The notes under the pieces were generated by a model. It was given only the letters and a program-made list of their open reading frames with translations, was not told where the DNA came from and searched no databases. From Phycisphaera sp. (GTDB lineage: Bacteria > Planctomycetota > Phycisphaerae > Phycisphaerales > SM1A02), in NCBI GenBank assembly GCA_016124975.1, contig WGMP01000047.1, positions 1-64,000 on the forward strand: 64,000 nt of DNA, read 5' to 3'. A program made the position numbers and the translations under genes. Position 1 is the stretch's first letter. Each line of letters begins with the position of its first letter. Positions 1 through 64,000 of the stretch are shown piece by piece.

Positions 1-472
1 CACGACCCGCACGGGTGCCCTTGGACAAAGTCCAAGGAACGGACGACGCCAGCCGTCGACTCCGCCGCGTGTCGTTCCGTGGACTTCGTCCCCGGGCACC
101 CGTGGTGGGCGACTCCGACGGTCTGAATCGCCCGACACGACCCGCACGGGTGCCCTTGGACAAAGTCCAAGGAACGGATGACGCCAGCCGTCGCCTCCGA
201 CGCGTGTCGTTCCGGGGACTTCGTCCCCGGGCACCCGTGGTGGGCGACTCCGACGGTTTGAATCGTCCGACACGACCCGCACGGGTGCCCTTGGACAAAG
301 TCCAAGGAACGGACGACGCCAGCCGTCGACTCCGACGCGCGTCGTTCCGTGGACTTCGTCCACGGGCACCCGTGGTTGGCGACTCCGACGGTTTGAATCG
401 TGCGACACGACCCGCACGGGTGCCCTTGGACAAAGTCCAAGGAACGGATGATGTCAGCCTTCGAACCTCGAC
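1..472. repeat. 135-bp tandem repeat array, about 3.5 copies
   Basis: The string CACGACCCGCACGGGTGCCC recurs at 1, 136, 271 and 406, so the period is exactly 135 bp (45 codons) with few mismatches. Each unit carries two inverted arms of about 29 bp (GGGTGCCC...GGAACG and CGTTCC...GGGCACCC), and each arm contains its own short palindrome, TTGGACAAAGTCCAA or close to it. The last copy is partial and runs into the 3' end of the DUF72 gene: CCAGCC in the repeats corresponds to TCAGCC, which contains the gene's stop codon. The array may continue left of the window. Confidence 0.93.
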
Positions 473-1488
473 GCGATCCGCCGCGCCAGGCGCTCGACCG
501 AGAGCGGGCTCGAGCCCTCGGCCTTGTTGTTGACGACCACCCAGACGCCGAGTCCGGCGCGAATCGCGCCCTGCGCGAGCATCGCCAGCGCGTCGCAGCT
601 CGTCTCGTCCGGCTCGACGATGCGATCAAACGGCGCATACAGCTCCTTGGCCTCGGCGTAGGCATGGTTCGCGCGCAGCATCCACCGCATGACGAGCGGA
701 CGGGTCGGGTCGAGCGCGAGCTCGCGCGACTGCCTCGCGAGCTCGGGCATCGTCGGGTGGACGGTCAGGCACGGCACGGCGCCACAATCTGCGAGCAGTT
801 CGCCGAGCTCCGCGCCCACGAGCGAGCGGTTGCGGACCTCGACGGCGTAGAGCGGGCCCGAGGGGAGCGCGGCGAGGAAGCGGCGAAGATCCGCGAGGAA
901 CGCGCGCTCGGAGCGCTTTCCGCCGAATGAAAGCGGCGAGAACTGGAAGAGGAGCGGCCCTGCCTTCTCGCCGAGACCTTCGACCGCAGGCGCGATGCAC
1001 TCCTCTGTCGCCACCACTGCATCGAGGAACGGCTGCGCCGCACCGCTCCGTGGGTCGCCGTCAGGCTCGAGGACGCCGCGCCACATCTTGACGAGGAAGC
1101 TGAATTCCGCGGGAGTCTGCGCCGCGAGGCGCGCGAACTCCTCGCGCGGCGCGGGGCGGTAGTAGGTCTTGTCGAGACCGACGGTGCGAAAGAGGGGGTG
1201 CGCCGCATAGGCGCCGAGCCCCGACCGCGCGAGCACCGATTCGCTCGCGTCGCGGTCGTAGACGAGCCCGCGCCACCCGGGGAAGCTCCAGCTCGAGGTG
1301 CCGAGCCTGAGCGCCGCGGGAAGACTCGCGGCGAGCGACATCTGTTCGTTGGACGCTGCGCACGCGCCCACCCCGCGCTTGGTGGCGGCGCTCCGCGCGG
1401 AGGCGCCTTTCTCGGCGTCGTCGCGCCCAGGCTCCTCGGGCGAGGGGCCGAACAGGGAGGCCGTGTCGTGCGCGGGTGGCTTGGGCAT
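454..1488 (-). CDS. DUF72 (YecE-like) family protein
   Basis: This 344-residue protein matches the DUF72 family, a TIM-barrel-like fold with no established reaction. Recognisable family features are the N-terminal LRLGTSSWSFPGWRG, the YYR motif after GLDKT, FSFLVKMWRG, GPLLFQFSP, YAVEVRNRSL and the C-terminal VVVNNKAEGSSP. The ATG at 1488 is chosen because it starts the continuous family-like sequence with a short leader; an in-frame extension to 1566 is arginine-rich and unlikely. There is no signal peptide, so it is probably cytoplasmic. The stop codon lies inside the last partial copy of the 135-bp repeat, whose hairpins could terminate this transcript. Family assignment is firm; function is unknown. 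Confidence 0.85.
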   Translation of the reverse strand: MPKPPAHDTASLFGPSPEEPGRDDAEKGASARSAATKRGVGACAASNEQMSLAASLPAALRLGTSSWSFPGWRGLVYDRDASESVLARSGLGAYAAHPLFRTVGLDKTYYRPAPREEFARLAAQTPAEFSFLVKMWRGVLEPDGDPRSGAAQPFLDAVVATEECIAPAVEGLGEKAGPLLFQFSPLSFGGKRSERAFLADLRRFLAALPSGPLYAVEVRNRSLVGAELGELLADCGAVPCLTVHPTMPELARQSRELALDPTRPLVMRWMLRANHAYAEAKELYAPFDRIVEPDETSCDALAMLAQGAIRAGLGVWVVVNNKAEGSSPLSVERLARRIASRFEG

Positions 1489-1718
1489 GACGCTGCTCGG
1501 GACGCCCCGCCAGTATCCACACTTGCGCCGGCCGGCGGTGCGGCGGGTTCGGGCGCCATCCCCCAAGTTGGTGAAGCCGGAGCGGAAACCGCTCGGGAAA
1601 CGCCGAACCCCCTGAGAAGGTGACAGATGAGGTCGGCTGTCTGCGCTTCCCCACTCGAACGGGGGTCAGGGAACGCACATCGGCGCCCGAGAGGCGGCGC
1701 CCAACGAGCCACGCACGA

Positions 1719-1752
1719 CCGCGCGGATGGGCCTTCGGGCCCGTCCGCGCGG
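1719..1752. other. 15-bp stem hairpin with TTCG tetraloop
   Basis: The left arm at 1719-1733 pairs over all 15 positions with 1738-1752, with one T-G wobble on the plus strand, around the loop TTCG. UUCG loops are exceptionally stable in RNA. The sequence TCTTTCTCC follows on the plus strand, so it could act as a terminator, but no gene ends just upstream on either strand. Confidence 0.8.
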
Positions 1753-1774
1753 TCTTTCTCCGAACGCGCGCCCA

Positions 1775-1935
1775 GGTTCTGTCTGACGGATCCCCGGACG
1801 TCGAATCGCGCGGCATCCCGGCTGGCGGCGTCGGCTTCGACTCGCTGTATCGCTGCGGATACAGCTTCGTCTCGCTTCCTTGCCATCCGGGCGCCGCGCG
1901 CTTCTTTGGTCTTCGGGGATCCGTCAGACAGAACC
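1775..1935. repeat. 161-bp element with perfect 22-bp terminal inverted repeats
   Basis: Positions 1775-1796 (starting GGTTCTGTCTGACGG) are the exact reverse complement of 1914-1935. The 117-bp spacer contains a second perfect hairpin, GCTGTATC at 1844-1851 with GATACAGC at 1858-1865. The element could be a non-autonomous inverted-repeat element or DNA encoding a structured RNA. No target-site duplication was recognised. Confidence 0.8.
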
Positions 1936-2119
1936 GAGCCCGGGCCCGACCCCTTCGGGGGGCTCCCCGCCGCGCACATTTGGACAATCTTCAGAATGAC
2001 GCGGAATCTTGTTGAGCCCATGACAAGGCGCCACCGTGGATTCCGCGTTAGCAGCGGGTGTGGTGTTGAAGCCGGGGCGCGTTCAGTGTCGTCCCGAGTT
2101 ATCTGCGTGCGTTGCCGCC

Positions 2120-2593
2120 ATGAAGCGCCACCCACCCCAACCCCACTCTTCCGTCCGGCCTTTGGTCGCGCACGCGGGCCTTGAGCGACTCCAACTGTGG
2201 AGCGGCCTCGACTGCGAGACCGAGTGGTTCGAGATTCCCGAGCCGGGGATCACGACGCGCACCGCGACGGGCGTTCACCTCAAGGCCGCGCCTCGATCGG
2301 TCCATGCGGAGGCGGGTGAGGAGCAGGTGCGTATCCGCGCGGTGCTTCGCGTCGACGGGCCGGGCTGCAGGCTGCGTCTGTGCGGTCTGCTCGAGCCGCA
2401 GAGCGTGGTCGTGATCCGCGATGCGTTCGGCTGCGAGATCCTGCAGGCGCTCGAAGGAGCGCCAGCGCTCACGATCGAGCTTGCCGTCGGGCGCTATGCG
2501 GTCGATGCGGATCTCAGCCCGCGGTCGTCGCTTGCGGTCGAGCTGCTGCGCGCGGCCCGCGCGGGTTCCCGTGCCCGCAGCCAGGCCGGATGA
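2120..2593 (+). CDS. Hypothetical protein, 157 residues
   Basis: I do not recognise this protein. From the ATG at 2120 it reads as a compact, mostly beta-rich sequence with no signal peptide or membrane segment: LERLQLWSGLDCETEWFEIP near the start, then VRIRAVLRVDGPGCRLRLCGLL and SVVVIRDAFGCEIL, then an alanine/arginine-rich tail. The third codon positions are GC-rich as in neighbouring genes, which supports it being coding. An in-frame upstream ATG at 2036 would add 28 arginine-poor residues; 2120 is preferred because the family-like sequence starts there. It is divergent from the DUF72 gene and convergent with the kinase gene. Confidence 0.55.
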   Translation: MKRHPPQPHSSVRPLVAHAGLERLQLWSGLDCETEWFEIPEPGITTRTATGVHLKAAPRSVHAEAGEEQVRIRAVLRVDGPGCRLRLCGLLEPQSVVVIRDAFGCEILQALEGAPALTIELAVGRYAVDADLSPRSSLAVELLRAARAGSRARSQAG

Positions 2594-2732
2594 CGCATCG
2601 AGGCGGTTTGAGGCAAACCCTGCGCGACCGCATGGTCGCTCGAGGGTCCAGTTGAATTGGTCGGCGGGATGTGTCGACGCGATCGATCGATGCCGATCGA
2701 TCAGCGCTGATTGAACAGCGCCAACTGATCAA

Positions 2733-2774
2733 CGCCAATTCAATCACGCCAATTCAATCGCGCCAATTCAATCA
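2733..2774. repeat. 14-bp tandem repeat (3 copies) over the kinase stop codon
   Basis: CGCCAATTCAATCA/G occurs head to tail at 2733-2746, 2747-2760 and 2761-2774. The kinase stop codon (TCA on this strand, 2768-2770) lies in the last copy, and the same TCA recurs 14 and 28 bp away, putting a stop in each of the three minus-strand frames. An inverted TTGAATTGG also lies at 2653-2661. Confidence 0.9.
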
Positions 2775-3856
2775 CGCGTGGCATCCACCGCGAGCGCACG
2801 ACGAAGCGCCACCACGAAGGCCTTCATGTCGCGCTGGCGCGACGCGGGCTTCTTCGAGAGCGCCTTCATGATGACGCGCGAGAGCGCGGGGCCCGCGCCG
2901 CCTTCGTCGACCGCGCGCGAGAGCGGCATCGGCTTCGCGCTCACGATCGTGGAGATCGTCTCGGCGAGCGTCAGCCCGTCGAGCTCGAACGGCGGCCGCG
3001 ACTCGATCATCTCGTAGAGCACCGTCGCGAACTGGTAGACATCGGTGCGTCCGTCTACTTCGCTCGGGCGGCCCGCCGCCTGCTCGGGGCTCATGTAGGT
3101 GAGCGTCCCCACCATCTCGCCCGTGAGCGTGTGGTGGTGGATGCTGACCGCGCCACCGACGGCGATGCGCGCCGCGCCGAAGTCGAGAAGACGCGCGCGC
3201 CCGTCGGGATCGACGAGGATGTTCGACGGCTTCAGGTCGCGGTGCACCACGCCGCGCTCATGCGCGAGCGAGAGGGCCTCCGCGACGGGGAGCAGCAGCT
3301 CGACGATCGAGCGCGCGTCGAGCATGCCCGTCTCGACATGGCTGCGCACGTCGAGCCCGTCGACGAACTCCATCACCAGGAACGCATAGCGGTCCTCGAG
3401 CGTTCCCGCGGCACGCAGGCGCACCAGCGCCGCGTGCTGGATGCTGCTGAGGATGCGCCACTCGCGGCGCACGCGGTCGACGCCGCCCTGCCCGAGGCCG
3501 CGCATGTCGATGATCTTGATGGCGACGAGCGAGCCCGTCGAATCCTCGCGGCAGAGGTGCACCTCGCCCGAGCCGCCGATGCCGAGCTCGCGCACGAAGC
3601 TGTAGCCGGGCGGAACGGGACACGACGGGCCGTCGTCGCGGTCGCTCGCGCGGCGCGAGGGCCGCACGGCAGGCGATGCGGTGAACGACGCGCCTTCCTC
3701 GAGATCGGCAGCGAGCAGCGACTCGACGAAGCGCATCAGCTCGTCGTCGCCTGCGCAGGCGTCCTGCACGAACTCCTGGCGGTCGGGGCCGTCGAGCTCG
3801 AGTGCGCACTGGAACACCGCGCGTGCACGGCGAATGGCGGAGGGCGACCCGTTCAC
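2768..3856 (-). CDS. Hanks-type serine/threonine protein kinase
   Basis: A 362-residue soluble eukaryotic-type kinase. An N-terminal extension of about 85 residues resembles those of planctomycete kinases. The kinase domain follows, with glycine-rich loop LGIGGSGEV (91-99), ATP-binding lysine K114 in VAIK, catalytic loop HRDLKPSN (205-212), DFG (225-227) and YMSPEQ (254-259). All key residues are present, so it should be active. No transmembrane or sensor domain is visible. Translation probably begins at GTG 3856, overlapping the sigma-factor stop by GTGA, which implies translational coupling. The pair suggests that the kinase phosphorylates or controls the ECF sigma factor or its partners; that role is inferred from context. 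The stop codon sits in a 14-bp tandem repeat. Confidence 0.92.
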   Translation of the reverse strand: MNGSPSAIRRARAVFQCALELDGPDRQEFVQDACAGDDELMRFVESLLAADLEEGASFTASPAVRPSRRASDRDDGPSCPVPPGYSFVRELGIGGSGEVHLCREDSTGSLVAIKIIDMRGLGQGGVDRVRREWRILSSIQHAALVRLRAAGTLEDRYAFLVMEFVDGLDVRSHVETGMLDARSIVELLLPVAEALSLAHERGVVHRDLKPSNILVDPDGRARLLDFGAARIAVGGAVSIHHHTLTGEMVGTLTYMSPEQAAGRPSEVDGRTDVYQFATVLYEMIESRPPFELDGLTLAETISTIVSAKPMPLSRAVDEGGAGPALSRVIMKALSKKPASRQRDMKAFVVALRRALAVDATRD

Positions 3857-4443
3857 GACTCGACCTCCGTCGCGGACTGTCCGAGCTGGCCCGCGAGGAA
3901 CGCGCGTCCGAAGCGCCAGTCGCGCGACACGGTCGAGAGCGACAGTCCGAGCGCCTCCGCGGTCTCCTCGATCGACAGTCCACCGAAGACGCGCGCCTCC
4001 ACGACCTTCGAGGCGCGTGCGTCCGCCTCCTCGAGCGCGCGCAGCGCGTCATCGATCTCAAGGAGGTCGACACCCGACTGGTCCGCGATCGCAAGCTCGC
4101 CGATGAGGTCCGTCGTCACCTGCGTCCCGCTGCCGCGCTTCTTCGAGCGGCGACGGCGGGCGTGGTCGACGAGGATCGAGCGCATCGCGGTCGCGGCGTA
4201 GGCGAGGAGATGCGACTCGCTCTGGAACTCGCTGCCATGACGGTCCGCCAGACGAAGGAACGCCTCGCTGACGACGGCCGTCGGCTGCAGCGTGTGCGAC
4301 GCACGCTCGCGGCTCATCATCGCGGAGGCGAGGGCCCGGAGTTGTGGGTAGATCGCGCTGAAACCGTCGTAGACCGCCTGCATCTTCGGATGAGACGCCA
4401 CAGCGGCCTCGCGATCGAGGCTCTCTCTCGGTTGGACAGACAT
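3853..4443 (-). CDS. ECF-family RNA polymerase sigma factor
   Basis: A sigma-70 family regulator of the ECF class found in planctomycetes. Region 2 is seen in the stretch AIYPQLRALASAMMSRER through SHLLAYAATAMRSILVDHARRR. Region 4 is the helix-turn-helix VFGGLSIEETAEALGLSLSTVSRDW near the C terminus. The start is uncertain: ATG 4443 gives 196 residues; an in-frame start at 4503 would add 20 residues with no family resemblance. The gene ends in a GTGA overlap with the downstream Ser/Thr kinase gene, a known ECF-kinase arrangement in this phylum. No anti-sigma factor lies beside it, so phosphorylation by the neighbouring kinase is a plausible control mode (inference). Confidence 0.9.
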   Translation of the reverse strand: MSVQPRESLDREAAVASHPKMQAVYDGFSAIYPQLRALASAMMSRERASHTLQPTAVVSEAFLRLADRHGSEFQSESHLLAYAATAMRSILVDHARRRRSKKRGSGTQVTTDLIGELAIADQSGVDLLEIDDALRALEEADARASKVVEARVFGGLSIEETAEALGLSLSTVSRDWRFGRAFLAGQLGQSATEVES

Positions 4444-4641
4444 GGGCACACCAGGGAACAGGGAACGGTGATCGAGCCCGACTTCGGTTGCGGCAGACAC
4501 CACGCATGCCGCCGGGAACCAAAGAGGGAACCGGACGCGATCACGCTGAGGATGGCACCGCTTCGGGCGGGGGCAAGCGCGTCCGCAGGATTCGGCGTCG
4601 ATTTACGCAGGCAGGTCCGCAAAGCACGCAGAAAATGAACA

Positions 4642-4662
4642 GCGGCGGCCCAAGGCCGCCGC
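4642..4662 (-). terminator. Putative terminator downstream of the clpP pair
   Basis: GCGGCGGCC at 4642-4650 pairs perfectly with GGCCGCCGC at 4654-4662 around a 3-base loop. Read on the minus strand it is followed by TGTTCATTTTCTG, giving a modest T-rich tail. It lies just beyond the clpP stop at 4706. Confidence 0.7.
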
Positions 4663-4705
4663 AAGTTCTCAGACCAAGGATGTGCGGCGCGGGCGCGCCG
4701 AAGGT

Positions 4706-5332
4706 TCACTCGGCGGTCTTCGGGCTTGCGCCCTCGGGTCGCGCGGGAAGCTTCTCGAGCACCTTGTCGACGAGGCCGTACTCGAGCATCTCGTTGGCGG
4801 TGAGCCACTTGTTGCGCTCGCAGTCCTCCGTGATCTTGTCCTTCGTCTGACCCGTGGCGCGGGAGTAGATGTCGTAGAGCTGGTCGCGCATGCGGAGGAT
4901 GTGGCGCGCCTCGATCTCGAGATCGGTGGCCTGACCCTCCAGCACGCCGCCGATGAGCGGCTGGTGCATCAGGTTCTCGGAGTTCGGGAGCGCGTAGCGC
5001 TTCCCCTTCGCGCCCGAGCAGGCGATGACAGAGCCCATGCTCGCGGCGCATCCGATGATGTAGGTCGACACATCGCACGGGATGAAGTTCATCGTGTCGA
5101 CGATGCCGAGGCCCGCGGTCACGCTGCCGCCCGGGCTGTTCACATAGAGCGAGATGTCGGCGCGCGGATCCTCGTTCGCGAGGAAGAGGAGCTGCGCGAC
5201 GATCAGGTTCGCCATCTGGTCGTTCACGGGCCCGCCGAGGAAGATGATGCGGTCGTTGAGGAGGCGCGAGTAGATGTCGTAGGCGCGCTCGCCCCGGCCT
5301 GTCTTCTCGATGACGATGGGAATGAGGGTCAT
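4706..5332 (-). CDS. clpP: ATP-dependent Clp protease proteolytic subunit (first copy)
   Basis: A 208-residue ClpP-family serine peptidase that forms the barrel cleaving unfolded substrates fed by ClpX or ClpA-type ATPases. Catalytic residues are visible: Ser98 in GCAASMG, His123 in LMHQP and Asp170 in EDCERN. The sequences [11 protein letters not shown] and EYGLVDKVL are typical of the family, and length is normal. It lies 37 bp downstream of a second clpP on the same strand and is followed by a hairpin terminator. Tandem clpP genes are common in planctomycetes, and the products may form mixed barrels. No clpX or tig is in the window. Confidence 0.96.
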
Positions 5333-5369
5333 GGTGCTCGTCTCGTTTCTCTGGTCGCGGGGGATTCGA

Positions 5370-6020
5370 TCACTTCTTCGACTTGTCGGGGAAGACCGCG
5401 ACCTCGTCGACGAGGCCGTAGGCCTTCGCCTCGTCCGCGCTGAAGAACTTGTCGCGCTCGCCGTCCTTGGCGACCCGCTCGAAGGGCTGGCCCGTGTGGC
5501 GGGAGAGGATCTCGTTGAGCGTGCGCTTCATCTTGACGATGTGCTCGGCCTGGATCTGGATGTCGGTGGTCTGGCCCGTCACGCCGCCGAGGGGCTGGTG
5601 GATCATCACCTTGGCGTGGGGCAGGATGGTGCGCTTGCCGGGATGGCCCGCCGCGAGGAGCACGGCGCCGCCCGAGTAGGCGCGGCCGATGCAGAAGGTC
5701 GCGACATCCGACGAGATGAACTGCATCGTGTCGTAGACGGCGAGGGTGTCGTCCACCGAGCCGCCGGGCGAGTTGATGTAGAAGTTGATGTCCTGGCCCT
5801 TCTTCTGGTTCTCGAGGTAGAGCATCTGCATCATCACGCGCGCGGCCGACGAGTAGTTGATCTCGCCGATGAGGAACACGACGCGGTTCTCGAGCAGGAG
5901 CTCGTCGATCGTCATCTCGCGCGTGCGCTGGTAGGTGGTCGCGTTCAGGACCTCGTGGCGCCGCTCGGGCGGCAGCGAGGCGATGATGTGCGGGAGATGC
6001 GCGTCGAGCGTGGCGGTCAT
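5370..6020 (-). CDS. clpP: ATP-dependent Clp protease proteolytic subunit (second copy)
   Basis: A 216-residue ClpP paralogue. The predicted triad is Ser116 (in GRAYSGGAV), His141 (MIHQP) and Asp186 (KDGERD). Around the nucleophile the usual GxAASMGA reads GRAYSGGA, so the residue after serine is Gly instead of Met; the serine itself is kept. [19 protein letters not shown] and YGLVDEV are typical. The ATG at 6020 is used; upstream in-frame sequence is not ClpP-like. It is the first gene of a two-gene clpP unit with the 4706-5332 gene. The two paralogues are clearly different in sequence, which fits two distinct ring types. Confidence 0.95.
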
Positions 6021-6197
6021 GCGCGGATGCCTCTTCTGGAGCCTGTGTTTCGATCCTTCAGGCGACCCGCGCGCACGGCGAGGGCTTCCGAAGGTTGCTG
6101 CTGCCCATCCGACCGGCCTCGTCCGAAAGGGCGCGGGATCGTATCGGTGGGGGGTTGATCGGCAAGCGGTCGCCGAAACTTCGCAATCGTTTGGCAA

Positions 6198-6242
6198 GAT
6201 TCCCCTCGCGGTGATTCGTCTCGAGGAGATTCGTCCCGACGG
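6198..6242. repeat. Imperfect 15-bp tandem repeat, 3 copies
   Basis: GATTC units recur at 6198, 6213 and 6228 with a 15-bp period (consensus GATTCGTCYCGAGGA). The array lies about 20 bp past the stop codon of the histidine kinase and upstream of the clpP pair. Confidence 0.6.
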
Positions 6243-6264
6243 GACCGCCCCGCGTACGGCCGCG

Positions 6265-7851
6265 CTACTCGAATCGCCACGAGAGTTCGGACGGACGCAT
6301 CGCGCGCGGAGCACGCGTTTCATCGGGGTCTGAGCCATCTGCGGAGGCGGGAAGCGTGAGCGCGAAGACCGTGCCGCGCGATGAAGTCTCCATGACTTCA
6401 AGCCTTCCGCCGTGCCGCTCGGCGATCTTGCGGGCAACCGCGAGGCCCAGCCCCGTGCCGCGCTGTCCCTTCGACGACACAAAGGGCTCGAAGAGCCGGC
6501 CACGGACGGCATCGGGAATCCCTGCGCCGTTGTCGCGGACGGAAAGGACGACCGCGTCGTTCTCGATGTCGTAGCGCGAGCCGAGCGTCACCATGCCGAC
6601 GCGCTCGGGTGCCGCCTCGATCGCATTGAGGACGAGGTTCGTGAGCGCCTGGTGGATCGAGGGCGAATCGAGGGCCGCGGGCGGGAGCGCCTCGTCGAGC
6701 TCGAGAAGGACGCCGACGCGTCGCCTTGCCGCGGCGGGGGCGAGGAGTTCGCGCACCTCGCGGAGGATCGCGTTCGCGTCCGTCGGCTCGGGCTCGAGAG
6801 GCCGCTCCTTCGCCCACGCGAGCATGTTGAGCGCGAGCGCGTGCACGCGGTCGAGGTTGCGCTGCAGGACGGGCCAGCCCTCGCGGGCGCGCACGAGCTC
6901 GCCCCGCGAGAGCGCGAGGTCGACGGCGTCGGCGCCGAAGCGGAGGCCCTGGAGCATGTTCTTGATCGAGTGGCTGAGCGCTGCGACCGTCTCGCCGATC
7001 AGGGCGAGCCGCTCCTGGCTTCCGCGCGCGGGGCGCTCGCCGCGGGCGGCGAGCGCAAGCGACGCGACCTCCGCGGCGGCCGAGACGGCCGCGATGTCGC
7101 GCGCGCGCGGGCGCTGCACGGCGGTGTCGCCCGTCCACCTTAGGAGGAACGCACCGCGCGCCGCGCCTGGAGCGCCGAACGGAGCCGCGAGCACGCGGCC
7201 GACGGCCTCGTCGCCCGCGGCGAGCGGTTCCGCGCGGTCGATCGCGCGGCGGACGAGCGAAAGCGGCGCGCTCGGCGCCTCGTTCGCGCCGGGCACGACG
7301 AAGTCCTCGAGCCGCGCGTCGGCGGCGCGGAGCGCGAGCACCTCGCAGCCGAGCGTCTCCGCGAGCGCGCGTGCCGCGAGCGACAGGAACGCATCCGCAT
7401 CGATCGGCTCGGCCGCGCGCGCGACGAGTTCGCGCGCGATGCGCGCCGCGTCGAGGTCGGCGACGGCCGCGGCGGTCGAGTCCTCCGTTCCTGCGTCGCG
7501 CCCGGGGGCGTCGAGCTCCTGGCGTCCCTCTGCCTCGTCGGATGCGAGGGGAGGCGACTCGCCCTCGCGAAGAAGGAGGAGCTCCGAGTCGCCGCAGCGG
7601 ACGCGGTCGCCCGCCGACAGCGTGACAGCGCCCGAGATGCGCACGCCGTTCACGAAGGTTCCGTGGCGACTCTCGAGGTCGCGGATCCGCCAGCGCCCCG
7701 CGTCGGGCGTGAGCTCGGCGTGCCGCCTGCTCACCGTCGGGTCTGTGATCTCGAGCGCCTCGGTCGAGCGGCCGATCAGCTGCGGCTCACCGTCGGGCAG
7801 CGCGAAGGCGCGGCCTCGGTCGGGTCCTCTCACGACGACGAGCGACAGCAT
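6265..7851 (-). CDS. FHA-GAF sensor histidine kinase
   Basis: A 528-residue soluble histidine kinase. Domains in order: an FHA phosphothreonine-binding domain at about 1-95 (GRS, SRRHAEL, LESRHGTFVNG); a GAF-like domain at about 135-270; a HisKA-type dimerisation helix with likely phospho-acceptor His294 in ALSHSIKN; and an HATPase domain with N box TNLVLNAIEA (404-413), DNGAGIP (440-446) and GTGLGLAV (465-472). No membrane segment is present. The FHA domain suggests input from a Ser/Thr kinase, and one is encoded 3 kb away, but a link is only inferred. No response regulator is adjacent, so it is an orphan. It is divergent from holA with about 50 bp between starts. Confidence 0.93.
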   Translation of the reverse strand: MLSLVVVRGPDRGRAFALPDGEPQLIGRSTEALEITDPTVSRRHAELTPDAGRWRIRDLESRHGTFVNGVRISGAVTLSAGDRVRCGDSELLLLREGESPPLASDEAEGRQELDAPGRDAGTEDSTAAAVADLDAARIARELVARAAEPIDADAFLSLAARALAETLGCEVLALRAADARLEDFVVPGANEAPSAPLSLVRRAIDRAEPLAAGDEAVGRVLAAPFGAPGAARGAFLLRWTGDTAVQRPRARDIAAVSAAAEVASLALAARGERPARGSQERLALIGETVAALSHSIKNMLQGLRFGADAVDLALSRGELVRAREGWPVLQRNLDRVHALALNMLAWAKERPLEPEPTDANAILREVRELLAPAAARRRVGVLLELDEALPPAALDSPSIHQALTNLVLNAIEAAPERVGMVTLGSRYDIENDAVVLSVRDNGAGIPDAVRGRLFEPFVSSKGQRGTGLGLAVARKIAERHGGRLEVMETSSRGTVFALTLPASADGSDPDETRAPRAMRPSELSWRFE

Positions 7852-7901
7852 GGCCGCATCCTACGGGAGCGCACCGCGGGATGCGCCCGTAAGATCGGCG
7901 C

Positions 7902-8903
7902 ATGGCGGAGCCCCTGCGACCATCGATGCGGTTCGTCATCCTCCACGGGAAGGATGGCTTCACCATCGGCGAGCGACTGCGGCGCTTCGAGGCCCAGCTC
8001 AAGGAGACCCACGGCGAGCTCTCGCGCTTCGACTTCGACGGCGCCGGCGCGCGGCTCGTCGATGTCCTCGACGAACTGCGCACCTTCGGGCTCCTCGCCA
8101 CCCACAAGCTGGTGGTCGTCGACAAGGCCGAGCAGTTCGTTTCGGGCGAGGGCGTGCGCGCGGCGCTCGAGCGCTATGCCGAGAACCCGATGCAGGAGGC
8201 GACGCTCGTCCTCCGCTCGGAAGGCTGGCGGCCCGGCAACCTCGACAAGCTCGTCGCCGCCGTCGGCACGGTCCTCAAGTGCGAGCCGCCCGACGAGGCG
8301 ACCGCCGCGCTCTGGTGCGCCAAACGCGCCGAGAAGGCGCACGGAGTCTCGATCGACGACCGCACCGTGGCAGCCCTCATCGAGCGCGTGGGCAGCGACC
8401 TCGCGCGGCTCGACTCCGAGCTTGCGAAGTTCGGCGCGTACCTCGCGACGGAGCCCGAGGGCGCGCGCCGCGTGACGCCCGAGCTCGTGGTCAAGCTCAC
8501 GGGGCAGAGCCGCGAGGAGGCGGCGTGGGAGATCCAGTCGGCGGTCCTCTCGGGGAAGCCGATCGAGGCGATCCGCATGGTGCGCGGGCTCGTCGAGGTG
8601 TCGCAGGCGCCCGAGCAGCTCATCCTGTGGTCGCTCGTCGACCTCGCGCGCAAGTTGCACGACGCGTCGCGCATGCTCGGCGACGGCGCCGACGAGCCCG
8701 CGGTCGCGCGGCAGGTGAAGCTGTGGGGCCCGTCACAGGGGCCGACCCTGCGCGCCGCGCGCCGCCTCGGGCCCGCGCGGGCCGCGAGGCTCTTCGACGA
8801 CGCCATCGACCTCGACAGGAGGTCGAAGAGCGGGCTCGCGGGCGACCTCCCGCGCACCCTCGAGGGGTTCGTGGCGCGCGTGGCGGCCGAGTGCGCCCGC
8901 TGA
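7902..8903 (+). CDS. holA: DNA polymerase III subunit delta
   Basis: A 333-residue HolA-family protein, the clamp-loader subunit that opens the sliding clamp. The N-terminal MRFVILHGKDGFTIGERLRRFEAQL and the following DVLDELRTFGLLATHKLVVVDKAE are typical of the delta ATPase-like fold. LTGQSREEAAWEIQSAVLSGKP and the C-terminal collar helices (APEQLILWSLVDLARKL) also match. ATG 7902 is used; a second ATG at 7926 sits directly before MRFVILHG and is an alternative start. There is no tandem gene partner; the downstream gene begins about 270 bp away. Confidence 0.93.
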   Translation: MAEPLRPSMRFVILHGKDGFTIGERLRRFEAQLKETHGELSRFDFDGAGARLVDVLDELRTFGLLATHKLVVVDKAEQFVSGEGVRAALERYAENPMQEATLVLRSEGWRPGNLDKLVAAVGTVLKCEPPDEATAALWCAKRAEKAHGVSIDDRTVAALIERVGSDLARLDSELAKFGAYLATEPEGARRVTPELVVKLTGQSREEAAWEIQSAVLSGKPIEAIRMVRGLVEVSQAPEQLILWSLVDLARKLHDASRMLGDGADEPAVARQVKLWGPSQGPTLRAARRLGPARAARLFDDAIDLDRRSKSGLAGDLPRTLEGFVARVAAECAR

Positions 8904-9176
8904 GGGAGTTGGTTGGCGCCGCCCGCCGCCAGAAAGTGCGGCTTTCTCCGCGACTGGGCCGATAGTCCCCCGTGGTGGACGCGCTCGGAAAGGCCACGAC
9001 TGCGGAAAGGTCGCGGGCTCGAGGGCGCTTCTCACGATTGGTCGCGGCGCCGTGCCCACAGCGTGGCGCGCAGCGGGCGCAGAGCCAGGAGACCCGTCGC
9101 CTCGGAGAGGCGGCGCGCGTCGGGAGCGTGCAGGACGCACCAGCCCCGTTCGAACGAGGAGCATCCCGTGCAGGAC

Positions 9177-10904
9177 ATGAACGACGAGACTTCGATCAAG
9201 GGCCACGGCGTCGACGGCGGGCTGTTCAGGCCGATGCCGCTTGCGCGTGCGGCCGCCGCGTTCGGACCGATCTACGCGGTCCCCTCGTCAGGCAGTTGGG
9301 CCCTTGGTGCGCCCCGCCCCTTGACCGCCGTCGGCTGGGCGCTTGCCTGCTCCCTGACCGTGTCGCTCGGCTGCGCGGTCGGCCCGGCCGGCGGTTCTGC
9401 AGAGGCCGTCGCGGAGGATCCGTATGCGATCGCGCCCCAGTCGAGCGCCGCGCGGCCTGCCGCCGTGCGTGGCGTTGCGGCCGCGGAGGCGCGCGAGAAC
9501 GAAGTTCCCGCCGAGGACCAGTCGAGCCTGATCGACGCGCTTGCCTCCACCTACGCCTCCGACATGGCCGCGCTCTCCGACATGCAGCGGAGCCAGCGCA
9601 CCGCGGGCAAGCGCATGTCGCCTCCCCCGGTCGAGTTTGTGCAGCCCGATGCCTCCCTCGACGATGGCTGGGCCGCCTCCATCGGTTCGACGCCTCCGAA
9701 TCCCGTGCTCGCGAGCGCGTGGCAGCCTGACCCGCAGCGCGCCTCTGGCGACAGGGGACCGAAGGCGCTGATCAGGGCGCCCGCCGTGACGCCAACCCAG
9801 AAGCAGCCTGCGCAGCAGGAGCCGGCGCCGCAGAACCCCGCCGCGCAGCAGAACCCCGCCGCGCAGCAGAACCCCGCCGCGCAGCAGAGCCCCGCCGCGC
9901 AGCAGACGCCACCCGCGCAGCAAACGCCACCCGAGCCGGCGAGTCCGCAGCCACCGCTGCCGCTTCCCGCAAGCGCTGGGACGCAAGGGTCTCCGGCTGT
10001 GCCGCCTCCCCCGGCGATGCGTGAGCTTCCGCCCGCAGCGACCGCGCCTGCGCCCACCGGCGTGGCTGCATCCGCTGGGGCTTCAGTCACTGGTGCCACG
10101 ACTCCCGCCGTGCCCGCATCGCCGCTCACGACGCAGGTGAACGGCGCGCTCGAGCTTCCGCCGCCTCCCATGACCGTTCCGACCGAGCCGGGCGAACTCG
10201 CCAAGTTGCTCGCGGAGAGCCTCGCGCGGCGCGGCGGTGAGAGCGCAGAGCCGCTCCGCGACTGGTTTGCCTATGCGGCGCTAGCGGTCGGCGACCCCGA
10301 ACTCAAGCTTCCCGAGGACTTCGGCGCGGACCTCCTTCCCGCCGAGCGCGATCGCGTGGTCAGCGCGCATGCGGGCTTCGTGGCGCTCGGAATCGCGCTC
10401 CGCGACGGACGCCGCGAGTTCGACCGCTCGACGAGCGAGTCCCTCGTGCTCGCCCTGACGGGCGGGCCGATGCTCGAGATCCCCAAGGTCGCGCTCTGCA
10501 CGAAGGTCGAGGGCTTCGGCCGCTATTCGACCGTCGGCACGCACCGCTTCCTCGCCCAGTCGAACGCGCGCTTCATCGTCTATGCGGAGCTTGACGGCTT
10601 CCGCAGCGACCTCGTGGGCGGCAGCTTCACCACCCGCCTCGCCACGCGCGTCACGCTCGAGTCCGAGCGCGACGGCATCGAGGTCTGGCAGCGCAGCCCC
10701 GAATGGACCGCCGTCGTCGACACGAGCCCCGTGCGGCGCGAGGAGTTCTTTCTCTGCGAGATCGTCTCGCTCAGCGAGTTCCTCACCGTGGGCAGCTACC
10801 GTCTGAAGGTCGAGATCCGGGACGAGATGACGGGCGCGGTCGCCGTCTCGACCACCCCGATCCATGTCGTGGCGGACGCGTCCCTCGCCAGCGCGGCCGA
10901 CTGA
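9177..10904 (+). CDS. Proline/glutamine-rich exported protein of unknown function
   Basis: A 575-residue protein that I cannot assign to a family. The start at ATG 9177 follows a GAGGAGC motif and removes an unlikely upstream extension. After about 45 residues comes a hydrophobic stretch (VGWALACSLTVSLGC) that could be a signal anchor or a poor lipobox ending at Cys, so an envelope location is likely. The middle is low-complexity, rich in Ala, Pro and Gln, with repeats of the hexapeptide NPAAQQ coded by an 18-bp DNA repeat (about 9831-9905). The last 250 residues look globular, ending SYRLKVEIRDEMTGAVAVSTTPIHVV, a beta-sandwich-like pattern. It lies between holA and pyrB on the same strand, with 45 bp to pyrB. 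Confidence 0.75.
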   Translation: MNDETSIKGHGVDGGLFRPMPLARAAAAFGPIYAVPSSGSWALGAPRPLTAVGWALACSLTVSLGCAVGPAGGSAEAVAEDPYAIAPQSSAARPAAVRGVAAAEARENEVPAEDQSSLIDALASTYASDMAALSDMQRSQRTAGKRMSPPPVEFVQPDASLDDGWAASIGSTPPNPVLASAWQPDPQRASGDRGPKALIRAPAVTPTQKQPAQQEPAPQNPAAQQNPAAQQNPAAQQSPAAQQTPPAQQTPPEPASPQPPLPLPASAGTQGSPAVPPPPAMRELPPAATAPAPTGVAASAGASVTGATTPAVPASPLTTQVNGALELPPPPMTVPTEPGELAKLLAESLARRGGESAEPLRDWFAYAALAVGDPELKLPEDFGADLLPAERDRVVSAHAGFVALGIALRDGRREFDRSTSESLVLALTGGPMLEIPKVALCTKVEGFGRYSTVGTHRFLAQSNARFIVYAELDGFRSDLVGGSFTTRLATRVTLESERDGIEVWQRSPEWTAVVDTSPVRREEFFLCEIVSLSEFLTVGSYRLKVEIRDEMTGAVAVSTTPIHVVADASLASAAD

Positions 10905-10949
10905 GCGCGCGGTCCTCCACGCGCCGCACGCGGCGCTATCCTGCGCCCC

Positions 10950-11912
10950 GTGCGACTCGTGCAACGGACATCGCTTCGGCCTGAGGCCCGCGCGGCGCGT
11001 GATTTCCTCGCGATCGAGGGGCTTCCACTCGATGAACTGCGAGCGCTGCTTGCGCGCGCGGAGGAACTGCTGCCCGTCGCGGTCGGCGATGCGCGCGGCG
11101 AGCGGACCCTCGAGGGCCGCGTGGTCGCGAACATCTTCTTCGAGGACTCGACCCGCACCCGCGTGAGCTTCGAGATCGCGGCCGACCGCCTCGGCGCGGC
11201 GGTCGTCAACCTCGGCGCCAGCGGCTCGAGCGCGTCGAAGGGAGAGACGCTCGTCGACACAGCCCGCAACATCGATGCGATGGGGGTCGACGCGATCGTG
11301 GTGCGCACATCGATCTCAGGTGGCGCCGCGCTCGTCGCCCGCCATGTGGGCTGCCCCGTCATCAACGCAGGCGACGGACGCCACGAGCACCCGACGCAGG
11401 CCCTGCTCGATGCTCTTGCGCTGCGGCTTCGGCTTGGGAAGCTCGACGGCAGACGGGTTGCCATCGTCGGTGACATCGCCAACAGCCGCGTCGCGCGCTC
11501 GGCCACCCACGCGCTCGTGGCGCTTGGCGCACATGTCCACATCGTCGGCCCGCCCTCGCTCGTCCCGGTCGGCTTCGCCCAAATCGCATCGGGCGCGGGG
11601 TCAATCTCGATCACGCATGATCTCGACTCGATCATTCACGATCTTGACGCGATCATGATGCTCCGCATCCAGATGGAAAGAGCGGCCGCGAGTGGAATCG
11701 CGCCTGATTATCGGGCGGCATACGGCCTCACGAGCGCACGGCGCGCGCGCCTTCGCCCAGAGGCCATCCTCCTCCACCCAGGCCCCGTGAACCGCGGGCT
11801 CGAGATCGACGACGAGGTCGCCGACGACCCGAGGTCGAGCGTCATTCTTGCGCAAGTTTCCTGTGGAGTCGCGGCTCGAATGGCTGTTCTACTCCGCGCC
11901 ATGCCGTCGTGA
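10950..11912 (+). CDS. pyrB: Aspartate carbamoyltransferase catalytic subunit
   Basis: A 320-residue ATCase: carbamoyl phosphate + L-aspartate gives N-carbamoyl-L-aspartate in pyrimidine synthesis. Diagnostic motifs are all present: FFEDSTRTRVSFE (carbamoyl-phosphate site), HPTQALLDAL, GDIANSRVARS and LHPGPVNRGLE. Length matches catalytic chains. GTG 10950 is chosen because it gives the usual short N terminus. No pyrC or regulatory pyrI follows; the next gene begins the exopolysaccharide block 156 bp later. No attenuator-like structure was recognised upstream. Confidence 0.96.
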   Translation: MRLVQRTSLRPEARAARDFLAIEGLPLDELRALLARAEELLPVAVGDARGERTLEGRVVANIFFEDSTRTRVSFEIAADRLGAAVVNLGASGSSASKGETLVDTARNIDAMGVDAIVVRTSISGGAALVARHVGCPVINAGDGRHEHPTQALLDALALRLRLGKLDGRRVAIVGDIANSRVARSATHALVALGAHVHIVGPPSLVPVGFAQIASGAGSISITHDLDSIIHDLDAIMMLRIQMERAAASGIAPDYRAAYGLTSARRARLRPEAILLHPGPVNRGLEIDDEVADDPRSSVILAQVSCGVAARMAVLLRAMPS

Positions 11913-12008
11913 GCGCGGGCTCAGGGCTCGTTCGCTCGGCATGAATCCTCTGCCGCAGGGTTCTTTCCTCAAACCCAAACGCACCCCGCGCCGATAAGGA
12001 TCGGGCCT

Positions 12009-12050
12009 GTAGCCGCCGCTCCATTCCGGGGTGGCGTGACTGTCGGCTAC
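12009..12050 (+). other. Inverted repeat in the leader of the export gene
   Basis: GTAGCCG at 12009-12015 is the reverse complement of CGGCTAC at 12044-12050, ending 17 bp before the GTG start of the polysaccharide export gene. It could fold in the mRNA leader. I could not match it to a known riboswitch. Confidence 0.35.
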
Positions 12051-12067
12051 GACCGGAGCCAAAGATC

Positions 12068-13699
12068 GTGAATCCGATCCCGTCATCGCGTCCTCTCACT
12101 GTGTCCGGGCCAGCGGCGGAGATTCCGCGCGTCCGCTTCATCGCCCGACTTGGAACCGCGGGACGCATCATCGTCGGGGTGGCGCTTTCCGCGACGCTCC
12201 TCGGCTGCGAGGTCGACTCGTGGATGGACCCGAGCCGCACGGGCTACTTCGAGACGACGCCGACCACGATGCCGATCCTTTCGCGGCTCGATGTGATCGA
12301 GCGCTCGACATTCAAGGGCGCGCAGGTCGCGCCGCCCCAGCCCGAGGACCTCGTGCCGGGCGAGCTCAAGTACCGCCTCGCGCCGGGCGACGAGCTGCGC
12401 ATCGACATCTTCGAGCTGGTCCAGCCCGGCGAGAGCGACATCGATGTGCGCGTGATCGACCAGACGGGCAATGTTCGCATCAAGGAGATCGGCGATGTGC
12501 CCGCCGCGGGACTCACCCTTGAGGAGTTCCAGCGCGAGGTCGAGATCCGCGTCAGCCGCATCCTGCAGTCGCCCGTCGTGAGCGTGGCGCTCACCCGCGC
12601 GCAGAGCTTCCAGTTCTCGATCTCGGGAGCCGTCCAGACCGTCGGCGTGTTCGGCCTCACGAAGCCCGACCTGCGCCTGACCGAGGCCCTCGCCCTCGCG
12701 GGCGGAACCTTCGCCACCACGCAGCGCATCACCGTCGTCCGTGCGGCGCCGCTCGACGACACGCTGAATCCCGTCTATCCGCCCGCCACCGAGGACGCGA
12801 ACTCGTTCATCGAGGACACGGGCGCAGGCGGCGGCACCACCCAGCCGAAGGTTGATCTCGACGCGCTGATCGAGGGTCTCGGCGGCGCGGAATCAGGTGC
12901 GACGGGCGACGGTGCCATGACGAATCCGCCGACGGCGCCCGCGCCAGGCGCGGTCGGCCGCGCACGGCCCACGCTCGCGCAGGACGACACGCCCGCGGTC
13001 GACATCGACGATGTCTCCGTGCCGCGCGTCGCGGACGCGGAGCCCGCGGTCCCCGCGCCGCGCGGAACGCAGGACGCGGCGTCGACCGTGCAGTGGACCT
13101 TCGACACGGCGAGCGGACGCTGGGTGCGCGGCGCAGGCGCTGGCAACGGCGCGGGAACCGAGCAGTCGCGCGCTGCGGCCGCCGCGGCCGCGATGTACGC
13201 CACGCGCATCATCGAGATCGACTACCAGGCGCTGGTCAAGGGCGACCCGAACCTCGATGTCGTCATCCGTCCGAACGACCGCATCTATGTGGAGCCCCCC
13301 GAGACGGGCTTCATCTACATCGATGGCGAGATCAACAGAATCGGCGTCTACGAGCTGCAGAACTCGAACGGGCGGCTCACGCTGAGCCGCTTCGTGTCGG
13401 CCGCGGGAGGCCTCTCGCCGACCGCGATCCCGAACCGCGTCGATCTCGTGCGCGTGGTCGGCAAGGACCGCGAGGCGACGATCCGCGTCGACCTCGCCGC
13501 GATCCGCAACCGCTCCGAGCCCGACATCTACATGCGTCCCGACGACCATGTGATCATCGGCACCAACCTCATCGCGACGCCGCTGGCGATCATCCGCAAC
13601 GGCTTCCGCATGACCTACGGCTTCGGCTTCCTCCTCGACCGCAACTTCGGCAACGACGTGTTCGGTCCGCCGCCCGAGTTCACGATCTTCGATCGATAA
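12068..13699 (+). CDS. Polysaccharide export lipoprotein (Wza-like)
   Basis: A 543-residue outer-membrane export protein. The N-terminal hydrophobic segment ends with the lipobox TLLGC at about residue 50, so a lipoprotein is expected. The Poly_export domain follows (YRLAPGDELRIDIFELVQPGE; GNVRIKEIGDVPAAGLTLEEFQ), then an SLBB-like segment (FSISGAVQTVGVFGL). A low-complexity insert of about 130 residues rich in Ala/Pro precedes a second SLBB-like part (GFIYIDGEINRIGVYEL). The family forms the outer channel for capsule or exopolysaccharide. The start is GTG 12068. It leads the locus with exosortase, chain-length and priming genes, which supports the role. The insert makes it longer than E. coli Wza (about 380). 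Confidence 0.9.
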   Translation: MNPIPSSRPLTVSGPAAEIPRVRFIARLGTAGRIIVGVALSATLLGCEVDSWMDPSRTGYFETTPTTMPILSRLDVIERSTFKGAQVAPPQPEDLVPGELKYRLAPGDELRIDIFELVQPGESDIDVRVIDQTGNVRIKEIGDVPAAGLTLEEFQREVEIRVSRILQSPVVSVALTRAQSFQFSISGAVQTVGVFGLTKPDLRLTEALALAGGTFATTQRITVVRAAPLDDTLNPVYPPATEDANSFIEDTGAGGGTTQPKVDLDALIEGLGGAESGATGDGAMTNPPTAPAPGAVGRARPTLAQDDTPAVDIDDVSVPRVADAEPAVPAPRGTQDAASTVQWTFDTASGRWVRGAGAGNGAGTEQSRAAAAAAAMYATRIIEIDYQALVKGDPNLDVVIRPNDRIYVEPPETGFIYIDGEINRIGVYELQNSNGRLTLSRFVSAAGGLSPTAIPNRVDLVRVVGKDREATIRVDLAAIRNRSEPDIYMRPDDHVIIGTNLIATPLAIIRNGFRMTYGFGFLLDRNFGNDVFGPPPEFTIFDR

Positions 13700-13702
13700 C
13701 CG

Positions 13703-13983
13703 ATGAAGCCCGGCGCGACCACGACCGATCGCCTCCTCGGGGGCCTCGACGCGATCCACGGACGCCGCGCCAAGGGGCGGGCGTGATGGAAGCCCGTTTC
13801 CAGCGCGCAGGGCGGGGCCTCGACCCCGCGGCCGCGGCGTCGTCCGCGTTCGCGGACCTTGCGTGCGCTCTTCAAGATCGCGTGTGTGCGCGGACGAACC
13901 TCTTGGACGAAGGCCTCGTAGCGCTAGGCTCTGCGACTTCCGCAGCGGCGAGACCAGGGACCGGGGCACGGACTCGAGCATGA
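13703..13983 (+). CDS. Two possible small coupled ORFs ahead of the exosortase gene
   Basis: Between the export gene and the exosortase lie two short ORFs: 13703-13786 (27 residues, MKPGATTTDRLLGGLDAIHG...) and 13786-13983 (65 residues, MEARFQRAGRGLDPAAA...). They are joined by TGATG, and the second joins the exosortase start by ATGA. Such overlaps usually mean translational coupling. I recognise neither product; they could also be the remnant of one broken gene. No signal peptide or motif is apparent. Treat as tentative. Confidence 0.3.
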
Positions 13984-14951
13984 CTTCCTCAGGCGGAGCA
14001 CCATCCATCGCCATCGCCCGCGCGGCGCGCCCGCGCACCGTGAGGCTTTCGTCCGTGCAGCTCGTGCTGCTCGGGCTCGGACTCCTCGCGGCGCTCGTCG
14101 CCGTGTTCTGGGTCTTCGTGGAGGGGCAGTTCCGAATGGCGCTCGAGGCGCCCGCGGACTGGGGGCACACGCTGATCGTGCCGTTCATCTCGGGCTACTT
14201 CGTCTATCTGCGGAAGGACGAGCTGCTCGAGAAGCCTTTCACGGCGAACTGGCTCGGGCTTCCGATCGTGATCCTCGGCGTCGCGTTCTACGTGGCGTCG
14301 ACCTTCGGGCCGTCGTGGTTCGTGCTGCACCACAACGCGCGCGGACTCTCGATCGGCATCACGCTCCTCGGGCTCTCGCTTCAACTCCTCGGCTGGCGCG
14401 CGACGCGCCTGATGCTCTTCCCCCTCGCGTACTGGGTCATCTTCGGCCAGACGGTGAGCGACCGCCTGCTCCAGATCGTGACGCAGAGCATGCAGGACTG
14501 GTCCGCGCTGGGCGCATTCGGCCTGCTCAAGCTCTTCGGCGTCGATGTGGAGCGCAGCGGCAACGTCATCACCGTGTTCGTCAACGGCGAGCCGAACCAA
14601 CTGAACGTCGCGGAGGCGTGCTCGGGCATGCGCATGCTCGTGGCGTTCCTCGCGCTCGGCGTCGCCATCGCCTACACGGGCCTCAGCGTCACCTGGCAGC
14701 GGGTCGCGCTCGTCCTCTCGGGCGTGCCCGTCGCGATCGGCGTCAACGTGCTGCGCGTCTTCACGCTCGGGGTCCTCTCGCTCTGGGACGCGAACTTCGC
14801 CTCGGGCGACTTCCACAGCTTCGTCGGGCTCGTGTGGCTCGTTCCCGCGCTGATGCTCTACCTCGGCATCATGTGGTTCCTGCGGAACCTCTTCGTCGAG
14901 GCGCCCGCCGCGGACGGAAGCAAGAGCAAGGGGGCTCCGCATGCAGGTTGA
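13980..14951 (+). CDS. Exosortase/archaeosortase family transpeptidase
   Basis: A 323-residue polytopic membrane protein with about eight predicted transmembrane segments. The three catalytic residues of the family are visible: Cys214 in EACSGMR, Arg259 in VNVLRV and His279 in FHSFVGL. Exosortases process C-terminal PEP-CTERM-type sorting signals and are often encoded inside polysaccharide loci, as here. It overlaps the following EpsI-like gene by 11 bp. The start at ATG 13980 overlaps an upstream small ORF. No protein with a PEP-CTERM tail is encoded in the window, so its substrates lie elsewhere (inference). The subtype within the exosortase families cannot be assigned from sequence alone. 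Confidence 0.94.
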   Translation: MTSSGGAPSIAIARAARPRTVRLSSVQLVLLGLGLLAALVAVFWVFVEGQFRMALEAPADWGHTLIVPFISGYFVYLRKDELLEKPFTANWLGLPIVILGVAFYVASTFGPSWFVLHHNARGLSIGITLLGLSLQLLGWRATRLMLFPLAYWVIFGQTVSDRLLQIVTQSMQDWSALGAFGLLKLFGVDVERSGNVITVFVNGEPNQLNVAEACSGMRMLVAFLALGVAIAYTGLSVTWQRVALVLSGVPVAIGVNVLRVFTLGVLSLWDANFASGDFHSFVGLVWLVPALMLYLGIMWFLRNLFVEAPAADGSKSKGAPHAG

Positions 14952-15801
14952 ACGGTCCGCCATCCAGGCGTATGTCGCGGCGATCGCGGTGCTCGTGCTC
15001 GGAGCCGTCGGCTTTCGCATGCTCGTCGCGGAGCTCAACATCCACCTCATGAAGGAGCGCGTCGAGCTGCGGCGGCCGCTCGACACGATTCCCACCAAGC
15101 TCGGCCGCTGGGAGCGCATCGGAAGCGACAGCGTCTTCAGCGACACGCTGATCGAGGAGCTCGGCACGCGCAGCTACCTCGACCGCGCCTATGCGATCGA
15201 CGGCGACCCCGCGAAGGGCTATGTCCATGTGCACATCGCCTACTACACGGGCACGATCGACGCCGTGCCGCACATCCCCGAGCGATGCTGGGCGGTCGGA
15301 GGCCTCGAGCTGACGCGCAACTCCGAGGGCGTGGCGCTGGACATCGACCGCTCGGAGTGGCGCCCGTACGAGGGTCCCGCGAAGGTGGACCAGCCCTATC
15401 TCGTCGCCGAGGTGCGCGATCCGATCACGGCGGACATCGAGTGGATCACGATGCCGCTCGGCGAGATCGCGGCGACGACGATCGAGTTCCAGGATCCGAA
15501 GAAGCCCGAGGACCGCCAGGTCGGCGGCTACTTCTTCATCGCGAACGGCCGTGCCGTGCCGTCGAGCTACGGCGTGCGCCAGGCGGCCTTCAACCTGCGG
15601 GACAGGTACGCCTACTACTGCAAGATCCAGCTGACGAAGCGCGGGAAGGTGGACAAGCCCGATGGCTCGCTGCTCGAGCCGTTCAAGGCCGACGCCGCCG
15701 AGATCCTCGACGAGCTCATCCCGCACGTGATGCGCTCGCTGCCCGACTGGCCGACCTACGAGGAACTGTCGCGAGGGGAGAAATCGCGCGACGCGGAGTG
15801 A
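14941..15801 (+). CDS. Exosortase-associated EpsI-like protein
   Basis: A 286-residue protein with one N-terminal membrane anchor (about 8-28: YVAAIAVLVLGAVGF) and a periplasmic domain matching the EpsI family found next to or fused to exosortases. The family-typical start LGRWERIGSDSVFSDTLIEELGT and the segment VHVHIAYYTGTIDAVPHIPERCW are present. Many organisms carry exosortase and EpsI as one fused protein; here they are separate genes with an 11-bp overlap (stop at 14951, start at 14941), implying coupled translation. The biochemical role of EpsI is not established; it is thought to act in exopolysaccharide assembly or sorting. Confidence 0.88.
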   Translation: MQVERSAIQAYVAAIAVLVLGAVGFRMLVAELNIHLMKERVELRRPLDTIPTKLGRWERIGSDSVFSDTLIEELGTRSYLDRAYAIDGDPAKGYVHVHIAYYTGTIDAVPHIPERCWAVGGLELTRNSEGVALDIDRSEWRPYEGPAKVDQPYLVAEVRDPITADIEWITMPLGEIAATTIEFQDPKKPEDRQVGGYFFIANGRAVPSSYGVRQAAFNLRDRYAYYCKIQLTKRGKVDKPDGSLLEPFKADAAEILDELIPHVMRSLPDWPTYEELSRGEKSRDAE

Positions 15802-15900
15802 CGCGCGCACGCGGGACGGCCGATCGAACCGCACCGCACGCAGCGCACTCAAGAATGACGACGGAACGACCGAAGCCCGACAGAGGACAGGACAGAACCC

Positions 15901-18900
15901 ATGGCACAGAAACTCAACAAGAAGCTCGTCTTCGTCGTCGGATCGCTCCTCATCGCGCTGGTGGTCGGCGGCGCGGGCATCCTCTTCTTCCGCTATCGCA
16001 CTGACGCCGAGCGGCACATCCGCGCGGGCGACCAGCTGCTCGCGGCGGGCGATGCGCGCCGTGCCGCGGAGTCGTACGGCCGTGCGGTCGCGAAGAAGAG
16101 CAACAATCCCGCGTATCTCGAGAAGTTCCGCGACGCGACGCTCCTGGTGAAGTCGGAGACGGAGAACGACGCGCGCGAGCGCTACGGCCAGTACCTGCAG
16201 TCGCTCGCGAGCCTCGCGCGCGTCGAGCGCGTGAACGTGAACCGCTGGCGCGACTACCTCCGCGCGCTCGACGACCAGGCCGAGGTCGTGGGTGCGCCGT
16301 CGAACTGGAAGACGCTGGCGGATGTCGCCAACGAGATGTCGCAGGTGATGCCCGCGGGCGGCGCGGGCCGCGCCGTCGCAGCCGTGTTCGCGGGCTACGC
16401 GGGCGCCCGGCGCGCGGGCTCGCTCGACGAGTCCGAGCGCGAGAAGCTCGTCGCAGATCTCAAGATCGCCGCGGAATCGCCAGACCTCACCGAGTCGGAG
16501 CGCGACCTCGCCTATGGCGCCATTGCGCGCATGGCCGTGTTCGAGCTCGCCCGTGCCCGCGCGAGCGCTGGCGAGGCTCAGGTCGCCGCCGCAGCCGCGA
16601 AGGCCGATGCGGCGCTCGCTGCGGCGGGCGAGAAGTCGCCGAAGGGGCTCCAGACCGCGATCGCGCGCTTCGAGCGCGCCATCGTCGACGCGGGCGCAGA
16701 TCCGCAGAACCCCGCGCTCCTCGCGAGCACGGACGCGCTGATGGAGACCGCGCAGGCGCATGTCGACAACGGGTTCACGGTGCTCGCGCTCGCAGGCGTG
16801 CTCTCGCGCGCAGGCAGGCCCGGCGTCGAGAGCGCTGCAGAGATCCTCGGGCAGCACATCGAGCGCAACCCGAACGCGCTGATGCATCGCCGCGCGCGCG
16901 CGGTGCTCCTTCGCCCGATCGACCGCGTGCAGGCGCTCGCGGACATCGAGGCCGTGCTCGCGATGGAGCGGCCGACCACCGGCATCGTGGCCGCGAGCTT
17001 CGAGGGCAACAAGATCAGCGCGGCGCAGATCCGCTTCGACATCCTGCACGATGGGCTCGGCGGCCTCGACGGCGCCGCGCGCGAGGAGGCGCTTACGAAG
17101 GTGTCCGCGGCCCGCGATGCGCTCGCCGGCCTTCTCACGGGCGCCGCGGACGACTCGCCGCTCCTGCGCGCAGACGCGAAGATCGCGCTCGCCAAGCAGG
17201 ACTTCGCCAACGCGCAGATCAAGCTCAACGAGATCTTCAGGAAGGGCAGCTCGATCGACCTCGAGCTCCATGTGCTCTCCGCGATCGCCGCGCAGCAGCT
17301 CGGCGAGACGGGTCGCGCGCTCGAGCTCGTGAACGGCGGCCTTCGCCTCGCGCCCGACAACGCGCCGCTCCTCAAGCTCCGCGCCGAGCTCGAGGTCCGC
17401 GCGGGCCGTCCGCAGGAGGCGCTGGTCACGCTGCGCACGCTGCGCGGACTCACGCCCGACGACCCCGACATCGCGGTCGCGGAGCAGCAGGTCGAGCGCA
17501 TCCTTGCGAGCGACCCGAGCACGAACGCGGGCGCGGGCATGAGCGATGCGGTGGCCGATCTCTTCGGACAGGTGCAGGCGAAGCTCGACGCGAACGACTT
17601 CGACGGGGCGCGCCGCCTCGTCGAAGGGATGAGGCAGACGCTCGGCGAGCGCGATCCACGCGTCGACCGCATCGCGGTGGTCGTCGAGATGCGCGCGGGC
17701 GAGACTGCGCGCGCGACGGAACTCGTGAAGGCGGGGCTCGAGCGCTTCCCCGGCGATGCGCTCCTCGCGCGGCTGAACGCGGTCCTCGCGAGCGACGACC
17801 CTGTCGCGCGCGTGGTCGCCATGATGGATGTGGGCGAGGTCGACGAAGCGACTCGCACCGTCCTCACCTATGTGCGCATGCGCCAGGCCGCCGCGATGAT
17901 GACGGACCAGGCCTCGCGCGAGACGCGCACGAGCATGCCGTCGGCCGCGGAGACGGCGGAGACCGCGAAGCGTCTCGAGGCGGGCGCGGCCGAGTGGCGC
18001 GCCAAGGCCGAGGCGACGGATCGCGCGCACCCGATCCTGATCGAGGCGGACTTCCGCGACGCGATCGCGAAGCGCGACTTCGCCACGGCGGCCGCCACGG
18101 TCGCGCTCGCCAAGCAGAGCGGGCGCGACCCCACGCAGGCGCCGCTCCTCGAGTCGCAGATGCTGTTCGAACAGGGCAAGCGCCGCGAGGCGACCGAACT
18201 GCTCGAGCGGACCATCGCCGCGGGCATCGACAACTCCACCGTCTTCCGCGCGCTCGGCACCATGCTCGAGCAGCAGGGCAACCTCGACGGCGCGATCACG
18301 CAGTACGAGGAGTCCTATCGCCGCCGTCCGTCCGACATGGCGACGGTGCGGCTCCTTGTCGGCGCGGCCGTGCGCGGAGGCAACCTCCAGCGCGCCCTCG
18401 AGGTGCTCCGCTCCGCGCGGCAGCTCGCGGGCTTCGATGAGGAGGTCGGCGAAGTGTGGCTCTCGCTCGAGAGCCAGATCGGCGACAGGCGCCTCGCGCT
18501 GCGACTCCGAGAGAACCAGTACCGCGCCACGCCCGCGGATGAACGCAACGCGATCGGCCTCGCGAACACGCTCGCGACCACCGCGCCCGAGCGCACAGAC
18601 GTGCTCACCGAGCGCGGCGACGCCGCGTACAGCGAGTCGGCCTGGTCGGCGCTGACCGAGCCGCAGCGGAACGCCGCGCTTGACCGCGTGCGCGCGCAGT
18701 GGCGAAAGCGCGCCGAGGACATCCTCGTCGCCGCACAGCGCCGCGCGCCCGCGAGCCTCGCGGTCGCAGAGAACTACGCCACGCTTCTTCGCTCGCTCGG
18801 TCGCGAGGCCGAGGCCGAGAAGGCGGTCGCAGACGCGGTCGCCGCCGCAGGCGACTCTGCGGGCTGGCGCGGACTCGTCGTCCTCGGAAACCTGCAGCTC

Positions 18901-20637
18901 CAGATGGGACGCGCCGAGGCGGCGGCGGAGACCTTCCGCAAGGCGATCGCGCTCGAGAACCCGCAGTCCCGCGACGCGACCCTCGAGATCGCCGCGCTCC
19001 TCATCTCGCAGGACCGCTACGCAGACGCGCTTCCCTACCTTGAGGACGCCGTGCGCGTGGTGCCCGAGCCGTTCCAGAAGCTGCGCCTCTGCGAGTGCCT
19101 CCTGCGCGTGGGCCGCATCGACGAGGCGCGGCAGCTGCTCTCCTCGGTGCTCGCCGCGGGAAGCCCGCGCGGCTTCACGGAGGAGATGCTCGACGGCTCG
19201 ATCTTCATCGCCGAGGGAGACAGGGCCCGCAACGCGGGCGATGTCGCCGCTGCGCGCGCCGCCTACGAGTCGGCGCTCGCGCCGTTCGGCCGCGCCAAGG
19301 CCCTGGCGCCTGCCGCCGCGCAGACCTTCATGCAGGACGCCATCGCGAAGCGCCGGCTCTTCGAGCTGACCGGCGAGCGGGGCCGCTTCGAGGAGGCGCG
19401 CGCGGCCGCCGACCGCGCCATCGCGCTCGCGGCGTCGTTCTTCCCCGCAAGCGCCGTGCGCGCGGATGTCCTTCTCTCGAACCAGGACGTGTCGGGCGCC
19501 CTCGGCGAACTCGACCGCTTCCTCCGCCTCGTTCCCGCGTCGGTCGAGGGCCGCCGTCGCGCGGTCGAGCTGTCGCTTCTCACGGGCAACACGGCGCGTG
19601 CGGAGGCCTATCTCCGCGAGGCGATCGGCTACGCGCCGGGCGAGGCCTCGTGGCACTTCGCCCTCGGCGACGTGCTAGCACGCCTCAACCGCCATGGCGA
19701 GGCCGCTGCTGCGTTCAACCGCGCCGACACGCTGCGGCCCGAAGCCGTGAGCGTGCTCCGCGAGATGGAGTCGAGGATCCGTGCGCGCGACTTCCGCGGC
19801 GTCACCGAGACGGCGCGGCGCAGGGGTGACTTCATCCGCACCAGCACCGCCGCCCGCGCGCTGACGGGTGTGGCGCTCATCGCCGCAGGCGAACGAGGCG
19901 ACGGCTCGAAGACGCTCTCCGAGGTCTACGCCGAGCTGAGCGCTTCGAGCGACCCGCAGGCGCTCGCAGAGTGGTACGGCGCCATCGAGCTCCTGTTCAC
20001 GCCCGCCGATCTCGCGGCGGCCGAGGATCTCCTGAAGCGGATCGTGGGCGCGGATCTCTCGCCGAGGGCGCGGCTCTTCCTGTCGGGCCTCGCGATCGGA
20101 AGCGGCTCGGGCGGCCCCCAGAAGGCGCTCGAGTACCTCAAGCCGCTCGAGTCCGGCGACTACTCGGGCGACCGCGAGCTCGGGGCGATGCTCTTCGACC
20201 GGCTCGGCACCGCGAGCTACCTCTCGGGCGACTGCGCCGGGGCGATCTCGGCGTATGAGAAGGCCCTTGGCTTCGCGCCCGACTTCCACCCGATCCTCAA
20301 CAACTACGCCTATCTCTGCGGCGACTGCCTGAAGGACCCGAAGCGCGGGCTTCCGTCGGCCCGCCGCGCCGTGCAGATGCAGCCCACGCGCCCCGAGTAC
20401 CTCGACACGCTTGGGTCGCTGCTCATCGCGGACGGCTCGCATCGGGAGGCGCTCGAGTACCTCGACCGCGCGGCGCGCATCGCGGACTCGGCGCCCGTCC
20501 AGTTCCACCGGGCGCAGGCGCTGCTCGGGCTCGGCCAGAAGGCCGACGCGCAGGCCGCCGCCCAGCGCGCGGCGTCGCTGAACCCCGACGAGCAGACGCG
20601 GCGCAAGCTCGCTGAACTCGAGCCCAAGCTGCGGTGA
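15901..20637 (+). CDS. Giant membrane-anchored TPR protein
   Basis: At 1578 residues this is the largest intact protein in the window. One N-terminal transmembrane helix (about 10-31, LVFVVGSLLIALVVGGAGILFF) is followed by tetratricopeptide-like repeats almost to the end. Recognisable units include HIRAGDQLLAAGDARRAAESYGRAV near residue 40, AITQYEESYRRRPSDMATVRLL, and the C-terminal AISAYEKALGFAPDFHPILNNYAYL and ALEYLDRAARIADSAPVQFHRAQALLGLGQ. The orientation suggests a periplasmic scaffold. It sits between EpsI and the chain-length gene. A TPR protein called PrsT accompanies PEP-CTERM/EPS loci in proteobacteria, so an analogous role is reasonable, though this protein is much longer and orthology is unproven. 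Confidence 0.88.
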   Translation: MAQKLNKKLVFVVGSLLIALVVGGAGILFFRYRTDAERHIRAGDQLLAAGDARRAAESYGRAVAKKSNNPAYLEKFRDATLLVKSETENDARERYGQYLQSLASLARVERVNVNRWRDYLRALDDQAEVVGAPSNWKTLADVANEMSQVMPAGGAGRAVAAVFAGYAGARRAGSLDESEREKLVADLKIAAESPDLTESERDLAYGAIARMAVFELARARASAGEAQVAAAAAKADAALAAAGEKSPKGLQTAIARFERAIVDAGADPQNPALLASTDALMETAQAHVDNGFTVLALAGVLSRAGRPGVESAAEILGQHIERNPNALMHRRARAVLLRPIDRVQALADIEAVLAMERPTTGIVAASFEGNKISAAQIRFDILHDGLGGLDGAAREEALTKVSAARDALAGLLTGAADDSPLLRADAKIALAKQDFANAQIKLNEIFRKGSSIDLELHVLSAIAAQQLGETGRALELVNGGLRLAPDNAPLLKLRAELEVRAGRPQEALVTLRTLRGLTPDDPDIAVAEQQVERILASDPSTNAGAGMSDAVADLFGQVQAKLDANDFDGARRLVEGMRQTLGERDPRVDRIAVVVEMRAGETARATELVKAGLERFPGDALLARLNAVLASDDPVARVVAMMDVGEVDEATRTVLTYVRMRQAAAMMTDQASRETRTSMPSAAETAETAKRLEAGAAEWRAKAEATDRAHPILIEADFRDAIAKRDFATAAATVALAKQSGRDPTQAPLLESQMLFEQGKRREATELLERTIAAGIDNSTVFRALGTMLEQQGNLDGAITQYEESYRRRPSDMATVRLLVGAAVRGGNLQRALEVLRSARQLAGFDEEVGEVWLSLESQIGDRRLALRLRENQYRATPADERNAIGLANTLATTAPERTDVLTERGDAAYSESAWSALTEPQRNAALDRVRAQWRKRAEDILVAAQRRAPASLAVAENYATLLRSLGREAEAEKAVADAVAAAGDSAGWRGLVVLGNLQLQMGRAEAAAETFRKAIALENPQSRDATLEIAALLISQDRYADALPYLEDAVRVVPEPFQKLRLCECLLRVGRIDEARQLLSSVLAAGSPRGFTEEMLDGSIFIAEGDRARNAGDVAAARAAYESALAPFGRAKALAPAAAQTFMQDAIAKRRLFELTGERGRFEEARAAADRAIALAASFFPASAVRADVLLSNQDVSGALGELDRFLRLVPASVEGRRRAVELSLLTGNTARAEAYLREAIGYAPGEASWHFALGDVLARLNRHGEAAAAFNRADTLRPEAVSVLREMESRIRARDFRGVTETARRRGDFIRTSTAARALTGVALIAAGERGDGSKTLSEVYAELSASSDPQALAEWYGAIELLFTPADLAAAEDLLKRIVGADLSPRARLFLSGLAIGSGSGGPQKALEYLKPLESGDYSGDRELGAMLFDRLGTASYLSGDCAGAISAYEKALGFAPDFHPILNNYAYLCGDCLKDPKRGLPSARRAVQMQPTRPEYLDTLGSLLIADGSHREALEYLDRAARIADSAPVQFHRAQALLGLGQKADAQAAAQRAASLNPDEQTRRKLAELEPKLR

Positions 20638-20710
20638 GCCCGTCAGGGTGCGGCGCGCCCGCGTTCAAGAGTTTGAGACAAAGCCCCGATAAAGGTTCCC
20701 GAGACCTCCC

Positions 20711-22897
20711 ATGACGACCGCTCCGACCCGACCTCAGTTCGACGCCCGCCCGCCAGCACAGCGGCCGCGTCCGAGCGCGCCGGCCGCCGTGCAGATCGAT
20801 CCGATCCGCATCCTGCGCCAGCATGTGTGGGGCATCGCGGCGGCGGCCGTGATCGGCATCGTGATCGGTGCCGCGGCGACGGTCGTGCTCCAGATGGTCT
20901 ATCCGCTCTACTCGGGCCGCGTGGTGTTCGAGCTCGTGCCCGCGCCCGACGAGGTCGGCGATGTGATCGTGCGCGACCAGCGCACCGAGGAGGCGGTCGA
21001 GCGTCTTGGGCAGACGGAGGCCGCGCGCATCAAGGCCCGCACGCTGCTGATGCAGGCCATGAGCCGCAGCGACATCGTGCAGACCGGCTGGGCACAGGGC
21101 TTCATCGACTCGAGCGGCAACTTCGACCTGAACAAGGCCGTCGACGAGCTCGAGGAGGACCTCGGCGCCAGCCACATGCGCCGCACGAACTTCTTCGCCC
21201 TGAACTGGTCGACCCACGCCTCTGCCGACGTGCCCGTCATCCTGAACGCCATCGCCGACACCTACCTCGAGGTGCGCCGCGGCGAGGACAACGCGCGCTT
21301 CGAGCAGAACCGCGGCACCTTCGAGACGCAGCTCAACCGCCTCGACCAGGACATCACGAACATCGGCAACGAGCTCCGCAAGTTCGTCGAGGAGAACAAC
21401 CTCACCGCGACGCGCGAGGACCGCAACGAGAAGCTGATCCGCGTCGAGGACACGGGCATGCAGCTCACGCAGACGCAGTCGCAGCTCACCTTCGCGGAGA
21501 GCCGCAAGCTGCAGACAGAGCGCAAGATCCGCGGCGAGATCGAGCCGACGCCAGACGACGTGCGCCGCGCGGAAGAGGACGAGCAGGTCCTCCGCGCGAA
21601 CATCCGCGTGCAGGAGCTCCTCGTCGAGCTCGACACCTATCGCCGCAAGTTCCGCGAGGGCCATTCCGCGATCCGCTCGATCGAGGCGCGCCTCAAGGCC
21701 GCGCAGAACGAGCGTGACATGAAGCTCCAGGAGATCATCCGCCGCAACCTCAACGCCGACTTCAAGGAGTTCTCCGATGTCGTCGAGAGCCAGCTCGCGG
21801 TGCGCGAGAAGTTCATGGCCGAGATGGCGCTCCACACGACGGGCCTGAAGGACCAGGCCGCCGCCCTCGCCAAGGTCGAGGAGCTCAAGGAGCGGCGTGA
21901 GCGGCTCCTCGAGGCGCGCGCCACGCAGCTCCAGATTCTCGCGAACCTCGCGCAGCTCAAGGCCCGCGAGGACGCGCGCGCGGTCAGCATCGCGCAGCGC
22001 GCCCAGACCCCGCGCGAGCTCAGCTTCCCGCAGTACAAGGTGATGCTGCCGCTCGGCGGCGTGCTCGGTCTCGCGCTCTTCCTCGGCGTGATCTTCCTCC
22101 GCGAGCTCCTCGACACGCGCGTCCGCTCCGCGGCCGACCTTGCGGTCATGCAGGGTGTCCGCATCCTCGGCACCGTGCCCGAGCTCTCCGACGACCCCGT
22201 CGCACCGTCGAAGGTCGAGCGCGCGGTGTTTCATGCGCCGCGGTCGGTCATCGCCGAGTCCTCGCGGCAGATCGCGGGGCAGATCGCGAAGATCAGCGCC
22301 CAGCAGGGCCTGCGCACGATCGGCTTCCTGAGCGGCCTTCCGGGCGCGGGCACGACCTCGGTGGTGAGCAACACCGCGGACTCGCTCGCAGCGGGCGGCC
22401 GCAAGGTGCTCGTCATCGACGCCAACTTCCGACGCAGCAACCTCGCCGCGGCGATGGGCGTCCAGCCCGACGCCAAGGGTCTCGGCGACGTCCTCCATGA
22501 CAAGGCGACGCTCGCCGACGCCGTGCGTCAGACGGGTGGCGAGGTGGATCTCCTCGCCGCGGGAACGCCAGCCGACCGCGTCTACGAGTTGCTCTCGGGA
22601 CCGCGGTTCGACAAGGTCCTCGCCGAGGCGCTCGAGCGCTACGACATCGTCCTCCTCGACCTGCCGCCCGCGGTCGTCGCGGGAGACGCGCTCGCGGTCG
22701 CGAACAAGATCGACGCCACGGTGCTCGTCGTCCGTGCGATGCAGGAGCAGCGTGGTCTCGTCGGACGCCTCGTCGGACAGCTCAGCGACGTGCGCGGCAA
22801 GTGCATGGGCGTCGTCCTCAACAGGCCCCAGGGCACCGCAGGCGGCTACCTCCGCAAGAACTACGAGGCCATGGCGACCTACTCCGCCAAGAGCTGA
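20711..22897 (+). CDS. Wzc/GumC-like polysaccharide chain-length protein with degenerate kinase domain
   Basis: A 728-residue inner-membrane protein. It has an N-terminal Wzz domain with one membrane helix (about 41-63), a long coiled coil (about 200-450), a second helix (VMLPLGGVLGLALFLGVIFL) and a C-terminal CpsD-type nucleotide-binding domain. In bacterial tyrosine autokinases the P-loop ends GxGKS/T; here residues 544-550 are PGAGTTS, with Thr548 in place of the lysine. The aspartates of Walker A' (VLVIDANFRR) and Walker B (IVLLDLPP) remain, and three tyrosines lie near the C terminus. It probably controls chain length; kinase activity is doubtful. It lies between the TPR and epimerase genes. 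Confidence 0.9.
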   Translation: MTTAPTRPQFDARPPAQRPRPSAPAAVQIDPIRILRQHVWGIAAAAVIGIVIGAAATVVLQMVYPLYSGRVVFELVPAPDEVGDVIVRDQRTEEAVERLGQTEAARIKARTLLMQAMSRSDIVQTGWAQGFIDSSGNFDLNKAVDELEEDLGASHMRRTNFFALNWSTHASADVPVILNAIADTYLEVRRGEDNARFEQNRGTFETQLNRLDQDITNIGNELRKFVEENNLTATREDRNEKLIRVEDTGMQLTQTQSQLTFAESRKLQTERKIRGEIEPTPDDVRRAEEDEQVLRANIRVQELLVELDTYRRKFREGHSAIRSIEARLKAAQNERDMKLQEIIRRNLNADFKEFSDVVESQLAVREKFMAEMALHTTGLKDQAAALAKVEELKERRERLLEARATQLQILANLAQLKAREDARAVSIAQRAQTPRELSFPQYKVMLPLGGVLGLALFLGVIFLRELLDTRVRSAADLAVMQGVRILGTVPELSDDPVAPSKVERAVFHAPRSVIAESSRQIAGQIAKISAQQGLRTIGFLSGLPGAGTTSVVSNTADSLAAGGRKVLVIDANFRRSNLAAAMGVQPDAKGLGDVLHDKATLADAVRQTGGEVDLLAAGTPADRVYELLSGPRFDKVLAEALERYDIVLLDLPPAVVAGDALAVANKIDATVLVVRAMQEQRGLVGRLVGQLSDVRGKCMGVVLNRPQGTAGGYLRKNYEAMATYSAKS

Positions 22898-22954
22898 CCG
22901 CGCCACGCACCGCGCGCGGTGGAAACCGAAGACGAGCACGAACGGACGACACGC

Positions 22955-23980
22955 ATGTCGACAGCGCACCGCCCACGCCGCGTCCTGATCACGGGAGGCG
23001 GAGGCTTCATCGGCTCGCATCTCTCCGAGCTCCTCCTCGACCGAGGCGACACCGTCACCATCGTCGACGACTTCTCGACGGGCCGCCGCGCCAATGTCGG
23101 CATCGTCCGCGACGGCGCGGGCCGCGCGGAGCGCTACCGCGTGATCGAGGGCACCGTCTCCACAGTGCTGCCAGGTCTGTCGCCCCTCGACTACGACTGC
23201 GTCTACCACCTCGCGGCCGCCGTCGGCGTGCGCATGGTGGTCGAGCGGCCGATCCACACCATCGAGACGAATGTGCACGAGACGAGCGTCGTGCTGCGCT
23301 TCTGCGCCGAGCGCGCGCTGCCCGTCCTGATCGCCTCGACGAGCGAGGTCTACGGCAAGGGCGTGCGCGTCCCGATGCGCGAGGACGACGACGTGGTGTA
23401 CGGCTCGACGGGCTTCAGCCGCTGGTGCTACGCCTGCTCGAAGGCGATCGACGAGTACCTCGCGCTCGCCTACCACCGCGAGTTCGGGCTTCCCGCTGTG
23501 ATCGTGCGCTTCTTCAACACCGTGGGGCCGAGGCAGATCGGCGAGCACGGCATGGTGCTGCCGCGCTTCGTAGAGGCCGCGCTCGACGGGCGTGCGCTCG
23601 AGGTCCACGGAGACGGCAGGCAGTCGCGCTGCTTCTGCGATGTGCGCGATGTGGTGAAGGTCCTTCCGAGGCTCGTCGAGACCGAGGCCTGCCACGGCCG
23701 CGTCTTCAATGTGGGGCGCGAGGAGCCGATCTCGATCCGCGAGCTCGCGGATCTCGTGAACGCGACCCTCGGCGGCGCGGGCGGCGTGCGCATGGTCCCG
23801 TATGCGGAGGCCTTCTCCGCGGGATTCGACGACCTGCTCGTGCGGCAGCCCGACCTCTCGCGCATCCGCGAGGCCGTGGGATTCGCGCCAGCGATTCCGC
23901 TCGCGCAGACCATTCGTGACCTGGCCGAGGAAATCAGGGGGCGACGCGCGCTCGATGCCGCGCACGGGGCACCTGGATGA
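22955..23980 (+). CDS. NAD-dependent epimerase/dehydratase (extended SDR)
   Basis: A 341-residue nucleotide-sugar enzyme of the extended SDR family. The dinucleotide-binding motif GGGGFIGSH is near residue 14; the catalytic serine lies in IASTSEVYGKG and the YxxxK pair in YACSKAIDEYLALAY. RFFNTVGPRQIGEHGMVLPRF and the C-terminal FNVGREEPISIRELA resemble UDP-glucuronate decarboxylases and UDP-sugar epimerases; the substrate cannot be fixed. ATG 22955 is chosen over GTG 22919, which would add 12 acidic residues. It ends in an ATGA overlap with the WecA-like gene, so the two are co-translated and probably supply the same polysaccharide. Confidence 0.9.
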   Translation: MSTAHRPRRVLITGGGGFIGSHLSELLLDRGDTVTIVDDFSTGRRANVGIVRDGAGRAERYRVIEGTVSTVLPGLSPLDYDCVYHLAAAVGVRMVVERPIHTIETNVHETSVVLRFCAERALPVLIASTSEVYGKGVRVPMREDDDVVYGSTGFSRWCYACSKAIDEYLALAYHREFGLPAVIVRFFNTVGPRQIGEHGMVLPRFVEAALDGRALEVHGDGRQSRCFCDVRDVVKVLPRLVETEACHGRVFNVGREEPISIRELADLVNATLGGAGGVRMVPYAEAFSAGFDDLLVRQPDLSRIREAVGFAPAIPLAQTIRDLAEEIRGRRALDAAHGAPG

Positions 23981-25299
23981 ACCAGACGGACGCCATGTCG
24001 CAGGGAGCGGAGGTGCTTGCGCCTGCGATGGAGCCGATCGCTCCCGCACCGCTCGTCGGACCGAGCAGCTTCGGGATGACCGAGCTGCTCAACGGCTACG
24101 CGGGCGTTTTTCTCGTGAGCTTCCTCGTGACGCTGGTTGCGACGCCGCTCGTCCGCAAGCTCGCGATCGAGATGGAGATCATCGACCGTCCCGACGAGGC
24201 GCGGAAGCAGCACCGCTATCCGATCGCCTATCTCGGCGGTCTGGCCGTCTTCATCGGCGTGATGGCCGCGATCGTCTACAGCGTCGTCCTCGTCGACGGC
24301 GCCGGCGGCTCGCTCGGCCCCGTGCCGTTCTCGATCATCATCGGCCTCCTCGCCATCACCTTCACAGGCCTCGCCGACGATGTCTGGGGCTGGGACCCGC
24401 GGCTCAAGATCATGGGCCAGCTCGTCGCGGCTGCGGCGCTCGCGCTCGAGGACACGGGAATCCGCGTGGCGGAGGGCGCGCTGCTGCCACTGCTCGGGCC
24501 GCCCGAAGCCGTGCTCGTCACCATCGGTCCTGTGCAGGTCTTCGCGTCGTATGTCTACGAGGCGGTGGGAACGATCATCATCGGCCTCTTCGTCGTCGGC
24601 GGCTGCAACGCCATGAACCTGATCGACGGCCTCGACGGCCTCTGCTCGGGCACGGCGGGCATCATGGCGACCGCGCTCCTCGTCCTCTCGCTGATGATGG
24701 CCGCTGGCACCGTGATCGTCGATCCGTACGAGTCGATGGCGGGCGTGCGCATCATCCTCTGTCTCGCGCTCCTGGGCGCAGTCCTCGGCTTCCTGCCGTG
24801 GAACTTCAACCCGGCCGTGATCTTCCTCGGCGACTGCGGGAGCCTCCTGATCGGGTACCTCCTCGTCGTGGTCATCCTCCTCCTTGGCGAGAAGGGGCAG
24901 ACGCACCTCGTCTTCGCGGGCCTGATCATCTTCGCCCTCCCGATCATGGACACGGCGCTCGCCATCCTGCGGCGAAAGCTCGCGGGCGTGTCGATGTCGC
25001 AGGCCGACGCGAACCACATCCACCACCTCGCGAAGCGCGCCCTCGGCGGCGTGAAGCGCGCGGTGGGCGCGCTCTATCTCGTCACCGCGCTCTTCGGCGG
25101 GCTCGGCATCCTGCTCGGGTTCCTCGCGATCGAGCAGATCGTCCGCCTGCGCATCGTCTATGCGACCGCGATCGTCCTGTTCGGGGTGATCGCGGCCGTG
25201 AGCCTGAAGACGGCGCTTCGGAACCGTTGGACGGCGCAACTCGCTCCCGCGGAGGGCGCCTCCAGTGGCTCTGGAGAGCGCAATCCTGCCCGTGAATGA
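23977..25299 (+). CDS. WecA/MraY-family undecaprenyl-phosphate sugar-1-phosphate transferase
   Basis: A 440-residue polytopic membrane protein with about eleven hydrophobic segments. It transfers a sugar-1-phosphate from a UDP-sugar to undecaprenyl phosphate, the first lipid-linked step. Family motifs are LADDVWGWDPRLK, NAMNLIDGLDGL, FLGDCGSLLIGY and the histidine-rich ANHIHHLAKRAL. Overall it resembles WecA/TagO-type enzymes more than MraY. It overlaps the epimerase by ATGA and the rsmH start by up to 35 bp, linking the polysaccharide block to the wall cluster. It probably primes the exopolysaccharide made by this locus. Confidence 0.92.
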   Translation: MNQTDAMSQGAEVLAPAMEPIAPAPLVGPSSFGMTELLNGYAGVFLVSFLVTLVATPLVRKLAIEMEIIDRPDEARKQHRYPIAYLGGLAVFIGVMAAIVYSVVLVDGAGGSLGPVPFSIIIGLLAITFTGLADDVWGWDPRLKIMGQLVAAAALALEDTGIRVAEGALLPLLGPPEAVLVTIGPVQVFASYVYEAVGTIIIGLFVVGGCNAMNLIDGLDGLCSGTAGIMATALLVLSLMMAAGTVIVDPYESMAGVRIILCLALLGAVLGFLPWNFNPAVIFLGDCGSLLIGYLLVVVILLLGEKGQTHLVFAGLIIFALPIMDTALAILRRKLAGVSMSQADANHIHHLAKRALGGVKRAVGALYLVTALFGGLGILLGFLAIEQIVRLRIVYATAIVLFGVIAAVSLKTALRNRWTAQLAPAEGASSGSGERNPARE

Positions 25300-26284
25300 G
25301 TCTTCGGAACCCAATCAGGGCGGCGAATGCAGTCAGTATGACTCTTCCGTGCGCTTTGACGCGAGTGGGCACATCCCTGTGCTGCTCGCCGAGTGCCTCG
25401 AGGTGCTTGCGCCGAGATCGGGCGAGACATGGGTCGACCTCACGGCGGGGCGCGGTGGCCACGCGACGGCGGTGGCGGAACGCCTCGGCCCGTCGGGGCG
25501 GGTCGTCCTCTTCGACCTCGACCAAGGCAACCTCGACTTCGCGTCGGCGCGCGTCGCCCGCACCACGGGCCTCGCGCCGATCGCCGTCCAGGGCAGCTTC
25601 GTCTCGGCGCCCCGCGAACTTGCGGCGCGCGGCATCGTGGCCGACCTCGTTCTGGCCGACCTCGGGTTCGCCTCGACGCAGGTCGACGACCCAGCGCGCG
25701 GCCTCAGCTTCATGCACGACGGCCCGCTCGACATGCGTCTCGATCCGTCGTCGGTGGTGAGCGCGCGAGACATCGTGAACGGTTCAAGCGAGCGCGAACT
25801 CGCCGACATCCTGTTCCGCTTCGGCGACGAGCCGCTGGCGCGGAAGATCGCCCGCAAAATTGCGGAGGCGCGCGCGGTCGCGCCGATCAACACGACGGCG
25901 CAGCTTGCGGATCTGGTTCGGGACGCCTACGGCTCCCGCGCCCGCACCTCGCGGATGCACCCGGCGACGAAGGCCTTCATGGCCATCCGCATCGCGGTGA
26001 ACGACGAACTCGGAGCGCTCGACGCGCTCCTCGGTTCGATCCGACGCGCCGCGGAGCGGGCCCATGCGGGAGATCCAAGCTGGTTGGCGCGTGGTTCGCG
26101 CGTGGCGATCATCGGCTTCCACAGCCTTGAGGACCGACTCGTGAAGCAGGCGTTCGCCGAGATGTGCCGTTCGGGCCATGCGCGTGAGATCACGGCTGGC
26201 GCGTTGGTATCATCTCCCGCCGAGTCCGCGGCGAACCCGCGGGCGAGGTCGGCCAAGCTGCGCGCGATCACGGTCGCGCCCTAG
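25265..26284 (+). CDS. rsmH: 16S rRNA m4C1402 methyltransferase
   Basis: A protein of up to 339 residues of the RsmH (MraW) family, which N4-methylates C1402 of 16S rRNA with S-adenosylmethionine. Visible motifs: HIPVLLAECLEVLAP, the SAM-binding DLTAGRGGHATAVAERL, DLVLADLGFASTQVDDPARGLSF, GPLDMRLDP, HPATKAFMAIRIAVNDEL and the C-terminal IGFHSLEDRLVKQAF. The start is unsure: GTG 25265 overlaps the previous gene by 35 bp; GTG 25292 or GTG 25349 would give shorter N termini still ahead of the conserved HIPVLL. As in many bacteria it heads the wall/division genes, here followed by a LysM protein, an FtsL-like protein and FtsI. Confidence 0.95.
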   Translation: MALESAILPVNESSEPNQGGECSQYDSSVRFDASGHIPVLLAECLEVLAPRSGETWVDLTAGRGGHATAVAERLGPSGRVVLFDLDQGNLDFASARVARTTGLAPIAVQGSFVSAPRELAARGIVADLVLADLGFASTQVDDPARGLSFMHDGPLDMRLDPSSVVSARDIVNGSSERELADILFRFGDEPLARKIARKIAEARAVAPINTTAQLADLVRDAYGSRARTSRMHPATKAFMAIRIAVNDELGALDALLGSIRRAAERAHAGDPSWLARGSRVAIIGFHSLEDRLVKQAFAEMCRSGHAREITAGALVSSPAESAANPRARSAKLRAITVAP

Positions 26285-26427
26285 CCTGGCGCGAGAAGCT
26301 CGTGCGCGGCGCGCCGTATGAACGGCCCCGCAGACAACCTGGTGCGAGAGTGGCCCGACGCAGAGGTGGCGCAGCGGATGCGCGGCGCGGCGGGCCGTAG
26401 GCGAGACTGCAGCAAGGAAGCTCGGTC

Positions 26428-27231
26428 ATGACGCGCGAAAACAAGCTTGCCATCGTCGTCGGTTTCGGACTCCTCCTCTTCGTGGGCATCCTGGTCTCCG
26501 ACCACTTGTCCGCGCGCCATGCGCATGTGGCAAGTCCTGCCATGTCGCAGGTCGCGATCGAGACGCCGACGCGCCTTCCCGGCGGGCTCCTCCCGGACGA
26601 CCGTCAGCCCTTCGGCGCCATTCCGGATCCGTCCGAGTCTGGCCGCGCAGGCGCGGGCGGGCTTCCCATCGACGATGGCGCGCCGCTCGAGCCGGCCTTC
26701 GACCCGCGCGGCGGCTTGATCGCGCGCGGCGGTGAGCTCTCTGACGGCGCGTTCGGTTCGATCGAAACCTCCACGCCCGCCGAGCGCACGCATACGGTCG
26801 CCGCAGGCGAGCATCCCGGCGACATCGCGAAGCGCTACTACGGCAAGCGCGCGCTCGGCGTGAAGCTTGCGGAGTACAACGGCGTCGACGCGCGACGGCT
26901 CAAGATCGGACAGGTGCTGCGCGTGCCCGAGCTCGCGCAGCTCGACCCGACCGCCGCGCCCGCGCAGACGGCCGCGGACCTCACGACTCCAGTCGTCGCA
27001 CTGAACGAGACGCCCGTTCCGATGCCCGAGCCCAAGCTTGAGGCCAAGCCTGAGCCTGAGCAGCCCCGCATCCGCACCGTGAAGGTCGCGGAAGGGGACA
27101 CCCTCTTCGGCATCGCGCGCCGCATCTACGGCGACGGCACGCGTTGGCGCGAAATCGCGCGGCTCAACAACCTCGGCGATGGCGCGTCCCTGAAGCCAGG
27201 CATGGAGATCCGCTACGCCTCCGCGCAGTGA
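26428..27231 (+). CDS. Membrane-anchored protein with two LysM domains
   Basis: A 267-residue protein with an N-terminal membrane helix (about 5-24, KLAIVVGFGLLLFVGILVSD) and two LysM peptidoglycan-binding modules. The first is near 120-168 (THTVAAGEHPGDIAKRYYGK...LKIGQVLRVPE), the second near 216-266 (RTVKVAEGDTLFGIARRIYG...LKPGMEIRY). They are joined by a Pro/Glu-rich linker. It likely faces the periplasm and binds the wall. It lies between rsmH and the FtsL-like gene, so a role in wall synthesis or division is suggested by position only. No catalytic domain is seen. Confidence 0.88.
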   Translation: MTRENKLAIVVGFGLLLFVGILVSDHLSARHAHVASPAMSQVAIETPTRLPGGLLPDDRQPFGAIPDPSESGRAGAGGLPIDDGAPLEPAFDPRGGLIARGGELSDGAFGSIETSTPAERTHTVAAGEHPGDIAKRYYGKRALGVKLAEYNGVDARRLKIGQVLRVPELAQLDPTAAPAQTAADLTTPVVALNETPVPMPEPKLEAKPEPEQPRIRTVKVAEGDTLFGIARRIYGDGTRWREIARLNNLGDGASLKPGMEIRYASAQ

Positions 27232-27300
27232 TCGACGACGCCGCGCTCGGCGCGGAGGCGGGATGCGGCGCGGGACGCCGCGGCCTGATAGGAAGTCCGC

Positions 27301-27666
27301 ATGTTCGCGAAGCTTGCCACGGTCATCGTCGTCCTCGGTGCGATGTTCGGCGCCCTGCTTGTGAACCGGCAGCAGCGCATCGACGCCGCGGCCGAGATCA
27401 GCCGCATCCACTTCCGCATGCTCAGGCATGATCGCGCGCGCACCGCCATGCAGGCGCAGGTCGCGGCGGCCGTGCGGCCCGACCGTCTCCGCGCGAAGCT
27501 CGCGGAGGCCTCGCCCACGCGCGGCGACGATGGACAGGCGGGCGGCTTCAAGCCGATCCCGTTCCGCTCGAAGCCCGAGCGCGCGACGGACGAGGCGCTC
27601 GGCCCGCTCGAGCAGCTTGCCAGCGAAGACGAACAGCGCGATGCGGCGCGGGAGCTTGGCGGATGA
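27301..27666 (+). CDS. Small FtsL-like bitopic membrane protein
   Basis: A 121-residue protein with a short cytoplasmic start, one membrane helix (about 5-22, LATVIVVLGAMFGALLVN) and a helix-forming segment (RQQRIDAAAEISRIHFRMLRHDRARTAMQAQVAAAV) before a Pro/Lys-rich tail. Size, topology and place immediately before ftsI fit FtsL, the FtsB/FtsI partner in septal wall synthesis. FtsL proteins diverge so strongly that sequence alone cannot prove it. The stop overlaps the ftsI start by ATGA. I leave the symbol blank because the assignment rests on context. Confidence 0.6.
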   Translation: MFAKLATVIVVLGAMFGALLVNRQQRIDAAAEISRIHFRMLRHDRARTAMQAQVAAAVRPDRLRAKLAEASPTRGDDGQAGGFKPIPFRSKPERATDEALGPLEQLASEDEQRDAARELGG

Positions 27667-29678
27667 CACATGGATCCGGGCCTGGCCCGACACGGGCGCG
27701 GTCGATCGCAAGGTGGTCGACGCCGCTCGTCGTCGGCGTCGTCGCATTCATTGCAGCTACCACCGTGCGCGTCGCGCAGCTGAAGACTGCGCCCGACGAG
27801 CGGCTCGTGCGCTCGATGGAGCGCCCCAACGGACAGCTCGTGCAGCAGCGCGCGCTGCTCGAGCCAGAGCCGCGCGGCCGCATCGTTGACCGCGTCGGGC
27901 GACTGCTCGCGCTTGACTCCGTTGGCGGCAGACTCTTCGTCGACATGAAGGACCTCTACGCGGACGCCCTGCGCGAGTCGGAGCGCGTCGCGCGCTCGGC
28001 GCGCCGCGCACGCCTCGAAGCCGGTGAGGGCGGTGCGAACGGCCTCGTCGCGGTTCCCGTCTCCGATCTTGATCCGATCGCGGCGCTTGCGGCCGAGCTC
28101 GAGCGCCCGCTCGGCGTTCCCGCGGCCGACATTGCGCGCACCCTGCGCGACGCCGTGCCCGCGGACCTCGCGCGTCCTCGCGCAGATTTCACCGACGCGG
28201 ACTGGGCGCGTCTTCCGCGCTTTGTCGTCCTCTCGCAGGACCTCACCGAGGCGCAGGTCGCCGCGATCCACGAGGCGCGCCGCATCGCGGGCCCGCGTGG
28301 GGTCATCCGCGGCGCGCATGTCCAGTCGAAGTCGACGCGCGTGCGTCCGTTCGAGGAGCTCGCGGCCGCGATCGTCGGCCGCACGGGCTTCGACGGCAAG
28401 GGCCAGACGGGCGCCGAGCTCGGCGGCGAGCGCCTCCTCGCATCCGAGGCGGGCCGAACGCTCTACTTCGCCGACGCGCGCGGGCAGGTGATCTCGGTTC
28501 CCGCGAACGGACATCTCGCTGGCCGCGCGGGATCCGACGTGCGCCTCTCGATCGACATGGTCGCGCAGGAGGTCCTCGAGCGCGAGATCAACCGCGTGGT
28601 CGCCGAGGTGAACGCGAGCGGCGGCCGCGGCATCGTGATGGACGTCGAGACGGGCGAGATCCTTGCCGCGCACGATGTCCTTCGCACGAACACGGGGCGC
28701 AGCCCGATCGCCGTCGACGCGAACCGCGCGATCGACGCGTCGCTCGGCCGCCTGCGCTGGATGACCGATCCGTTCGAGCCGGGCTCGATCTTCAAGCCGT
28801 TCGTCTGGGCGTGGGCGATCGAGCTGCGCAAGGCGCGGCCGAACGAGTCGATCGCGCTTCCCGACGGGCCGAAGACCTTCACCGACGGCCGCGCGCGGCG
28901 CACTGTGCGCGAGGCGCATCCCTCGAGCTACGGCACGAAGACCTGGGCGGAGTGCCTCACGAAGTCGGTCAACTCAGGAATGGCCACGGTCGCGCTGCGG
29001 ATGTCGGGCGAGGAGCTGAAGGATGGCCTTCGCTCGTTCGGCTTCGGACGGCGCACGGGCCTCGTCCTTCCGCACGAGAGCGCCGGCATCTTTCCGCCCG
29101 CCGACGAGTGGTCGAACCGCACGCGCGCGCAGATCTCGGTGAGCTTCGGCCAGGGCATCGCCGTCACGCCCATCCAGCTCCTGACGGCGTTCACGGCGTT
29201 CTGCCGCGACGGCACGATGGTGTTCCCAACGATTGAGCCGCCCGAAGGCGCAGCGCGCACACAGGGCGCGCTCAGCGGCACGCGCCGCGCCATCGCCTCC
29301 GCGACCGCCATGACCACCCGCGAGGTGATGGAGGACTCGATCACCGACGGCACGGGCAAGAAGCTGAAGGACATCCTCCGCTACACGGCGTTCGGAAAGT
29401 CGGGCACCGCGCAGCTCGCCGGCCCCGACAAGCGCTACCTCGACTCGCGCTACATGTCGAGCTTCGTCATCGGCGCGCCCTTCGACGACCCGAAGATCGC
29501 CGTCCTGATCACGATCGAGGACCCCGACCTCAAGAAGACGGGCGCCTCCTACGGCGGTGGCGCCCTCGCCGGCCCGTGCGCGGCGCATGTCGTGAACGGC
29601 GTCCTCGAGTACCTCGGCGTGCCGAACGACGGCGAGCTCGTCTATGCGAAGCCGAAGGCGCTCGCCGACGCCCGCTGA
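27663..29678 (+). CDS. ftsI: Peptidoglycan D,D-transpeptidase (class B penicillin-binding protein)
   Basis: A 671-residue FtsI-type protein with one N-terminal membrane helix (about 22-38), a long dimerisation domain and a C-terminal transpeptidase domain. Penicillin-binding motifs are intact: SxxK at Ser375-Lys378 (EPGSIFKPF), SxN at Ser435-Asn437 (TKSVNSGM) and KSGT at 579-582. It crosslinks septal peptidoglycan. It follows the FtsL-like gene with an ATGA overlap, but murE, murF, ftsW and mur ligases do not follow; the next gene is nuoH. The N-terminal part is longer than in E. coli FtsI (588), mostly from an Ala/Arg-rich insert around 100-230. Confidence 0.94.
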   Translation: MTHGSGPGPTRARSIARWSTPLVVGVVAFIAATTVRVAQLKTAPDERLVRSMERPNGQLVQQRALLEPEPRGRIVDRVGRLLALDSVGGRLFVDMKDLYADALRESERVARSARRARLEAGEGGANGLVAVPVSDLDPIAALAAELERPLGVPAADIARTLRDAVPADLARPRADFTDADWARLPRFVVLSQDLTEAQVAAIHEARRIAGPRGVIRGAHVQSKSTRVRPFEELAAAIVGRTGFDGKGQTGAELGGERLLASEAGRTLYFADARGQVISVPANGHLAGRAGSDVRLSIDMVAQEVLEREINRVVAEVNASGGRGIVMDVETGEILAAHDVLRTNTGRSPIAVDANRAIDASLGRLRWMTDPFEPGSIFKPFVWAWAIELRKARPNESIALPDGPKTFTDGRARRTVREAHPSSYGTKTWAECLTKSVNSGMATVALRMSGEELKDGLRSFGFGRRTGLVLPHESAGIFPPADEWSNRTRAQISVSFGQGIAVTPIQLLTAFTAFCRDGTMVFPTIEPPEGAARTQGALSGTRRAIASATAMTTREVMEDSITDGTGKKLKDILRYTAFGKSGTAQLAGPDKRYLDSRYMSSFVIGAPFDDPKIAVLITIEDPDLKKTGASYGGGALAGPCAAHVVNGVLEYLGVPNDGELVYAKPKALADAR

Positions 29679-29750
29679 CGCGGACGCAGCGGAAACCACG
29701 AACGCGGCCGCGGCCGACGCATCCGACGCAGCCGCTACACTGCCCGCCCC

Positions 29751-31073
29751 ATGGGTTCCTCGCTCAACATCGAACTCTCCCCAGAGGTCGTCCAGCTCGC
29801 CGTGAACATCGGCATCATCGTCCTGATGGTGCATGTGATCCTCGGAGGCTGCGCCTACGCGATCATGCTCGAGCGAAAGCTCAGCGCCTGGATGCAGGAC
29901 CGCATCGGCCCGAACCGCGTCGGCCCGCAGGGCCTCCTCCAGCCGATCGCCGACGGCATCAAGTTCATGCTGAAGGAGGACTACAACCCGAAGGGCGTCG
30001 ACAAGGCGCTCTTCTTCCTCGCGCCCGGCTTCATCGTGGCGCCCGCGATCATGGGCTTCGTCGTGGTGCCGTGGGCGGGCGAGATCGACCTCACGGGGCT
30101 CGTCCAGTGGCTCGGCGTCGCGCAGGCGGGCGCCGAGTATCCCGTGCGCCTCATCGGCGCCGACATCAACATCGGCATCGTCTACCTCCTCGCGACCGCG
30201 GCGCTCGGCGTCTACGGCGTGTCGCTCGGCGGCTGGGCGAGCAACAACAAGTGGTCGTTCCTCGGCGGCCTGCGCGCCAGCGCGCAGATGATCTCCTACG
30301 AGATCCCGATGGGCCTCGCGCTCCTCTGCGTCGTGCTCGTCGCGGGCACCTTCTCGCCCTACGCGATCGTCGAGCAGCAGCTCGCGGGGCAGTGGAACCT
30401 CGTGCAGCAGCCGATCGCCGCGATCATCTTCTACATCTGCCTCCTCGCGGAGGCGAACCGCGCTCCGTTCGACCTCGCCGAGGCCGAAAGCGAGCTGATC
30501 GGTGGCTATCACACCGAGTACAGCTCGATGAAGTTCGCGCTGTTCTTCCTCGGCGAGTACTTCCACATCGTCGTCGGATCCGCGTTCTTCGTGCTCCTCT
30601 TCATGGGCGGCTGGTCGATCAATCCCTTCACGGGCCATGACCTCGGCGTGACCGCAGGGCCGCTCACGGCGCTCCTCCAGTTCGCGATCGTCATGGGCAA
30701 GGTCACGCTCATGGTCTCTCTGACGATGGCGATCCGCTGGACGCTCCCGCGCTTCCGCTTCGACCAGCTCATGCGCCTCTCGTGGGAGGGCCTGATCCCG
30801 ATCACGCTCGTGCTCCTCCTTGCCGTGAGCTTCATGGTCTACTTCGACGCCACGCAGTACCTCTGGGCGGCCTCGCTCGGCGTTGCGGCGCTCATCTACT
30901 TCCTGAAGCCGATCCTGAGCGAGGACGACAAGGCGAATCGCCGCATCCGCCTCATCGGAAGCCGTTTCAGCCCGCTGACCGACGCGGAGGGAACGCTTGC
31001 GAACCGTCCGTCGGTCGCGCTCGACGACCGCGCGCTGCCCGATCCGCGCCAGGGCATGATGAGCCAGCACTGA
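29751..31073 (+). CDS. nuoH: NADH-quinone oxidoreductase subunit H
   Basis: A 440-residue NuoH/ND1 protein of complex I. Typical sequences are [39 protein letters not shown] near the start, [57 protein letters not shown] (quinone-site region) and [23 protein letters not shown]. About eight membrane segments are predicted. It is not flanked by nuo genes here: upstream is ftsI, downstream a 66-residue gene 7 bp away. Complex I genes are normally clustered, so the other subunits must be elsewhere, or this copy is part of a dispersed set. Confidence 0.95.
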
Positions 31074-31080
31074 TCGACGC

Positions 31081-31281
31081 ATGCGGTCCTTCACCCAGTC
31101 GCTCCTCGGACTTCTCGCCCTCGGCTTCGCCACGCGGTTTCGCGTGAATGGCGCCTACTGGTCGTGGCGCAAGGAGACGGCGTTCGGCGCCGACGAATCG
31201 AAGTGGCCGAACGCCGCCGCGAGGCGACACGCGATGCTCGACTACGCGCGGTGGGCGTGGCGCATGCGGAAGCATCTTTGA
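31081..31281 (+). CDS. Small 66-residue protein in the nuoH transcript
   Basis: The gene starts 7 bp after the nuoH stop (ATG 31081), so it is almost certainly co-transcribed. The product has a weak hydrophobic start (LLGLLALGFATRF) followed by a basic, aromatic-rich region (AYWSWRKETAFG...DYARWAWRMRKHL). I do not recognise a family. GC-rich third codon positions and tight spacing support it. Its stop codon is the first of three TGAs, each followed by GCGGTCGCGG. Confidence 0.6.
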   Translation: MRSFTQSLLGLLALGFATRFRVNGAYWSWRKETAFGADESKWPNAAARRHAMLDYARWAWRMRKHL

Positions 31282-31390
31282 GCGGTCGCGGCGTGTTTGA
31301 GCGGTCGCGGCTGCGGCCGCTCCCTTTGGTGCTGAGGGGGCGTGTCTGAGCGGTCGCGGCTGCGGCCGCTCCCTCTGGTGCTAGGGGGGC
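31279..31390. repeat. Direct repeats with hairpins, starting at a stop codon
   Basis: TGAGCGGTCGCGG occurs at 31279, 31298 and 31347. The last two copies extend to about 49 bp (GAGCGGTCGCGGCTGCGGCC, then CCCTYTGGTGCT and a GGGGGC run). Each long copy can fold GAGCGGTCGC with GCGGCCGCTC around GGCT. The first TGA is the stop of the 66-residue gene; the offsets (19 and 68 bp) put a TGA in each frame. The hairpins may also terminate transcription. Confidence 0.85.
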
Positions 31391-31724
31391 GTGCGCGAGT
31401 GTGCTCGCGGGGGCCTCTCACGGAGGCCTCTCACGGAGGCACGGAGCTCACGGAGGCCAAGTTCTTCGCTCCGGCGCGTCTCGCGATGGAGCAGCGGAGG
31501 GCTTGAGAGCGGCCCATTCCCGGATACCACGCTCTCAGCCTCCGTTGCCGTCTCTCTCTCCTTCTCTCTTCCGTGGGCGTGCCAGCGGTCTTCTCCTGAT
31601 CTCTGTGCCTCCGTGCCTCCGTGAGAGAATCCTCGACCCAGCGCCGCGCGGGAATCTTCTCTTTTCTACCGAACTTTTCCCGAACAAACGGGAGGTCGCT
31701 TGAAACGCCTTTAGACTCGGCCCC
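31282..31724. other. Repeat-rich intergenic region between the nuoH unit and radA
   Basis: These 443 bp hold the TGAGCGG direct repeats, a stretch of CTCACGGAGGC-type repeats and a 19-bp inverted repeat pair (31428-31627). Short ORFs in this stretch overlap on both strands and look non-coding. The radA start at 31725 has no obvious strong Shine-Dalgarno sequence. A promoter must lie here, but I cannot place it with confidence. Confidence 0.55.
31428..31627. repeat. 200-bp element bounded by perfect 19-bp inverted repeats
   Basis: CTCTCACGGAGGCACGGAG at 31428-31446 is the exact reverse complement of 31609-31627. Extra partial copies (CTCACGGAGGC) occur at about 31415-31426 and 31447-31458, and GTGCCTCCGTGCCTCCGTG repeats in the right arm. 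The interior is T/C-rich. No transposase is encoded. It could be a small non-autonomous element or a long RNA hairpin. Confidence 0.75.
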
Positions 31725-33275
31725 ATGGCGAAGAGTCGAACGGAGTTTCTCTGCCGCGAGTGCGGCGGCAACCACCCGAAGTGGATGGGGAAGTGCCCCG
31801 ACTGCGGCGCGTGGGACAGTCTCGAGCGGTTCACGGTCGAGGCCGATGCGCCCGCGGGCGGCGCCGCGCCCGTGTGGGGCGTCGCGGCAGACGCCGCCGA
31901 CACCGACTCGCTCGCCCGCGCAGGGATCGGCCGCGCCGTCGCGATCGGCAGCGTTCCTGAGGCCTCGGTCGCGCGGATCCCAAGCGGAATCGGCGAGTTC
32001 GACCGCGTGCTCGGGGGCGGCATTGTGCCGGGGTCGGCCATCCTCCTCGGGGGCGACCCGGGAATCGGGAAGAGCACGCTTCTCATGCAGGTCGCGGCCG
32101 CCCTCGCGGCCCGCGGAGGAAGCGCCCTCTATGTCTCGAGCGAGGAGAGTCCGCAGCAGGTGCGTCTGCGCGCCGAGCGGCTGGCGGTCGTGACAGGGGC
32201 AGGCGGCGTCGCCGCGCTCGGCGAGCGGCTCAGCGTGCTCGGAGAGACAGGCGTCGCACGCATCGTCGAGCAGGCGCGTCGGATGCGCCCGACCATCGTC
32301 CTCGTCGACTCGATCCAGCTCGTCCACCGCGCCGACATCTCGGCGGCGCCTGGCTCGATCGCGCAGCTGCGCCGTTGCTGCCTCGACCTCGTCGGGCTCG
32401 CGAAGACCACGGGCTGCGCGGTCGTCATCGTCGGGCATGTCACGAAGGAAGGCACCCTCGCGGGCCCGAAGCTCCTCGAGCATCTCGTCGATGTGGTCCT
32501 CGGCTTTGAGGGCGACCGCCATTGCGCGGTGCGGGTCGTGCGCGGCGTGAAGAACCGCTTCGGCTCGACGCAGGAGATCGGCCTCTTCGAGATGCACGGC
32601 GACGGTCTTGCGGAGATCGAGTCCGCCCGCATCTCGCTCGATGGGCGCCCGCCCGCGCCAGGGTGCGCCTTCGTGCCGACGATGGCGGGAACACGCTGCC
32701 TCCTCGGCGAGGTACACGCACTGGTCTCGACGGGATTCCTTGGCAGCGCGAAGCGGCGTGCGAGCGGGCTCGACTCTGCGCGCCTCGCCATGCTGATCGC
32801 GGTGCTCGAGAAGCACGGGGGGCTTCGGCTCTCCGATCAGGATGTGTTCGCGCAGGCCCTCGGTGGTCTCCGCATCGTCGAGCCCGCGTCGGATCTCGCG
32901 GTGGCGCTCGCGGTGGCGGGAGCGTTCCTCGAGCGGACGCTTCCCCCAGGCACCGTTGCGATCGGCGAGGTCGGGCTCACGGGCGAACTGCGCACCGTTC
33001 CGCAGATCGAGCAGCGCGTGCACGAGTCGCTTCGCCGAGGCGCGCGCGCGGTTCTCGTCCCCTCGGGCGCACGGGTGCAGGCGCTTGCGTCGGCGGAGAT
33101 GGGCGGCCACCGATCGGGCGAGATCGTGAAAGTCGGCACGATCTCAGGGGCGCTCGAGCTGCTCTCGCCGCGCATCCGGGCGCTCGGTCCTGGAAACACA
33201 GAGGTCAAGCAAGGCCGTTCGCATTCAACAAAGAGGTCGGAACAGGGCGCCCCGCAGACGCCGCAGGGGGGGTGA
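31725..33275 (+). CDS. radA: DNA repair protein RadA (Sms)
   Basis: A 516-residue RadA protein that promotes branch migration and recombinational repair. It starts with a four-cysteine zinc finger (Cys10, Cys13, Cys24, Cys27: CRECG...CPDCG). It then has a RecA-like ATPase core with Walker A GGDPGIGKST and Walker B-like IVLVDSIQ, the RadA-specific KNRFGS motif, and a C-terminal Lon-like domain (GGLRIVEPASDLAVALAVAG, GEVGLTGELRTVPQIEQRV). The tail after about 490 is low-complexity and Gln/Ser-rich. All key residues are present. A hairpin at 33311-33330 lies just after the stop. Confidence 0.96.
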   Translation: MAKSRTEFLCRECGGNHPKWMGKCPDCGAWDSLERFTVEADAPAGGAAPVWGVAADAADTDSLARAGIGRAVAIGSVPEASVARIPSGIGEFDRVLGGGIVPGSAILLGGDPGIGKSTLLMQVAAALAARGGSALYVSSEESPQQVRLRAERLAVVTGAGGVAALGERLSVLGETGVARIVEQARRMRPTIVLVDSIQLVHRADISAAPGSIAQLRRCCLDLVGLAKTTGCAVVIVGHVTKEGTLAGPKLLEHLVDVVLGFEGDRHCAVRVVRGVKNRFGSTQEIGLFEMHGDGLAEIESARISLDGRPPAPGCAFVPTMAGTRCLLGEVHALVSTGFLGSAKRRASGLDSARLAMLIAVLEKHGGLRLSDQDVFAQALGGLRIVEPASDLAVALAVAGAFLERTLPPGTVAIGEVGLTGELRTVPQIEQRVHESLRRGARAVLVPSGARVQALASAEMGGHRSGEIVKVGTISGALELLSPRIRALGPGNTEVKQGRSHSTKRSEQGAPQTPQGG

Positions 33276-33310
33276 TGCGCCGATTTGGCCGCCCAGAATA
33301 CTTGTCCACA

Positions 33311-33330
33311 TCCAAGGCCTCGGCCTTGGA
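33311..33330 (+). terminator. Hairpin downstream of radA
   Basis: TCCAAGGC at 33311-33318 pairs with GCCTTGGA at 33323-33330 around CTCG. It begins 36 bp after the radA stop. No T-run follows, so intrinsic termination is uncertain. Confidence 0.5.
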
Positions 33331-33493
33331 CGAGGAATCCATAAGTGACTGCCTTGAATGAACTTGTGATTCGTCAACAAGTCGGCCCAAGAGCGGGGAG
33401 TGCGCGCGCCCCCGACCGACTAGACGAACTTGGGGCGTGAGGTTAAGTTTCCCGTTCATCGACGCGGCCAGAGTCGGCCGATAGATGAAAAGA

Positions 33494-33571
33494 CCGTCCG
33501 GTTCTGACCTCTCTCGTGGTCAGGACAAGCGCGGACGGGTGGATGACCGCGGGCCGTAATGAATGCGGCCC
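33494..33571 (+). promoter_or_regulatory. Two-hairpin leader upstream of the porin gene
   Basis: A nested stem pairs CCGTCCG (33494-33500) with CGGACGG (33532-33538) and, inside it, GTTCTGACC (33501-33509) with GGTCAGGAC (33518-33526). A second stem pairs GGGCCG (33551-33556) with CGGCCC (33566-33571). It ends 28 bp before the porin ATG. Such leaders often stabilise or regulate outer-membrane protein mRNAs; the function here is inferred. Confidence 0.55.
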
Positions 33572-33599
33572 AACAACCTAGTACGGAGAGTTTCTACAC

Positions 33600-34880
33600 A
33601 TGAGTCTCACGAAGACCGTCGGCCTTTTCGCCGGCACGACCCTCGCGTTCGGTGGCGTGGCTTTCGGCGCCGACCAGAACAACTACGCCGCTGAGATCGC
33701 TGATCTCAAGGCCCAGATCGCCGAGATGAAGAGCGCCTCGGGCGACTCTTGGCTGACCGAGCAGCGCGCGGCTGAGATCCGTGGCATCGTCACCGATGTC
33801 CTCGCGGACGCCGACACGCGCTCCAGCCTCCAGGGCAGCGGCGCTGGCGCCGGCTACGACGGCGGATTCTTCCTCTCGTCGGCTGACGGCAACTACTCGA
33901 TGAAGCTGAACGTCCTCCAGCAGATCCGCTGGTCGTTCAACGACAACCCCGACACGGGCGCCGATCAGTCCTTCGGCTTCGAGAACAAGCGCACGCGCCT
34001 GAACTTCTCGGGCAACATCGTTGACTCGACCTGGTCGTACAAGGTCAGCTTCTACTTCGGCTACTCGAACAGCGTCGAGAGCTTCGGTCAGGGCGACCTC
34101 GCCGACGTGTGGGTCAGCAAGGACTTCGGCAATGGCTTCGCCATGTACGCCGGCCAGTTCAAGCTCCCCTTCGGCGCTGAGTACGGCCTCGACGCGGGCA
34201 GCCTCCAGTTCACCGACTACTCGGTCGCTGCGTCGCTCCTCGGCCCGGGCTACGGCCAGGGCCTCATGTTCGGCTACTCGGCCGACATGTTCCGCGTGCA
34301 CGCTGCGTACGTGAACGGTCTCGGCGAGGCCAACCAGGCCTGGACGAGCGGTTCGCCGAGCACCGACTGGGCCTTCTCGGCTCGCGGCGAGTTCAAGCTC
34401 GCTGGCAACTGGTCGTCGTTCGGTGATGCGCAGTCGTGGAAGGGCGAAGAGTTCGGCGCCGTCATCGGTGCTGGCTACGCCGTCGAGCAGGACGACACCA
34501 CCGACGCGACCCCGTGGTCGTTCACCGTCGACGCGACCGTCGACTTCGGTGGCGCCAACGTCGCCGCTGCGTACTTCATGACCGACGACGACACGGGTGG
34601 CGAGATCAGCGCCTTCACCGTCTCGGGCGGCGTCTTCGTCGCTGACGACATCGAGCTCGTGGCCCGCTACGAGAACATCGATGTCGACGGTGGTCCGGAG
34701 CTGAACACCGTCACCGGTGGCGCCAACTGGTACTTCGCCCGCAACACGGCGAAGGTCGGCGTCGAGTTCGGCTACGCCTTCGACGCGATCTTCACCAGCG
34801 CCGCTGAGTTCGCCAACTGGACGCAGTCGACCGACGACGGCCAGTGGGTCCTCCGTGGTCAGATGTCGTTCAGCTTCTGA
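33600..34880 (+). CDS. OprO/OprP-like outer-membrane porin
   Basis: A 426-residue outer-membrane beta-barrel. It has a signal peptide (about 1-23, ending VAFGA), a short coiled coil (about 28-46, ADLKAQIAEMK-like), a conserved linker (WLTEQRAAEIRGIV, TDVLAD) and a barrel resembling phosphate-selective porins O and P (FENKRTRLNFSGNIVDSTWSYKVSFYFGY; AGQFKLPFGAEYGLD). It ends in phenylalanine, as barrel proteins do. Codon use differs from neighbours, with many GCT and GGT codons, which suggests high expression. A structured leader precedes it and a strong intrinsic terminator follows. Substrate specificity is unknown. Confidence 0.9.
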   Translation: MSLTKTVGLFAGTTLAFGGVAFGADQNNYAAEIADLKAQIAEMKSASGDSWLTEQRAAEIRGIVTDVLADADTRSSLQGSGAGAGYDGGFFLSSADGNYSMKLNVLQQIRWSFNDNPDTGADQSFGFENKRTRLNFSGNIVDSTWSYKVSFYFGYSNSVESFGQGDLADVWVSKDFGNGFAMYAGQFKLPFGAEYGLDAGSLQFTDYSVAASLLGPGYGQGLMFGYSADMFRVHAAYVNGLGEANQAWTSGSPSTDWAFSARGEFKLAGNWSSFGDAQSWKGEEFGAVIGAGYAVEQDDTTDATPWSFTVDATVDFGGANVAAAYFMTDDDTGGEISAFTVSGGVFVADDIELVARYENIDVDGGPELNTVTGGANWYFARNTAKVGVEFGYAFDAIFTSAAEFANWTQSTDDGQWVLRGQMSFSF

Positions 34881-34946
34881 TCCACTCGCGGTCTAGCGAG
34901 CATCCACCTTGTCTTTAGGCACGCAAGTGCCTCAAACACGGCTCAG

Positions 34947-34982
34947 TCGGCCGCCCCGCGAGGGGCGGCCGATTTTCTTTTT
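34947..34982 (+). terminator. Strong rho-independent terminator of the first porin gene
   Basis: TCGGCCGCCCC (34947-34957) pairs perfectly with GGGGCGGCCGA (34962-34972) around GCGA, followed by TTTTCTTTTT. This is the clearest intrinsic terminator in the window. Confidence 0.95.
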
Positions 34983-35169
34983 GCCGCGCCCGACCCGGGG
35001 TCCGCATCCGATCCGACCGCGGAAATGTGGCGGCCTGCCGCTGCCGCGGCCGATATCCCGCCTGACGCGCGAGGCTCCGCCCGTGCGTCACCAACGGGGA
35101 CTGCGCAGAGAGATGGACCTTCGTCGGGGTGACCGCCTCGATGAACCAAATCGAGAAGGAGCAGGCAGG

Positions 35170-36780
35170 ATGCCTCAGAACACGCACAGGATGTGCCTTT
35201 CGCCGCGCCGATTCGTCCGAACGCCCGCACCGCTTCTGACGCCGCTCGTCCTTGCGGCGCTCGGGCTTGCAGGCGTCGCGCGCGCGGACCAGCCCTCGCC
35301 GACCGCAACCGATGAGCTCCTCAAGAGGATCGAGCGCCTCGAGGCCTCGAACCAGGCGCTGAGCGCGGAAGTCACCACGCTGCGCGCCGCCGAGGGCGAC
35401 GCATGGCTCACGGAGCAGCGCGCGGCCGAGATCCGCGGCATCGTCACCGATGTGCTCGCGGACAGCGGCACGCGCAGTTCGCTTCAGGCAAGCGACATGA
35501 CGGCGGGCTGGAACGACGGGTTCTTCATGCAGAGCACCGACGGGCGCTTCCGCCTCGAGGTCGGCGGCCTCGTCCAGGTGCGCTACATCTACGGCTACAT
35601 CCCCGACGGCCTGTCGGGCGTGACGATCCCGAACTCTCCCATCGCCGACGATGTCGAGACGCGCAACGGGTTCGACGCGCCGAACACGCAGCTCGACTTC
35701 CGCGGACACGCCTTCGGCCCCGAGTACAGCTACCGCATCCGCGGGCAGTTCTCGAACGACGGCGAGGCGATCGTCGGGCAGAATCCGTTCGGAAACCTCG
35801 GCTCGGGCAGCGGCACCTTCCGTCTGCTCGACGCGTGGCTGCGCGCCGAGGTCTCCGACGGCATCGCGTTGCGCGTCGGCCAGTTCAAGCTGCCGTTCGC
35901 GCGCGAGCAGCTCGTCGACGAGGAGTACCAGCTCGGCGTGGCGCGCTCGACGATCGTCGAGCACCTCGGCCTCGGCTACTCGCAGGGCGTCGAGTTGCAG
36001 TTCGTCTCCGACGATGTCCGCGTGCTGGTCGCCTACTCGAACGGCGGCACCGACAATGTCTACGGCATCCTGAAGGGCGCGGGCAGCGAGCCCCTCAACT
36101 CCGACTGGGCGAGCGACCGCGTCGACTGGGCCGTGACCGCGCGCGCCGAGTGGAAGCTCGCGGGCCGCTGGTCGCAGTTCCGCTCGATGACGAGCCCCCC
36201 GGGAGATGAGTTCGCGTTCCTCGTCGGCGTCGCGGCGCACATGCAGTCGGGCGATCCAGACACGGGCGGCAGCCCGAACACGAGCGACCCGAACGACTGG
36301 TACATCTTCACCGCCGACGCGAGCCTGATGTACGGAGGCGCGACCCTCTTCGGCAGCTTCACCTATTCGTCGATGGACTCCGCGTCCGCGTTCGTCCAGG
36401 GAAGCAACAACTTCTTCCCGCCGACGACCGCCGACATCGGCAGCAGCCACGCGTGGGGAGCCGTGCTGCAGGGGTCGTACTACTTCGATCCGAAGTGGGA
36501 GGTGTTCGCGCGCGCCGAGTTCGGCGAGGCGAGCATCTCGAACATCAACCAGATCACCGCGCCCACGGGGGTCCCGAGCCTCGAGCGGGGGAACATCTTC
36601 AGCGTCCTCTCGATGGGCGTGAACTGGTACATCGACGGCGAGGACCTCAAGTGGTCGGCCGACCTCGGCTTCGCGCTCGACTCGATCGACGGCGTCTGGT
36701 CGAACAACGCCAACGGCTGGCGCCCCGCCGCGGAGCAGAGCGAGATCGTCTTCCGCACGCAGCTGCAGATGGCCTTCTGA
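35170..36780 (+). CDS. OprO/OprP-like outer-membrane porin, second copy
   Basis: A 536-residue paralogue of the preceding porin. ATG 35170 has AAGGAG about 12 bases upstream. A signal peptide (PLVLAALGLAGVARA) is followed by a coiled coil (LKRIERLEASNQALSAEVTTL) and the same linker as the first porin (WLTEQRAAEIRGIV, TDVLAD, TRSSLQ). The barrel follows (RLLDAWLRAEVSDGIALRVGQFKLPFAREQLVDEEYQ) and ends LQMAF. The codon bias is less marked than in the first copy, so expression may be lower. Its own terminator follows at 36826. Confidence 0.9.
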   Translation: MPQNTHRMCLSPRRFVRTPAPLLTPLVLAALGLAGVARADQPSPTATDELLKRIERLEASNQALSAEVTTLRAAEGDAWLTEQRAAEIRGIVTDVLADSGTRSSLQASDMTAGWNDGFFMQSTDGRFRLEVGGLVQVRYIYGYIPDGLSGVTIPNSPIADDVETRNGFDAPNTQLDFRGHAFGPEYSYRIRGQFSNDGEAIVGQNPFGNLGSGSGTFRLLDAWLRAEVSDGIALRVGQFKLPFAREQLVDEEYQLGVARSTIVEHLGLGYSQGVELQFVSDDVRVLVAYSNGGTDNVYGILKGAGSEPLNSDWASDRVDWAVTARAEWKLAGRWSQFRSMTSPPGDEFAFLVGVAAHMQSGDPDTGGSPNTSDPNDWYIFTADASLMYGGATLFGSFTYSSMDSASAFVQGSNNFFPPTTADIGSSHAWGAVLQGSYYFDPKWEVFARAEFGEASISNINQITAPTGVPSLERGNIFSVLSMGVNWYIDGEDLKWSADLGFALDSIDGVWSNNANGWRPAAEQSEIVFRTQLQMAF

Positions 36781-36825
36781 GCCCTGCGCAGCCGCGCGTC
36801 CGAGCGAAACCCACCGATTTCCCCA

Positions 36826-36856
36826 CGCCGCACCGCCGACAGCGGGGCGGCGTTTT
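36826..36856 (+). terminator. Intrinsic terminator of the second porin gene
   Basis: CGCCGC-A-CCGC (36826-36836) pairs with GCGG-G-GCGGCG (36842-36852) with a single A/G mismatch, around CGACA, followed by TTTT. Confidence 0.85.
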
Positions 36857-36934
36857 CCTACACTCTCGCCTTCCCCGAAGGTCGCGCACCGCCGCCGCTC
36901 GCGGCGCCATGCCGCCGTTCGCAGAGCCGAGACC

Positions 36935-39900
36935 ATGCCGACCGCAGCCGCAGCGACCGAACCCAGCCAGCCCGCAGCCACGGTGATCCACCGCATCGAG
37001 GTGCGGCCGCGCCGCGGGCACCATGACCCGCGCGGCGCGTCGGTCGAGCGCTCGATCGCGTCGCTTGGCCTCGCGCGCGCGCCGAAGCGCGTGGAGCACG
37101 CGGCCGTCTACCTGCTGCAGGGCGAACTGACCTCGGGCGAGGTCGACAGGATCGCGAACGAGCTGCTCGCCGACTGCGTGACGCAGACGGCCGAGATCCA
37201 TGCGTCGACGCGCGCATCGCGGCCGACCACGGCCCCGGGCGTCTCCGTGGTCGAGGTGCACCCGCTTCCGGGCGTGACCGACCCCGCTGCCGAGAGCGTG
37301 CAGGCGGCGATCCTCGCGCTGACGGGCCGCACGGTCGAGGTGCGCACGGGCGACCGCTTCGACCTCCATGGCGTCGACAAGATGGTGGCGAAGACGGTCG
37401 GAGAGCGGCTGCTTGCGAACCCCGTCATCCACGCGATCCACACCGAGCCGTACTTCCCGAGCGCGTTCGTGGTCGGCAAGCCCTACACGCTCGTGATCCG
37501 CGAGGTCGCGATCACGAGGCTCTCCGACGCGGAGCTCGAAAAGCTCTCGCGCGACGGCCACCTCTTCCTCTCGCTCGACGAGATGAAGGCGATCCAGGCC
37601 GAGTACCGCCGCCTCGGCCGCGAGCCGCGCGAGATCGAGCTCGAGACGCTCGCCCAGACCTGGAGCGAGCACTGCGTCCACAAGACGCTCAAGTCGACGG
37701 TGCGCTACCGCGAGCTGTCGCACGACCCCGCGTTCGAGGGCCAGTGGTCGCTCGCCGCCGACGCGTCGTCGCGCCCGAACCACGAGGTGTCGGCCGACGG
37801 CACCGTGACCGTGAAGAACCTCCTGAAGTCGACCGTCGCCGCGAGCACGCACGAGCTCATCAGGGACGGCATCGACTGGTGCCTCAGCGTCTTCGTCGAC
37901 AACTCGGGAGTCGTCGCCTTCGATGACACTGACGCCGTGTGCTTCAAGTGCGAGACGCACAACCGCCCGAGCGCGATCGAGCCCTACGGTGGCGCAGCGA
38001 CGGGAATCGGCGGCTGCATCCGCGACATCATCGGCACGGGCCTCGGCGCGAAGCCGATCGCCGCGACCGATGTCTTCTGCGTGGCGTATCCAGACATCGC
38101 CGAGGTGCCGCAAGGGTGCCTCGATCCGCGGCGCATCCTCACGCAGGTGGTCGCGGGCGTGCGCGACTACGGGAACCGCATGGGAATCCCGACGCTGAAC
38201 GGCGCGGTCTACTTCGACGACAACTATGTCGGCAACCCGCTCGTCTACTGCGGCTGCATCGGCCTGATGCCGCGCACCTGCGTGAAGGGCGGCACGAAGA
38301 AGGGCGACCTCATCATCGCGCTCGGCGGGCGCACGGGCCGCGACGGAATCCACGGCGCGACCTTCTCGAGCGCGGAGCTCACCGACAAGCACGCCGACGA
38401 GTTCAGCCACGCGGTGCAGATCGGAAACGCCATCACCGAGAAGAAGGTGCTCGACGCGATCCTCGCCATGCGCGACCGCGCGCGCGGACCGCTCTACAAC
38501 GGGCTCACCGACTGCGGCGCGGGCGGGTTCTCGAGCGCCGTTGGCGAGATGGCGGGCGAGATCGGCGCGACCGTGCACCTCGACCGCGCGCCGACCAAGT
38601 ACGAAGGCCTTTCGCCGACCGAAGTGTGGATCAGCGAGGCGCAGGAGCGGCTCGTCCTCGCCGTATCGCGCGAGAATGTCGACGAGCTCGCGCGGATCTG
38701 CGCCGACCACGGCGTCGAGTGGTGCGAGCTCGGCGTGTTCGGGCTTGAGGCAGCGGGTGGTGGTCACGACATCGCGCTCCTGTGGCACGGCACCGAGGTC
38801 GGGCGGCTGTCGTGCGAGTTCCTGCACGGATCGATCCCGATGCCCGTGCGCGAGGCGGTGTGGGACGCGTCGTGGGCGGCGCAGCAGCGCGCACCGAAGC
38901 GTGCGCCGCGGTTTGAACGCGACCTCGCCGATGCGCCCGCCGACGCGCTGCGCGTCCTCGAGGCGCTGCTTGCGCATCCGAACATCGCGAGCAAGGCGTG
39001 GATCATTCGGCAGTACGACCACGAGGTGCAGGGCTCGAGCGTGCTGAAGCCGCTCGTGGGCGAGCCGGTCGGTGCATCGGGAGGCGGGCCCGGCGACGCC
39101 GCCGTCATCCGCCCGAAGAAGGACTCCGACCGCGCGCTTGCGATTGCGAACGGCCTCGCGACTGGCCTCGGCTCCGACCCCTACGCGATGGCCATCGCTG
39201 CGATCGACGAGTGCGTGCGCAACCTCGTCTGCGTTGGCGCAGACCCCACGCACATCGCGATCCTCGACAACTTCTGCTGGCCGAGCTGTAAGGACCCGCG
39301 CAACATGGGCGCGCTCGTCCGCGCGTGCGAAGGCTGCTACGACGCTGCGAAGGCGTACCGCGCGCCGTTCATCTCGGGCAAGGACTCGCTCAACAACCAG
39401 TTCGTCACCGAGGACGGGCGCACGATTCAGATTCCGCCGACGCTCTTGATCTCGGGCTTCGCGCCCGTCGAGAAGGACTCGCGCGCGGTGTCGATGGACG
39501 CGAAGCGCGCGGGCTCGAAGCTCGTCGCGGTCGGCACGACCACCGCGCGGCTCGGTGGCTCGCACTTCGCGATGCTCGCGGGCACGCACGCGGGTTCGCC
39601 GAAGATCGCGGCGCCGAGCCTGAAGGCAGGCCCTGCGCACGCGGCGGCCGTCGCGCGCGCGATCCGCGCGGGCGTGGTGCGCTCGGCGCACGACGCGAGC
39701 GAGGGCGGCGTCCTGGTCGCGGCCGCCGAGATGGCCTTCGCGGGCGGGCTCGGCCTTGCGCTCGATCTTGCGAAGCTGCCGTGCGAGGGCGATGTCGGTT
39801 TCCTCGCGCGCGCCTTCGCAGAGGACGCGTCGCGCTACCTGCTCGAGGTCGACGAGGCCGATCTCGCGGCGCTGTCGAAGGCGCTCGGCGATGTGCCGAA

Positions 39901-40030
39901 CGCCGTGGTCGGCGCGTTCGATGCAAGCGGCGAGCTCGTGCTTTCGGGCGCGGGCAGCGTCGCGCGCGCCAAGGTGCGCGCGCTCGGCGAGGCGTGGAGC
40001 GGCGGCATGGCCGCAGGAGGATTCTCGTGA
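36935..40030 (+). CDS. purL: Phosphoribosylformylglycinamidine synthase, PurS-PurL fusion
   Basis: A 1031-residue FGAM synthase, fourth step of purine synthesis (FGAR + glutamine-derived ammonia + ATP). Two PurS-like modules appear to be fused at the N terminus (about 18-95 and 103-190). The PurL part follows with LAQTWSEHCVHKTLK, FKCETHNRPSAIEPYGGAATGIGGCIRDIIGTG and GLTDCGAGGFSSAVGEMAGE, then a second half with FISGKDSLNNQF and ASEGGVLVAAAEMAFAGG. This places PurS and PurL in one chain, while the glutaminase PurQ is the next gene, overlapping by GTGA. The start ATG 36935 lies just after the porin terminator. Confidence 0.94.
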   Translation: MPTAAAATEPSQPAATVIHRIEVRPRRGHHDPRGASVERSIASLGLARAPKRVEHAAVYLLQGELTSGEVDRIANELLADCVTQTAEIHASTRASRPTTAPGVSVVEVHPLPGVTDPAAESVQAAILALTGRTVEVRTGDRFDLHGVDKMVAKTVGERLLANPVIHAIHTEPYFPSAFVVGKPYTLVIREVAITRLSDAELEKLSRDGHLFLSLDEMKAIQAEYRRLGREPREIELETLAQTWSEHCVHKTLKSTVRYRELSHDPAFEGQWSLAADASSRPNHEVSADGTVTVKNLLKSTVAASTHELIRDGIDWCLSVFVDNSGVVAFDDTDAVCFKCETHNRPSAIEPYGGAATGIGGCIRDIIGTGLGAKPIAATDVFCVAYPDIAEVPQGCLDPRRILTQVVAGVRDYGNRMGIPTLNGAVYFDDNYVGNPLVYCGCIGLMPRTCVKGGTKKGDLIIALGGRTGRDGIHGATFSSAELTDKHADEFSHAVQIGNAITEKKVLDAILAMRDRARGPLYNGLTDCGAGGFSSAVGEMAGEIGATVHLDRAPTKYEGLSPTEVWISEAQERLVLAVSRENVDELARICADHGVEWCELGVFGLEAAGGGHDIALLWHGTEVGRLSCEFLHGSIPMPVREAVWDASWAAQQRAPKRAPRFERDLADAPADALRVLEALLAHPNIASKAWIIRQYDHEVQGSSVLKPLVGEPVGASGGGPGDAAVIRPKKDSDRALAIANGLATGLGSDPYAMAIAAIDECVRNLVCVGADPTHIAILDNFCWPSCKDPRNMGALVRACEGCYDAAKAYRAPFISGKDSLNNQFVTEDGRTIQIPPTLLISGFAPVEKDSRAVSMDAKRAGSKLVAVGTTTARLGGSHFAMLAGTHAGSPKIAAPSLKAGPAHAAAVARAIRAGVVRSAHDASEGGVLVAAAEMAFAGGLGLALDLAKLPCEGDVGFLARAFAEDASRYLLEVDEADLAALSKALGDVPNAVVGAFDASGELVLSGAGSVARAKVRALGEAWSGGMAAGGFS

Positions 40031-40866
40031 GCCGACAGGCGAAGTCCGCATCGCTCCGCGCGCTCGTGATCACGGCGCCAGGCATCAACTGCGACGGCGA
40101 ACTCTGCGAGGCGTTCGAGCTCGCGGGCTGCACCGTCGACAGCGAGCTGCTCTCGCGGCTCTCGCGCGATCCCGCGCAGATCGACCGCTACGACCTCATC
40201 GGTCTTCCCGGCGGCTTCAGCTATGGCGACGACATCGCGGCGGGCCGCATCATGGCGGCGCTCATCCGCCAGTCGATCTACCCCGCGCTTGCCGCCGCGA
40301 TCGAGCGCGGCACGCCGATGATGACGCCGTGCAACGGCTTCCAGATCGCTGTGCAGGCGGGGCTCTTGCCCGGGCCGAATGCCGGCGAGCCGTGGAGCGA
40401 CGCGCCGGGCGAGCCGACGGTCGCCCTCGCGCAGAACGCGACCGCGCGCTTCAACGACATCTGGACCACGATGGAGATTCCCGCGAACACGCGCTGCGTG
40501 TGGACGCGCGGCCTCGCGATGGACGCGGACACCGCGCTCATTCCGTGCGCGCACGGCGAAGGCCGCTTCGTCGCCGACGAGGAGACGATCGCCACGCTCG
40601 AGGCGAACGGACAGGTCGCCGTGCGCTACGGCGCGGGCGACCACTTCAACGGCTCGATGAACCGCATCGCGGGCATCTGCGACGCGTCGGGCCTCGTGTT
40701 CGGGCTCATGCCGCACCCCGAGCGCTACCTGCGCTGGACGCAGCATCCGCGCTGGACGCGGCTTTCGGAGGCGCAGCGCGTGGGCAACCCGCCGGGACTT
40801 CAGATGTTCAGGAACGCCGTCGCGCACGCGGCGGCGCGGCGCGAAGGCGCAGGAGCGCGACGATGA
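40027..40866 (+). CDS. purQ: Phosphoribosylformylglycinamidine synthase glutaminase subunit
   Basis: A 279-residue class I glutamine amidotransferase that supplies ammonia to PurL. Motifs: ITAPGINCDGE at the start, LPGGFSYGDDIAAGRI, nucleophile Cys in MTPCNGFQ, and catalytic His in MPHPERYLRW. The GTG at 40027 overlaps the purL stop as GTGA, and the gene ends in an ATGA overlap with the next one, so three genes form one translationally coupled operon. The length is somewhat above B. subtilis PurQ (227), closer to longer PurQ forms. Confidence 0.95.
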   Translation: MSRQAKSASLRALVITAPGINCDGELCEAFELAGCTVDSELLSRLSRDPAQIDRYDLIGLPGGFSYGDDIAAGRIMAALIRQSIYPALAAAIERGTPMMTPCNGFQIAVQAGLLPGPNAGEPWSDAPGEPTVALAQNATARFNDIWTTMEIPANTRCVWTRGLAMDADTALIPCAHGEGRFVADEETIATLEANGQVAVRYGAGDHFNGSMNRIAGICDASGLVFGLMPHPERYLRWTQHPRWTRLSEAQRVGNPPGLQMFRNAVAHAAARREGAGARR

Positions 40867-41921
40867 CGACGGCGGCAACGGCAGGAACGAAGACGCTTCG
40901 CTGCGCCACGGTCGGCGTCGGCAAGATGGGCCGACACCACGCGCGCCTCTACGCGACGACGGAAGGATGCGAGCTCGTCGGCGTGGTCGACGGAAACGCA
41001 GACCGCGCCGCCAAGATCGTCGAGGAGTGGGGCGGGCGCGCGTTCACATCGATCGAGGAGCTGATCGCGGCGGGTGTCGACGCGGTCACCGTGGCGACGC
41101 CGACGGTCACGCACCGCGCGATCGTCGAGCCGCTCCTCAAGGCGGGCGTCGCGTGCCTCGTCGAGAAGCCGCTCGCGCCCGATGTGGCCGAGGCACGCGC
41201 GATCGCGGACCTCGCGAAGGCGACGGGCGCGCTGCTCCAGGTCGGTCATGTCGTGCGCTACGACCCTGTGATGGTCGCGGTGCGCGAGCTCGTCGCGGCT
41301 GGCTCGATCCGTCCGCGCTTCATCGAGATCGACCGCGTGAGCCCGATGACCTTCCGTTCGGTCGATGTGGGCGTCGTGCTCGACATGATGATCCACGACC
41401 TCGACGTGCTGCTCGCCCTCATGGGCGCGGAGCCCGAGGAGATCCACGCGAACGCGGTGTGCGTGGTCGGCGAGGCCGAGGACGTCTGCAACGCGCGGCT
41501 CGTCTTCCCCGCGGGCGCGGACGGCATCCGCTGCACCGCGAACGTGACCGCGAGCCGACTCGCGCTCAAGACCGAGCGCAAGATCCGACTCATCAGCGAG
41601 GACGCGTATGTGTCGGCCGACTTCGTCGAGAAGAAGGGCACCGTCGTGCGCAAGACCGCGAACGCGTCGCAGCTCGCCGATGTCCGCGAGCGCCTGCGCA
41701 AGGGCGAGGACCTCTCGGGCGTCAACTATCTCGAGATGATCGCGATGGAGCCGCTTCCCGTCGGCTCGGGCGAGCCCTTGAAGCTGCAGCTCCTCGACTT
41801 CCTCGACGCCGTGCGCACCAACCGCCGCCCGCTCGTGAACGCGGAGGACGGCTTCGCCGCCGTCCGCACCGCCGAGCGCATCGTGGCCGCCGCCAAGGCC
41901 GCGGGTGCGCGCATGGTGTGA
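40863..41921 (+). CDS. Gfo/Idh/MocA family oxidoreductase
   Basis: A 352-residue NAD(P)-dependent sugar dehydrogenase of the Gfo/Idh/MocA family. The nucleotide-binding motif is VGVGKMGRHHARLY near residue 18; the catalytic lysine lies in CLVEKPLAPD; IHDLDVLLALMG is typical of the C-terminal domain. Similarity in layout to UDP-GlcNAc 3-dehydrogenases involved in lipid A or surface sugars suggests a nucleotide sugar substrate, but this is uncertain. It overlaps purQ by ATGA, an unusual partner for purine genes, so co-transcription may be incidental. A gap of 46 bp separates it from the flavoprotein gene. Confidence 0.88.
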   Translation: MTTAATAGTKTLRCATVGVGKMGRHHARLYATTEGCELVGVVDGNADRAAKIVEEWGGRAFTSIEELIAAGVDAVTVATPTVTHRAIVEPLLKAGVACLVEKPLAPDVAEARAIADLAKATGALLQVGHVVRYDPVMVAVRELVAAGSIRPRFIEIDRVSPMTFRSVDVGVVLDMMIHDLDVLLALMGAEPEEIHANAVCVVGEAEDVCNARLVFPAGADGIRCTANVTASRLALKTERKIRLISEDAYVSADFVEKKGTVVRKTANASQLADVRERLRKGEDLSGVNYLEMIAMEPLPVGSGEPLKLQLLDFLDAVRTNRRPLVNAEDGFAAVRTAERIVAAAKAAGARMV

Positions 41922-41967
41922 GCGCAATTGCTCGACTCGAGCCCCTGAAGCGCCGATAGGTTCCGTC

Positions 41968-43443
41968 ATGCCGACGCCCGACCGCTATACCGCCGAAGCG
42001 CCCGCCGAGTGCGATGTCGCGATCGTGGGAGGTGGGTTTAGCGGTCTGATGTCGCTCGTGCGCCTCGCGCAGTGCGCGCCGAAGTGCCAGGCCGTGGTGT
42101 TGGAGCGACGGCCGCTGCCCGGGCCGGGCGTCGCGTATGGCGCGTGCGACGCCGAGCACCTGCTCAATGTGCCCGCCGCGCGGATGGGAGTGTTCGCCGA
42201 GCGTCCGACGGGCTTCCACGAATGGCTCGAGCGCAACTTCCCGGGACGCTATCGCGCCGACGAGTTCGTGCCGCGCGCGTTGTTCGGCCGCTACCTTGCC
42301 GAGGCCGTGTCGCAGACGCTCGCCGACACGAAGGCATGCGCGGCGTTCGTGCGCGACGCGGTCGTGCATATCGAGCCGCTCGGGCAGCGCTTCGAGCTGT
42401 TGCTTGCGTCGGGCCGCACCGTGCTTGCGCGCGGCGTGATCCTCGCGCCCGGGCTTCCGCCTGCTCGTGCGCCTTGGCGCGCGGTCGACGAAGGCGTCAC
42501 GCGTTCGCTCGTTGCGCAGGATCCGTGGGACCGCGCTGCGGTCAAGGGCCTCGCGCCCGATGGCGACGCGGTGCTTGTCGGAAGCGGACTCACCGCGATC
42601 GACCTCGTCATGGGCCTGCGCCGCAGCGGATGGAAGGGACGCATCGTGCTCGTCTCGCGCAACGGCCGTCTGCCGCTTCCGCATGCGGCGTCGCACGGCG
42701 CGCCCGTCGTCTACGACCCGCAGGAGCTGATGCGGGGCGTGCACGCTGCGTTCCGCGCGGTGCGGCGCGCCGCCAAGGAGCTCGCGCGCGTCGGGCACGA
42801 CTGGCGCGCCGCAATCGACGCTGTGCGCCCGCATGCGCAGGCGGTCTGGGGCGCGTGGCCTGCATCGGAGCGCCAGGCGTTCCTGCGTCGGCTGCGGCCA
42901 TTCTGGGAGATCCACCGCCACCGCGCACCCGCGCATCTTCTTGAGGCAATCGAGCGCGAGCGCGCGGCGGGCACGATCGAGGTCGTCGCGGGTGCGATCG
43001 CGTCGCTGCGCATGGACGCCGCGAGCACGCATGCGGAAGTCGTGGTGCGCACGGCGCATGGCTCGCTTCGCGTGATCCGCGCGTCGCGGGTGATCAACTG
43101 CTCTGGTCCCGCGATGAGCGTGTCGGAGACGCTCGATCCGCTGCTTGGGTCCCTCCTGCGAATGGGCTTCGCATTGGCCGACCGCCTTGGGCTTGGCCTG
43201 CGCACCGACCGCGAGGGTCGCCTGATCGGCGCCGATGGCACCGTGCAGCGCCGCGTTCGTCTTGTCGGCGCGCTGCGTCGCGGCGAACTGTGGGAGTCGA
43301 CCGCCGTGCCCGAGCTGCGTGCGCAGGCCGCGGTCGCGGCCGAGTCGCTCGCGCAGGAACTCGGCTGTGGCACCGTCGACCGCCGCGCCTTCACGGATCG
43401 TTCCGACAGCGCGCCGCGTGGCGCGATCGGTGGATGCGCGTGA
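41968..43443 (+). CDS. FAD/NAD(P)-binding protein (COG4529-like)
   Basis: A 491-residue flavoprotein with an N-terminal FAD-binding motif (VAIVGGGFSGLMSLVRLAQ), the YGACDAEHLLNVPAARMGVF segment typical of COG4529/YdhS-like proteins, a second nucleotide motif (VLVGSGLTAIDLVMGLRRSG) and the C-terminal RVINCSGP. It is cytoplasmic, without signal or membrane segments. The reaction is not known for this family. ATG 41968 is chosen because an upstream in-frame extension has no family character. The end overlaps the endonuclease IV gene. Confidence 0.85.
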   Translation: MPTPDRYTAEAPAECDVAIVGGGFSGLMSLVRLAQCAPKCQAVVLERRPLPGPGVAYGACDAEHLLNVPAARMGVFAERPTGFHEWLERNFPGRYRADEFVPRALFGRYLAEAVSQTLADTKACAAFVRDAVVHIEPLGQRFELLLASGRTVLARGVILAPGLPPARAPWRAVDEGVTRSLVAQDPWDRAAVKGLAPDGDAVLVGSGLTAIDLVMGLRRSGWKGRIVLVSRNGRLPLPHAASHGAPVVYDPQELMRGVHAAFRAVRRAAKELARVGHDWRAAIDAVRPHAQAVWGAWPASERQAFLRRLRPFWEIHRHRAPAHLLEAIERERAAGTIEVVAGAIASLRMDAASTHAEVVVRTAHGSLRVIRASRVINCSGPAMSVSETLDPLLGSLLRMGFALADRLGLGLRTDREGRLIGADGTVQRRVRLVGALRRGELWESTAVPELRAQAAVAAESLAQELGCGTVDRRAFTDRSDSAPRGAIGGCA

Positions 43444-44423
43444 GCGCAGCGGTGCGCGCATCGTCTTCCGCCGGCAAGGAGTCCGCCTGCGAGCGGCTCC
43501 GTATCGGCGCGCACCTCTCGACCGCGGGTTCGCTCCGCGGTGCGATCGACGAGGCCGTCGCGCTCCGTTTCGGCGCGGTGCAGATCTTCACGCGCAACCA
43601 GCGCCAGTGGGTCGCGAAGCCGCTCGCGCGGGAGGAGATCGCCGACTTCCACGCCGCGCGCAAGGGGACGCTCTTTGCGGACGCATCGCGCATCGTCAGC
43701 CACAACAGCTATCTCGTAAACCTCGCGTCGCCCGACGAGGAGAACCTCGCGAAGTCGCTCGCCTGCGAGCGCGCCGAGCTCGAGCGCTGTGAGGAGCTCG
43801 GCGTCGCGGTGTCGGTGGCGCATCCAGGGGCGCACATGAACGCGTCGGGCGGCCGCCCGCGCAAGCCAGGCGACCCGAACGACCTTGACGGCGAGCCGAG
43901 TGCCGACGAACTCGCGGGGCTCCGCCGCATCGCGAAGGCGATCGACCGGCTGCATGCGGAGCTCAAGGGCTATCGCGTGAGGATCGCGCTCGAGACGACG
44001 ACAGGCTCGGGAACGAACCTCGGCTACGCGTTCCACCACCTCGCGCGGATCCGCGACATGGTGAAGGCGCCCGAGCGCGTGGCCTACTGCATCGACACCT
44101 GCCATGTCTTCGCGGCGGGCTACGAGGTGTCGACGCCCGCGAAGGCACGGGCCACGCTCGAGCGGTTCGACCGCGAGGCAGGCCTCGCCCATGTGGCCGC
44201 CATCCATGTGAACGACTCCGAGGCGCCGTTCGCCTCTCGAAAGGACCGCCACGCCCACATCGGAGAGGGGCTGTGCGGCGAGGCGTGGTTCCGGGCGGTG
44301 CTGCGGCACCCCGCGTTCGCGGAGGTCCCCAAGGTCCTCGAGACGGAGAAGGGCGCCGCCCCCGATGGGCGCGCCTGGGATGTGGTGAACGCGGAGCGTC
44401 TCGCGTCTCTCGCGGGCGCATGA
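43434..44423 (+). CDS. nfo: Endonuclease IV (AP endonuclease)
   Basis: A 329-residue Nfo protein that cleaves DNA at abasic sites with a three-zinc centre. Conserved pieces are IGAHLSTAGSL, IFTRNQRQW, SHNSYLVNLASPDEE, VAHPGAH, ALETTTGSGTNLGY, YCIDTCHVFAAGY, HVNDSEAPFASRKDRHAHIGEG and LETEKGA; the metal-binding His, Glu and Asp residues are present. The start is either ATG 43434 or GTG 43440; the latter makes a GTGA overlap with the flavoprotein stop. The first ten residues are Ser/Ala-rich and poorly conserved in either case. Confidence 0.94.
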   Translation: MRVSAAVRASSSAGKESACERLRIGAHLSTAGSLRGAIDEAVALRFGAVQIFTRNQRQWVAKPLAREEIADFHAARKGTLFADASRIVSHNSYLVNLASPDEENLAKSLACERAELERCEELGVAVSVAHPGAHMNASGGRPRKPGDPNDLDGEPSADELAGLRRIAKAIDRLHAELKGYRVRIALETTTGSGTNLGYAFHHLARIRDMVKAPERVAYCIDTCHVFAAGYEVSTPAKARATLERFDREAGLAHVAAIHVNDSEAPFASRKDRHAHIGEGLCGEAWFRAVLRHPAFAEVPKVLETEKGAAPDGRAWDVVNAERLASLAGA

Positions 44424-44777
44424 CGGCGGAGTCTCGAAGACTCAATTCCGTGCACGCGCGGACCGCGCCGAACCCACTCCGACACGAGCTTGATCGACGC
44501 CTCCGATTACAGGAACACGCGCGTCTCGCCCGAAGATAGCCTCGCAGGAGTCGGTGCCGTCTGGGTCAGGCCTCCGTGGGGAGCCACCTTGGCGTCGTCG
44601 GTGGGAAGGAGCCGTTCATCGGGCGAACCGATCGGACGCGACCATCGTCCCGTCGCAGACGCCGTTCCCGCGATCGGCTGGCGCCGTCCAACTCCCGTCG
44701 GAGCCTTCATGCACTCTCCCCGCTCGCTCACACCGCGTTCGATCACACCTTCCGCGACCTCCCCACGCGATCGATCC
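44424..44777. other. Intergenic region before the TPR lipoprotein gene
   Basis: These 354 bp start with a small hairpin (44429-44443). In-frame ATGs at 44490 and 44709 would extend the next gene but give an arginine/proline-rich leader, so I take this as non-coding. I see no other recognisable signal. Confidence 0.5.
44429..44443 (+). terminator. Short hairpin after nfo
   Basis: GAGTCT (44429-44434) and AGACTC (44438-44443) form a perfect 6-bp stem around CGA, followed by AATTCC. It lies 6 bp past the nfo stop. It is weak as a terminator. Confidence 0.4.
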
Positions 44778-45839
44778 ATGCAGCACTCCGCGAAGCACTT
44801 CGGCCGCTCGTTCGCCATCGTCGGAGCGCTTGGGCTGGCGTCGGCCCTGGCGCTGTCGGCGTGCGCACCCAAGCCCACCGCCCGATCGGGAAGCACGGAG
44901 AGCCGCGCAGCTTCCCCGCGGCAAGCGCCCACGCTGCGGCTCGAGCCGAACGCCGCCGAGGAGGAGCGCCTGGCCATCGCCAGCGAAGCGGCGGCCAGCG
45001 CGGACTACGCCACGGCGCTGCGGATCTTCCGCGATCTCCTCGCGGAGAATCCGACCCTTGTCGACGCACACGCAGGCATGGGCAGCGTGCTCGAGGAGCA
45101 GGGCGAGCTTGAGCTTGCGGAGTCTTCCTACGCCCGCGCCACGCGTCTCGACCCGACGAACTTCATGGCCGCATCCGGCCACGGCCGCGTGCTCGAGGCG
45201 CTCGGGCAGTTCAAGCTGGCCGTCCGCGCCGTGCAGCGCGCGCTCGTGGCGCGACCCGCCGATGTCGACGCGAACCTCGCGATGGCGCGCCTTCTCCTCG
45301 CGACAGGACAGGCCGAGGGCTCCATCGCCTTCGCGGAGCGCGCCACGCGGCTTGCGCCCGACAACGGCTTCGCGCATCTCGCGCTCGCCCGCGCCTACTC
45401 GCGCGTCGGCCGCGGCCGCGACGCGATCCGGCAGTACGAGACCGCGGTCGAGCTGATCGATCCGCCCGCCGATGTCATGCTCGCGCTCATCAACGCCTAT
45501 GGCGAGGAGAAGCGTTTCCAGGAGGCCGCGAACGCTGCGGAGGCGCTGACGCGGACCTCGCCGAGCGCCGCCGCCTTCGAGCGGCACGGATGGGCCCTCT
45601 TCCGCCTCGGCGACTTCGACGGCTCCGACCGCGCCTATCGCATGGCGATCGAGCTCGACCCCGCCTACTGGCCCGCGCTCAACGGCGTGGGAGTGAACGC
45701 GCTCAACCTCTGGATCAAGAACGGCCGCGACGCCAAGGACCCGCTGCGCGACGAGGCGCGGCTCATGCTGCAGCGCTCGATGCGGGCGAACCCCGACCAG
45801 CCGAAGGTGGCGGGGCTTCTCCTGAAGTACCGCCTCTGA
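44778..45839 (+). CDS. TPR-repeat lipoprotein
   Basis: A 353-residue protein beginning with a clear lipoprotein signal: MQHSAKHFGRSFAIVGALGL followed by ASALALSAC, with Cys at about 29. Several tetratricopeptide repeats follow (ASADYATALRIFRDLLAENP, GELELAESSYARATRLDPTN, GQFKLAVRAVQRALVARPAD, GRGRDAIRQYETAVELIDP, GDFDGSDRAYRMAIELDPAYW). It is likely periplasmic, membrane-anchored, and scaffolds other proteins. ATG 44778 is chosen because it places the signal peptide at the terminus. The neighbours do not indicate a pathway; a role like outer-membrane assembly or pilus lipoproteins is possible but unproven. Confidence 0.85.
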   Translation: MQHSAKHFGRSFAIVGALGLASALALSACAPKPTARSGSTESRAASPRQAPTLRLEPNAAEEERLAIASEAAASADYATALRIFRDLLAENPTLVDAHAGMGSVLEEQGELELAESSYARATRLDPTNFMAASGHGRVLEALGQFKLAVRAVQRALVARPADVDANLAMARLLLATGQAEGSIAFAERATRLAPDNGFAHLALARAYSRVGRGRDAIRQYETAVELIDPPADVMLALINAYGEEKRFQEAANAAEALTRTSPSAAAFERHGWALFRLGDFDGSDRAYRMAIELDPAYWPALNGVGVNALNLWIKNGRDAKDPLRDEARLMLQRSMRANPDQPKVAGLLLKYRL

Positions 45840-45909
45840 CGCGCGTGCGGCGAAGGGCGCCACGGAGGCCGCGGCCACGCGCCTCTGCGCTGCGTCTACC
45901 ATTGCCGCC

Positions 45910-46302
45910 ATGCCAGACGCGAGCCCAGTCGACCCGTCGCTCCTCGAGTTCTTCGATTCGCCCACCGACACGCCCTTCGTGATCGAGCATGTGAGCGAGG
46001 AGTTCACCTCGGTGTGCCCGAAGACGGGTCACCCCGACTTCGCGCACATCATCCTGCGCTACCAGCCCGCCGCCGTCTGTGTCGAGCTGAAGAGCCTCAA
46101 GCTCTACTACCAGAGCTTTCGCAACGCGGGAATCTTCTACGAGGCCGTCACCAACCGCCTGCGCGACGACCTCGCCGAGGCGATGAGCCCGGCGTGGATG
46201 CAGGTCATCACCGTGTGGAAGGGCCGCGGTGGCATCCGCTCGCGCATCGTCGCGACCGCGGGCGAGGTGCCCGCGTGCTGGGTGACGAAGCTCGACGCCT
46301 GA
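45910..46302 (+). CDS. queF: NADPH-dependent 7-cyano-7-deazaguanine reductase
   Basis: A 130-residue QueF (short, unimodular type) that reduces preQ0 to preQ1 in queuosine synthesis. Catalytic Cys36 and Asp43 lie in FTSVCPKTGHPDF; the family signature ELKSLKLYYQSFRNAGIFYE is intact. Length matches the YkvM-type enzymes. No other queuosine gene lies nearby. It sits on the plus strand, convergent with the large exported protein gene (17 bp between ends). Confidence 0.95.
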   Translation: MPDASPVDPSLLEFFDSPTDTPFVIEHVSEEFTSVCPKTGHPDFAHIILRYQPAAVCVELKSLKLYYQSFRNAGIFYEAVTNRLRDDLAEAMSPAWMQVITVWKGRGGIRSRIVATAGEVPACWVTKLDA

Positions 46303-46318
46303 GCGCGCGCCGCGCGCG

Positions 46319-49048
46319 TCAGCGCATGCGGCGCTGGGCGCGGACGGGGAGCGGGCCGACAGCGTCGGCGGCGGCAGGACCTGCGTCGTTGAGAAGCGTC
46401 TCGACGAGCCGTCGGTGCGTGCTTGCCTCGAGCTGCTCGAGGTCGGCGCGCAGCTTGCGCCGTGCAGCGCTGCGCGCCCCGAGCCTCTGGATGTCGAGCC
46501 CTCCGGGCGCGTCCGCGACGGTGGGCGCCTCGTTGGCGGCGACGAACTCCTCGCACAGCACCTCGCGCGACTCGATCCACTCGGCGCGGAGCGACTCGAT
46601 CGCCGAGCGCGTCGCCGGGGGAAGCGCCTCGACCGCGGATGCCCGCGCGAAGAAGGGCTCGAGGTCACGCGGCATGGTGTAGGCCGCAGGGGTCATGGCG
46701 CGCGAGATGGCGCGTCGGAGCGTCTTGGCCGCCATTTCGTCAGAGGCGAGGAGCGACAGCATCGCATCGCGCGTGCGGCGGTTGCCGTCGGCGACCGACG
46801 CCCGCGCCTCGGCCGCGCGCGTGGTCGCCTCCCTCATCCGCATGCTTGTCTCCGCAGAGAACTCGACCGACTGCGCCATCTCCTTCGTGCCGTCGGGACG
46901 CGTCACCTCTTGCTCGACCGTCGCCGCCTTCATCGCCTCGGCCTGGATGCGCTCGCTCTCCACGACCGTGGCGCGCATGGCCTCGACCGCCGCGACCGAC
47001 GACTCGTCCCACGCGCGGAGCTCGCCTGCGAGAAGCGCGCGGCTCGCGTCGGAAAGTGCGGCGCCGTCCACGATGGCCACGAAGTCCGCGGCGTGCGCGC
47101 CCTTCTCGCCGTGAAGAAGCCGCGTGCGCGCCCGTGCGCGCCGCGCCGACTCTGCCGCAAGAAGCTTGTCTGCGGCGACCACCGCGCGCAGATCATCGAA
47201 CAGCCGCTCCTCCGAAGCGTCGACCGCCACCGAAAGCTCGCGCCGCGCCTCGAACGACGCGGGGTCAGGCCCTCCGATCACGAAGGACATCATGGCGCCG
47301 CCTTCCTGCGGCGGAGGCGCCGTGCGGTCGGCGAATACGCGTTCCGCTTCGTTGCGCGCCTCCATCGCGCGCGCGACCAGCTCGTCGAAGAGCGCGCGCG
47401 ACGCCCCGTCGAGGCCGAGTCGTGCCGCGAGGGCGTCGAGCTCCTTTGCGTCCATGCGTGGCGCCACGGATGCGCCGCCCATTCCGCCGAGGCCGGTGAA
47501 GATGAACCCGCCCATGTCGTCGCCGAGGTCGTCGCTCGACAACTCCGTGATCTCGCCGTCGGGCCCGCCGACCATGATCCGCATCTCGACGGTGGCGCCT
47601 GCTGCAGCGCCGTCGAGCGGCGCTGCGGCTCCGATCTCGAAGGGCATCTCGGGCATCCCGCGCCCATCGACCTCGACCGCGCGGTCAAGCCCTGCCGCCG
47701 CGGAGAGCGCATCGGCGTCGCGGCTCGAGAGCTCCATCAGATCCCCGCCCATCCGTGTGAGCACGCCCTGGATGCGCGTGCGCTCGGGGTTCTCGGGTTC
47801 GTCGAACATCTGGAACTCTTCCTCGAGCCCCGCCGAGACGAGCTCATCGACGAGCCCCATCATCCCGTCGATCATCGGACGCGCCGCGAGGTCGTGCGCT
47901 GCGATCGCGGCGTCGACGGCCGCGGCCTCGGACTCGCCGAGCTTGCCGGCCGCGCGAAGCGATTCGGCGCGCCGACGCACGGCGTCGAACGGGCCATCGG
48001 ACTGGATCCTCGGGTAGAGCCCGCGCACGAGGTCCGCCCGCAGCGCGTAGGCGTCCTGCGGCGAGAGCGCGATCTCGATCTCGCCGAGCGTGTCTCGGTG
48101 CAGGCGCCGCAACTTCGCGTCAAGTTCGCGCAGCTCGGTGTCGCCGGCGCGTGCGGCCTCGCGCATGCGTTGCCATGCCTCGGGCGCTGGCGCATTCGCA
48201 GCCTCGCCCTCGCCTCCAGCCTCGCCTCCAGCCTCGCCTCCTCCGACGCCCGCGCCCGCCGCCTGCGCGGCGCGCGCCTCCGCGACGCGGACGCCGCGCA
48301 TGAACGCAGACTCGGCCATGCGCTCAAGCAGCTGCGTGAGCGCAAGGTCGTAGGCGTCGACCGACGGCTGCGCGCGCGTGCGTTCGTCGGCGGAAAGCGC
48401 CGCGAACGCAGTGGTCGCGCGAAGATCGAACTCGATCGCATCCCGCGCCATGCTGAACCGCGGAATCGAAGCCAGCGCGCGGCGCCGCGACAGCGCGTTG
48501 CGGATCGGCTCGGCACGCAGCGCCTGCTCCGCCGTCAGCACGCCCGTGAGCTCGTCGACGAGCTGGCCGTCGAGCTGCGCCGCAGCGCGGAAGAGCCGCC
48601 GCCGCGTCTCCGCCTCGCGGCGGGCGTCCTCGACCGACTGGCCGAGCATCCTGCGGTCGAGATCGTTCGCATCGCGCGCGAGCGCACGAACGGCGGGCTC
48701 GACTTCCGCGCGCTCGAAGTCACGGAAGCGCTTGAAGTACTCCTCGTGGAGGCCGAGCGCCACTTCGCGGAGCGACTCGTCGATGCCCGCCGTGCGCATC
48801 ATGGACTCGAAGTCCGCGGCGGAGACCGGGCTCGGCACGCGCTGCAGCATCTGCGCGCGGGCCTCGGTGGCGATTCCCGTCGCGCCGACCGCCGCGACCG
48901 CGGCCGCAAGCGAGCCAGCGGCGAAGGAGCGTGGCATGGCGAGACGCGCACAGCCAAGTCCGAGGAGCGCCCCCATCAGACCGACGCGCGGGCGAGAGAG
49001 CGGATGCGTGTGCGGGCGGCGGCTGTGGCGAGCGTCTTGTGCGGGCAT
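46319..49048 (-). CDS. Large exported protein of unknown function
   Basis: A 909-residue protein I do not recognise. Start at 49048 is chosen because it gives a signal-peptide-like N terminus (RVGLMGALLGLGCARL through AAAVAAVGATGIATEARAQ). The rest is acidic and alanine-rich, predicted largely helical, with long heptad-like segments (for example FERAEVEPAVRALARDANDLDRRMLGQSVEDARREAETRRRLF). A glycine-rich stretch occurs near 280 (AGVGGGEAGGEAGGEGEA). No enzyme motif is visible. It resembles large planctomycete exported proteins of unknown role. It is divergent from the transketolase-like gene across 322 bp. Confidence 0.7.
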   Translation of the reverse strand: MPAQDARHSRRPHTHPLSRPRVGLMGALLGLGCARLAMPRSFAAGSLAAAVAAVGATGIATEARAQMLQRVPSPVSAADFESMMRTAGIDESLREVALGLHEEYFKRFRDFERAEVEPAVRALARDANDLDRRMLGQSVEDARREAETRRRLFRAAAQLDGQLVDELTGVLTAEQALRAEPIRNALSRRRALASIPRFSMARDAIEFDLRATTAFAALSADERTRAQPSVDAYDLALTQLLERMAESAFMRGVRVAEARAAQAAGAGVGGGEAGGEAGGEGEAANAPAPEAWQRMREAARAGDTELRELDAKLRRLHRDTLGEIEIALSPQDAYALRADLVRGLYPRIQSDGPFDAVRRRAESLRAAGKLGESEAAAVDAAIAAHDLAARPMIDGMMGLVDELVSAGLEEEFQMFDEPENPERTRIQGVLTRMGGDLMELSSRDADALSAAAGLDRAVEVDGRGMPEMPFEIGAAAPLDGAAAGATVEMRIMVGGPDGEITELSSDDLGDDMGGFIFTGLGGMGGASVAPRMDAKELDALAARLGLDGASRALFDELVARAMEARNEAERVFADRTAPPPQEGGAMMSFVIGGPDPASFEARRELSVAVDASEERLFDDLRAVVAADKLLAAESARRARARTRLLHGEKGAHAADFVAIVDGAALSDASRALLAGELRAWDESSVAAVEAMRATVVESERIQAEAMKAATVEQEVTRPDGTKEMAQSVEFSAETSMRMREATTRAAEARASVADGNRRTRDAMLSLLASDEMAAKTLRRAISRAMTPAAYTMPRDLEPFFARASAVEALPPATRSAIESLRAEWIESREVLCEEFVAANEAPTVADAPGGLDIQRLGARSAARRKLRADLEQLEASTHRRLVETLLNDAGPAAADAVGPLPVRAQRRMR

Positions 49049-49370
49049 TCGGGACTCCAGAGGTGCGCTGATGATGCAGCAAGCGCCCGCTCCCGTTGCG
49101 ACGCGGTCCGCAAAGTCTGAGATTTTCCGCGTGATCGCATGGAAAGCCCGCGTTCCCGCCGCGCCAGCCTTGCCCGTGTGCGGGGCCAGCGTGTACCCTC
49201 TTCCCCCTCGGTCTCCAACCGCCGCAGCGCGCCCCACAGCGGATGCAACGCGGACCTTGGCGGGTCGAACTCTCAACCCTTCGGGGCGATCGTCCGCGCG
49301 TTGGTCTGCGCGGGCGCCGTCGGGGCGTCCGGTCCGAACGCCCGCTTTCCGACCTCCTTCAGGAGTCACT
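49049..49370. other. Divergent intergenic region
   Basis: These 322 bp separate the exported-protein and transketolase starts. A hairpin pairs GGGCGT (49323-49328) with ACGCCC (49338-49343), and a CAGGAG Shine-Dalgarno sits 7 bp before ATG 49371. No gene or recognisable riboswitch is seen. Confidence 0.5.
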
Positions 49371-51446
49371 ATGCGATCACACTTCTCGCCTGCCGCCGCA
49401 GGCGGTTCCGCCGCCACCGCCGCCTCCGCCCCAGCACGACCCGCCGACGCAACACTCGTGGCGTCGCTCGACTCCGCGGCCCATGCGAAGGCCATCGAGC
49501 TCTCCTCCACCGTGCTCGAGACCTGCGCCGTGGCGGGCGTCGGCAACCCGACCGTCGCCATGGGCGCGGCGCACGCCGTGGCCACGCTTCTCTACCAGTC
49601 GATGCGGTGGGATCCGTCCGCGCCCCGCGAGCGGCACGGCGACAGGCTGATCCTCTCCGACGCCGCCTACACGCCGCTCCTCTACGCGGCCTACGCCGAT
49701 CTCGGCGTGCCCGCCTTCATCGACGGCGCGTGGCGCCCGCTCGCGACCGCGGATCTCTCGCGCTTCGGCCTTCCCGAGGGCCCGCTCCCTGCGTCGCCTC
49801 TTCCCGCGTTGCTCGCGGGGATCGAGTGCGCTGCGGGCGCTGCTGGTTCAGGCCTCTCCCTCGCGATCGGCTCCGCCCTCGCCGCGCGCATCGAAGGCTG
49901 CGAGCGCAGGCACTTCGTCCTGATCGGTGAAGGCGAGCTGCGTGAAGGTGTCCTCTTCGAGGCGCTCGCCCACGCGGCCGAAGAGCGTCTTGCAGGCGTG
50001 ACGCCCATCTTCCTGCTCTCGCCGCTTGCCTCGGGCGACCGCGCCGCGGCGATCGACGGCGCGGAGGCGCTTGCGCGCAGGCTCGCGGCGCTCGGGTTCC
50101 ACACGATCGAGATCGATGGACATGCCCCCGCGCGGATCCGCGATGCCATCGACGAGGCCGCGCGCCGCGCCGCCACCAACCAGCCGACCGCGATCCTCGC
50201 GCGCGTGACGAAGGGCTGGGGTGCGAGGAGCCTCCAGGGCGGCGCGTGGAGCGGCCACATTCCCGCGGGCGACAAGCTGCGCACGGCGCTCGACGAGCTG
50301 CGCGCATCGCGCGTCGGGCTCACGCGCTCCTATGGCGTGGCGGCGTCGCGCCCCACGCCGCGCGCCGCCGTCGCGGGTGCGCGGCCGGCTGCGCCCGCGA
50401 AGGCGTCTCCCGCGGCGATCGCGGCGCTTCCGGACTTCGTGCGCGCCATGCGCGAGGCCGACATGACCGCGCTCTACCAGACGGGTCGCCTCGCGCCGCG
50501 GCGCGCGCACGCGTTGGCGCTGCGCGCCCTCGGCCGGGCCATGCCCGAGATCTCGCTCTTCGAGAGCGACGCGCGCCGCACGCTGGCAGGCGAGCTCTTC
50601 ACGGCCGACCGTGCGCTCGCATCGCGCGCGCACGAGTTCCGCGGTGCTGAGCAGCACATGGTGCTTGCCGCGCGCGGCCTTGCGGCGGCGGGTCGCGCGC
50701 CCTTCGTCGCGGCCTCCGCGCGGAGCGTCCTTCGCATGCAGGAGGAGCTCCTCGTGGCCGCGCAGGAAGGCGCGTCGCTGAGGCTCGTCGCAACCGACGC
50801 GGGGCTCTCGGCGGTCGCGTCGGGCCCCGCATCGACCGCACTTTCCGATCTTGCGTCGCTCAGGCCGCTCACCTCCATCCGTGAGGCATCGGGCGCGTCC
50901 GCGCTCTATCTGCTCCAGCCGTCGGACGCCTACGCCGCCTACGCGCTGACGCTCGCAGCGGCGCGGCACGACGGGCTCTCGCTCCTGCGGATTCCCGCCG
51001 GAGAGCATGAGTTCCTCTACACGCCCGAGACGGAGTTCAAGCTCGGCCAGTTCGAGGTGCTCTTCGAGGGGCGCGATCTCCTGATCGTGACGGCGGGCGC
51101 GATGGTGCACGAGGTGAACCGCGCGCTCGACGGCCTCGACGATGCGGGCATCGACGCGACCATCGTCGATCTCTACTCGATCCCGTTCGACGAGAAGGCG
51201 CTTCTTGGCCTCGCGAAGAGGAACGGCGGCCGCATCCTCGTCGTCGAGGACAACCAGGGCGCGCCGATCGCCGGCGCCGTGGCGGAGGCGTGCCTTGCAT
51301 CGGGCGGCGGCTTCACGCTCGAGTCGATGTGCGTGCGCGCGCCTGCGATCGTGGCGCGGACCTTCGCGAACGCGGTCGCCGAGGCGAAGCTGTCTGCGAG
51401 CGACATCGTGGCGCGTGCGTCGCGGATGGTCGGAATCGAGGCGTAG
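49371..51446 (+). CDS. Divergent transketolase-like protein, likely altered active site
   Basis: A 691-residue protein with the three-domain transketolase layout: pyrophosphate-binding (about 40-310), pyrimidine-binding (about 360-540) and C-terminal (about 545-690) domains. It keeps GAAGSGLSLAIGSALAARIEG, KGWGARSL and the glutamate Glu427 of the middle domain. It differs at conserved sites: SGHPG reads GVGNPT (56-61), the AGHGS histidine is replaced in LSDAAYTPLLYA, the metal motif GDG is GEG (186-188) with no asparagine where expected (about 215), and GPTHQ reads GPASTA. Either it is inactive or it binds a different substrate. Start ATG 49371 follows CAGGAG. A 12-13 bp tandem repeat lies just after the stop. 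Confidence 0.85.
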   Translation: MRSHFSPAAAGGSAATAASAPARPADATLVASLDSAAHAKAIELSSTVLETCAVAGVGNPTVAMGAAHAVATLLYQSMRWDPSAPRERHGDRLILSDAAYTPLLYAAYADLGVPAFIDGAWRPLATADLSRFGLPEGPLPASPLPALLAGIECAAGAAGSGLSLAIGSALAARIEGCERRHFVLIGEGELREGVLFEALAHAAEERLAGVTPIFLLSPLASGDRAAAIDGAEALARRLAALGFHTIEIDGHAPARIRDAIDEAARRAATNQPTAILARVTKGWGARSLQGGAWSGHIPAGDKLRTALDELRASRVGLTRSYGVAASRPTPRAAVAGARPAAPAKASPAAIAALPDFVRAMREADMTALYQTGRLAPRRAHALALRALGRAMPEISLFESDARRTLAGELFTADRALASRAHEFRGAEQHMVLAARGLAAAGRAPFVAASARSVLRMQEELLVAAQEGASLRLVATDAGLSAVASGPASTALSDLASLRPLTSIREASGASALYLLQPSDAYAAYALTLAAARHDGLSLLRIPAGEHEFLYTPETEFKLGQFEVLFEGRDLLIVTAGAMVHEVNRALDGLDDAGIDATIVDLYSIPFDEKALLGLAKRNGGRILVVEDNQGAPIAGAVAEACLASGGGFTLESMCVRAPAIVARTFANAVAEAKLSASDIVARASRMVGIEA

Positions 51447-51451
51447 GCCTC

Positions 51452-51513
51452 CCGCGGACAAACACCGCGACAAACACCGCGACAAACCCCGCGGACAAAA
51501 CCTGCAGACAGAG
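51452..51513. repeat. 12-13 bp tandem repeat after the transketolase-like gene
   Basis: CCGCGGACAAACA, CCGCGACAAACA, CCGCGACAAACC and CCGCGGACAAAAC run head to tail from 51452 to 51501, followed by a degenerate CTGCAGACAGAG. The array starts 6 bp after the stop codon (51444-51446) and separates it from the convergent esterase-like gene. Confidence 0.88.
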
Positions 51514-51545
51514 CCAGGTGGGCGTCGGTGCGCTCCCTGCACCCA

Positions 51546-53468
51546 CTATCGCGCGGGCGCAGGCCGCGGCGCAGGCTCGGGCCTTCGCCCGCCGCCAGCG
51601 CCCGCTGCGCCGTCTCCCGAGACGCCCGGCGTCTCCGCATGGCCGCGCGTGCGCAGGTAGTCCGCGATCTCGCGGTTGAACCTGAGCCGCGCGTGCACCC
51701 GCGTCGAAACATCGTCGAGCCCCTCGACGAGGTCGATCGCGCTGCGCATGGGTAGATCCTGCCTGCCCGCGCGCCGCTCGGCCGCGAGCCACGCATCGAC
51801 GCGGGCCGCGAGCCCCGCCGCCGCGAGATGCCGCGCGCGGTCGTCGCGCGTGCCGCACACGATGCGCACCCGCTCGGCGATGATCGGGCCGACGCGCGCA
51901 GGTTCGCGCAGGAAGCGCCGTGCGACATCTCGCGCGGCCCACGACTCCGCCACGACGAGGTCAACCTCGCCCGTCTCGCGGTCGACGAGCGCGCGCGGCG
52001 TGCGCCGCGCGAGGTCGAACGGCGACCACATGGACGCAAGCTCGTGCCAGAAGAGCCCTGATCGACCGCTCGGGTCGAGCGCCGCCTCGAGCGCGAACTC
52101 CTCGCGCATCGTCAGGCGCACGAGGTCGTCGTCGGGCCCGAGGATCGCGCGCACGGCGGCCGTCTCGTTCCCGAGCCCGTCTGTGAAGAGGTTCGCGTCC
52201 GTGTAGAGGTCGCGACCCGCAAGCGCCGCAAGGTCGAGGTAGCTCGGCGCGCTCGCGAAGGCTGCACCGAAGGTCGCGGGCGCCTCGATCGCGAGGTCGA
52301 CCGCCGACCATCCGCCGTGTCCATGGCCGACGACGACGCGGGCGTCCGCCGATGGGATCAGCCGGAAGCGCTGCTCGAGATGCGGGATGAACTCCTCGAC
52401 GAGCGCCCGCAGGCGGGGGCCATGCGTCTCGCTGTCTGTGAATCCCGCATGGCCCCACGGCGTTTCGGTGCGGAGATAGACCCAGACCGCCTGCGGCATC
52501 GTCGCGCGCGCCTCGGGCGTCGGCACGATGCGCGCGAGCTCGAACGCATCCTCCCACGCGTCGGGTCTGTCGCCGATCACATAGATCGTGGGCCAGCGGC
52601 GCCTCGGGAAGGCGAGGTCGTCGTAGCCGTAGGGGAAGACGACGAGCGCCTCGATGTCCTCCGCAAGCGTGTCCGCGCGCGCAGCGTCGCCCGTGGCGGT
52701 GGCGCGTCCATGTGCGCGGAGGAGGGCGCTCGGATGCCGCACGAGCGCGAGACCCCGCGCGTCGGCCAAGGAGCCTGGCTCCACGGGGGCGCGCGCACGG
52801 ACCTGCCGCGTGAGGTCGAGCCTGATCTCGTCGAACCGATCAGGTGCAAGGTCGACCGTCACGACCTCGGACGCGAGGTTCCCCGCGCCGAGGTGCCCTG
52901 CGGTACGACGATCGATGTCGAGGACGGCCTGCGCGCGCCAGCGCCCCGAGAGCTCGGCGAGCCGATGGGTGGAGACAAGGCCCGCCGTGGCCGCCTCGCC
53001 TCGAGAGGAACCTGTCACGAGGGCGAGCTCCCCGCCAGGTGCCGACTCCGCCGCGATCGGAATCGAGGCGACCACGGCGCGGTGGTCAAGCGGGGGGCCC
53101 GCAGCGGGCTCGATCCCTGCGAAGCGGGGCTCATCGGGAAGCAGGAAGACGATGAGCCGACCTCGCAGCGACTCGCGGGCGATCGGGGCGTCGGGGGCGG
53201 CGGCAGGCGTCGCCCCGCCCGTGCCCGGCGGGGTGTCGTCGGCGGCGGGCGTGCTCTCGGGTTCGCTCCCAAGCGCAGCCTCGACCGCGATCCTGACGAG
53301 ATATCGGTCCTGCACCGCCACGAACGCTGGGATCTCTGCCTTCGGCGGGGTCTCGGCGCGGTCCGAAGCGTTCTGCGCAGGGGCCGTGGCGGCGCCCCAC
53401 GCGCACGCCGCGACGAGTGCCGCACACGCGCCGCCAGCCATGAGATTGAGGGGGTTCTTCCGCTGCAT
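51546..53468 (-). CDS. Exported esterase-fold protein lacking the nucleophile serine
   Basis: A 640-residue exported protein: signal peptide (NPLNLMAGGACAALVAACAWGAATAPAQ), an Ala/Pro-rich N-terminal half, then an alpha/beta-hydrolase domain resembling esterase D / enterochelin esterase-like enzymes (RWPTIYVIGD..., AVWVYLRTETPWGHAGFTDSETHGPRLRALVEEFIPHLEQRFRLI). Where such enzymes have GHSMGG, this protein has GHGHGG (381-386): glycine 383 replaces the nucleophile serine, as the DNA confirms. It may be a non-catalytic binding protein. It is convergent with the transketolase-like gene and divergent from the DUF4097-like lipoprotein gene. Confidence 0.85.
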   Translation of the reverse strand: MQRKNPLNLMAGGACAALVAACAWGAATAPAQNASDRAETPPKAEIPAFVAVQDRYLVRIAVEAALGSEPESTPAADDTPPGTGGATPAAAPDAPIARESLRGRLIVFLLPDEPRFAGIEPAAGPPLDHRAVVASIPIAAESAPGGELALVTGSSRGEAATAGLVSTHRLAELSGRWRAQAVLDIDRRTAGHLGAGNLASEVVTVDLAPDRFDEIRLDLTRQVRARAPVEPGSLADARGLALVRHPSALLRAHGRATATGDAARADTLAEDIEALVVFPYGYDDLAFPRRRWPTIYVIGDRPDAWEDAFELARIVPTPEARATMPQAVWVYLRTETPWGHAGFTDSETHGPRLRALVEEFIPHLEQRFRLIPSADARVVVGHGHGGWSAVDLAIEAPATFGAAFASAPSYLDLAALAGRDLYTDANLFTDGLGNETAAVRAILGPDDDLVRLTMREEFALEAALDPSGRSGLFWHELASMWSPFDLARRTPRALVDRETGEVDLVVAESWAARDVARRFLREPARVGPIIAERVRIVCGTRDDRARHLAAAGLAARVDAWLAAERRAGRQDLPMRSAIDLVEGLDDVSTRVHARLRFNREIADYLRTRGHAETPGVSGDGAAGAGGGRRPEPAPRPAPAR

Positions 53469-53680
53469 GCGTTGATCGACTCCCGCCTCAGATGCCGATA
53501 CACCCGTGCCTGTTGGCGCCCGCGCCGTCGTACACGCCCGTCGTCGGGCCGCTGCGCCGGGTGGCGCGTCGGGTGGCGCGTCGGCGAACCGCACCGATCC
53601 GTTGCGCGAACGAGTCCGCTCGGCGCACGGCGTCGAGGGGCGGGTGAGGGAACGAGTCGAAGGATGAATGGAGTAGAAGC

Positions 53681-54580
53681 ATGGTGAACCGACCGCTCCG
53701 AGCACTTCCGTCGTCTTGCATCGCGTTCGCGTGGATGCCTGTCGCCGTGCTTCCCGCCGCCCTCGCGGCGCTCCTCGCCCTCGCAGGGCTCTCGGCGTGC
53801 GCCCCGCATCGTACGCTCGAAGACGAGATCGTCCGCTCCGGCCAGGCGGTGGGCGACGCCGCACGGTGGCGCACCTTCGATACCGAGGAGCCGCTCGAGT
53901 TGAAGACCACGGGCGCCCTCGCGGTCGAGGTCGACAACTTCGCGGGGCCCGTCGTCATCCGCGCCGACCGCAAGGTGGAACGCACCTTCGTCGAGGTCCG
54001 TCGGGTGGCGAACCACGGCCTCGGACGCTGGAACGAGTCGTGGGACGCGCTCGAAACCGCGCAGTGGACCGCCACGCTCGAGCCGAGGACCGGGGGCGGC
54101 GAGACGCTCCTGATCCGCACCGACACCCCCGACGCGGAGAAGCACTTCCAGAGCATGGAGATCCTCGTGGTCACGCCCGCGCTCGACACCGTGAAGGTGC
54201 GCTCGACGCGCGGCGGCGTGACCGTGATCGAGAACCGCGGGGTCGTCGACATCGAGACGACGCGCGGCGATGTGCGCGTGATGACGCCGTGGCCAATGAC
54301 GGGCCCAATGACCGTCGTCACAAGCGAGGGATCGATCGACTATCGCGTGCGCGGCGAGTCGCGCGGCGTGTTCGACTGCGAGTCGCGCGGTGGCGAGGTG
54401 CGCCAGCGGGCGGAGTTCGGCAAGTGGATCGCGCTCGACAAGGGCAACGACCACGACCGTTTCCGCGCAGTCCTGAACGACGGCACGAACCCCGTGGTCC
54501 TTCGCACGACCGAGCAGCCGATCCGCGTCGCGGTCGTGCCCGATCCGACGAAGGTCGGGCCGATCATCCGCGATCCGTGA
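53681..54580 (+). CDS. DUF4097-like lipoprotein
   Basis: A 299-residue protein with a long N-terminal signal (VLPAALAALLALAGLSAC) whose lipobox LSAC gives Cys at about 40. The rest is beta-rich with repeated strands of the kind seen in DUF4097/DUF2807 putative adhesins: LAVEVDNFAGPVVIRADRK, LDTVKVRSTRGGVTVIENRGVVDIETTRGDVRV, TVVTSEGSIDYRVRGESRGVFDCESRGGEV. These regular strands suggest a beta-helix. Function is unknown. ATG 53681 is used. A perfect hairpin lies just after the stop, followed by rlmE. Confidence 0.8.
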   Translation: MVNRPLRALPSSCIAFAWMPVAVLPAALAALLALAGLSACAPHRTLEDEIVRSGQAVGDAARWRTFDTEEPLELKTTGALAVEVDNFAGPVVIRADRKVERTFVEVRRVANHGLGRWNESWDALETAQWTATLEPRTGGGETLLIRTDTPDAEKHFQSMEILVVTPALDTVKVRSTRGGVTVIENRGVVDIETTRGDVRVMTPWPMTGPMTVVTSEGSIDYRVRGESRGVFDCESRGGEVRQRAEFGKWIALDKGNDHDRFRAVLNDGTNPVVLRTTEQPIRVAVVPDPTKVGPIIRDP

Positions 54581-54587
54581 TTGGAGC

Positions 54588-54612
54588 GGCCGCCGCTGCG
54601 GCGGCGGCCTTT
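54588..54612 (+). terminator. Putative terminator of the DUF4097-like gene
   Basis: GGCCGCCGC (54588-54596) pairs perfectly with GCGGCGGCC (54601-54609) around TGCG, followed by TTT. It starts 8 bp after the stop codon. Confidence 0.75.
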
Positions 54613-54706
54613 GGCGTGCATGGTGCGTCGACGGCGAGGACGGACGCGTCCCGCGGTTTCCGTCCGTCGTCGGCCTGCGCGTCCGACTCCGCTACCATCA
54701 CGGGCT

Positions 54707-55354
54707 GTGAAGGAAGTCCAAGACCACTGGTTTCGCCTCGCCAAGGAAGAAGGCTATCGCTCTCGCGCGGCCTACAAGCTGATCGACATCGACGACCGCA
54801 AGCGCCTCCTCAGGAGGGGCGCGCGCGTGCTCGACGCGGGCGCGGCGCCGGGAAGCTGGGCGCAGGTCGCTGCGGCGCGCGTCGGACCGAAGGGCGAGGT
54901 GGTCGCGGTCGATCTCAAGCAGATCAACGGCGGCGGTTACCCGCCCAATGTGCACCTCATCCAGGCCGACCTCCGCGAGCTCACGCTCGACGACTTCGGC
55001 GGCCGTCCATTCGACTGCATCATCTCCGACATGGCGCCCGACACGACGGGCGACCCGATGGGCGACGCGATGCGCTCGGCGCGGCTCTGCCACGACCTCC
55101 TCGACCGCGCGGTCGAGTGGCTTCGCCCGGGCGGCAACCTGACCATGAAGGTCTTCGAGGGCGGCGAGTACCCCGAGCTCCTCAAGCGCGCGGGCCGCAT
55201 GTTCGAGGAGGCCAAGGGCTACAAGCCGCGGGCGTCGCGCGCAGAGAGCGTCGAGATGTTCGTCGTCTGCCTCGGATACCGCGGCAACGACGGCCGCGTG
55301 CCCACCGCGGAAGACGCGCTGCTTCCGAAGCGCAAGCCTTCCAAAGGTTGGTAG
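54707..55354 (+). CDS. rlmE: 23S rRNA 2'-O-methyltransferase RlmE (FtsJ)
   Basis: A 215-residue RlmE/FtsJ protein that methylates the 2'-O of U2552 in 23S rRNA. The K-D-K-E tetrad is visible: Lys24 (RSRAAYKL), Asp108 (CIISDMAP), Lys148 (LTMKVF) and Glu183 (SVEMF). The SAM-binding motif is VLDAGAAPGSWAQVAA. GTG 54707 is chosen because the family-typical VQDHWFRLAKEEGYRSRAAYK starts just after it; an in-frame upstream extension is arginine-rich. The stop codon lies in the first copy of a 14-bp tandem repeat. Confidence 0.96.
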   Translation: MKEVQDHWFRLAKEEGYRSRAAYKLIDIDDRKRLLRRGARVLDAGAAPGSWAQVAAARVGPKGEVVAVDLKQINGGGYPPNVHLIQADLRELTLDDFGGRPFDCIISDMAPDTTGDPMGDAMRSARLCHDLLDRAVEWLRPGGNLTMKVFEGGEYPELLKRAGRMFEEAKGYKPRASRAESVEMFVVCLGYRGNDGRVPTAEDALLPKRKPSKGW

Positions 55355-55389
55355 CGTCGGGTTGGTAGCGTCGGGTTGGTAGCAGTCGG
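55346..55389. repeat. 14-bp tandem repeat (3 copies) over the rlmE stop codon
   Basis: GGTTGGTAGCGTCG occurs at 55346-55359 and 55360-55373, and again from 55374 in the form GGTTGGTAGCAGTCGG. The rlmE stop TAG (55352-55354) recurs at 55366 and 55380, so stops fall in all three plus-strand frames. Confidence 0.92.
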
Positions 55390-55589
55390 GCAGGAGGGCG
55401 TCCGCGCGTTTGGCGAGAGGCGCTTGGCGGGGGCCGCCGCGCGGTGCGCGAGACCCACGCAGGTCCTGCGCGCGTTCGGTCGATCCTGCGCCTTTGCTCC
55501 ACGCCGACCCGCCCCTCGACCCTCGTGCGCCGAGGCACGGCGCTTGCATGTCGACTCCCGCGGTGATCTCGCCGCATCAGGAGCGAACC

Positions 55590-56792
55590 ATGCAAGTCAA
55601 CAACGCATCCCTGCAGTCGAAGACCATGTTCCCGCTCGCGCGGAAGCCTGTGGCCCCCACGGCGGCGTACGCGAAGCCGACCCCGACGGCGTCCGCGCCC
55701 GTCGGACAGATTCCAATCGACGGCAGCGCCCCGACCAAGATCACGCTCGCCCCAGGCGCGAAGCCCCCGCCGGTCGATGCAAACACGATCCTGCAGAACT
55801 GGGGCACCTCGAACAGCCTCGCGGACCTCAATGTTGACGGCATCGTCGACGCGCAGGACCTCGCGATGGTGCTCAACACGCCGGGAAGTACGGGCGGCGG
55901 CGATGGCGGCGTCGCGAGCGTCGACGACGGCTGGTCGGGCGTGACGGGCGGCGACCAGAACGGCGACGGCATGGTCGACGCGCAGGACCTCGCGATCACG
56001 CTGAACAACGCGCAGGGCGGCTCCGGCGACGACGGCTGGTCGGGCGTGACGGGCGGCGACCACAACGGCGACGGCGCGGTCGACGCGCAGGATCTCGCGA
56101 TCGCACTGAACAACGCGCAGGGCGGCTCCGGCGACGACGGATGGTCGGGCGTGACGGGCGGCGACCTGAACGGCGACGGCGCGATCGACGCGCAGGATCT
56201 CGCGATCTCCCTGAACAACGCTCAGCCCGCAGGTGGCGGCGACGGCTGGTCCGACCTCACGGGCGGCGACCAGAACGGCGACGGCACCGTGGACGCGCTC
56301 GATCTCGCCATCTCGCTGAACGGCCCGCAGCAGAAGCAGGCCATGGCCTTCGTGGACGGCGATCCTGACCTCGTCGGCAACGCCGCGACCGTGGCGACGA
56401 ACGCGGCAGGCGGAGCGCCGTCCGCGCCCGCCCGTGCGATCGACGAGGTGGTCGGCGGCGTCTTCAAGATGTTCGATGGAGACCGCGATGGCGTGCTGGT
56501 GCCGGAGGATCTCTCCGAGACACCCTCGCTCTTCAAGCGCTTCGACGCCGATGCAAGCGGCACCATCACGCGCGAGGAACTCACGAAGGGCCTGCTCGAG
56601 GAGTTCGACCGCTTCTCGGCCGCACGCTCCGATGCAGATCCGTCCACATTCAGCAAGCGATGGCTCGATGTGTTCGCGGGCCTGCGGCGCACGCCCGACT
56701 ACATGGCCTACCAGAAGCTGGGCGAACTCTTCGGCCAGCCTGGCGGCCTGAACCCTCAGACGGCTTCCACGATCCTGTCCGCGAAGGCATGA
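55590..56792 (+). CDS. Dockerin-like/EF-hand calcium-binding repeat protein
   Basis: A 400-residue protein with no signal peptide or membrane helix. After a Pro/Ala-rich N terminus come one degenerate and four near-perfect 35-residue repeats containing dockerin-like calcium loops (DQNGDGMVDAQDLAITLNN; LNGDGAIDAQDLAISLNN). In DNA the unit is 105 bp, with copies at about 55929, 56034, 56139 and 56244. Two further EF-hand loops follow (MFDGDRDGVLVPEDLSE; RFDADASGTITREELTKGL). ATG 55590 with an upstream CAGGAG is preferred; ATG 55548 would add 14 residues. It probably binds calcium; a cohesin partner is not seen. An intrinsic terminator follows. Confidence 0.8.
   Translation: MQVNNASLQSKTMFPLARKPVAPTAAYAKPTPTASAPVGQIPIDGSAPTKITLAPGAKPPPVDANTILQNWGTSNSLADLNVDGIVDAQDLAMVLNTPGSTGGGDGGVASVDDGWSGVTGGDQNGDGMVDAQDLAITLNNAQGGSGDDGWSGVTGGDHNGDGAVDAQDLAIALNNAQGGSGDDGWSGVTGGDLNGDGAIDAQDLAISLNNAQPAGGGDGWSDLTGGDQNGDGTVDALDLAISLNGPQQKQAMAFVDGDPDLVGNAATVATNAAGGAPSAPARAIDEVVGGVFKMFDGDRDGVLVPEDLSETPSLFKRFDADASGTITREELTKGLLEEFDRFSAARSDADPSTFSKRWLDVFAGLRRTPDYMAYQKLGELFGQPGGLNPQTASTILSAKA
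55929..56348. repeat. 105-bp in-frame tandem repeat inside the dockerin-like gene
   Basis: The start GGNTGGTCGG recurs at 55929, 56034, 56139 and 56244, a period of 105 bp (35 codons). The first three copies are nearly identical, the fourth slightly diverged, suggesting recent expansion. Confidence 0.9.
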
Positions 56793-56819
56793 ATTGAGCC
56801 ATGTCCTTCGTCTCGAACC

Positions 56820-56844
56820 AGCCCGCGGCAGGATGCCGCGGGCT
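56820..56844 (+). terminator. Intrinsic terminator of the dockerin-like gene
   Basis: AGCCCGCGGCA (56820-56830) pairs perfectly with TGCCGCGGGCT (56834-56844) around GGA, followed by GTTCTC. It lies 28 bp after the stop. Confidence 0.85.
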
Positions 56845-56931
56845 GTTCTCATGGTCGTGACGGAAAATCGCGGGTCGGCGCGGAATCGCACAACCTTCGT
56901 CGTCGCGCCGCGTAGAAGACAGTGACCTCGC

Positions 56932-56985
56932 GACTCGGTTCAGGCTGCGGCGTCTGGGACTCCGCCGCACGCCACGAACCGAGTC
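56932..56985. other. Bulged long hairpin, possible small RNA or termination structure
   Basis: GACTCGGTTC (56932-56941) pairs with GAACCGAGTC (56976-56985), and inside it GCGGCG (56947-56952) pairs with CGCCGC (56963-56968). It could be part of a small RNA; no known class is recognised. Confidence 0.4.
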
Positions 56986-57114
56986 TCGTCGAGGTCGTTC
57001 GCAGGGCGGAGCCATCGAGGCTGAACGAGAAGAGACGCCGCGCTGCACGGTTCTCCGTGGTGTTCTCTTGTCGCCGCATCCTCTTGGTTCTCGCCGATTT
57101 TCTCCTTCTCTCGT

Positions 57115-57145
57115 GCCACACGCCGGCTTTCCGCCGGCGTGTGGC
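57115..57145. terminator. Bidirectional-type hairpin between convergent genes
   Basis: GCCACACGCCGGC (57115-57127) pairs perfectly with GCCGGCGTGTGGC (57133-57145) around TTTCC. It is followed by GTTTC on the plus strand. It may serve either flanking gene, though it is 96 bp from the dapL stop. Confidence 0.6.
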
Positions 57146-57160
57146 GTTTCTGCGCGAGAT

Positions 57161-57218
57161 CTGCGGCGCGCTAGGAGCATCTGCGGCGCGCTAGGAGCGT
57201 CTGCGGCGCGCTGGCAGC
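57161..57218. repeat. 20-bp tandem repeat after the dapL gene
   Basis: CTGCGGCGCGCTAGGAGCAT occurs at 57161, 57181 (ending GT) and 57201 (CTGGCAGC variant). It lies about 22 bp beyond the dapL stop (57241-57243, minus strand). On the minus strand the first two copies carry TAG. Confidence 0.85.
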
Positions 57219-57240
57219 GCGCCGCGCGACCCGCGACGCG

Positions 57241-58488
57241 TCAACGCGCCAGCAGCGCGCGCATCCTCCGCACGACCTCCTCGACGTTCGCGCGCGAGTT
57301 GAAGGCGCTGATGCGGAAGTAGCCCTCGCCGCAGCGGCCAAAGCCAGCGCCTGGCGTCGTCACCACGCGCGCCTGGCGCAGCAGGTGGTCGAAGAAGCCC
57401 CAGCTGTCAAGCCCATCGGGTACGCGGCACCAGACATAGGGCGCATGCTCGCCGCCCCAGGTGCGCAGGCCCGCCGCCGCGCAACCCTCGCGCAGGATGC
57501 GCGCGTTCTCCATGTAGTGGTCGACGAGCGCCGCCACCTCGCGCCGCCCGTCCACGGTGTAGAGCGCCTCGGCGCCGCGCTGGACTGCATAGCTCACGCC
57601 GTTCGAGCGCGTGTTCCAGCGGCGTGTCCAGAGCGGATGGAGCGCGACGGCGTCGCCCGCGCGCGTGTAGGCCTTCAGCTCCTTGGGAACGACCGTGTAG
57701 CCGCAGCGGACGCCCGTGAATCCGCCCGACTTCGAGAAGCTGCGGAACTCGACCGCGCACTCGCGTGCGCCTGCGATCTCGAAGATCGACTTCGGTGCGT
57801 CGCCGCGGTTGTACGCCTCGTAGGCGGCGTCCCAGAAGATGATGCTGCGGTGGGCGCGCGCATACTCGACCCAGCGCGTGGCGCGGGTGCGGTCCATCAC
57901 GGTCCCCGTCGGGTTGTTCGGGCTGCAGAGGTAGATGATGTCGGGCGCCGCGGCCGAGGCGTCGGGCACATCGACGAGGAACCCGTTCGCCTCCGTGGCG
58001 GGGAGATAGAGGATCCCCTCGTAGCCTCCGCCTGCGAGCGCTGCGCCCGTGTTGCCGAACATCACGTTCGCGTCGACATACGCGGGATAGACCGGGTCGC
58101 TCACGGCGATGCGGTTGCCCGTGCCGAGGATCTCGAGGATGTTGCCGCAGTCGCCCTTCGAGCCGTCGGAGAGGAAGATCTCGTCGTCGGCGACCGCGAT
58201 GCCGCGCGAGCGGAAGTCGCCCTCCGCGATCGCCGCGCGCACCGACTCGTATCCCGTCCCGGGTCCGTAGCCCTTGAAGGTCGCGCGATCGGCGAGCTCG
58301 GCGGTCGCCTGCTGCATGGCGCGCACGGCGCTTGGCGGAAGCGGCTCCGTCACATCGCCGATTCCGCAGCGGATGACCTCTCGCGCGTGCTCGGGGTGCG
58401 AGGCGGTGAACTCCGCGACGCGGCGGGCGATCTCGGGGAAGAGATAGCCTGCGGCGAGCTTCAGATAGTGTTCGTTGACGAGAGCCAT
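57241..58488 (-). CDS. dapL: LL-diaminopimelate aminotransferase
   Basis: A 415-residue class I PLP aminotransferase that converts tetrahydrodipicolinate directly to LL-diaminopimelate, bypassing succinylated or acetylated steps. The N terminus VNEHYLKLAAGYLFPEIARRV is a clear DapL signature. Others are GYGPGTGYESVRAAIA, LCSPNNPTGTVMDR, and the PLP lysine in SFSKSGGFTGVRCGY. Length is typical. It supplies both lysine and the wall precursor. The gene is divergent from the PmtA-like gene and preceded by no sugar-wall genes. A 20-bp tandem repeat follows the stop. Confidence 0.96.
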   Translation of the reverse strand: MALVNEHYLKLAAGYLFPEIARRVAEFTASHPEHAREVIRCGIGDVTEPLPPSAVRAMQQATAELADRATFKGYGPGTGYESVRAAIAEGDFRSRGIAVADDEIFLSDGSKGDCGNILEILGTGNRIAVSDPVYPAYVDANVMFGNTGAALAGGGYEGILYLPATEANGFLVDVPDASAAAPDIIYLCSPNNPTGTVMDRTRATRWVEYARAHRSIIFWDAAYEAYNRGDAPKSIFEIAGARECAVEFRSFSKSGGFTGVRCGYTVVPKELKAYTRAGDAVALHPLWTRRWNTRSNGVSYAVQRGAEALYTVDGRREVAALVDHYMENARILREGCAAAGLRTWGGEHAPYVWCRVPDGLDSWGFFDHLLRQARVVTTPGAGFGRCGEGYFRISAFNSRANVEEVVRRMRALLAR

Positions 58489-58620
58489 TGGTGCGTGAGT
58501 CTTCGAGAAAGTGTCTTCGTCGGCGGGTCGCCCCGCGCGGCGGCGGCACTGTACGGCCGCAGCGTCCTTCCGCGCGGCGCGCCTCCGCTCGCGCCGCAGT
58601 CGGTGTACCATCACGAGACT

Positions 58621-59322
58621 GTGCTTGAGTTCCTGACCGAAGCGCTCCGCAACTTCCGTTCGACAGGCGCCGTGTGGCCATCGTCGCCCGCGCTGGCGAA
58701 GGCGATGACGGCGCCGCTCTCGCAACTCACTGGCGAGCGACGCGTCCTCGAGGTCGGCCCTGGAACAGGGCCCTTCACGAAGTCCATCCTGCGCAAGCTG
58801 CGCGCGGGCGACCGCTTCGACCTCGTCGAGATCAACCCGACCTTCTGCCGCAAGCTCGAGCAGAGCCTGCTTGCGGCCTATCGCGCGCGTCACCCTTCGG
58901 TGGCGGTGCACCTGCACTGCGCGCCGATCGAGGAGGCGCCCGTCGAGGGGCCGTACGACCTCATCGTGTGCGGGCTTCCCTTCAACAACTTCCCGCCGAA
59001 GCTGATGCGGTCGATCTTCCGCCGCATGTTCGAGCTCCTGAAGCCCGAGGGCGAGCTCGTCTACTTCGAGTACGCGGGCGTGCGCGCGATGAAGACGCCT
59101 GTCCTCGACCGCGCGGGGCGCGCGCGCATGCGGCGCATCGGCGCGATCGGGAAGTCACTTCGCCGCAACCACGATGGCCGCAGCGAGCTGGTGCTCGCGA
59201 ACTTCCCGCCCGCGTTCGCCTATCACCTCGCGGGTGCGAAGAAGCCCGCCGCGCGCGCGCGCTCGTCGAGCGAGCATGCGGGAGCCCAGCGCAAGGCCTC
59301 GAAGGTCAAAGGACGGGCGTAA
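58621..59322 (+). CDS. PmtA-like SAM-dependent methyltransferase
   Basis: A 233-residue class I methyltransferase. The SAM motif is RRVLEVGPGTGPFTKSIL, and the acidic ribose-binding residue lies in FDLVEINPTF. CGLPFNNFPPKLMRSIFRRMFELLKPEGELVYFEYA resembles COG3963 phospholipid N-methyltransferases and related proteins. The C terminus is Lys/Ala-rich. GTG 58621 is chosen because it gives a natural short N terminus. The 3' end overlaps the M42 peptidase gene by 17 bp on the opposite strand. Lipid methylation is possible; the substrate is not shown by sequence. Confidence 0.82.
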   Translation: MLEFLTEALRNFRSTGAVWPSSPALAKAMTAPLSQLTGERRVLEVGPGTGPFTKSILRKLRAGDRFDLVEINPTFCRKLEQSLLAAYRARHPSVAVHLHCAPIEEAPVEGPYDLIVCGLPFNNFPPKLMRSIFRRMFELLKPEGELVYFEYAGVRAMKTPVLDRAGRARMRRIGAIGKSLRRNHDGRSELVLANFPPAFAYHLAGAKKPAARARSSSEHAGAQRKASKVKGRA

Positions 59323-60451
59323 AGCGGTCGCCGCGCCGCATGGCGCGCGCGAAGCCCGCGAAGAGATGCGCGATGCGGTTCAGGTCGCGCAGGCTCGTCA
59401 TCTCGACGGTCGTGTGCATGTAGCGGATGGGAAGCGACACGAGGCCGCAGGGGATGCCGCCCGCGACGAAGAGGGCGTCGGTGTCGGTTCCCGAGCCGCC
59501 AGGGGTCGCCGCGCGCTGGAGCGGGATCGACAGCCGCGCCGCGGTCTCCGCGAGCCGCGCCACGACCTCGGGCTGCATGGCGGCGCCGATCGCAAGCTTC
59601 GGCCCGCCTGCGAGCTTGAAGAGCCCGTGCTGCGCGTGGCTGATTCCGGGGCTGTCGGTCGCGTGGCCCACGTCGGTGACGAGCGCGACGGTCGGCGCGA
59701 GCGAACGCGCCACCATCTGCGCGCCCTTCAGGCCGATCTCCTCCTGCACGGTCGACACGGCCACGACGCGCACCTCGAGCTCGGCCGCCGCCGCCGCGAC
59801 GAGGCGAAGCGCTTCCGCGGCGATCCAGGTGCCGATCCTGTTGTCGAGCGCGCGCGCCACCACGAGGTCGTCGTTCAGCTGCATGAAGCCGTCGAGGAAG
59901 ACGCCCGCGTCGCCGATGGCAAGGCGGGACTTCGCCTCGTCGGCGCTCGTGGCGCCGATGTCGATGAAGAGCTCGTGGACTTTGCGCACTTTGCCTTCGG
60001 CGCTCTTGTCCTGCAGGTGGATCGCCGTGGCGCCGATGAGGCCAAGCACGGGCTTCTCGACGCCTGCGACGGAGCTCGTGAAGCGCACGCGCTTGCCGAC
60101 GATCGAGCCAGCGTCGATGCCGCCAATCGCCTTGCAGTAGACGAATCCCTTGTCGTCGAAGTGGTTGACCATCAGGCCGATCTCGTCGGCGTGGCCGCAG
60201 ATCGCGAGCGTCGGCACGCCGTCGCCCTCGGGTCCCACGGAGGCGAAGCAGTTGCCGTAGGCGTCGTTCCAGGTCGCGCGCGCGAAGGACCTGACATACG
60301 AGAGCCAGACGCGCTGGCCGGCGCGCTCGAAGCCAGACGGGCTCGGCGTGTCGAGGAGCTCCCGCAGGAAGGCGAGGCTCTCTGGACGGATGGCGCCGAT
60401 CAAGTTGGGATCGTGCGCGGGGGACTCGTTGCCGTTCGATGCTGCGCTCAT
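59306..60451 (-). CDS. M42 family metallo-aminopeptidase
   Basis: A 381-residue M42 peptidase (glutamyl aminopeptidase / deblocking aminopeptidase / FrvX-like). Likely metal and catalytic residues are in CGHADEIGLMV, ARALDNRIG, VQEEIGLKGA, DVGHATD and the C-terminal RYMHTTVEM. It normally forms dodecameric tetrahedra that trim peptides from proteolysis. Start 60451 gives a Ser/Asn-rich leader before LLDTPSPSGFE. It overlaps the convergent methyltransferase gene by 17 bp at the 3' end. Confidence 0.93.
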   Translation of the reverse strand: MSAASNGNESPAHDPNLIGAIRPESLAFLRELLDTPSPSGFERAGQRVWLSYVRSFARATWNDAYGNCFASVGPEGDGVPTLAICGHADEIGLMVNHFDDKGFVYCKAIGGIDAGSIVGKRVRFTSSVAGVEKPVLGLIGATAIHLQDKSAEGKVRKVHELFIDIGATSADEAKSRLAIGDAGVFLDGFMQLNDDLVVARALDNRIGTWIAAEALRLVAAAAAELEVRVVAVSTVQEEIGLKGAQMVARSLAPTVALVTDVGHATDSPGISHAQHGLFKLAGGPKLAIGAAMQPEVVARLAETAARLSIPLQRAATPGGSGTDTDALFVAGGIPCGLVSLPIRYMHTTVEMTSLRDLNRIAHLFAGFARAMRRGDRFTPVL

Positions 60452-60487
60452 CCGCGCAAGATAGCGGCGGGCGCGTGGCGAACCCGT

Positions 60488-60844
60488 TCAGCTCGCGCGC
60501 TTCGGGCGCGCCTTCAGCCGCGGGGCGCTCTCCGAGAACATCTCCGTGGCCGAGCGGATCGGCGGCGGCGATGCAGGCGGCATCTGGTGCGGCGCGGGCG
60601 GGTGATTCGTCGCGGACGGGGAGGCTGGGGAGGAAGCGGACGGGTGCGACGAGCCAGACGACCCCGCATGGGCGGAGTGCGGCTGCGACGCTGCGTCGGA
60701 CCTGGCGCCCGTCGCCGCGGCTCCGGAGTCGGGGCCTTGTTCAGGCCCCATGCGACGCTGGCGCGCCTCCTCGATCGATCGGCCCATGTTCTGAATCAGG
60801 GCTCGGAGCTGCTGGGGGTTGCGCGCGTGTCGATTGTTGCTCAT
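60488..60844 (-). CDS. Small protein with conserved-looking N-terminal helix
   Basis: A 118-residue protein I do not recognise. ATG 60844 has a GGAGG Shine-Dalgarno 6 bp upstream. The first 34 residues form a basic, probably helical segment (NNRHARNPQQLRALIQNMGR), and the rest is a Ser/Pro/Ala-rich disordered tail. It is 36 bp upstream of the M42 peptidase gene on the same strand, so co-transcription is likely. No catalytic motif is seen. Confidence 0.6.
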   Translation of the reverse strand: MSNNRHARNPQQLRALIQNMGRSIEEARQRRMGPEQGPDSGAAATGARSDAASQPHSAHAGSSGSSHPSASSPASPSATNHPPAPHQMPPASPPPIRSATEMFSESAPRLKARPKRAS

Positions 60845-61104
60845 GTCGTCCTCCGAACGCCCACCTCGGGCGAACCATCGCGCCCTTCGGGCTTCCGCAA
60901 CGGGGCCTCGCGTGGCCTTGCGGCCGCGCGTGCGTTCCCCTCGCTTTCCGCAGGATCGGCGCATAAAGAACCTAGGTTTGGTGAATCTGCGCTCTTTCAG
61001 ACGAATCGCGGCTTCGGGAATGACCCCGCGCACAGGCGGCCTGCGACAGGGCCTCGGCGTAGACTGCGCCCCCACACGAATTCGGATCCCGCAATCTGCC
61101 TGCC

Positions 61105-62643
61105 ATGCCCAACATCGCGCCTTCCAACGCCTTCGTCCGTTCCCACACCGCCGCCGTCCTCAGTGTCGTCGGCGCCCTTGCTGCGCACGGGTTCGGCGCC
61201 CTCTCCGTCGCCTCGGCGGCCTCGGTCGACCTTCCTCGGCACCCGTCGCTCTCGCCGGATGGAACCGTCGTCGTCTTCTCGTGGCGTGGCGACCTCTGGC
61301 GCGCTCCCGCCGGCGGCGGCGAGGCGATCCGCCTGACCTCGAACCCCGCGAGCGAGACCCGCAGCGGTTTCACCGCCGACGGTGCCCGCATCGTCTTCGA
61401 GAGCGACCGCGAGGGCAGCCGCAACCTCTGGTCGATGCGCGCCGACGGCAGCGACCTTCGCCGCGTGACGGAGCTCGACGCGTCGTTCGCGCTCTCGTCG
61501 GTCGGCGTCTTCGCGGGCCGCCCCGTCGCCTTCATCGAGAGCACGCTCGAGGGCGACCTCTACCGCTCCTCGCGTCCCTTCATGGTGCCGCTCGATCTCG
61601 CGGACGGAAAGTCCGCGTCGCCCGTGCGCGTGCACGATGCGTTCGGTGGAGCCGCGAACGCGTCCGCTTCGGGCGCGGCGGTCCTCTTCGAGCGCGGCGG
61701 CTCTGGCTGGAGCCGCCGCGGCTACACGGGCCCCGACAACCGCGATGTCTGGCTCTTCGATTCCGAGGCAAAGACCTTCACGCAGCTGACGCGCCACGCG
61801 GGCAACGACGGAATGCCGCGCTTCATCGGCGCCGACGAGTTCGTCTATGTCTCCGACCGCGGCACGGGCACGCAGAACCTCCATCGCGCGAAGATCGGCA
61901 CAGCGGTCGACTCCGGCCTGCGCCTGACCGACTTTCGCGACACCGACATCCACGGCCTTGCGGTCTCGGGCGATGGACGCGTGGCCGTCTTCGCGGTGTT
62001 CGGCGACCTGTGGTCGCTCGACCTCTCGCGCGAGGGCGCAGAGCCCGTGCGTCTCGCCTTCACGGCCTCCGACGACGGCCTCATCGAGCGCGAGTTCAAG
62101 CAGGTCGGCCGCGAGGTCTCCGAGGCGGCGCTCTCGCCCGACGGGAAGACCATGGCGGTCGTCGCCTTCGGCGATGTGTTCGTGCGCGCGGTCGAGGACA
62201 AGAGCCCGACCCGCCGCGTCACCTCGGGTGAGGCCCGCGAGCGCGAGATCGCGTGGAGCGCAGACGGACTCACGCTCTACTTCGTGAGCGACGAGGACGG
62301 CAGCGAGTCGATCTACGCGGCCACGGTCGCGGAGACCCGCGCCGAGGCCCGTGAGCGCGGCAAGCCGAAGCCGCCCGCGGCGGCGGAGGAGGCGAAGGCT
62401 GAAGAACCCAAGGTTGAAGAGCCCAAGGCTGAAGAACCCAAGGCTGAAGAGCCCAAGGTTGAAGAGCCCAAGGTTGAAGAGCCCAAGGTTGAAGAGCCCA
62501 AGGTTGAAGAGCCCAAGGTTGAAGAACCCAAGGCCGAGGAACCCAAGGCCGAGGAACCCAAGGCCGAAGAACCAGCCGAGAAGCAAGGACGACAAGAAGT
62601 CCGACGCGAAGAAGAAGGACGAGAAGAAGGACCCCGCGCTTGA
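61105..62643 (+). CDS. Tricorn protease homologue, N-terminal part (ends at a frameshift)
   Basis: The first 512 residues of a Tricorn-type protease. A signal peptide is likely (AVLSVVGALAAHGFGALSVASAAS). A beta-propeller of WD40/TolB-like repeats follows (HPSLSPDGTVVVFSWRGDLW; SDREGSRNLWSMRADGSDLRRVT; LFDSEAKTFTQLTRHAGNDGMPRF). At 62399-62574 a 15-bp repeat codes EEPKV/EEPKA about 12 times. Right after it, an apparent extra C at 62584 shifts the frame, and this ORF ends at 62641-62643 after a short Arg/Glu-rich tail. The second part continues in another frame. It is divergent from the small protein gene. Confidence 0.85.
   Translation: MPNIAPSNAFVRSHTAAVLSVVGALAAHGFGALSVASAASVDLPRHPSLSPDGTVVVFSWRGDLWRAPAGGGEAIRLTSNPASETRSGFTADGARIVFESDREGSRNLWSMRADGSDLRRVTELDASFALSSVGVFAGRPVAFIESTLEGDLYRSSRPFMVPLDLADGKSASPVRVHDAFGGAANASASGAAVLFERGGSGWSRRGYTGPDNRDVWLFDSEAKTFTQLTRHAGNDGMPRFIGADEFVYVSDRGTGTQNLHRAKIGTAVDSGLRLTDFRDTDIHGLAVSGDGRVAVFAVFGDLWSLDLSREGAEPVRLAFTASDDGLIEREFKQVGREVSEAALSPDGKTMAVVAFGDVFVRAVEDKSPTRRVTSGEAREREIAWSADGLTLYFVSDEDGSESIYAATVAETRAEARERGKPKPPAAAEEAKAEEPKVEEPKAEEPKAEEPKVEEPKVEEPKVEEPKVEEPKVEEPKAEEPKAEEPKAEEPAEKQGRQEVRREEEGREEGPRA
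62399..62574. repeat. 15-bp in-frame tandem repeat coding EEPKV/EEPKA
   Basis: About 12 copies of GAAGAGCCCAAGGTT and close variants run head to tail, coding a Glu/Pro/Lys linker between propeller blades of the Tricorn-like protein. Such arrays are prone to slippage. The frameshift lies about 10 bp beyond its end. Confidence 0.93.
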
Positions 62644-64000
62644 TCCGTCGCGCTGGGCCGACGCCGTTCGCTTCACGGTGACGCCCGTGACGAGCGGCCC
62701 CGACGACGACCGCGGGCCCGTCGCGTCGCCCGACGGCAAGTGGCTTCTCTTCCGCAGGAATCTCGGCGATGTCATGCGCCTCGATCTCGCCACGGGCGAG
62801 CTCTCGACCGTGCGCACGGGCTGGGACTCCTCGGTCGAGTATGTGTTCTCGCCCGATGGGTCGCTTCTCGCGATCGCGGAGAGCGACCAGGACTTCAACA
62901 CCGACATCTGGGTGATGCCCGCCGATGGTTCGCGCGAGGCGGTCAATGTCACGCGGCACCCCGACAACGACGGCATGCCGCGTTTCTCCGCCGACGGCCG
63001 CATGCTCGCGTTCCTCTCCGAGCGCACGAACGAGGAGCTTGACGCGTGGGTCGTCTTCCTCGACCGCGACATCGAGGGGAAGTCCGAGCGCGACCTCGCG
63101 CAGTACTTCAAGGACGCCGCGGAAGCCGCGAAGAAGCGCAAGCCGCTCGAGCCCGTGGCGAAGGCAAAGGACGAGTCGAAGGCTGGGGCGAAGGACGAGT
63201 CGAAGGACGAGTCGAAGGCTGACGCGAAGGATGCTGCAGCCGAGACCAAGCCCGCCGCATCGCTCTTCGACGAGCTCGAGCTCGCCGACGCCTTCCTTCG
63301 CCTCCGCCGCGTGACCACGATGCCCGGCAGCGAAGGCGGCCTCGAGCTCCTCCCGTCGGGCGAGCGCCTCGTCTTCACCGGCGCGGAAGGCCGCGAGCGC
63401 GCGCTTCTCTCGATCAAGTACGACGGAACCGACCAGAAGCGGATCGGCGCCGATGTGCGCGTCGCGGGGCTCTCGTTCGCGGGCGACCGCATCGTGGCCG
63501 TCTCGGGCGGACAGGCGCAGTCGATCGCCGTCGCGGGCGGCGACAGCAAGACGATCGACATCTCCGCGACGAGCGAGATCGATCTCGCACGGCTCAACGA
63601 GCGCAAGCTGCGCGAGGTCTCGCGCCTCATGCAGCGCGGCTTCTACATGGATCCCGCCGAGAAGGGCCTCGACTGGGCTGCGCTCACGGAGCGCCATGTC
63701 GCGCTCGCGCGCGTTGCGCGCACGGCGGAGGAGTTCGACTTCGTCGCGAACATGTTCATCGGCCATCTCGACGCCTCGCACCTCGGCGTGCGCTCCGCGT
63801 CTGAGGACGCGGCGCCGCGGCGTCCGCACGGCCGCATCGGCGCGTCGACGGAGGAGGCCGAGGGCGGGCGCCGCGTGACGGCGGTGCTGCCCGATTCGCC
63901 TGCGGCGCTCGCGAACCCCGCGATCGCCGTCGGCGATGTCATCGTGTCCGTCGACTTCGAGCCCGTCGATCCGTCGCGGCCGCTCGAGGCAGCGCTCGCG
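62585..64000 (+). pseudogene. Tricorn protease homologue, continuation after the frameshift (cut by window end)
   Basis: From 62585 a frame offset by one base from the N-terminal ORF stays open to the window end. It reads KDDKKSDAKKKDEKKDPALD, then a second propeller (GPVASPDGKWLLFRRNLGDVMRLDL; VFSPDGSLLAIAESDQDFNTDIWV; PRFSADGRMLAFLSERTNEELDAW), a Lys/Glu/Asp-rich linker (about 63110-63250), and the start of the Tricorn core (RHVALARVARTAEEFDFVAN; GHLDASHLGVRSASEDA). The opening of a PDZ domain follows (VTAVLPDSPAALANP). The catalytic peptidase domain lies beyond the window. Removing one base at 62584 restores a single ORF, so this is either a sequencing error or a disrupted gene. Confidence 0.8.

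Follow-up and report, generated by a model that had tools for sequence, protein, structure and literature searches.

The protein studied here, a Wzc-like protein of 728 residues from Phycisphaera sp., is in our view best explained, with a probability of about 0.6, as a conserved tyrosine pseudokinase that is fused to a PCP-2a co-polymerase and whose dead active site serves as a dock for the tyrosine tail of the neighbouring subunit. Such a protein would probably serve as a scaffold instead of catalysing a reaction. The loss of kinase activity is suggested by its sequence together with published work on the K540M variant of Wzc. The gene lies in the window, by which we mean the whole stretch of 64,000 nucleotides that was analysed (contig WGMP01000047.1), and its features and neighbours are collected in Table 1.

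The open reading frame begins with ATG and its translation includes ...IGFLSGLPGAGTTSVVSN... The protein matches TIGR01005 and TIGR01007 of NCBIfam below cut-off, with 99.1 bits against a curated cut-off of 108.05 for TIGR01007 (polysaccharide biosynthesis tyrosine autokinase). It also stays below the curated cut-offs of the XrtA-associated models TIGR03007 (41.7 against 278.85 bits) and TIGR03018 (87.5 against 230.65 bits). The nearest solved sequences in HMMER alignments were the BY-kinase domains of CapB1, VpsO and BceF. The AlphaFold model (mean pLDDT 84.5, pTM 0.46) resembles Wzc along its length in Foldseek (best E 1.2e-27), and the best matches of the model in both VIA-align 2 and Foldseek are Wzc/CapB. 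When the cytoplasmic part was compared by VIA-align, CapAB gave Z 34.2 (238 residues, rmsd 1.7) and its K55M mutant gave Z 34.0 (252 residues, rmsd 2.0); as modelled, the BY-kinase fold is kept in the cytoplasmic domain. The model and the Wzc matches span residues 28-728, with a poor rmsd for the whole protein, and they predict a PCP-2a of the Wzc type, in which two predicted membrane helices surround a long helical periplasmic part and the second of them, helix 442-467, connects this part with a cytoplasmic BY-kinase-like domain.

Table 1. Features of the co-polymerase gene and its neighbours, in window coordinates
Feature	Position	Strand	Basis
Wza-like outer-membrane polysaccharide export protein	12068..13699	+	PF02563; TIGR03028 below cut-off
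Exosortase (EpsH family)	13863..14951	+	PF09721, TIGR02602 above cut-off
EpsI-like DUF3485 protein	14941..15801	+	PF11984
Large TPR protein, PrsT-like	15901..20637	+	TIGR02917 below cut-off
Wzc-like polysaccharide co-polymerase with fused degenerate BY-kinase domain, 728 aa	20711..22897	+	Profiles, AlphaFold model, Foldseek
First long hydrophobic helix, residues 39-63, probable transmembrane helix 1	20825..20899	+	Model helix; transmembrane nature inferred from Wzc layout
Helix 442-467, probable transmembrane helix 2	22034..22111	+	Model helix; inferred from Wzc layout
E516-x2-R519-x2-A522, matching the E-x2-R-x2-R octamer-interface motif except for the lost third residue	22256..22276	+	
Degenerate Walker A, residues 541-552, SGLPGAGTTSVV	22331..22366	+	Sequence and Wzc alignment
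Codon ACG, Thr548, site of Wzc Lys540	22352..22354	+	Sequence and Wzc alignment
Walker A' VLVIDANFRR, residues 566-575, D-x-N instead of D-x-D	22406..22435	+	Family alignment, Wzc alignment
Codon AAC, Asn572, site of Wzc Asp564	22424..22426	+	Wzc alignment; N in 152/153 family rows
Arg623, where K/R-type relatives mostly have Asn (PPNPxELL)	22577..22579	+	Family alignment
Walker B YDIVLLDLPP with Asp650 (Wzc Asp642)	22640..22669	+	D in 151/153 family rows
C-terminal tail, Tyr713, Tyr718, Tyr724, GGYLRKNYEAMATY	22823..22894	+	Low pLDDT in model
NAD-dependent sugar epimerase/dehydratase	22919..23980	+	PF01370
WecA/MraY-like phosphoglycosyltransferase	23977..25299	+	PF00953; TIGR02380 below cut-off

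The first-pass annotation of this DNA had placed a threonine, Thr548, where the P-loop lysine is expected. Alignments with Wzc and with solved BY-kinases confirmed this. Alignment to the Wzc of E. coli K-12, as translated from NC_000913, pairs T548 with K540, T549 with T541, D570 with D562, N572 with D564, R574 with R566 and D650 with D642, and T548 stands opposite the lysine of GK[ST] in CapB1, VpsO, BceF and CapB2 in each HMMER alignment shown. The codon had been read correctly as ACG and placed one base off, at 22351-22353. No displaced lysine was found within residues 541-552, and at the GK[ST] lysine position of active BY-kinases, here Thr548, Lys or Arg occurs in none of the 61 rows from the window's order. 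The Walker A' and Walker B aspartates and the tail tyrosines had also been described as remaining, and this holds for D570, D650, Y713, Y718 and Y724 but not for the second Walker A' aspartate: the D-x-D-x-R of active BY-kinases reads D570-A-N572-F-R574. Walker B has the form hhhhDxxP (VLLDLPP, with D650). With a predicted BY-kinase fold that lacks key catalytic residues, the domain would be a BY pseudokinase in the sense in which the term is used for EcpK.

The distribution of these residues was read from a family of 207 proteins scoring at least 376 bits, the cut-off being placed in the score gap between 376 and 322 bits. The 287 matches had been reduced to 244 non-redundant ones by dropping identical or contained sequences, and 37 of these fall below the cut-off, including one fragment that lacks the ATPase part. 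The family is widespread in the class. The protein has a match with an E value of 1.3e-50 or better in 58/61 genomes taken from the window's order and its inner groups, and profile A1 scores at least 376 bits in 115 of the 120 genomes sampled from the class. A phylum sample of 99 genomes includes 93 that lie outside the class, and all of these stay at or below 322 bits. Most of the named records from the search with the closer profile carry the label Phycisphaerae, Phycisphaerales or Planctomycetota, from which the name of the class was taken. Since the loci found via the patterns [VI]DANFRR and TAGGY[FL][RK]KN (L186-L265) are biased, the main counts were restricted to the 153 rows that came from a motif-free genome search.

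Position 548 in these rows is T36 A10 V6 S4 C3 N1 G1 in the order (61 rows) and K53 R21 A14 T3 S1 in the rest of the class (92 rows). An alignment of Phycisphaerae proteins, the check that the first-pass annotation had proposed for conservation of the substitution, thus finds lysine absent order-wide, in 0/61 rows and, with the pattern-found loci added, in 0/115 non-redundant proteins (113/115 of which have Asn572). A sequencing error or local mutation is ruled out, the absence of lysine being common to the whole order. Asn572 is present in 61/61 order rows and in 91/92 rows from the rest of the class, lysine bearers included. Of the homologues that span this site and do not belong to the family, as read from printed alignment rows, 36/36 have Lys and D-x-D and 0/36 have Asn at 572. 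Gly547 is invariant (153/153) and Thr/Ser549 nearly so. In the tail, two of the three tyrosines are nearly invariant (Y713 in 151/153 rows, Y724 in 153/153), as is G712 over the class. Their number is smaller than in the tyrosine-rich C-terminal cluster of outside homologues, 24 of which carry 4-11 in their last 60 residues, and averages 2.7 in the order against 4.2 in K/R-type rows. Of the interface motif, Glu516 is found in 152 and Arg519 in 151 of the 153 family rows; position 522 is Arg in 93% of K/R-type representatives versus 34% in the order.

A tree of 121 proteins was built with columns 548 and 572 excluded. On it, the window's order forms one clade (39 rows, SH-aLRT 99) without Lys or Arg, and elsewhere Lys/Arg is lost in one whole family-level clade and in two single rows, which amounts to a minimum of 4 Lys/Arg losses, or 8 changes when Lys and Arg are told apart. 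The outgroup does not form one clean side of the tree, as the long-branched paralogue L064 groups with the order clade at 86%. The Walker A lysine thus appears to have been lost in the ancestor of the window's order and on three or more further occasions in other lineages. Lysine-intact orthologues, which the earlier annotation had regarded as a possible sign of error, are present in other families of the class but do not imply error, because the tree makes the loss old and clade-wide. Nearly all members, including those with lysine, have Asn572, so the Asp-to-Asn change would have preceded the loss of lysine; judged from this distribution, it is probably ancestral to the whole family.

A second lysine-less clade, f9 (e.g. 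L104, L110, L111, L123, L173, L175, L184, L185), has GG[AST][ST]T P-loops and a tyrosine in place of the Walker A' arginine (D-x-N-x-Y). Clade f15 (e.g. L095, L124, L127, L138) combines D-x-N with an Arg at the Walker A lysine position (G-x-G-R-[ST]). Genomes of the order also encode a separate Wzc-like paralogue (L068-L075) in which GKT and D-x-D are kept but neither E-x2-R nor the arginine of Walker A' is present.

Several positions that are conserved in K/R-type relatives are relaxed in the order, namely S541, R522, P621, L627 and T540. The mean column entropy of the ATPase part is 1.79 in the order and 1.74 in K/R-type relatives, and this similarity points to comparable constraint on the entire domain, which is not decaying. 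A pseudogene was ruled out by the intact 728-residue frame, by collinear orthologues and by an ATPase part as well conserved as in lysine-bearing relatives.

In the standing model, Wzc-type co-polymerases cycle between phosphorylated and unphosphorylated states. Excerpts of published work describe unphosphorylated Wzc as an octamer in which each tail lies in the active site of the neighbour, and the K540M protein as homogeneous and octameric (PMC8285477); phosphorylation breaks the ring (PMC8285477; PMC11986026, excerpts), and in the isolated kinase ring the Y715 hydroxyl bonds D564 (PMC7485978, excerpt). We propose that in the present protein the fold, Gly547, Asn572, Asp650, the E-x2-R pair and Tyr713/Tyr724 are kept because the dead site receives the tyrosine tail of the neighbour. 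Tail docking would hold the cytoplasmic ring together, like the octamer of kinase-dead Wzc K540M, Asn572 would be able to hydrogen-bond the tyrosine hydroxyl where Wzc uses Asp564, and ring assembly and disassembly for chain-length control would run without autophosphorylation. In this family Y724 and N572, the counterparts of Y715 and D564 in Wzc, belong to the best-conserved residues while the ATP lysine drifts, from which we infer a latch without a kinase, with tail docking and with cycling that would need no phosphorylation. The first-pass annotation had suggested a pseudokinase that still regulates chain length, for example by oligomerising, and this is the reading that comparative data support best; its alternative, nucleotide binding of an unusual kind, may also apply. 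The older change to Asn572 had been missed.

The contact between Y724 and N572 is a prediction, because the tail is modelled with low confidence and its residue-by-residue pairing with that of Wzc spans an alignment gap. Kinase-null mutations of E. coli Wzc lower capsule production (PMC11986026, excerpt), and a locked octamer might therefore be insufficient by itself. Most of the order lacks R522, which makes the formation of an octamer uncertain. In VpsO, R583 stacks on the tyrosine (PMC7485978, excerpt); its counterpart, counted along the alignment, is unconserved in the family and was left out of the argument.

The conserved Thr/Ser549, Asp650 and phosphate-loop glycine would also fit retained Mg-nucleotide binding. 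The domain might then transfer no phosphate and still bind ATP or ADP as a nucleotide-sensing switch for ring assembly, using main-chain contacts of the P-loop, Thr549, Asp650 and perhaps other basic residues. The invariance of G547 and the near-invariance of T/S549 and D650 would agree with this, as would the conservation of R574 and R686 in the order. The lysine position, however, varies among seven residue types across the order, and S541 and the P621/L627 positions, which K/R-type relatives conserve, were lost together with the lysine. We consider a nucleotide switch unlikely.

Conservation of tail tyrosines on a domain that looks dead could also mean that they are phosphorylated in trans by another kinase, e.g. 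of the Hanks type, the domain being a regulated acceptor. Genes of the low-molecular-weight tyrosine phosphatase family, found in 41/41 order genomes searched, would suit this idea. A TIGR01007 search of the window's genome (97.6% complete), however, revealed no second BY-kinase; four other matches reached at most 34.7 bits and were read as ParA/MinD/Mrp-like by motif. The drop in tail tyrosines from K/R-type rows to the order also speaks against phosphorylation in trans, and so does the company of the phosphatase. No Wzb-type phosphatase was found among the ten window genes searched between 6265 and 25299. A gene for a low-molecular-weight tyrosine phosphatase is located 2.3-4.3 kb downstream of the co-polymerase, in the same orientation, in 21/49 order loci (L208, L214-L218, L223-L225, L229, L230, L233, L236, L237, L242, L249, L251, L255, L259, L260, L264) and in 0/77 other family loci. 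Its next neighbour was compared with Pfam in five loci (L208, L224, L233, L237, L255) and proved to be a fructosamine kinase in each; the phosphatase itself was run for L255 only. Pairs of a phosphatase and a fructosamine kinase that act in protein deglycation are known. The neighbouring fructosamine kinase points to such a pair rather than to Wzb; this is not proof, and the phosphatase may have a role on the tail. The downstream gene, which at first looked like a strong sign of live phosphorylation, was not counted as such, and we regard phosphorylation of the tail in trans as improbable.

WNK kinases moved their lysine. The present proteins could similarly form a 'with-no-lysine' BY-kinase line in which the whole family first lost tyrosine transfer (Asp to Asn) and lysine-less clades then recruited a basic residue from another loop, a history that we judge quite improbable. 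The family alignment is suggestive of such a pocket, which would bind nucleotide or phosphotyrosine in a new way, as a switch. Residue 623 is Asn in 56/74 K/R-type rows and Arg in 51/61 order rows, 14 of 18 other rows without lysine carry Lys or Arg at the equivalent place before the conserved Glu, and a basic residue at 527 is also commoner in the order. On the tree, the gain of a basic residue at 623 is nested inside lysine-less clades, 12 of the 49 lysine-less rows do without it, and the test of residue 623 rests on 4 independent pairs, too few for significance. Basic residues at 623 are thus commoner both in the order and in another lysine-less clade, but the tree test has no power, and a compensating basic residue was not adopted as the main reading.

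An active autokinase that works by unusual chemistry despite Thr548 and Asn572 would account for the retained fold, Walker B and tyrosine tail, and is very improbable, given that mutation of Lys540 abrogates phosphorylation of Wzc (PMC8285477, excerpt) and that the Asp564 site, which faces the acceptor tyrosine, is also Asn. It is scarcely credible that the degenerate site is a neutral relic in a domain kept for structural contacts, with no special role for the tail tyrosines, for although the lysine position drifts freely, the near-invariance of N572, Y713, Y724 and G712 over the class is above what is expected of a relic.

The present protein resembles E. coli Wzc in layout, fold, Walker B aspartate, E-x2-R motif, tyrosine tail and a Wza-type exporter nearby, and differs from it in having Thr548 for Lys540, Asn572 for Asp564, few tail tyrosines and an exosortase locus. 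Excerpts of PMC12004946 present EcpK/EpsV of Myxococcus xanthus as a scaffold pseudokinase, and the likeness to our protein lies in a BY-kinase fold without catalytic residues, an EPS pathway and a proposed scaffold role. EcpK is described there as a stand-alone protein with a separate PCP-2, no Walker motifs and no tail tyrosines, whereas the protein from the window is fused to the co-polymerase and keeps Walker B, part of Walker A' and Y713/Y724. The kept tail tyrosines separate the family from EcpK, not from the wider group of BY pseudokinases. In the same excerpts, EcpK and HfsB are known as separate proteins, and fused PCP-2/pseudokinase proteins such as SMc01795 are cited from Cuthbertson et al.; the latter, known here via PMC12004946 alone, likewise combine co-polymerase and pseudokinase in one chain, and none of those named in the excerpts is from Planctomycetota. 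S. aureus CapB1 and B. subtilis PtkB are BY-kinase-like proteins likewise described as inactive (PMC3795738, excerpt). CapB1, unlike the present protein, keeps GK[ST] and D-x-D in our alignment; PtkB is known here from that excerpt alone.

A search of the open-licence literature found no work on exopolysaccharide tyrosine kinases of Phycisphaerae. Tyrosines kept in a fused pseudokinase, an Asn-first history and repeated loss of lysine appear to be new. The EcpK pseudokinase idea would thereby extend to fused proteins with intact tails. The family separates two roles of the tail, as substrate and as a latch that holds the ring, and its natural intermediates (Lys with Asn, Arg with Asn, neither with Asn) could show which step of the cycle is needed.

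The gene belongs to a class-wide exosortase/EPS operon with conserved order. Genes on the same strand encode the Wza-like protein in 44/49 order loci and 65/77 other family loci, and the exosortase in 44/49 and 71/77; the EpsI-like gene was found in 45/49 and 57/77, the PrsT-like TPR gene in 49/49 and 45/77, and the WecA/MraY-like gene in 47/49 and 0/77. These counts refer to loci of at least 11 kb, those of the order having been found via the patterns. The locus resembles the XrtA/PEP-CTERM system in being exosortase-linked and in combining an export protein, a TPR protein, a co-polymerase and a kinase domain; in the XrtA system co-polymerase (TIGR03007) and kinase (TIGR03018) are separate models, and here the two are fused. 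Between 23977 and 29678 the EPS operon runs into division and cell-wall genes on the same strand. Downstream of the WecA-like gene are rsmH-type and penicillin-binding-protein-like genes, named from their translations, and roughly half of the order loci have matches to both in the vicinity of the co-polymerase.
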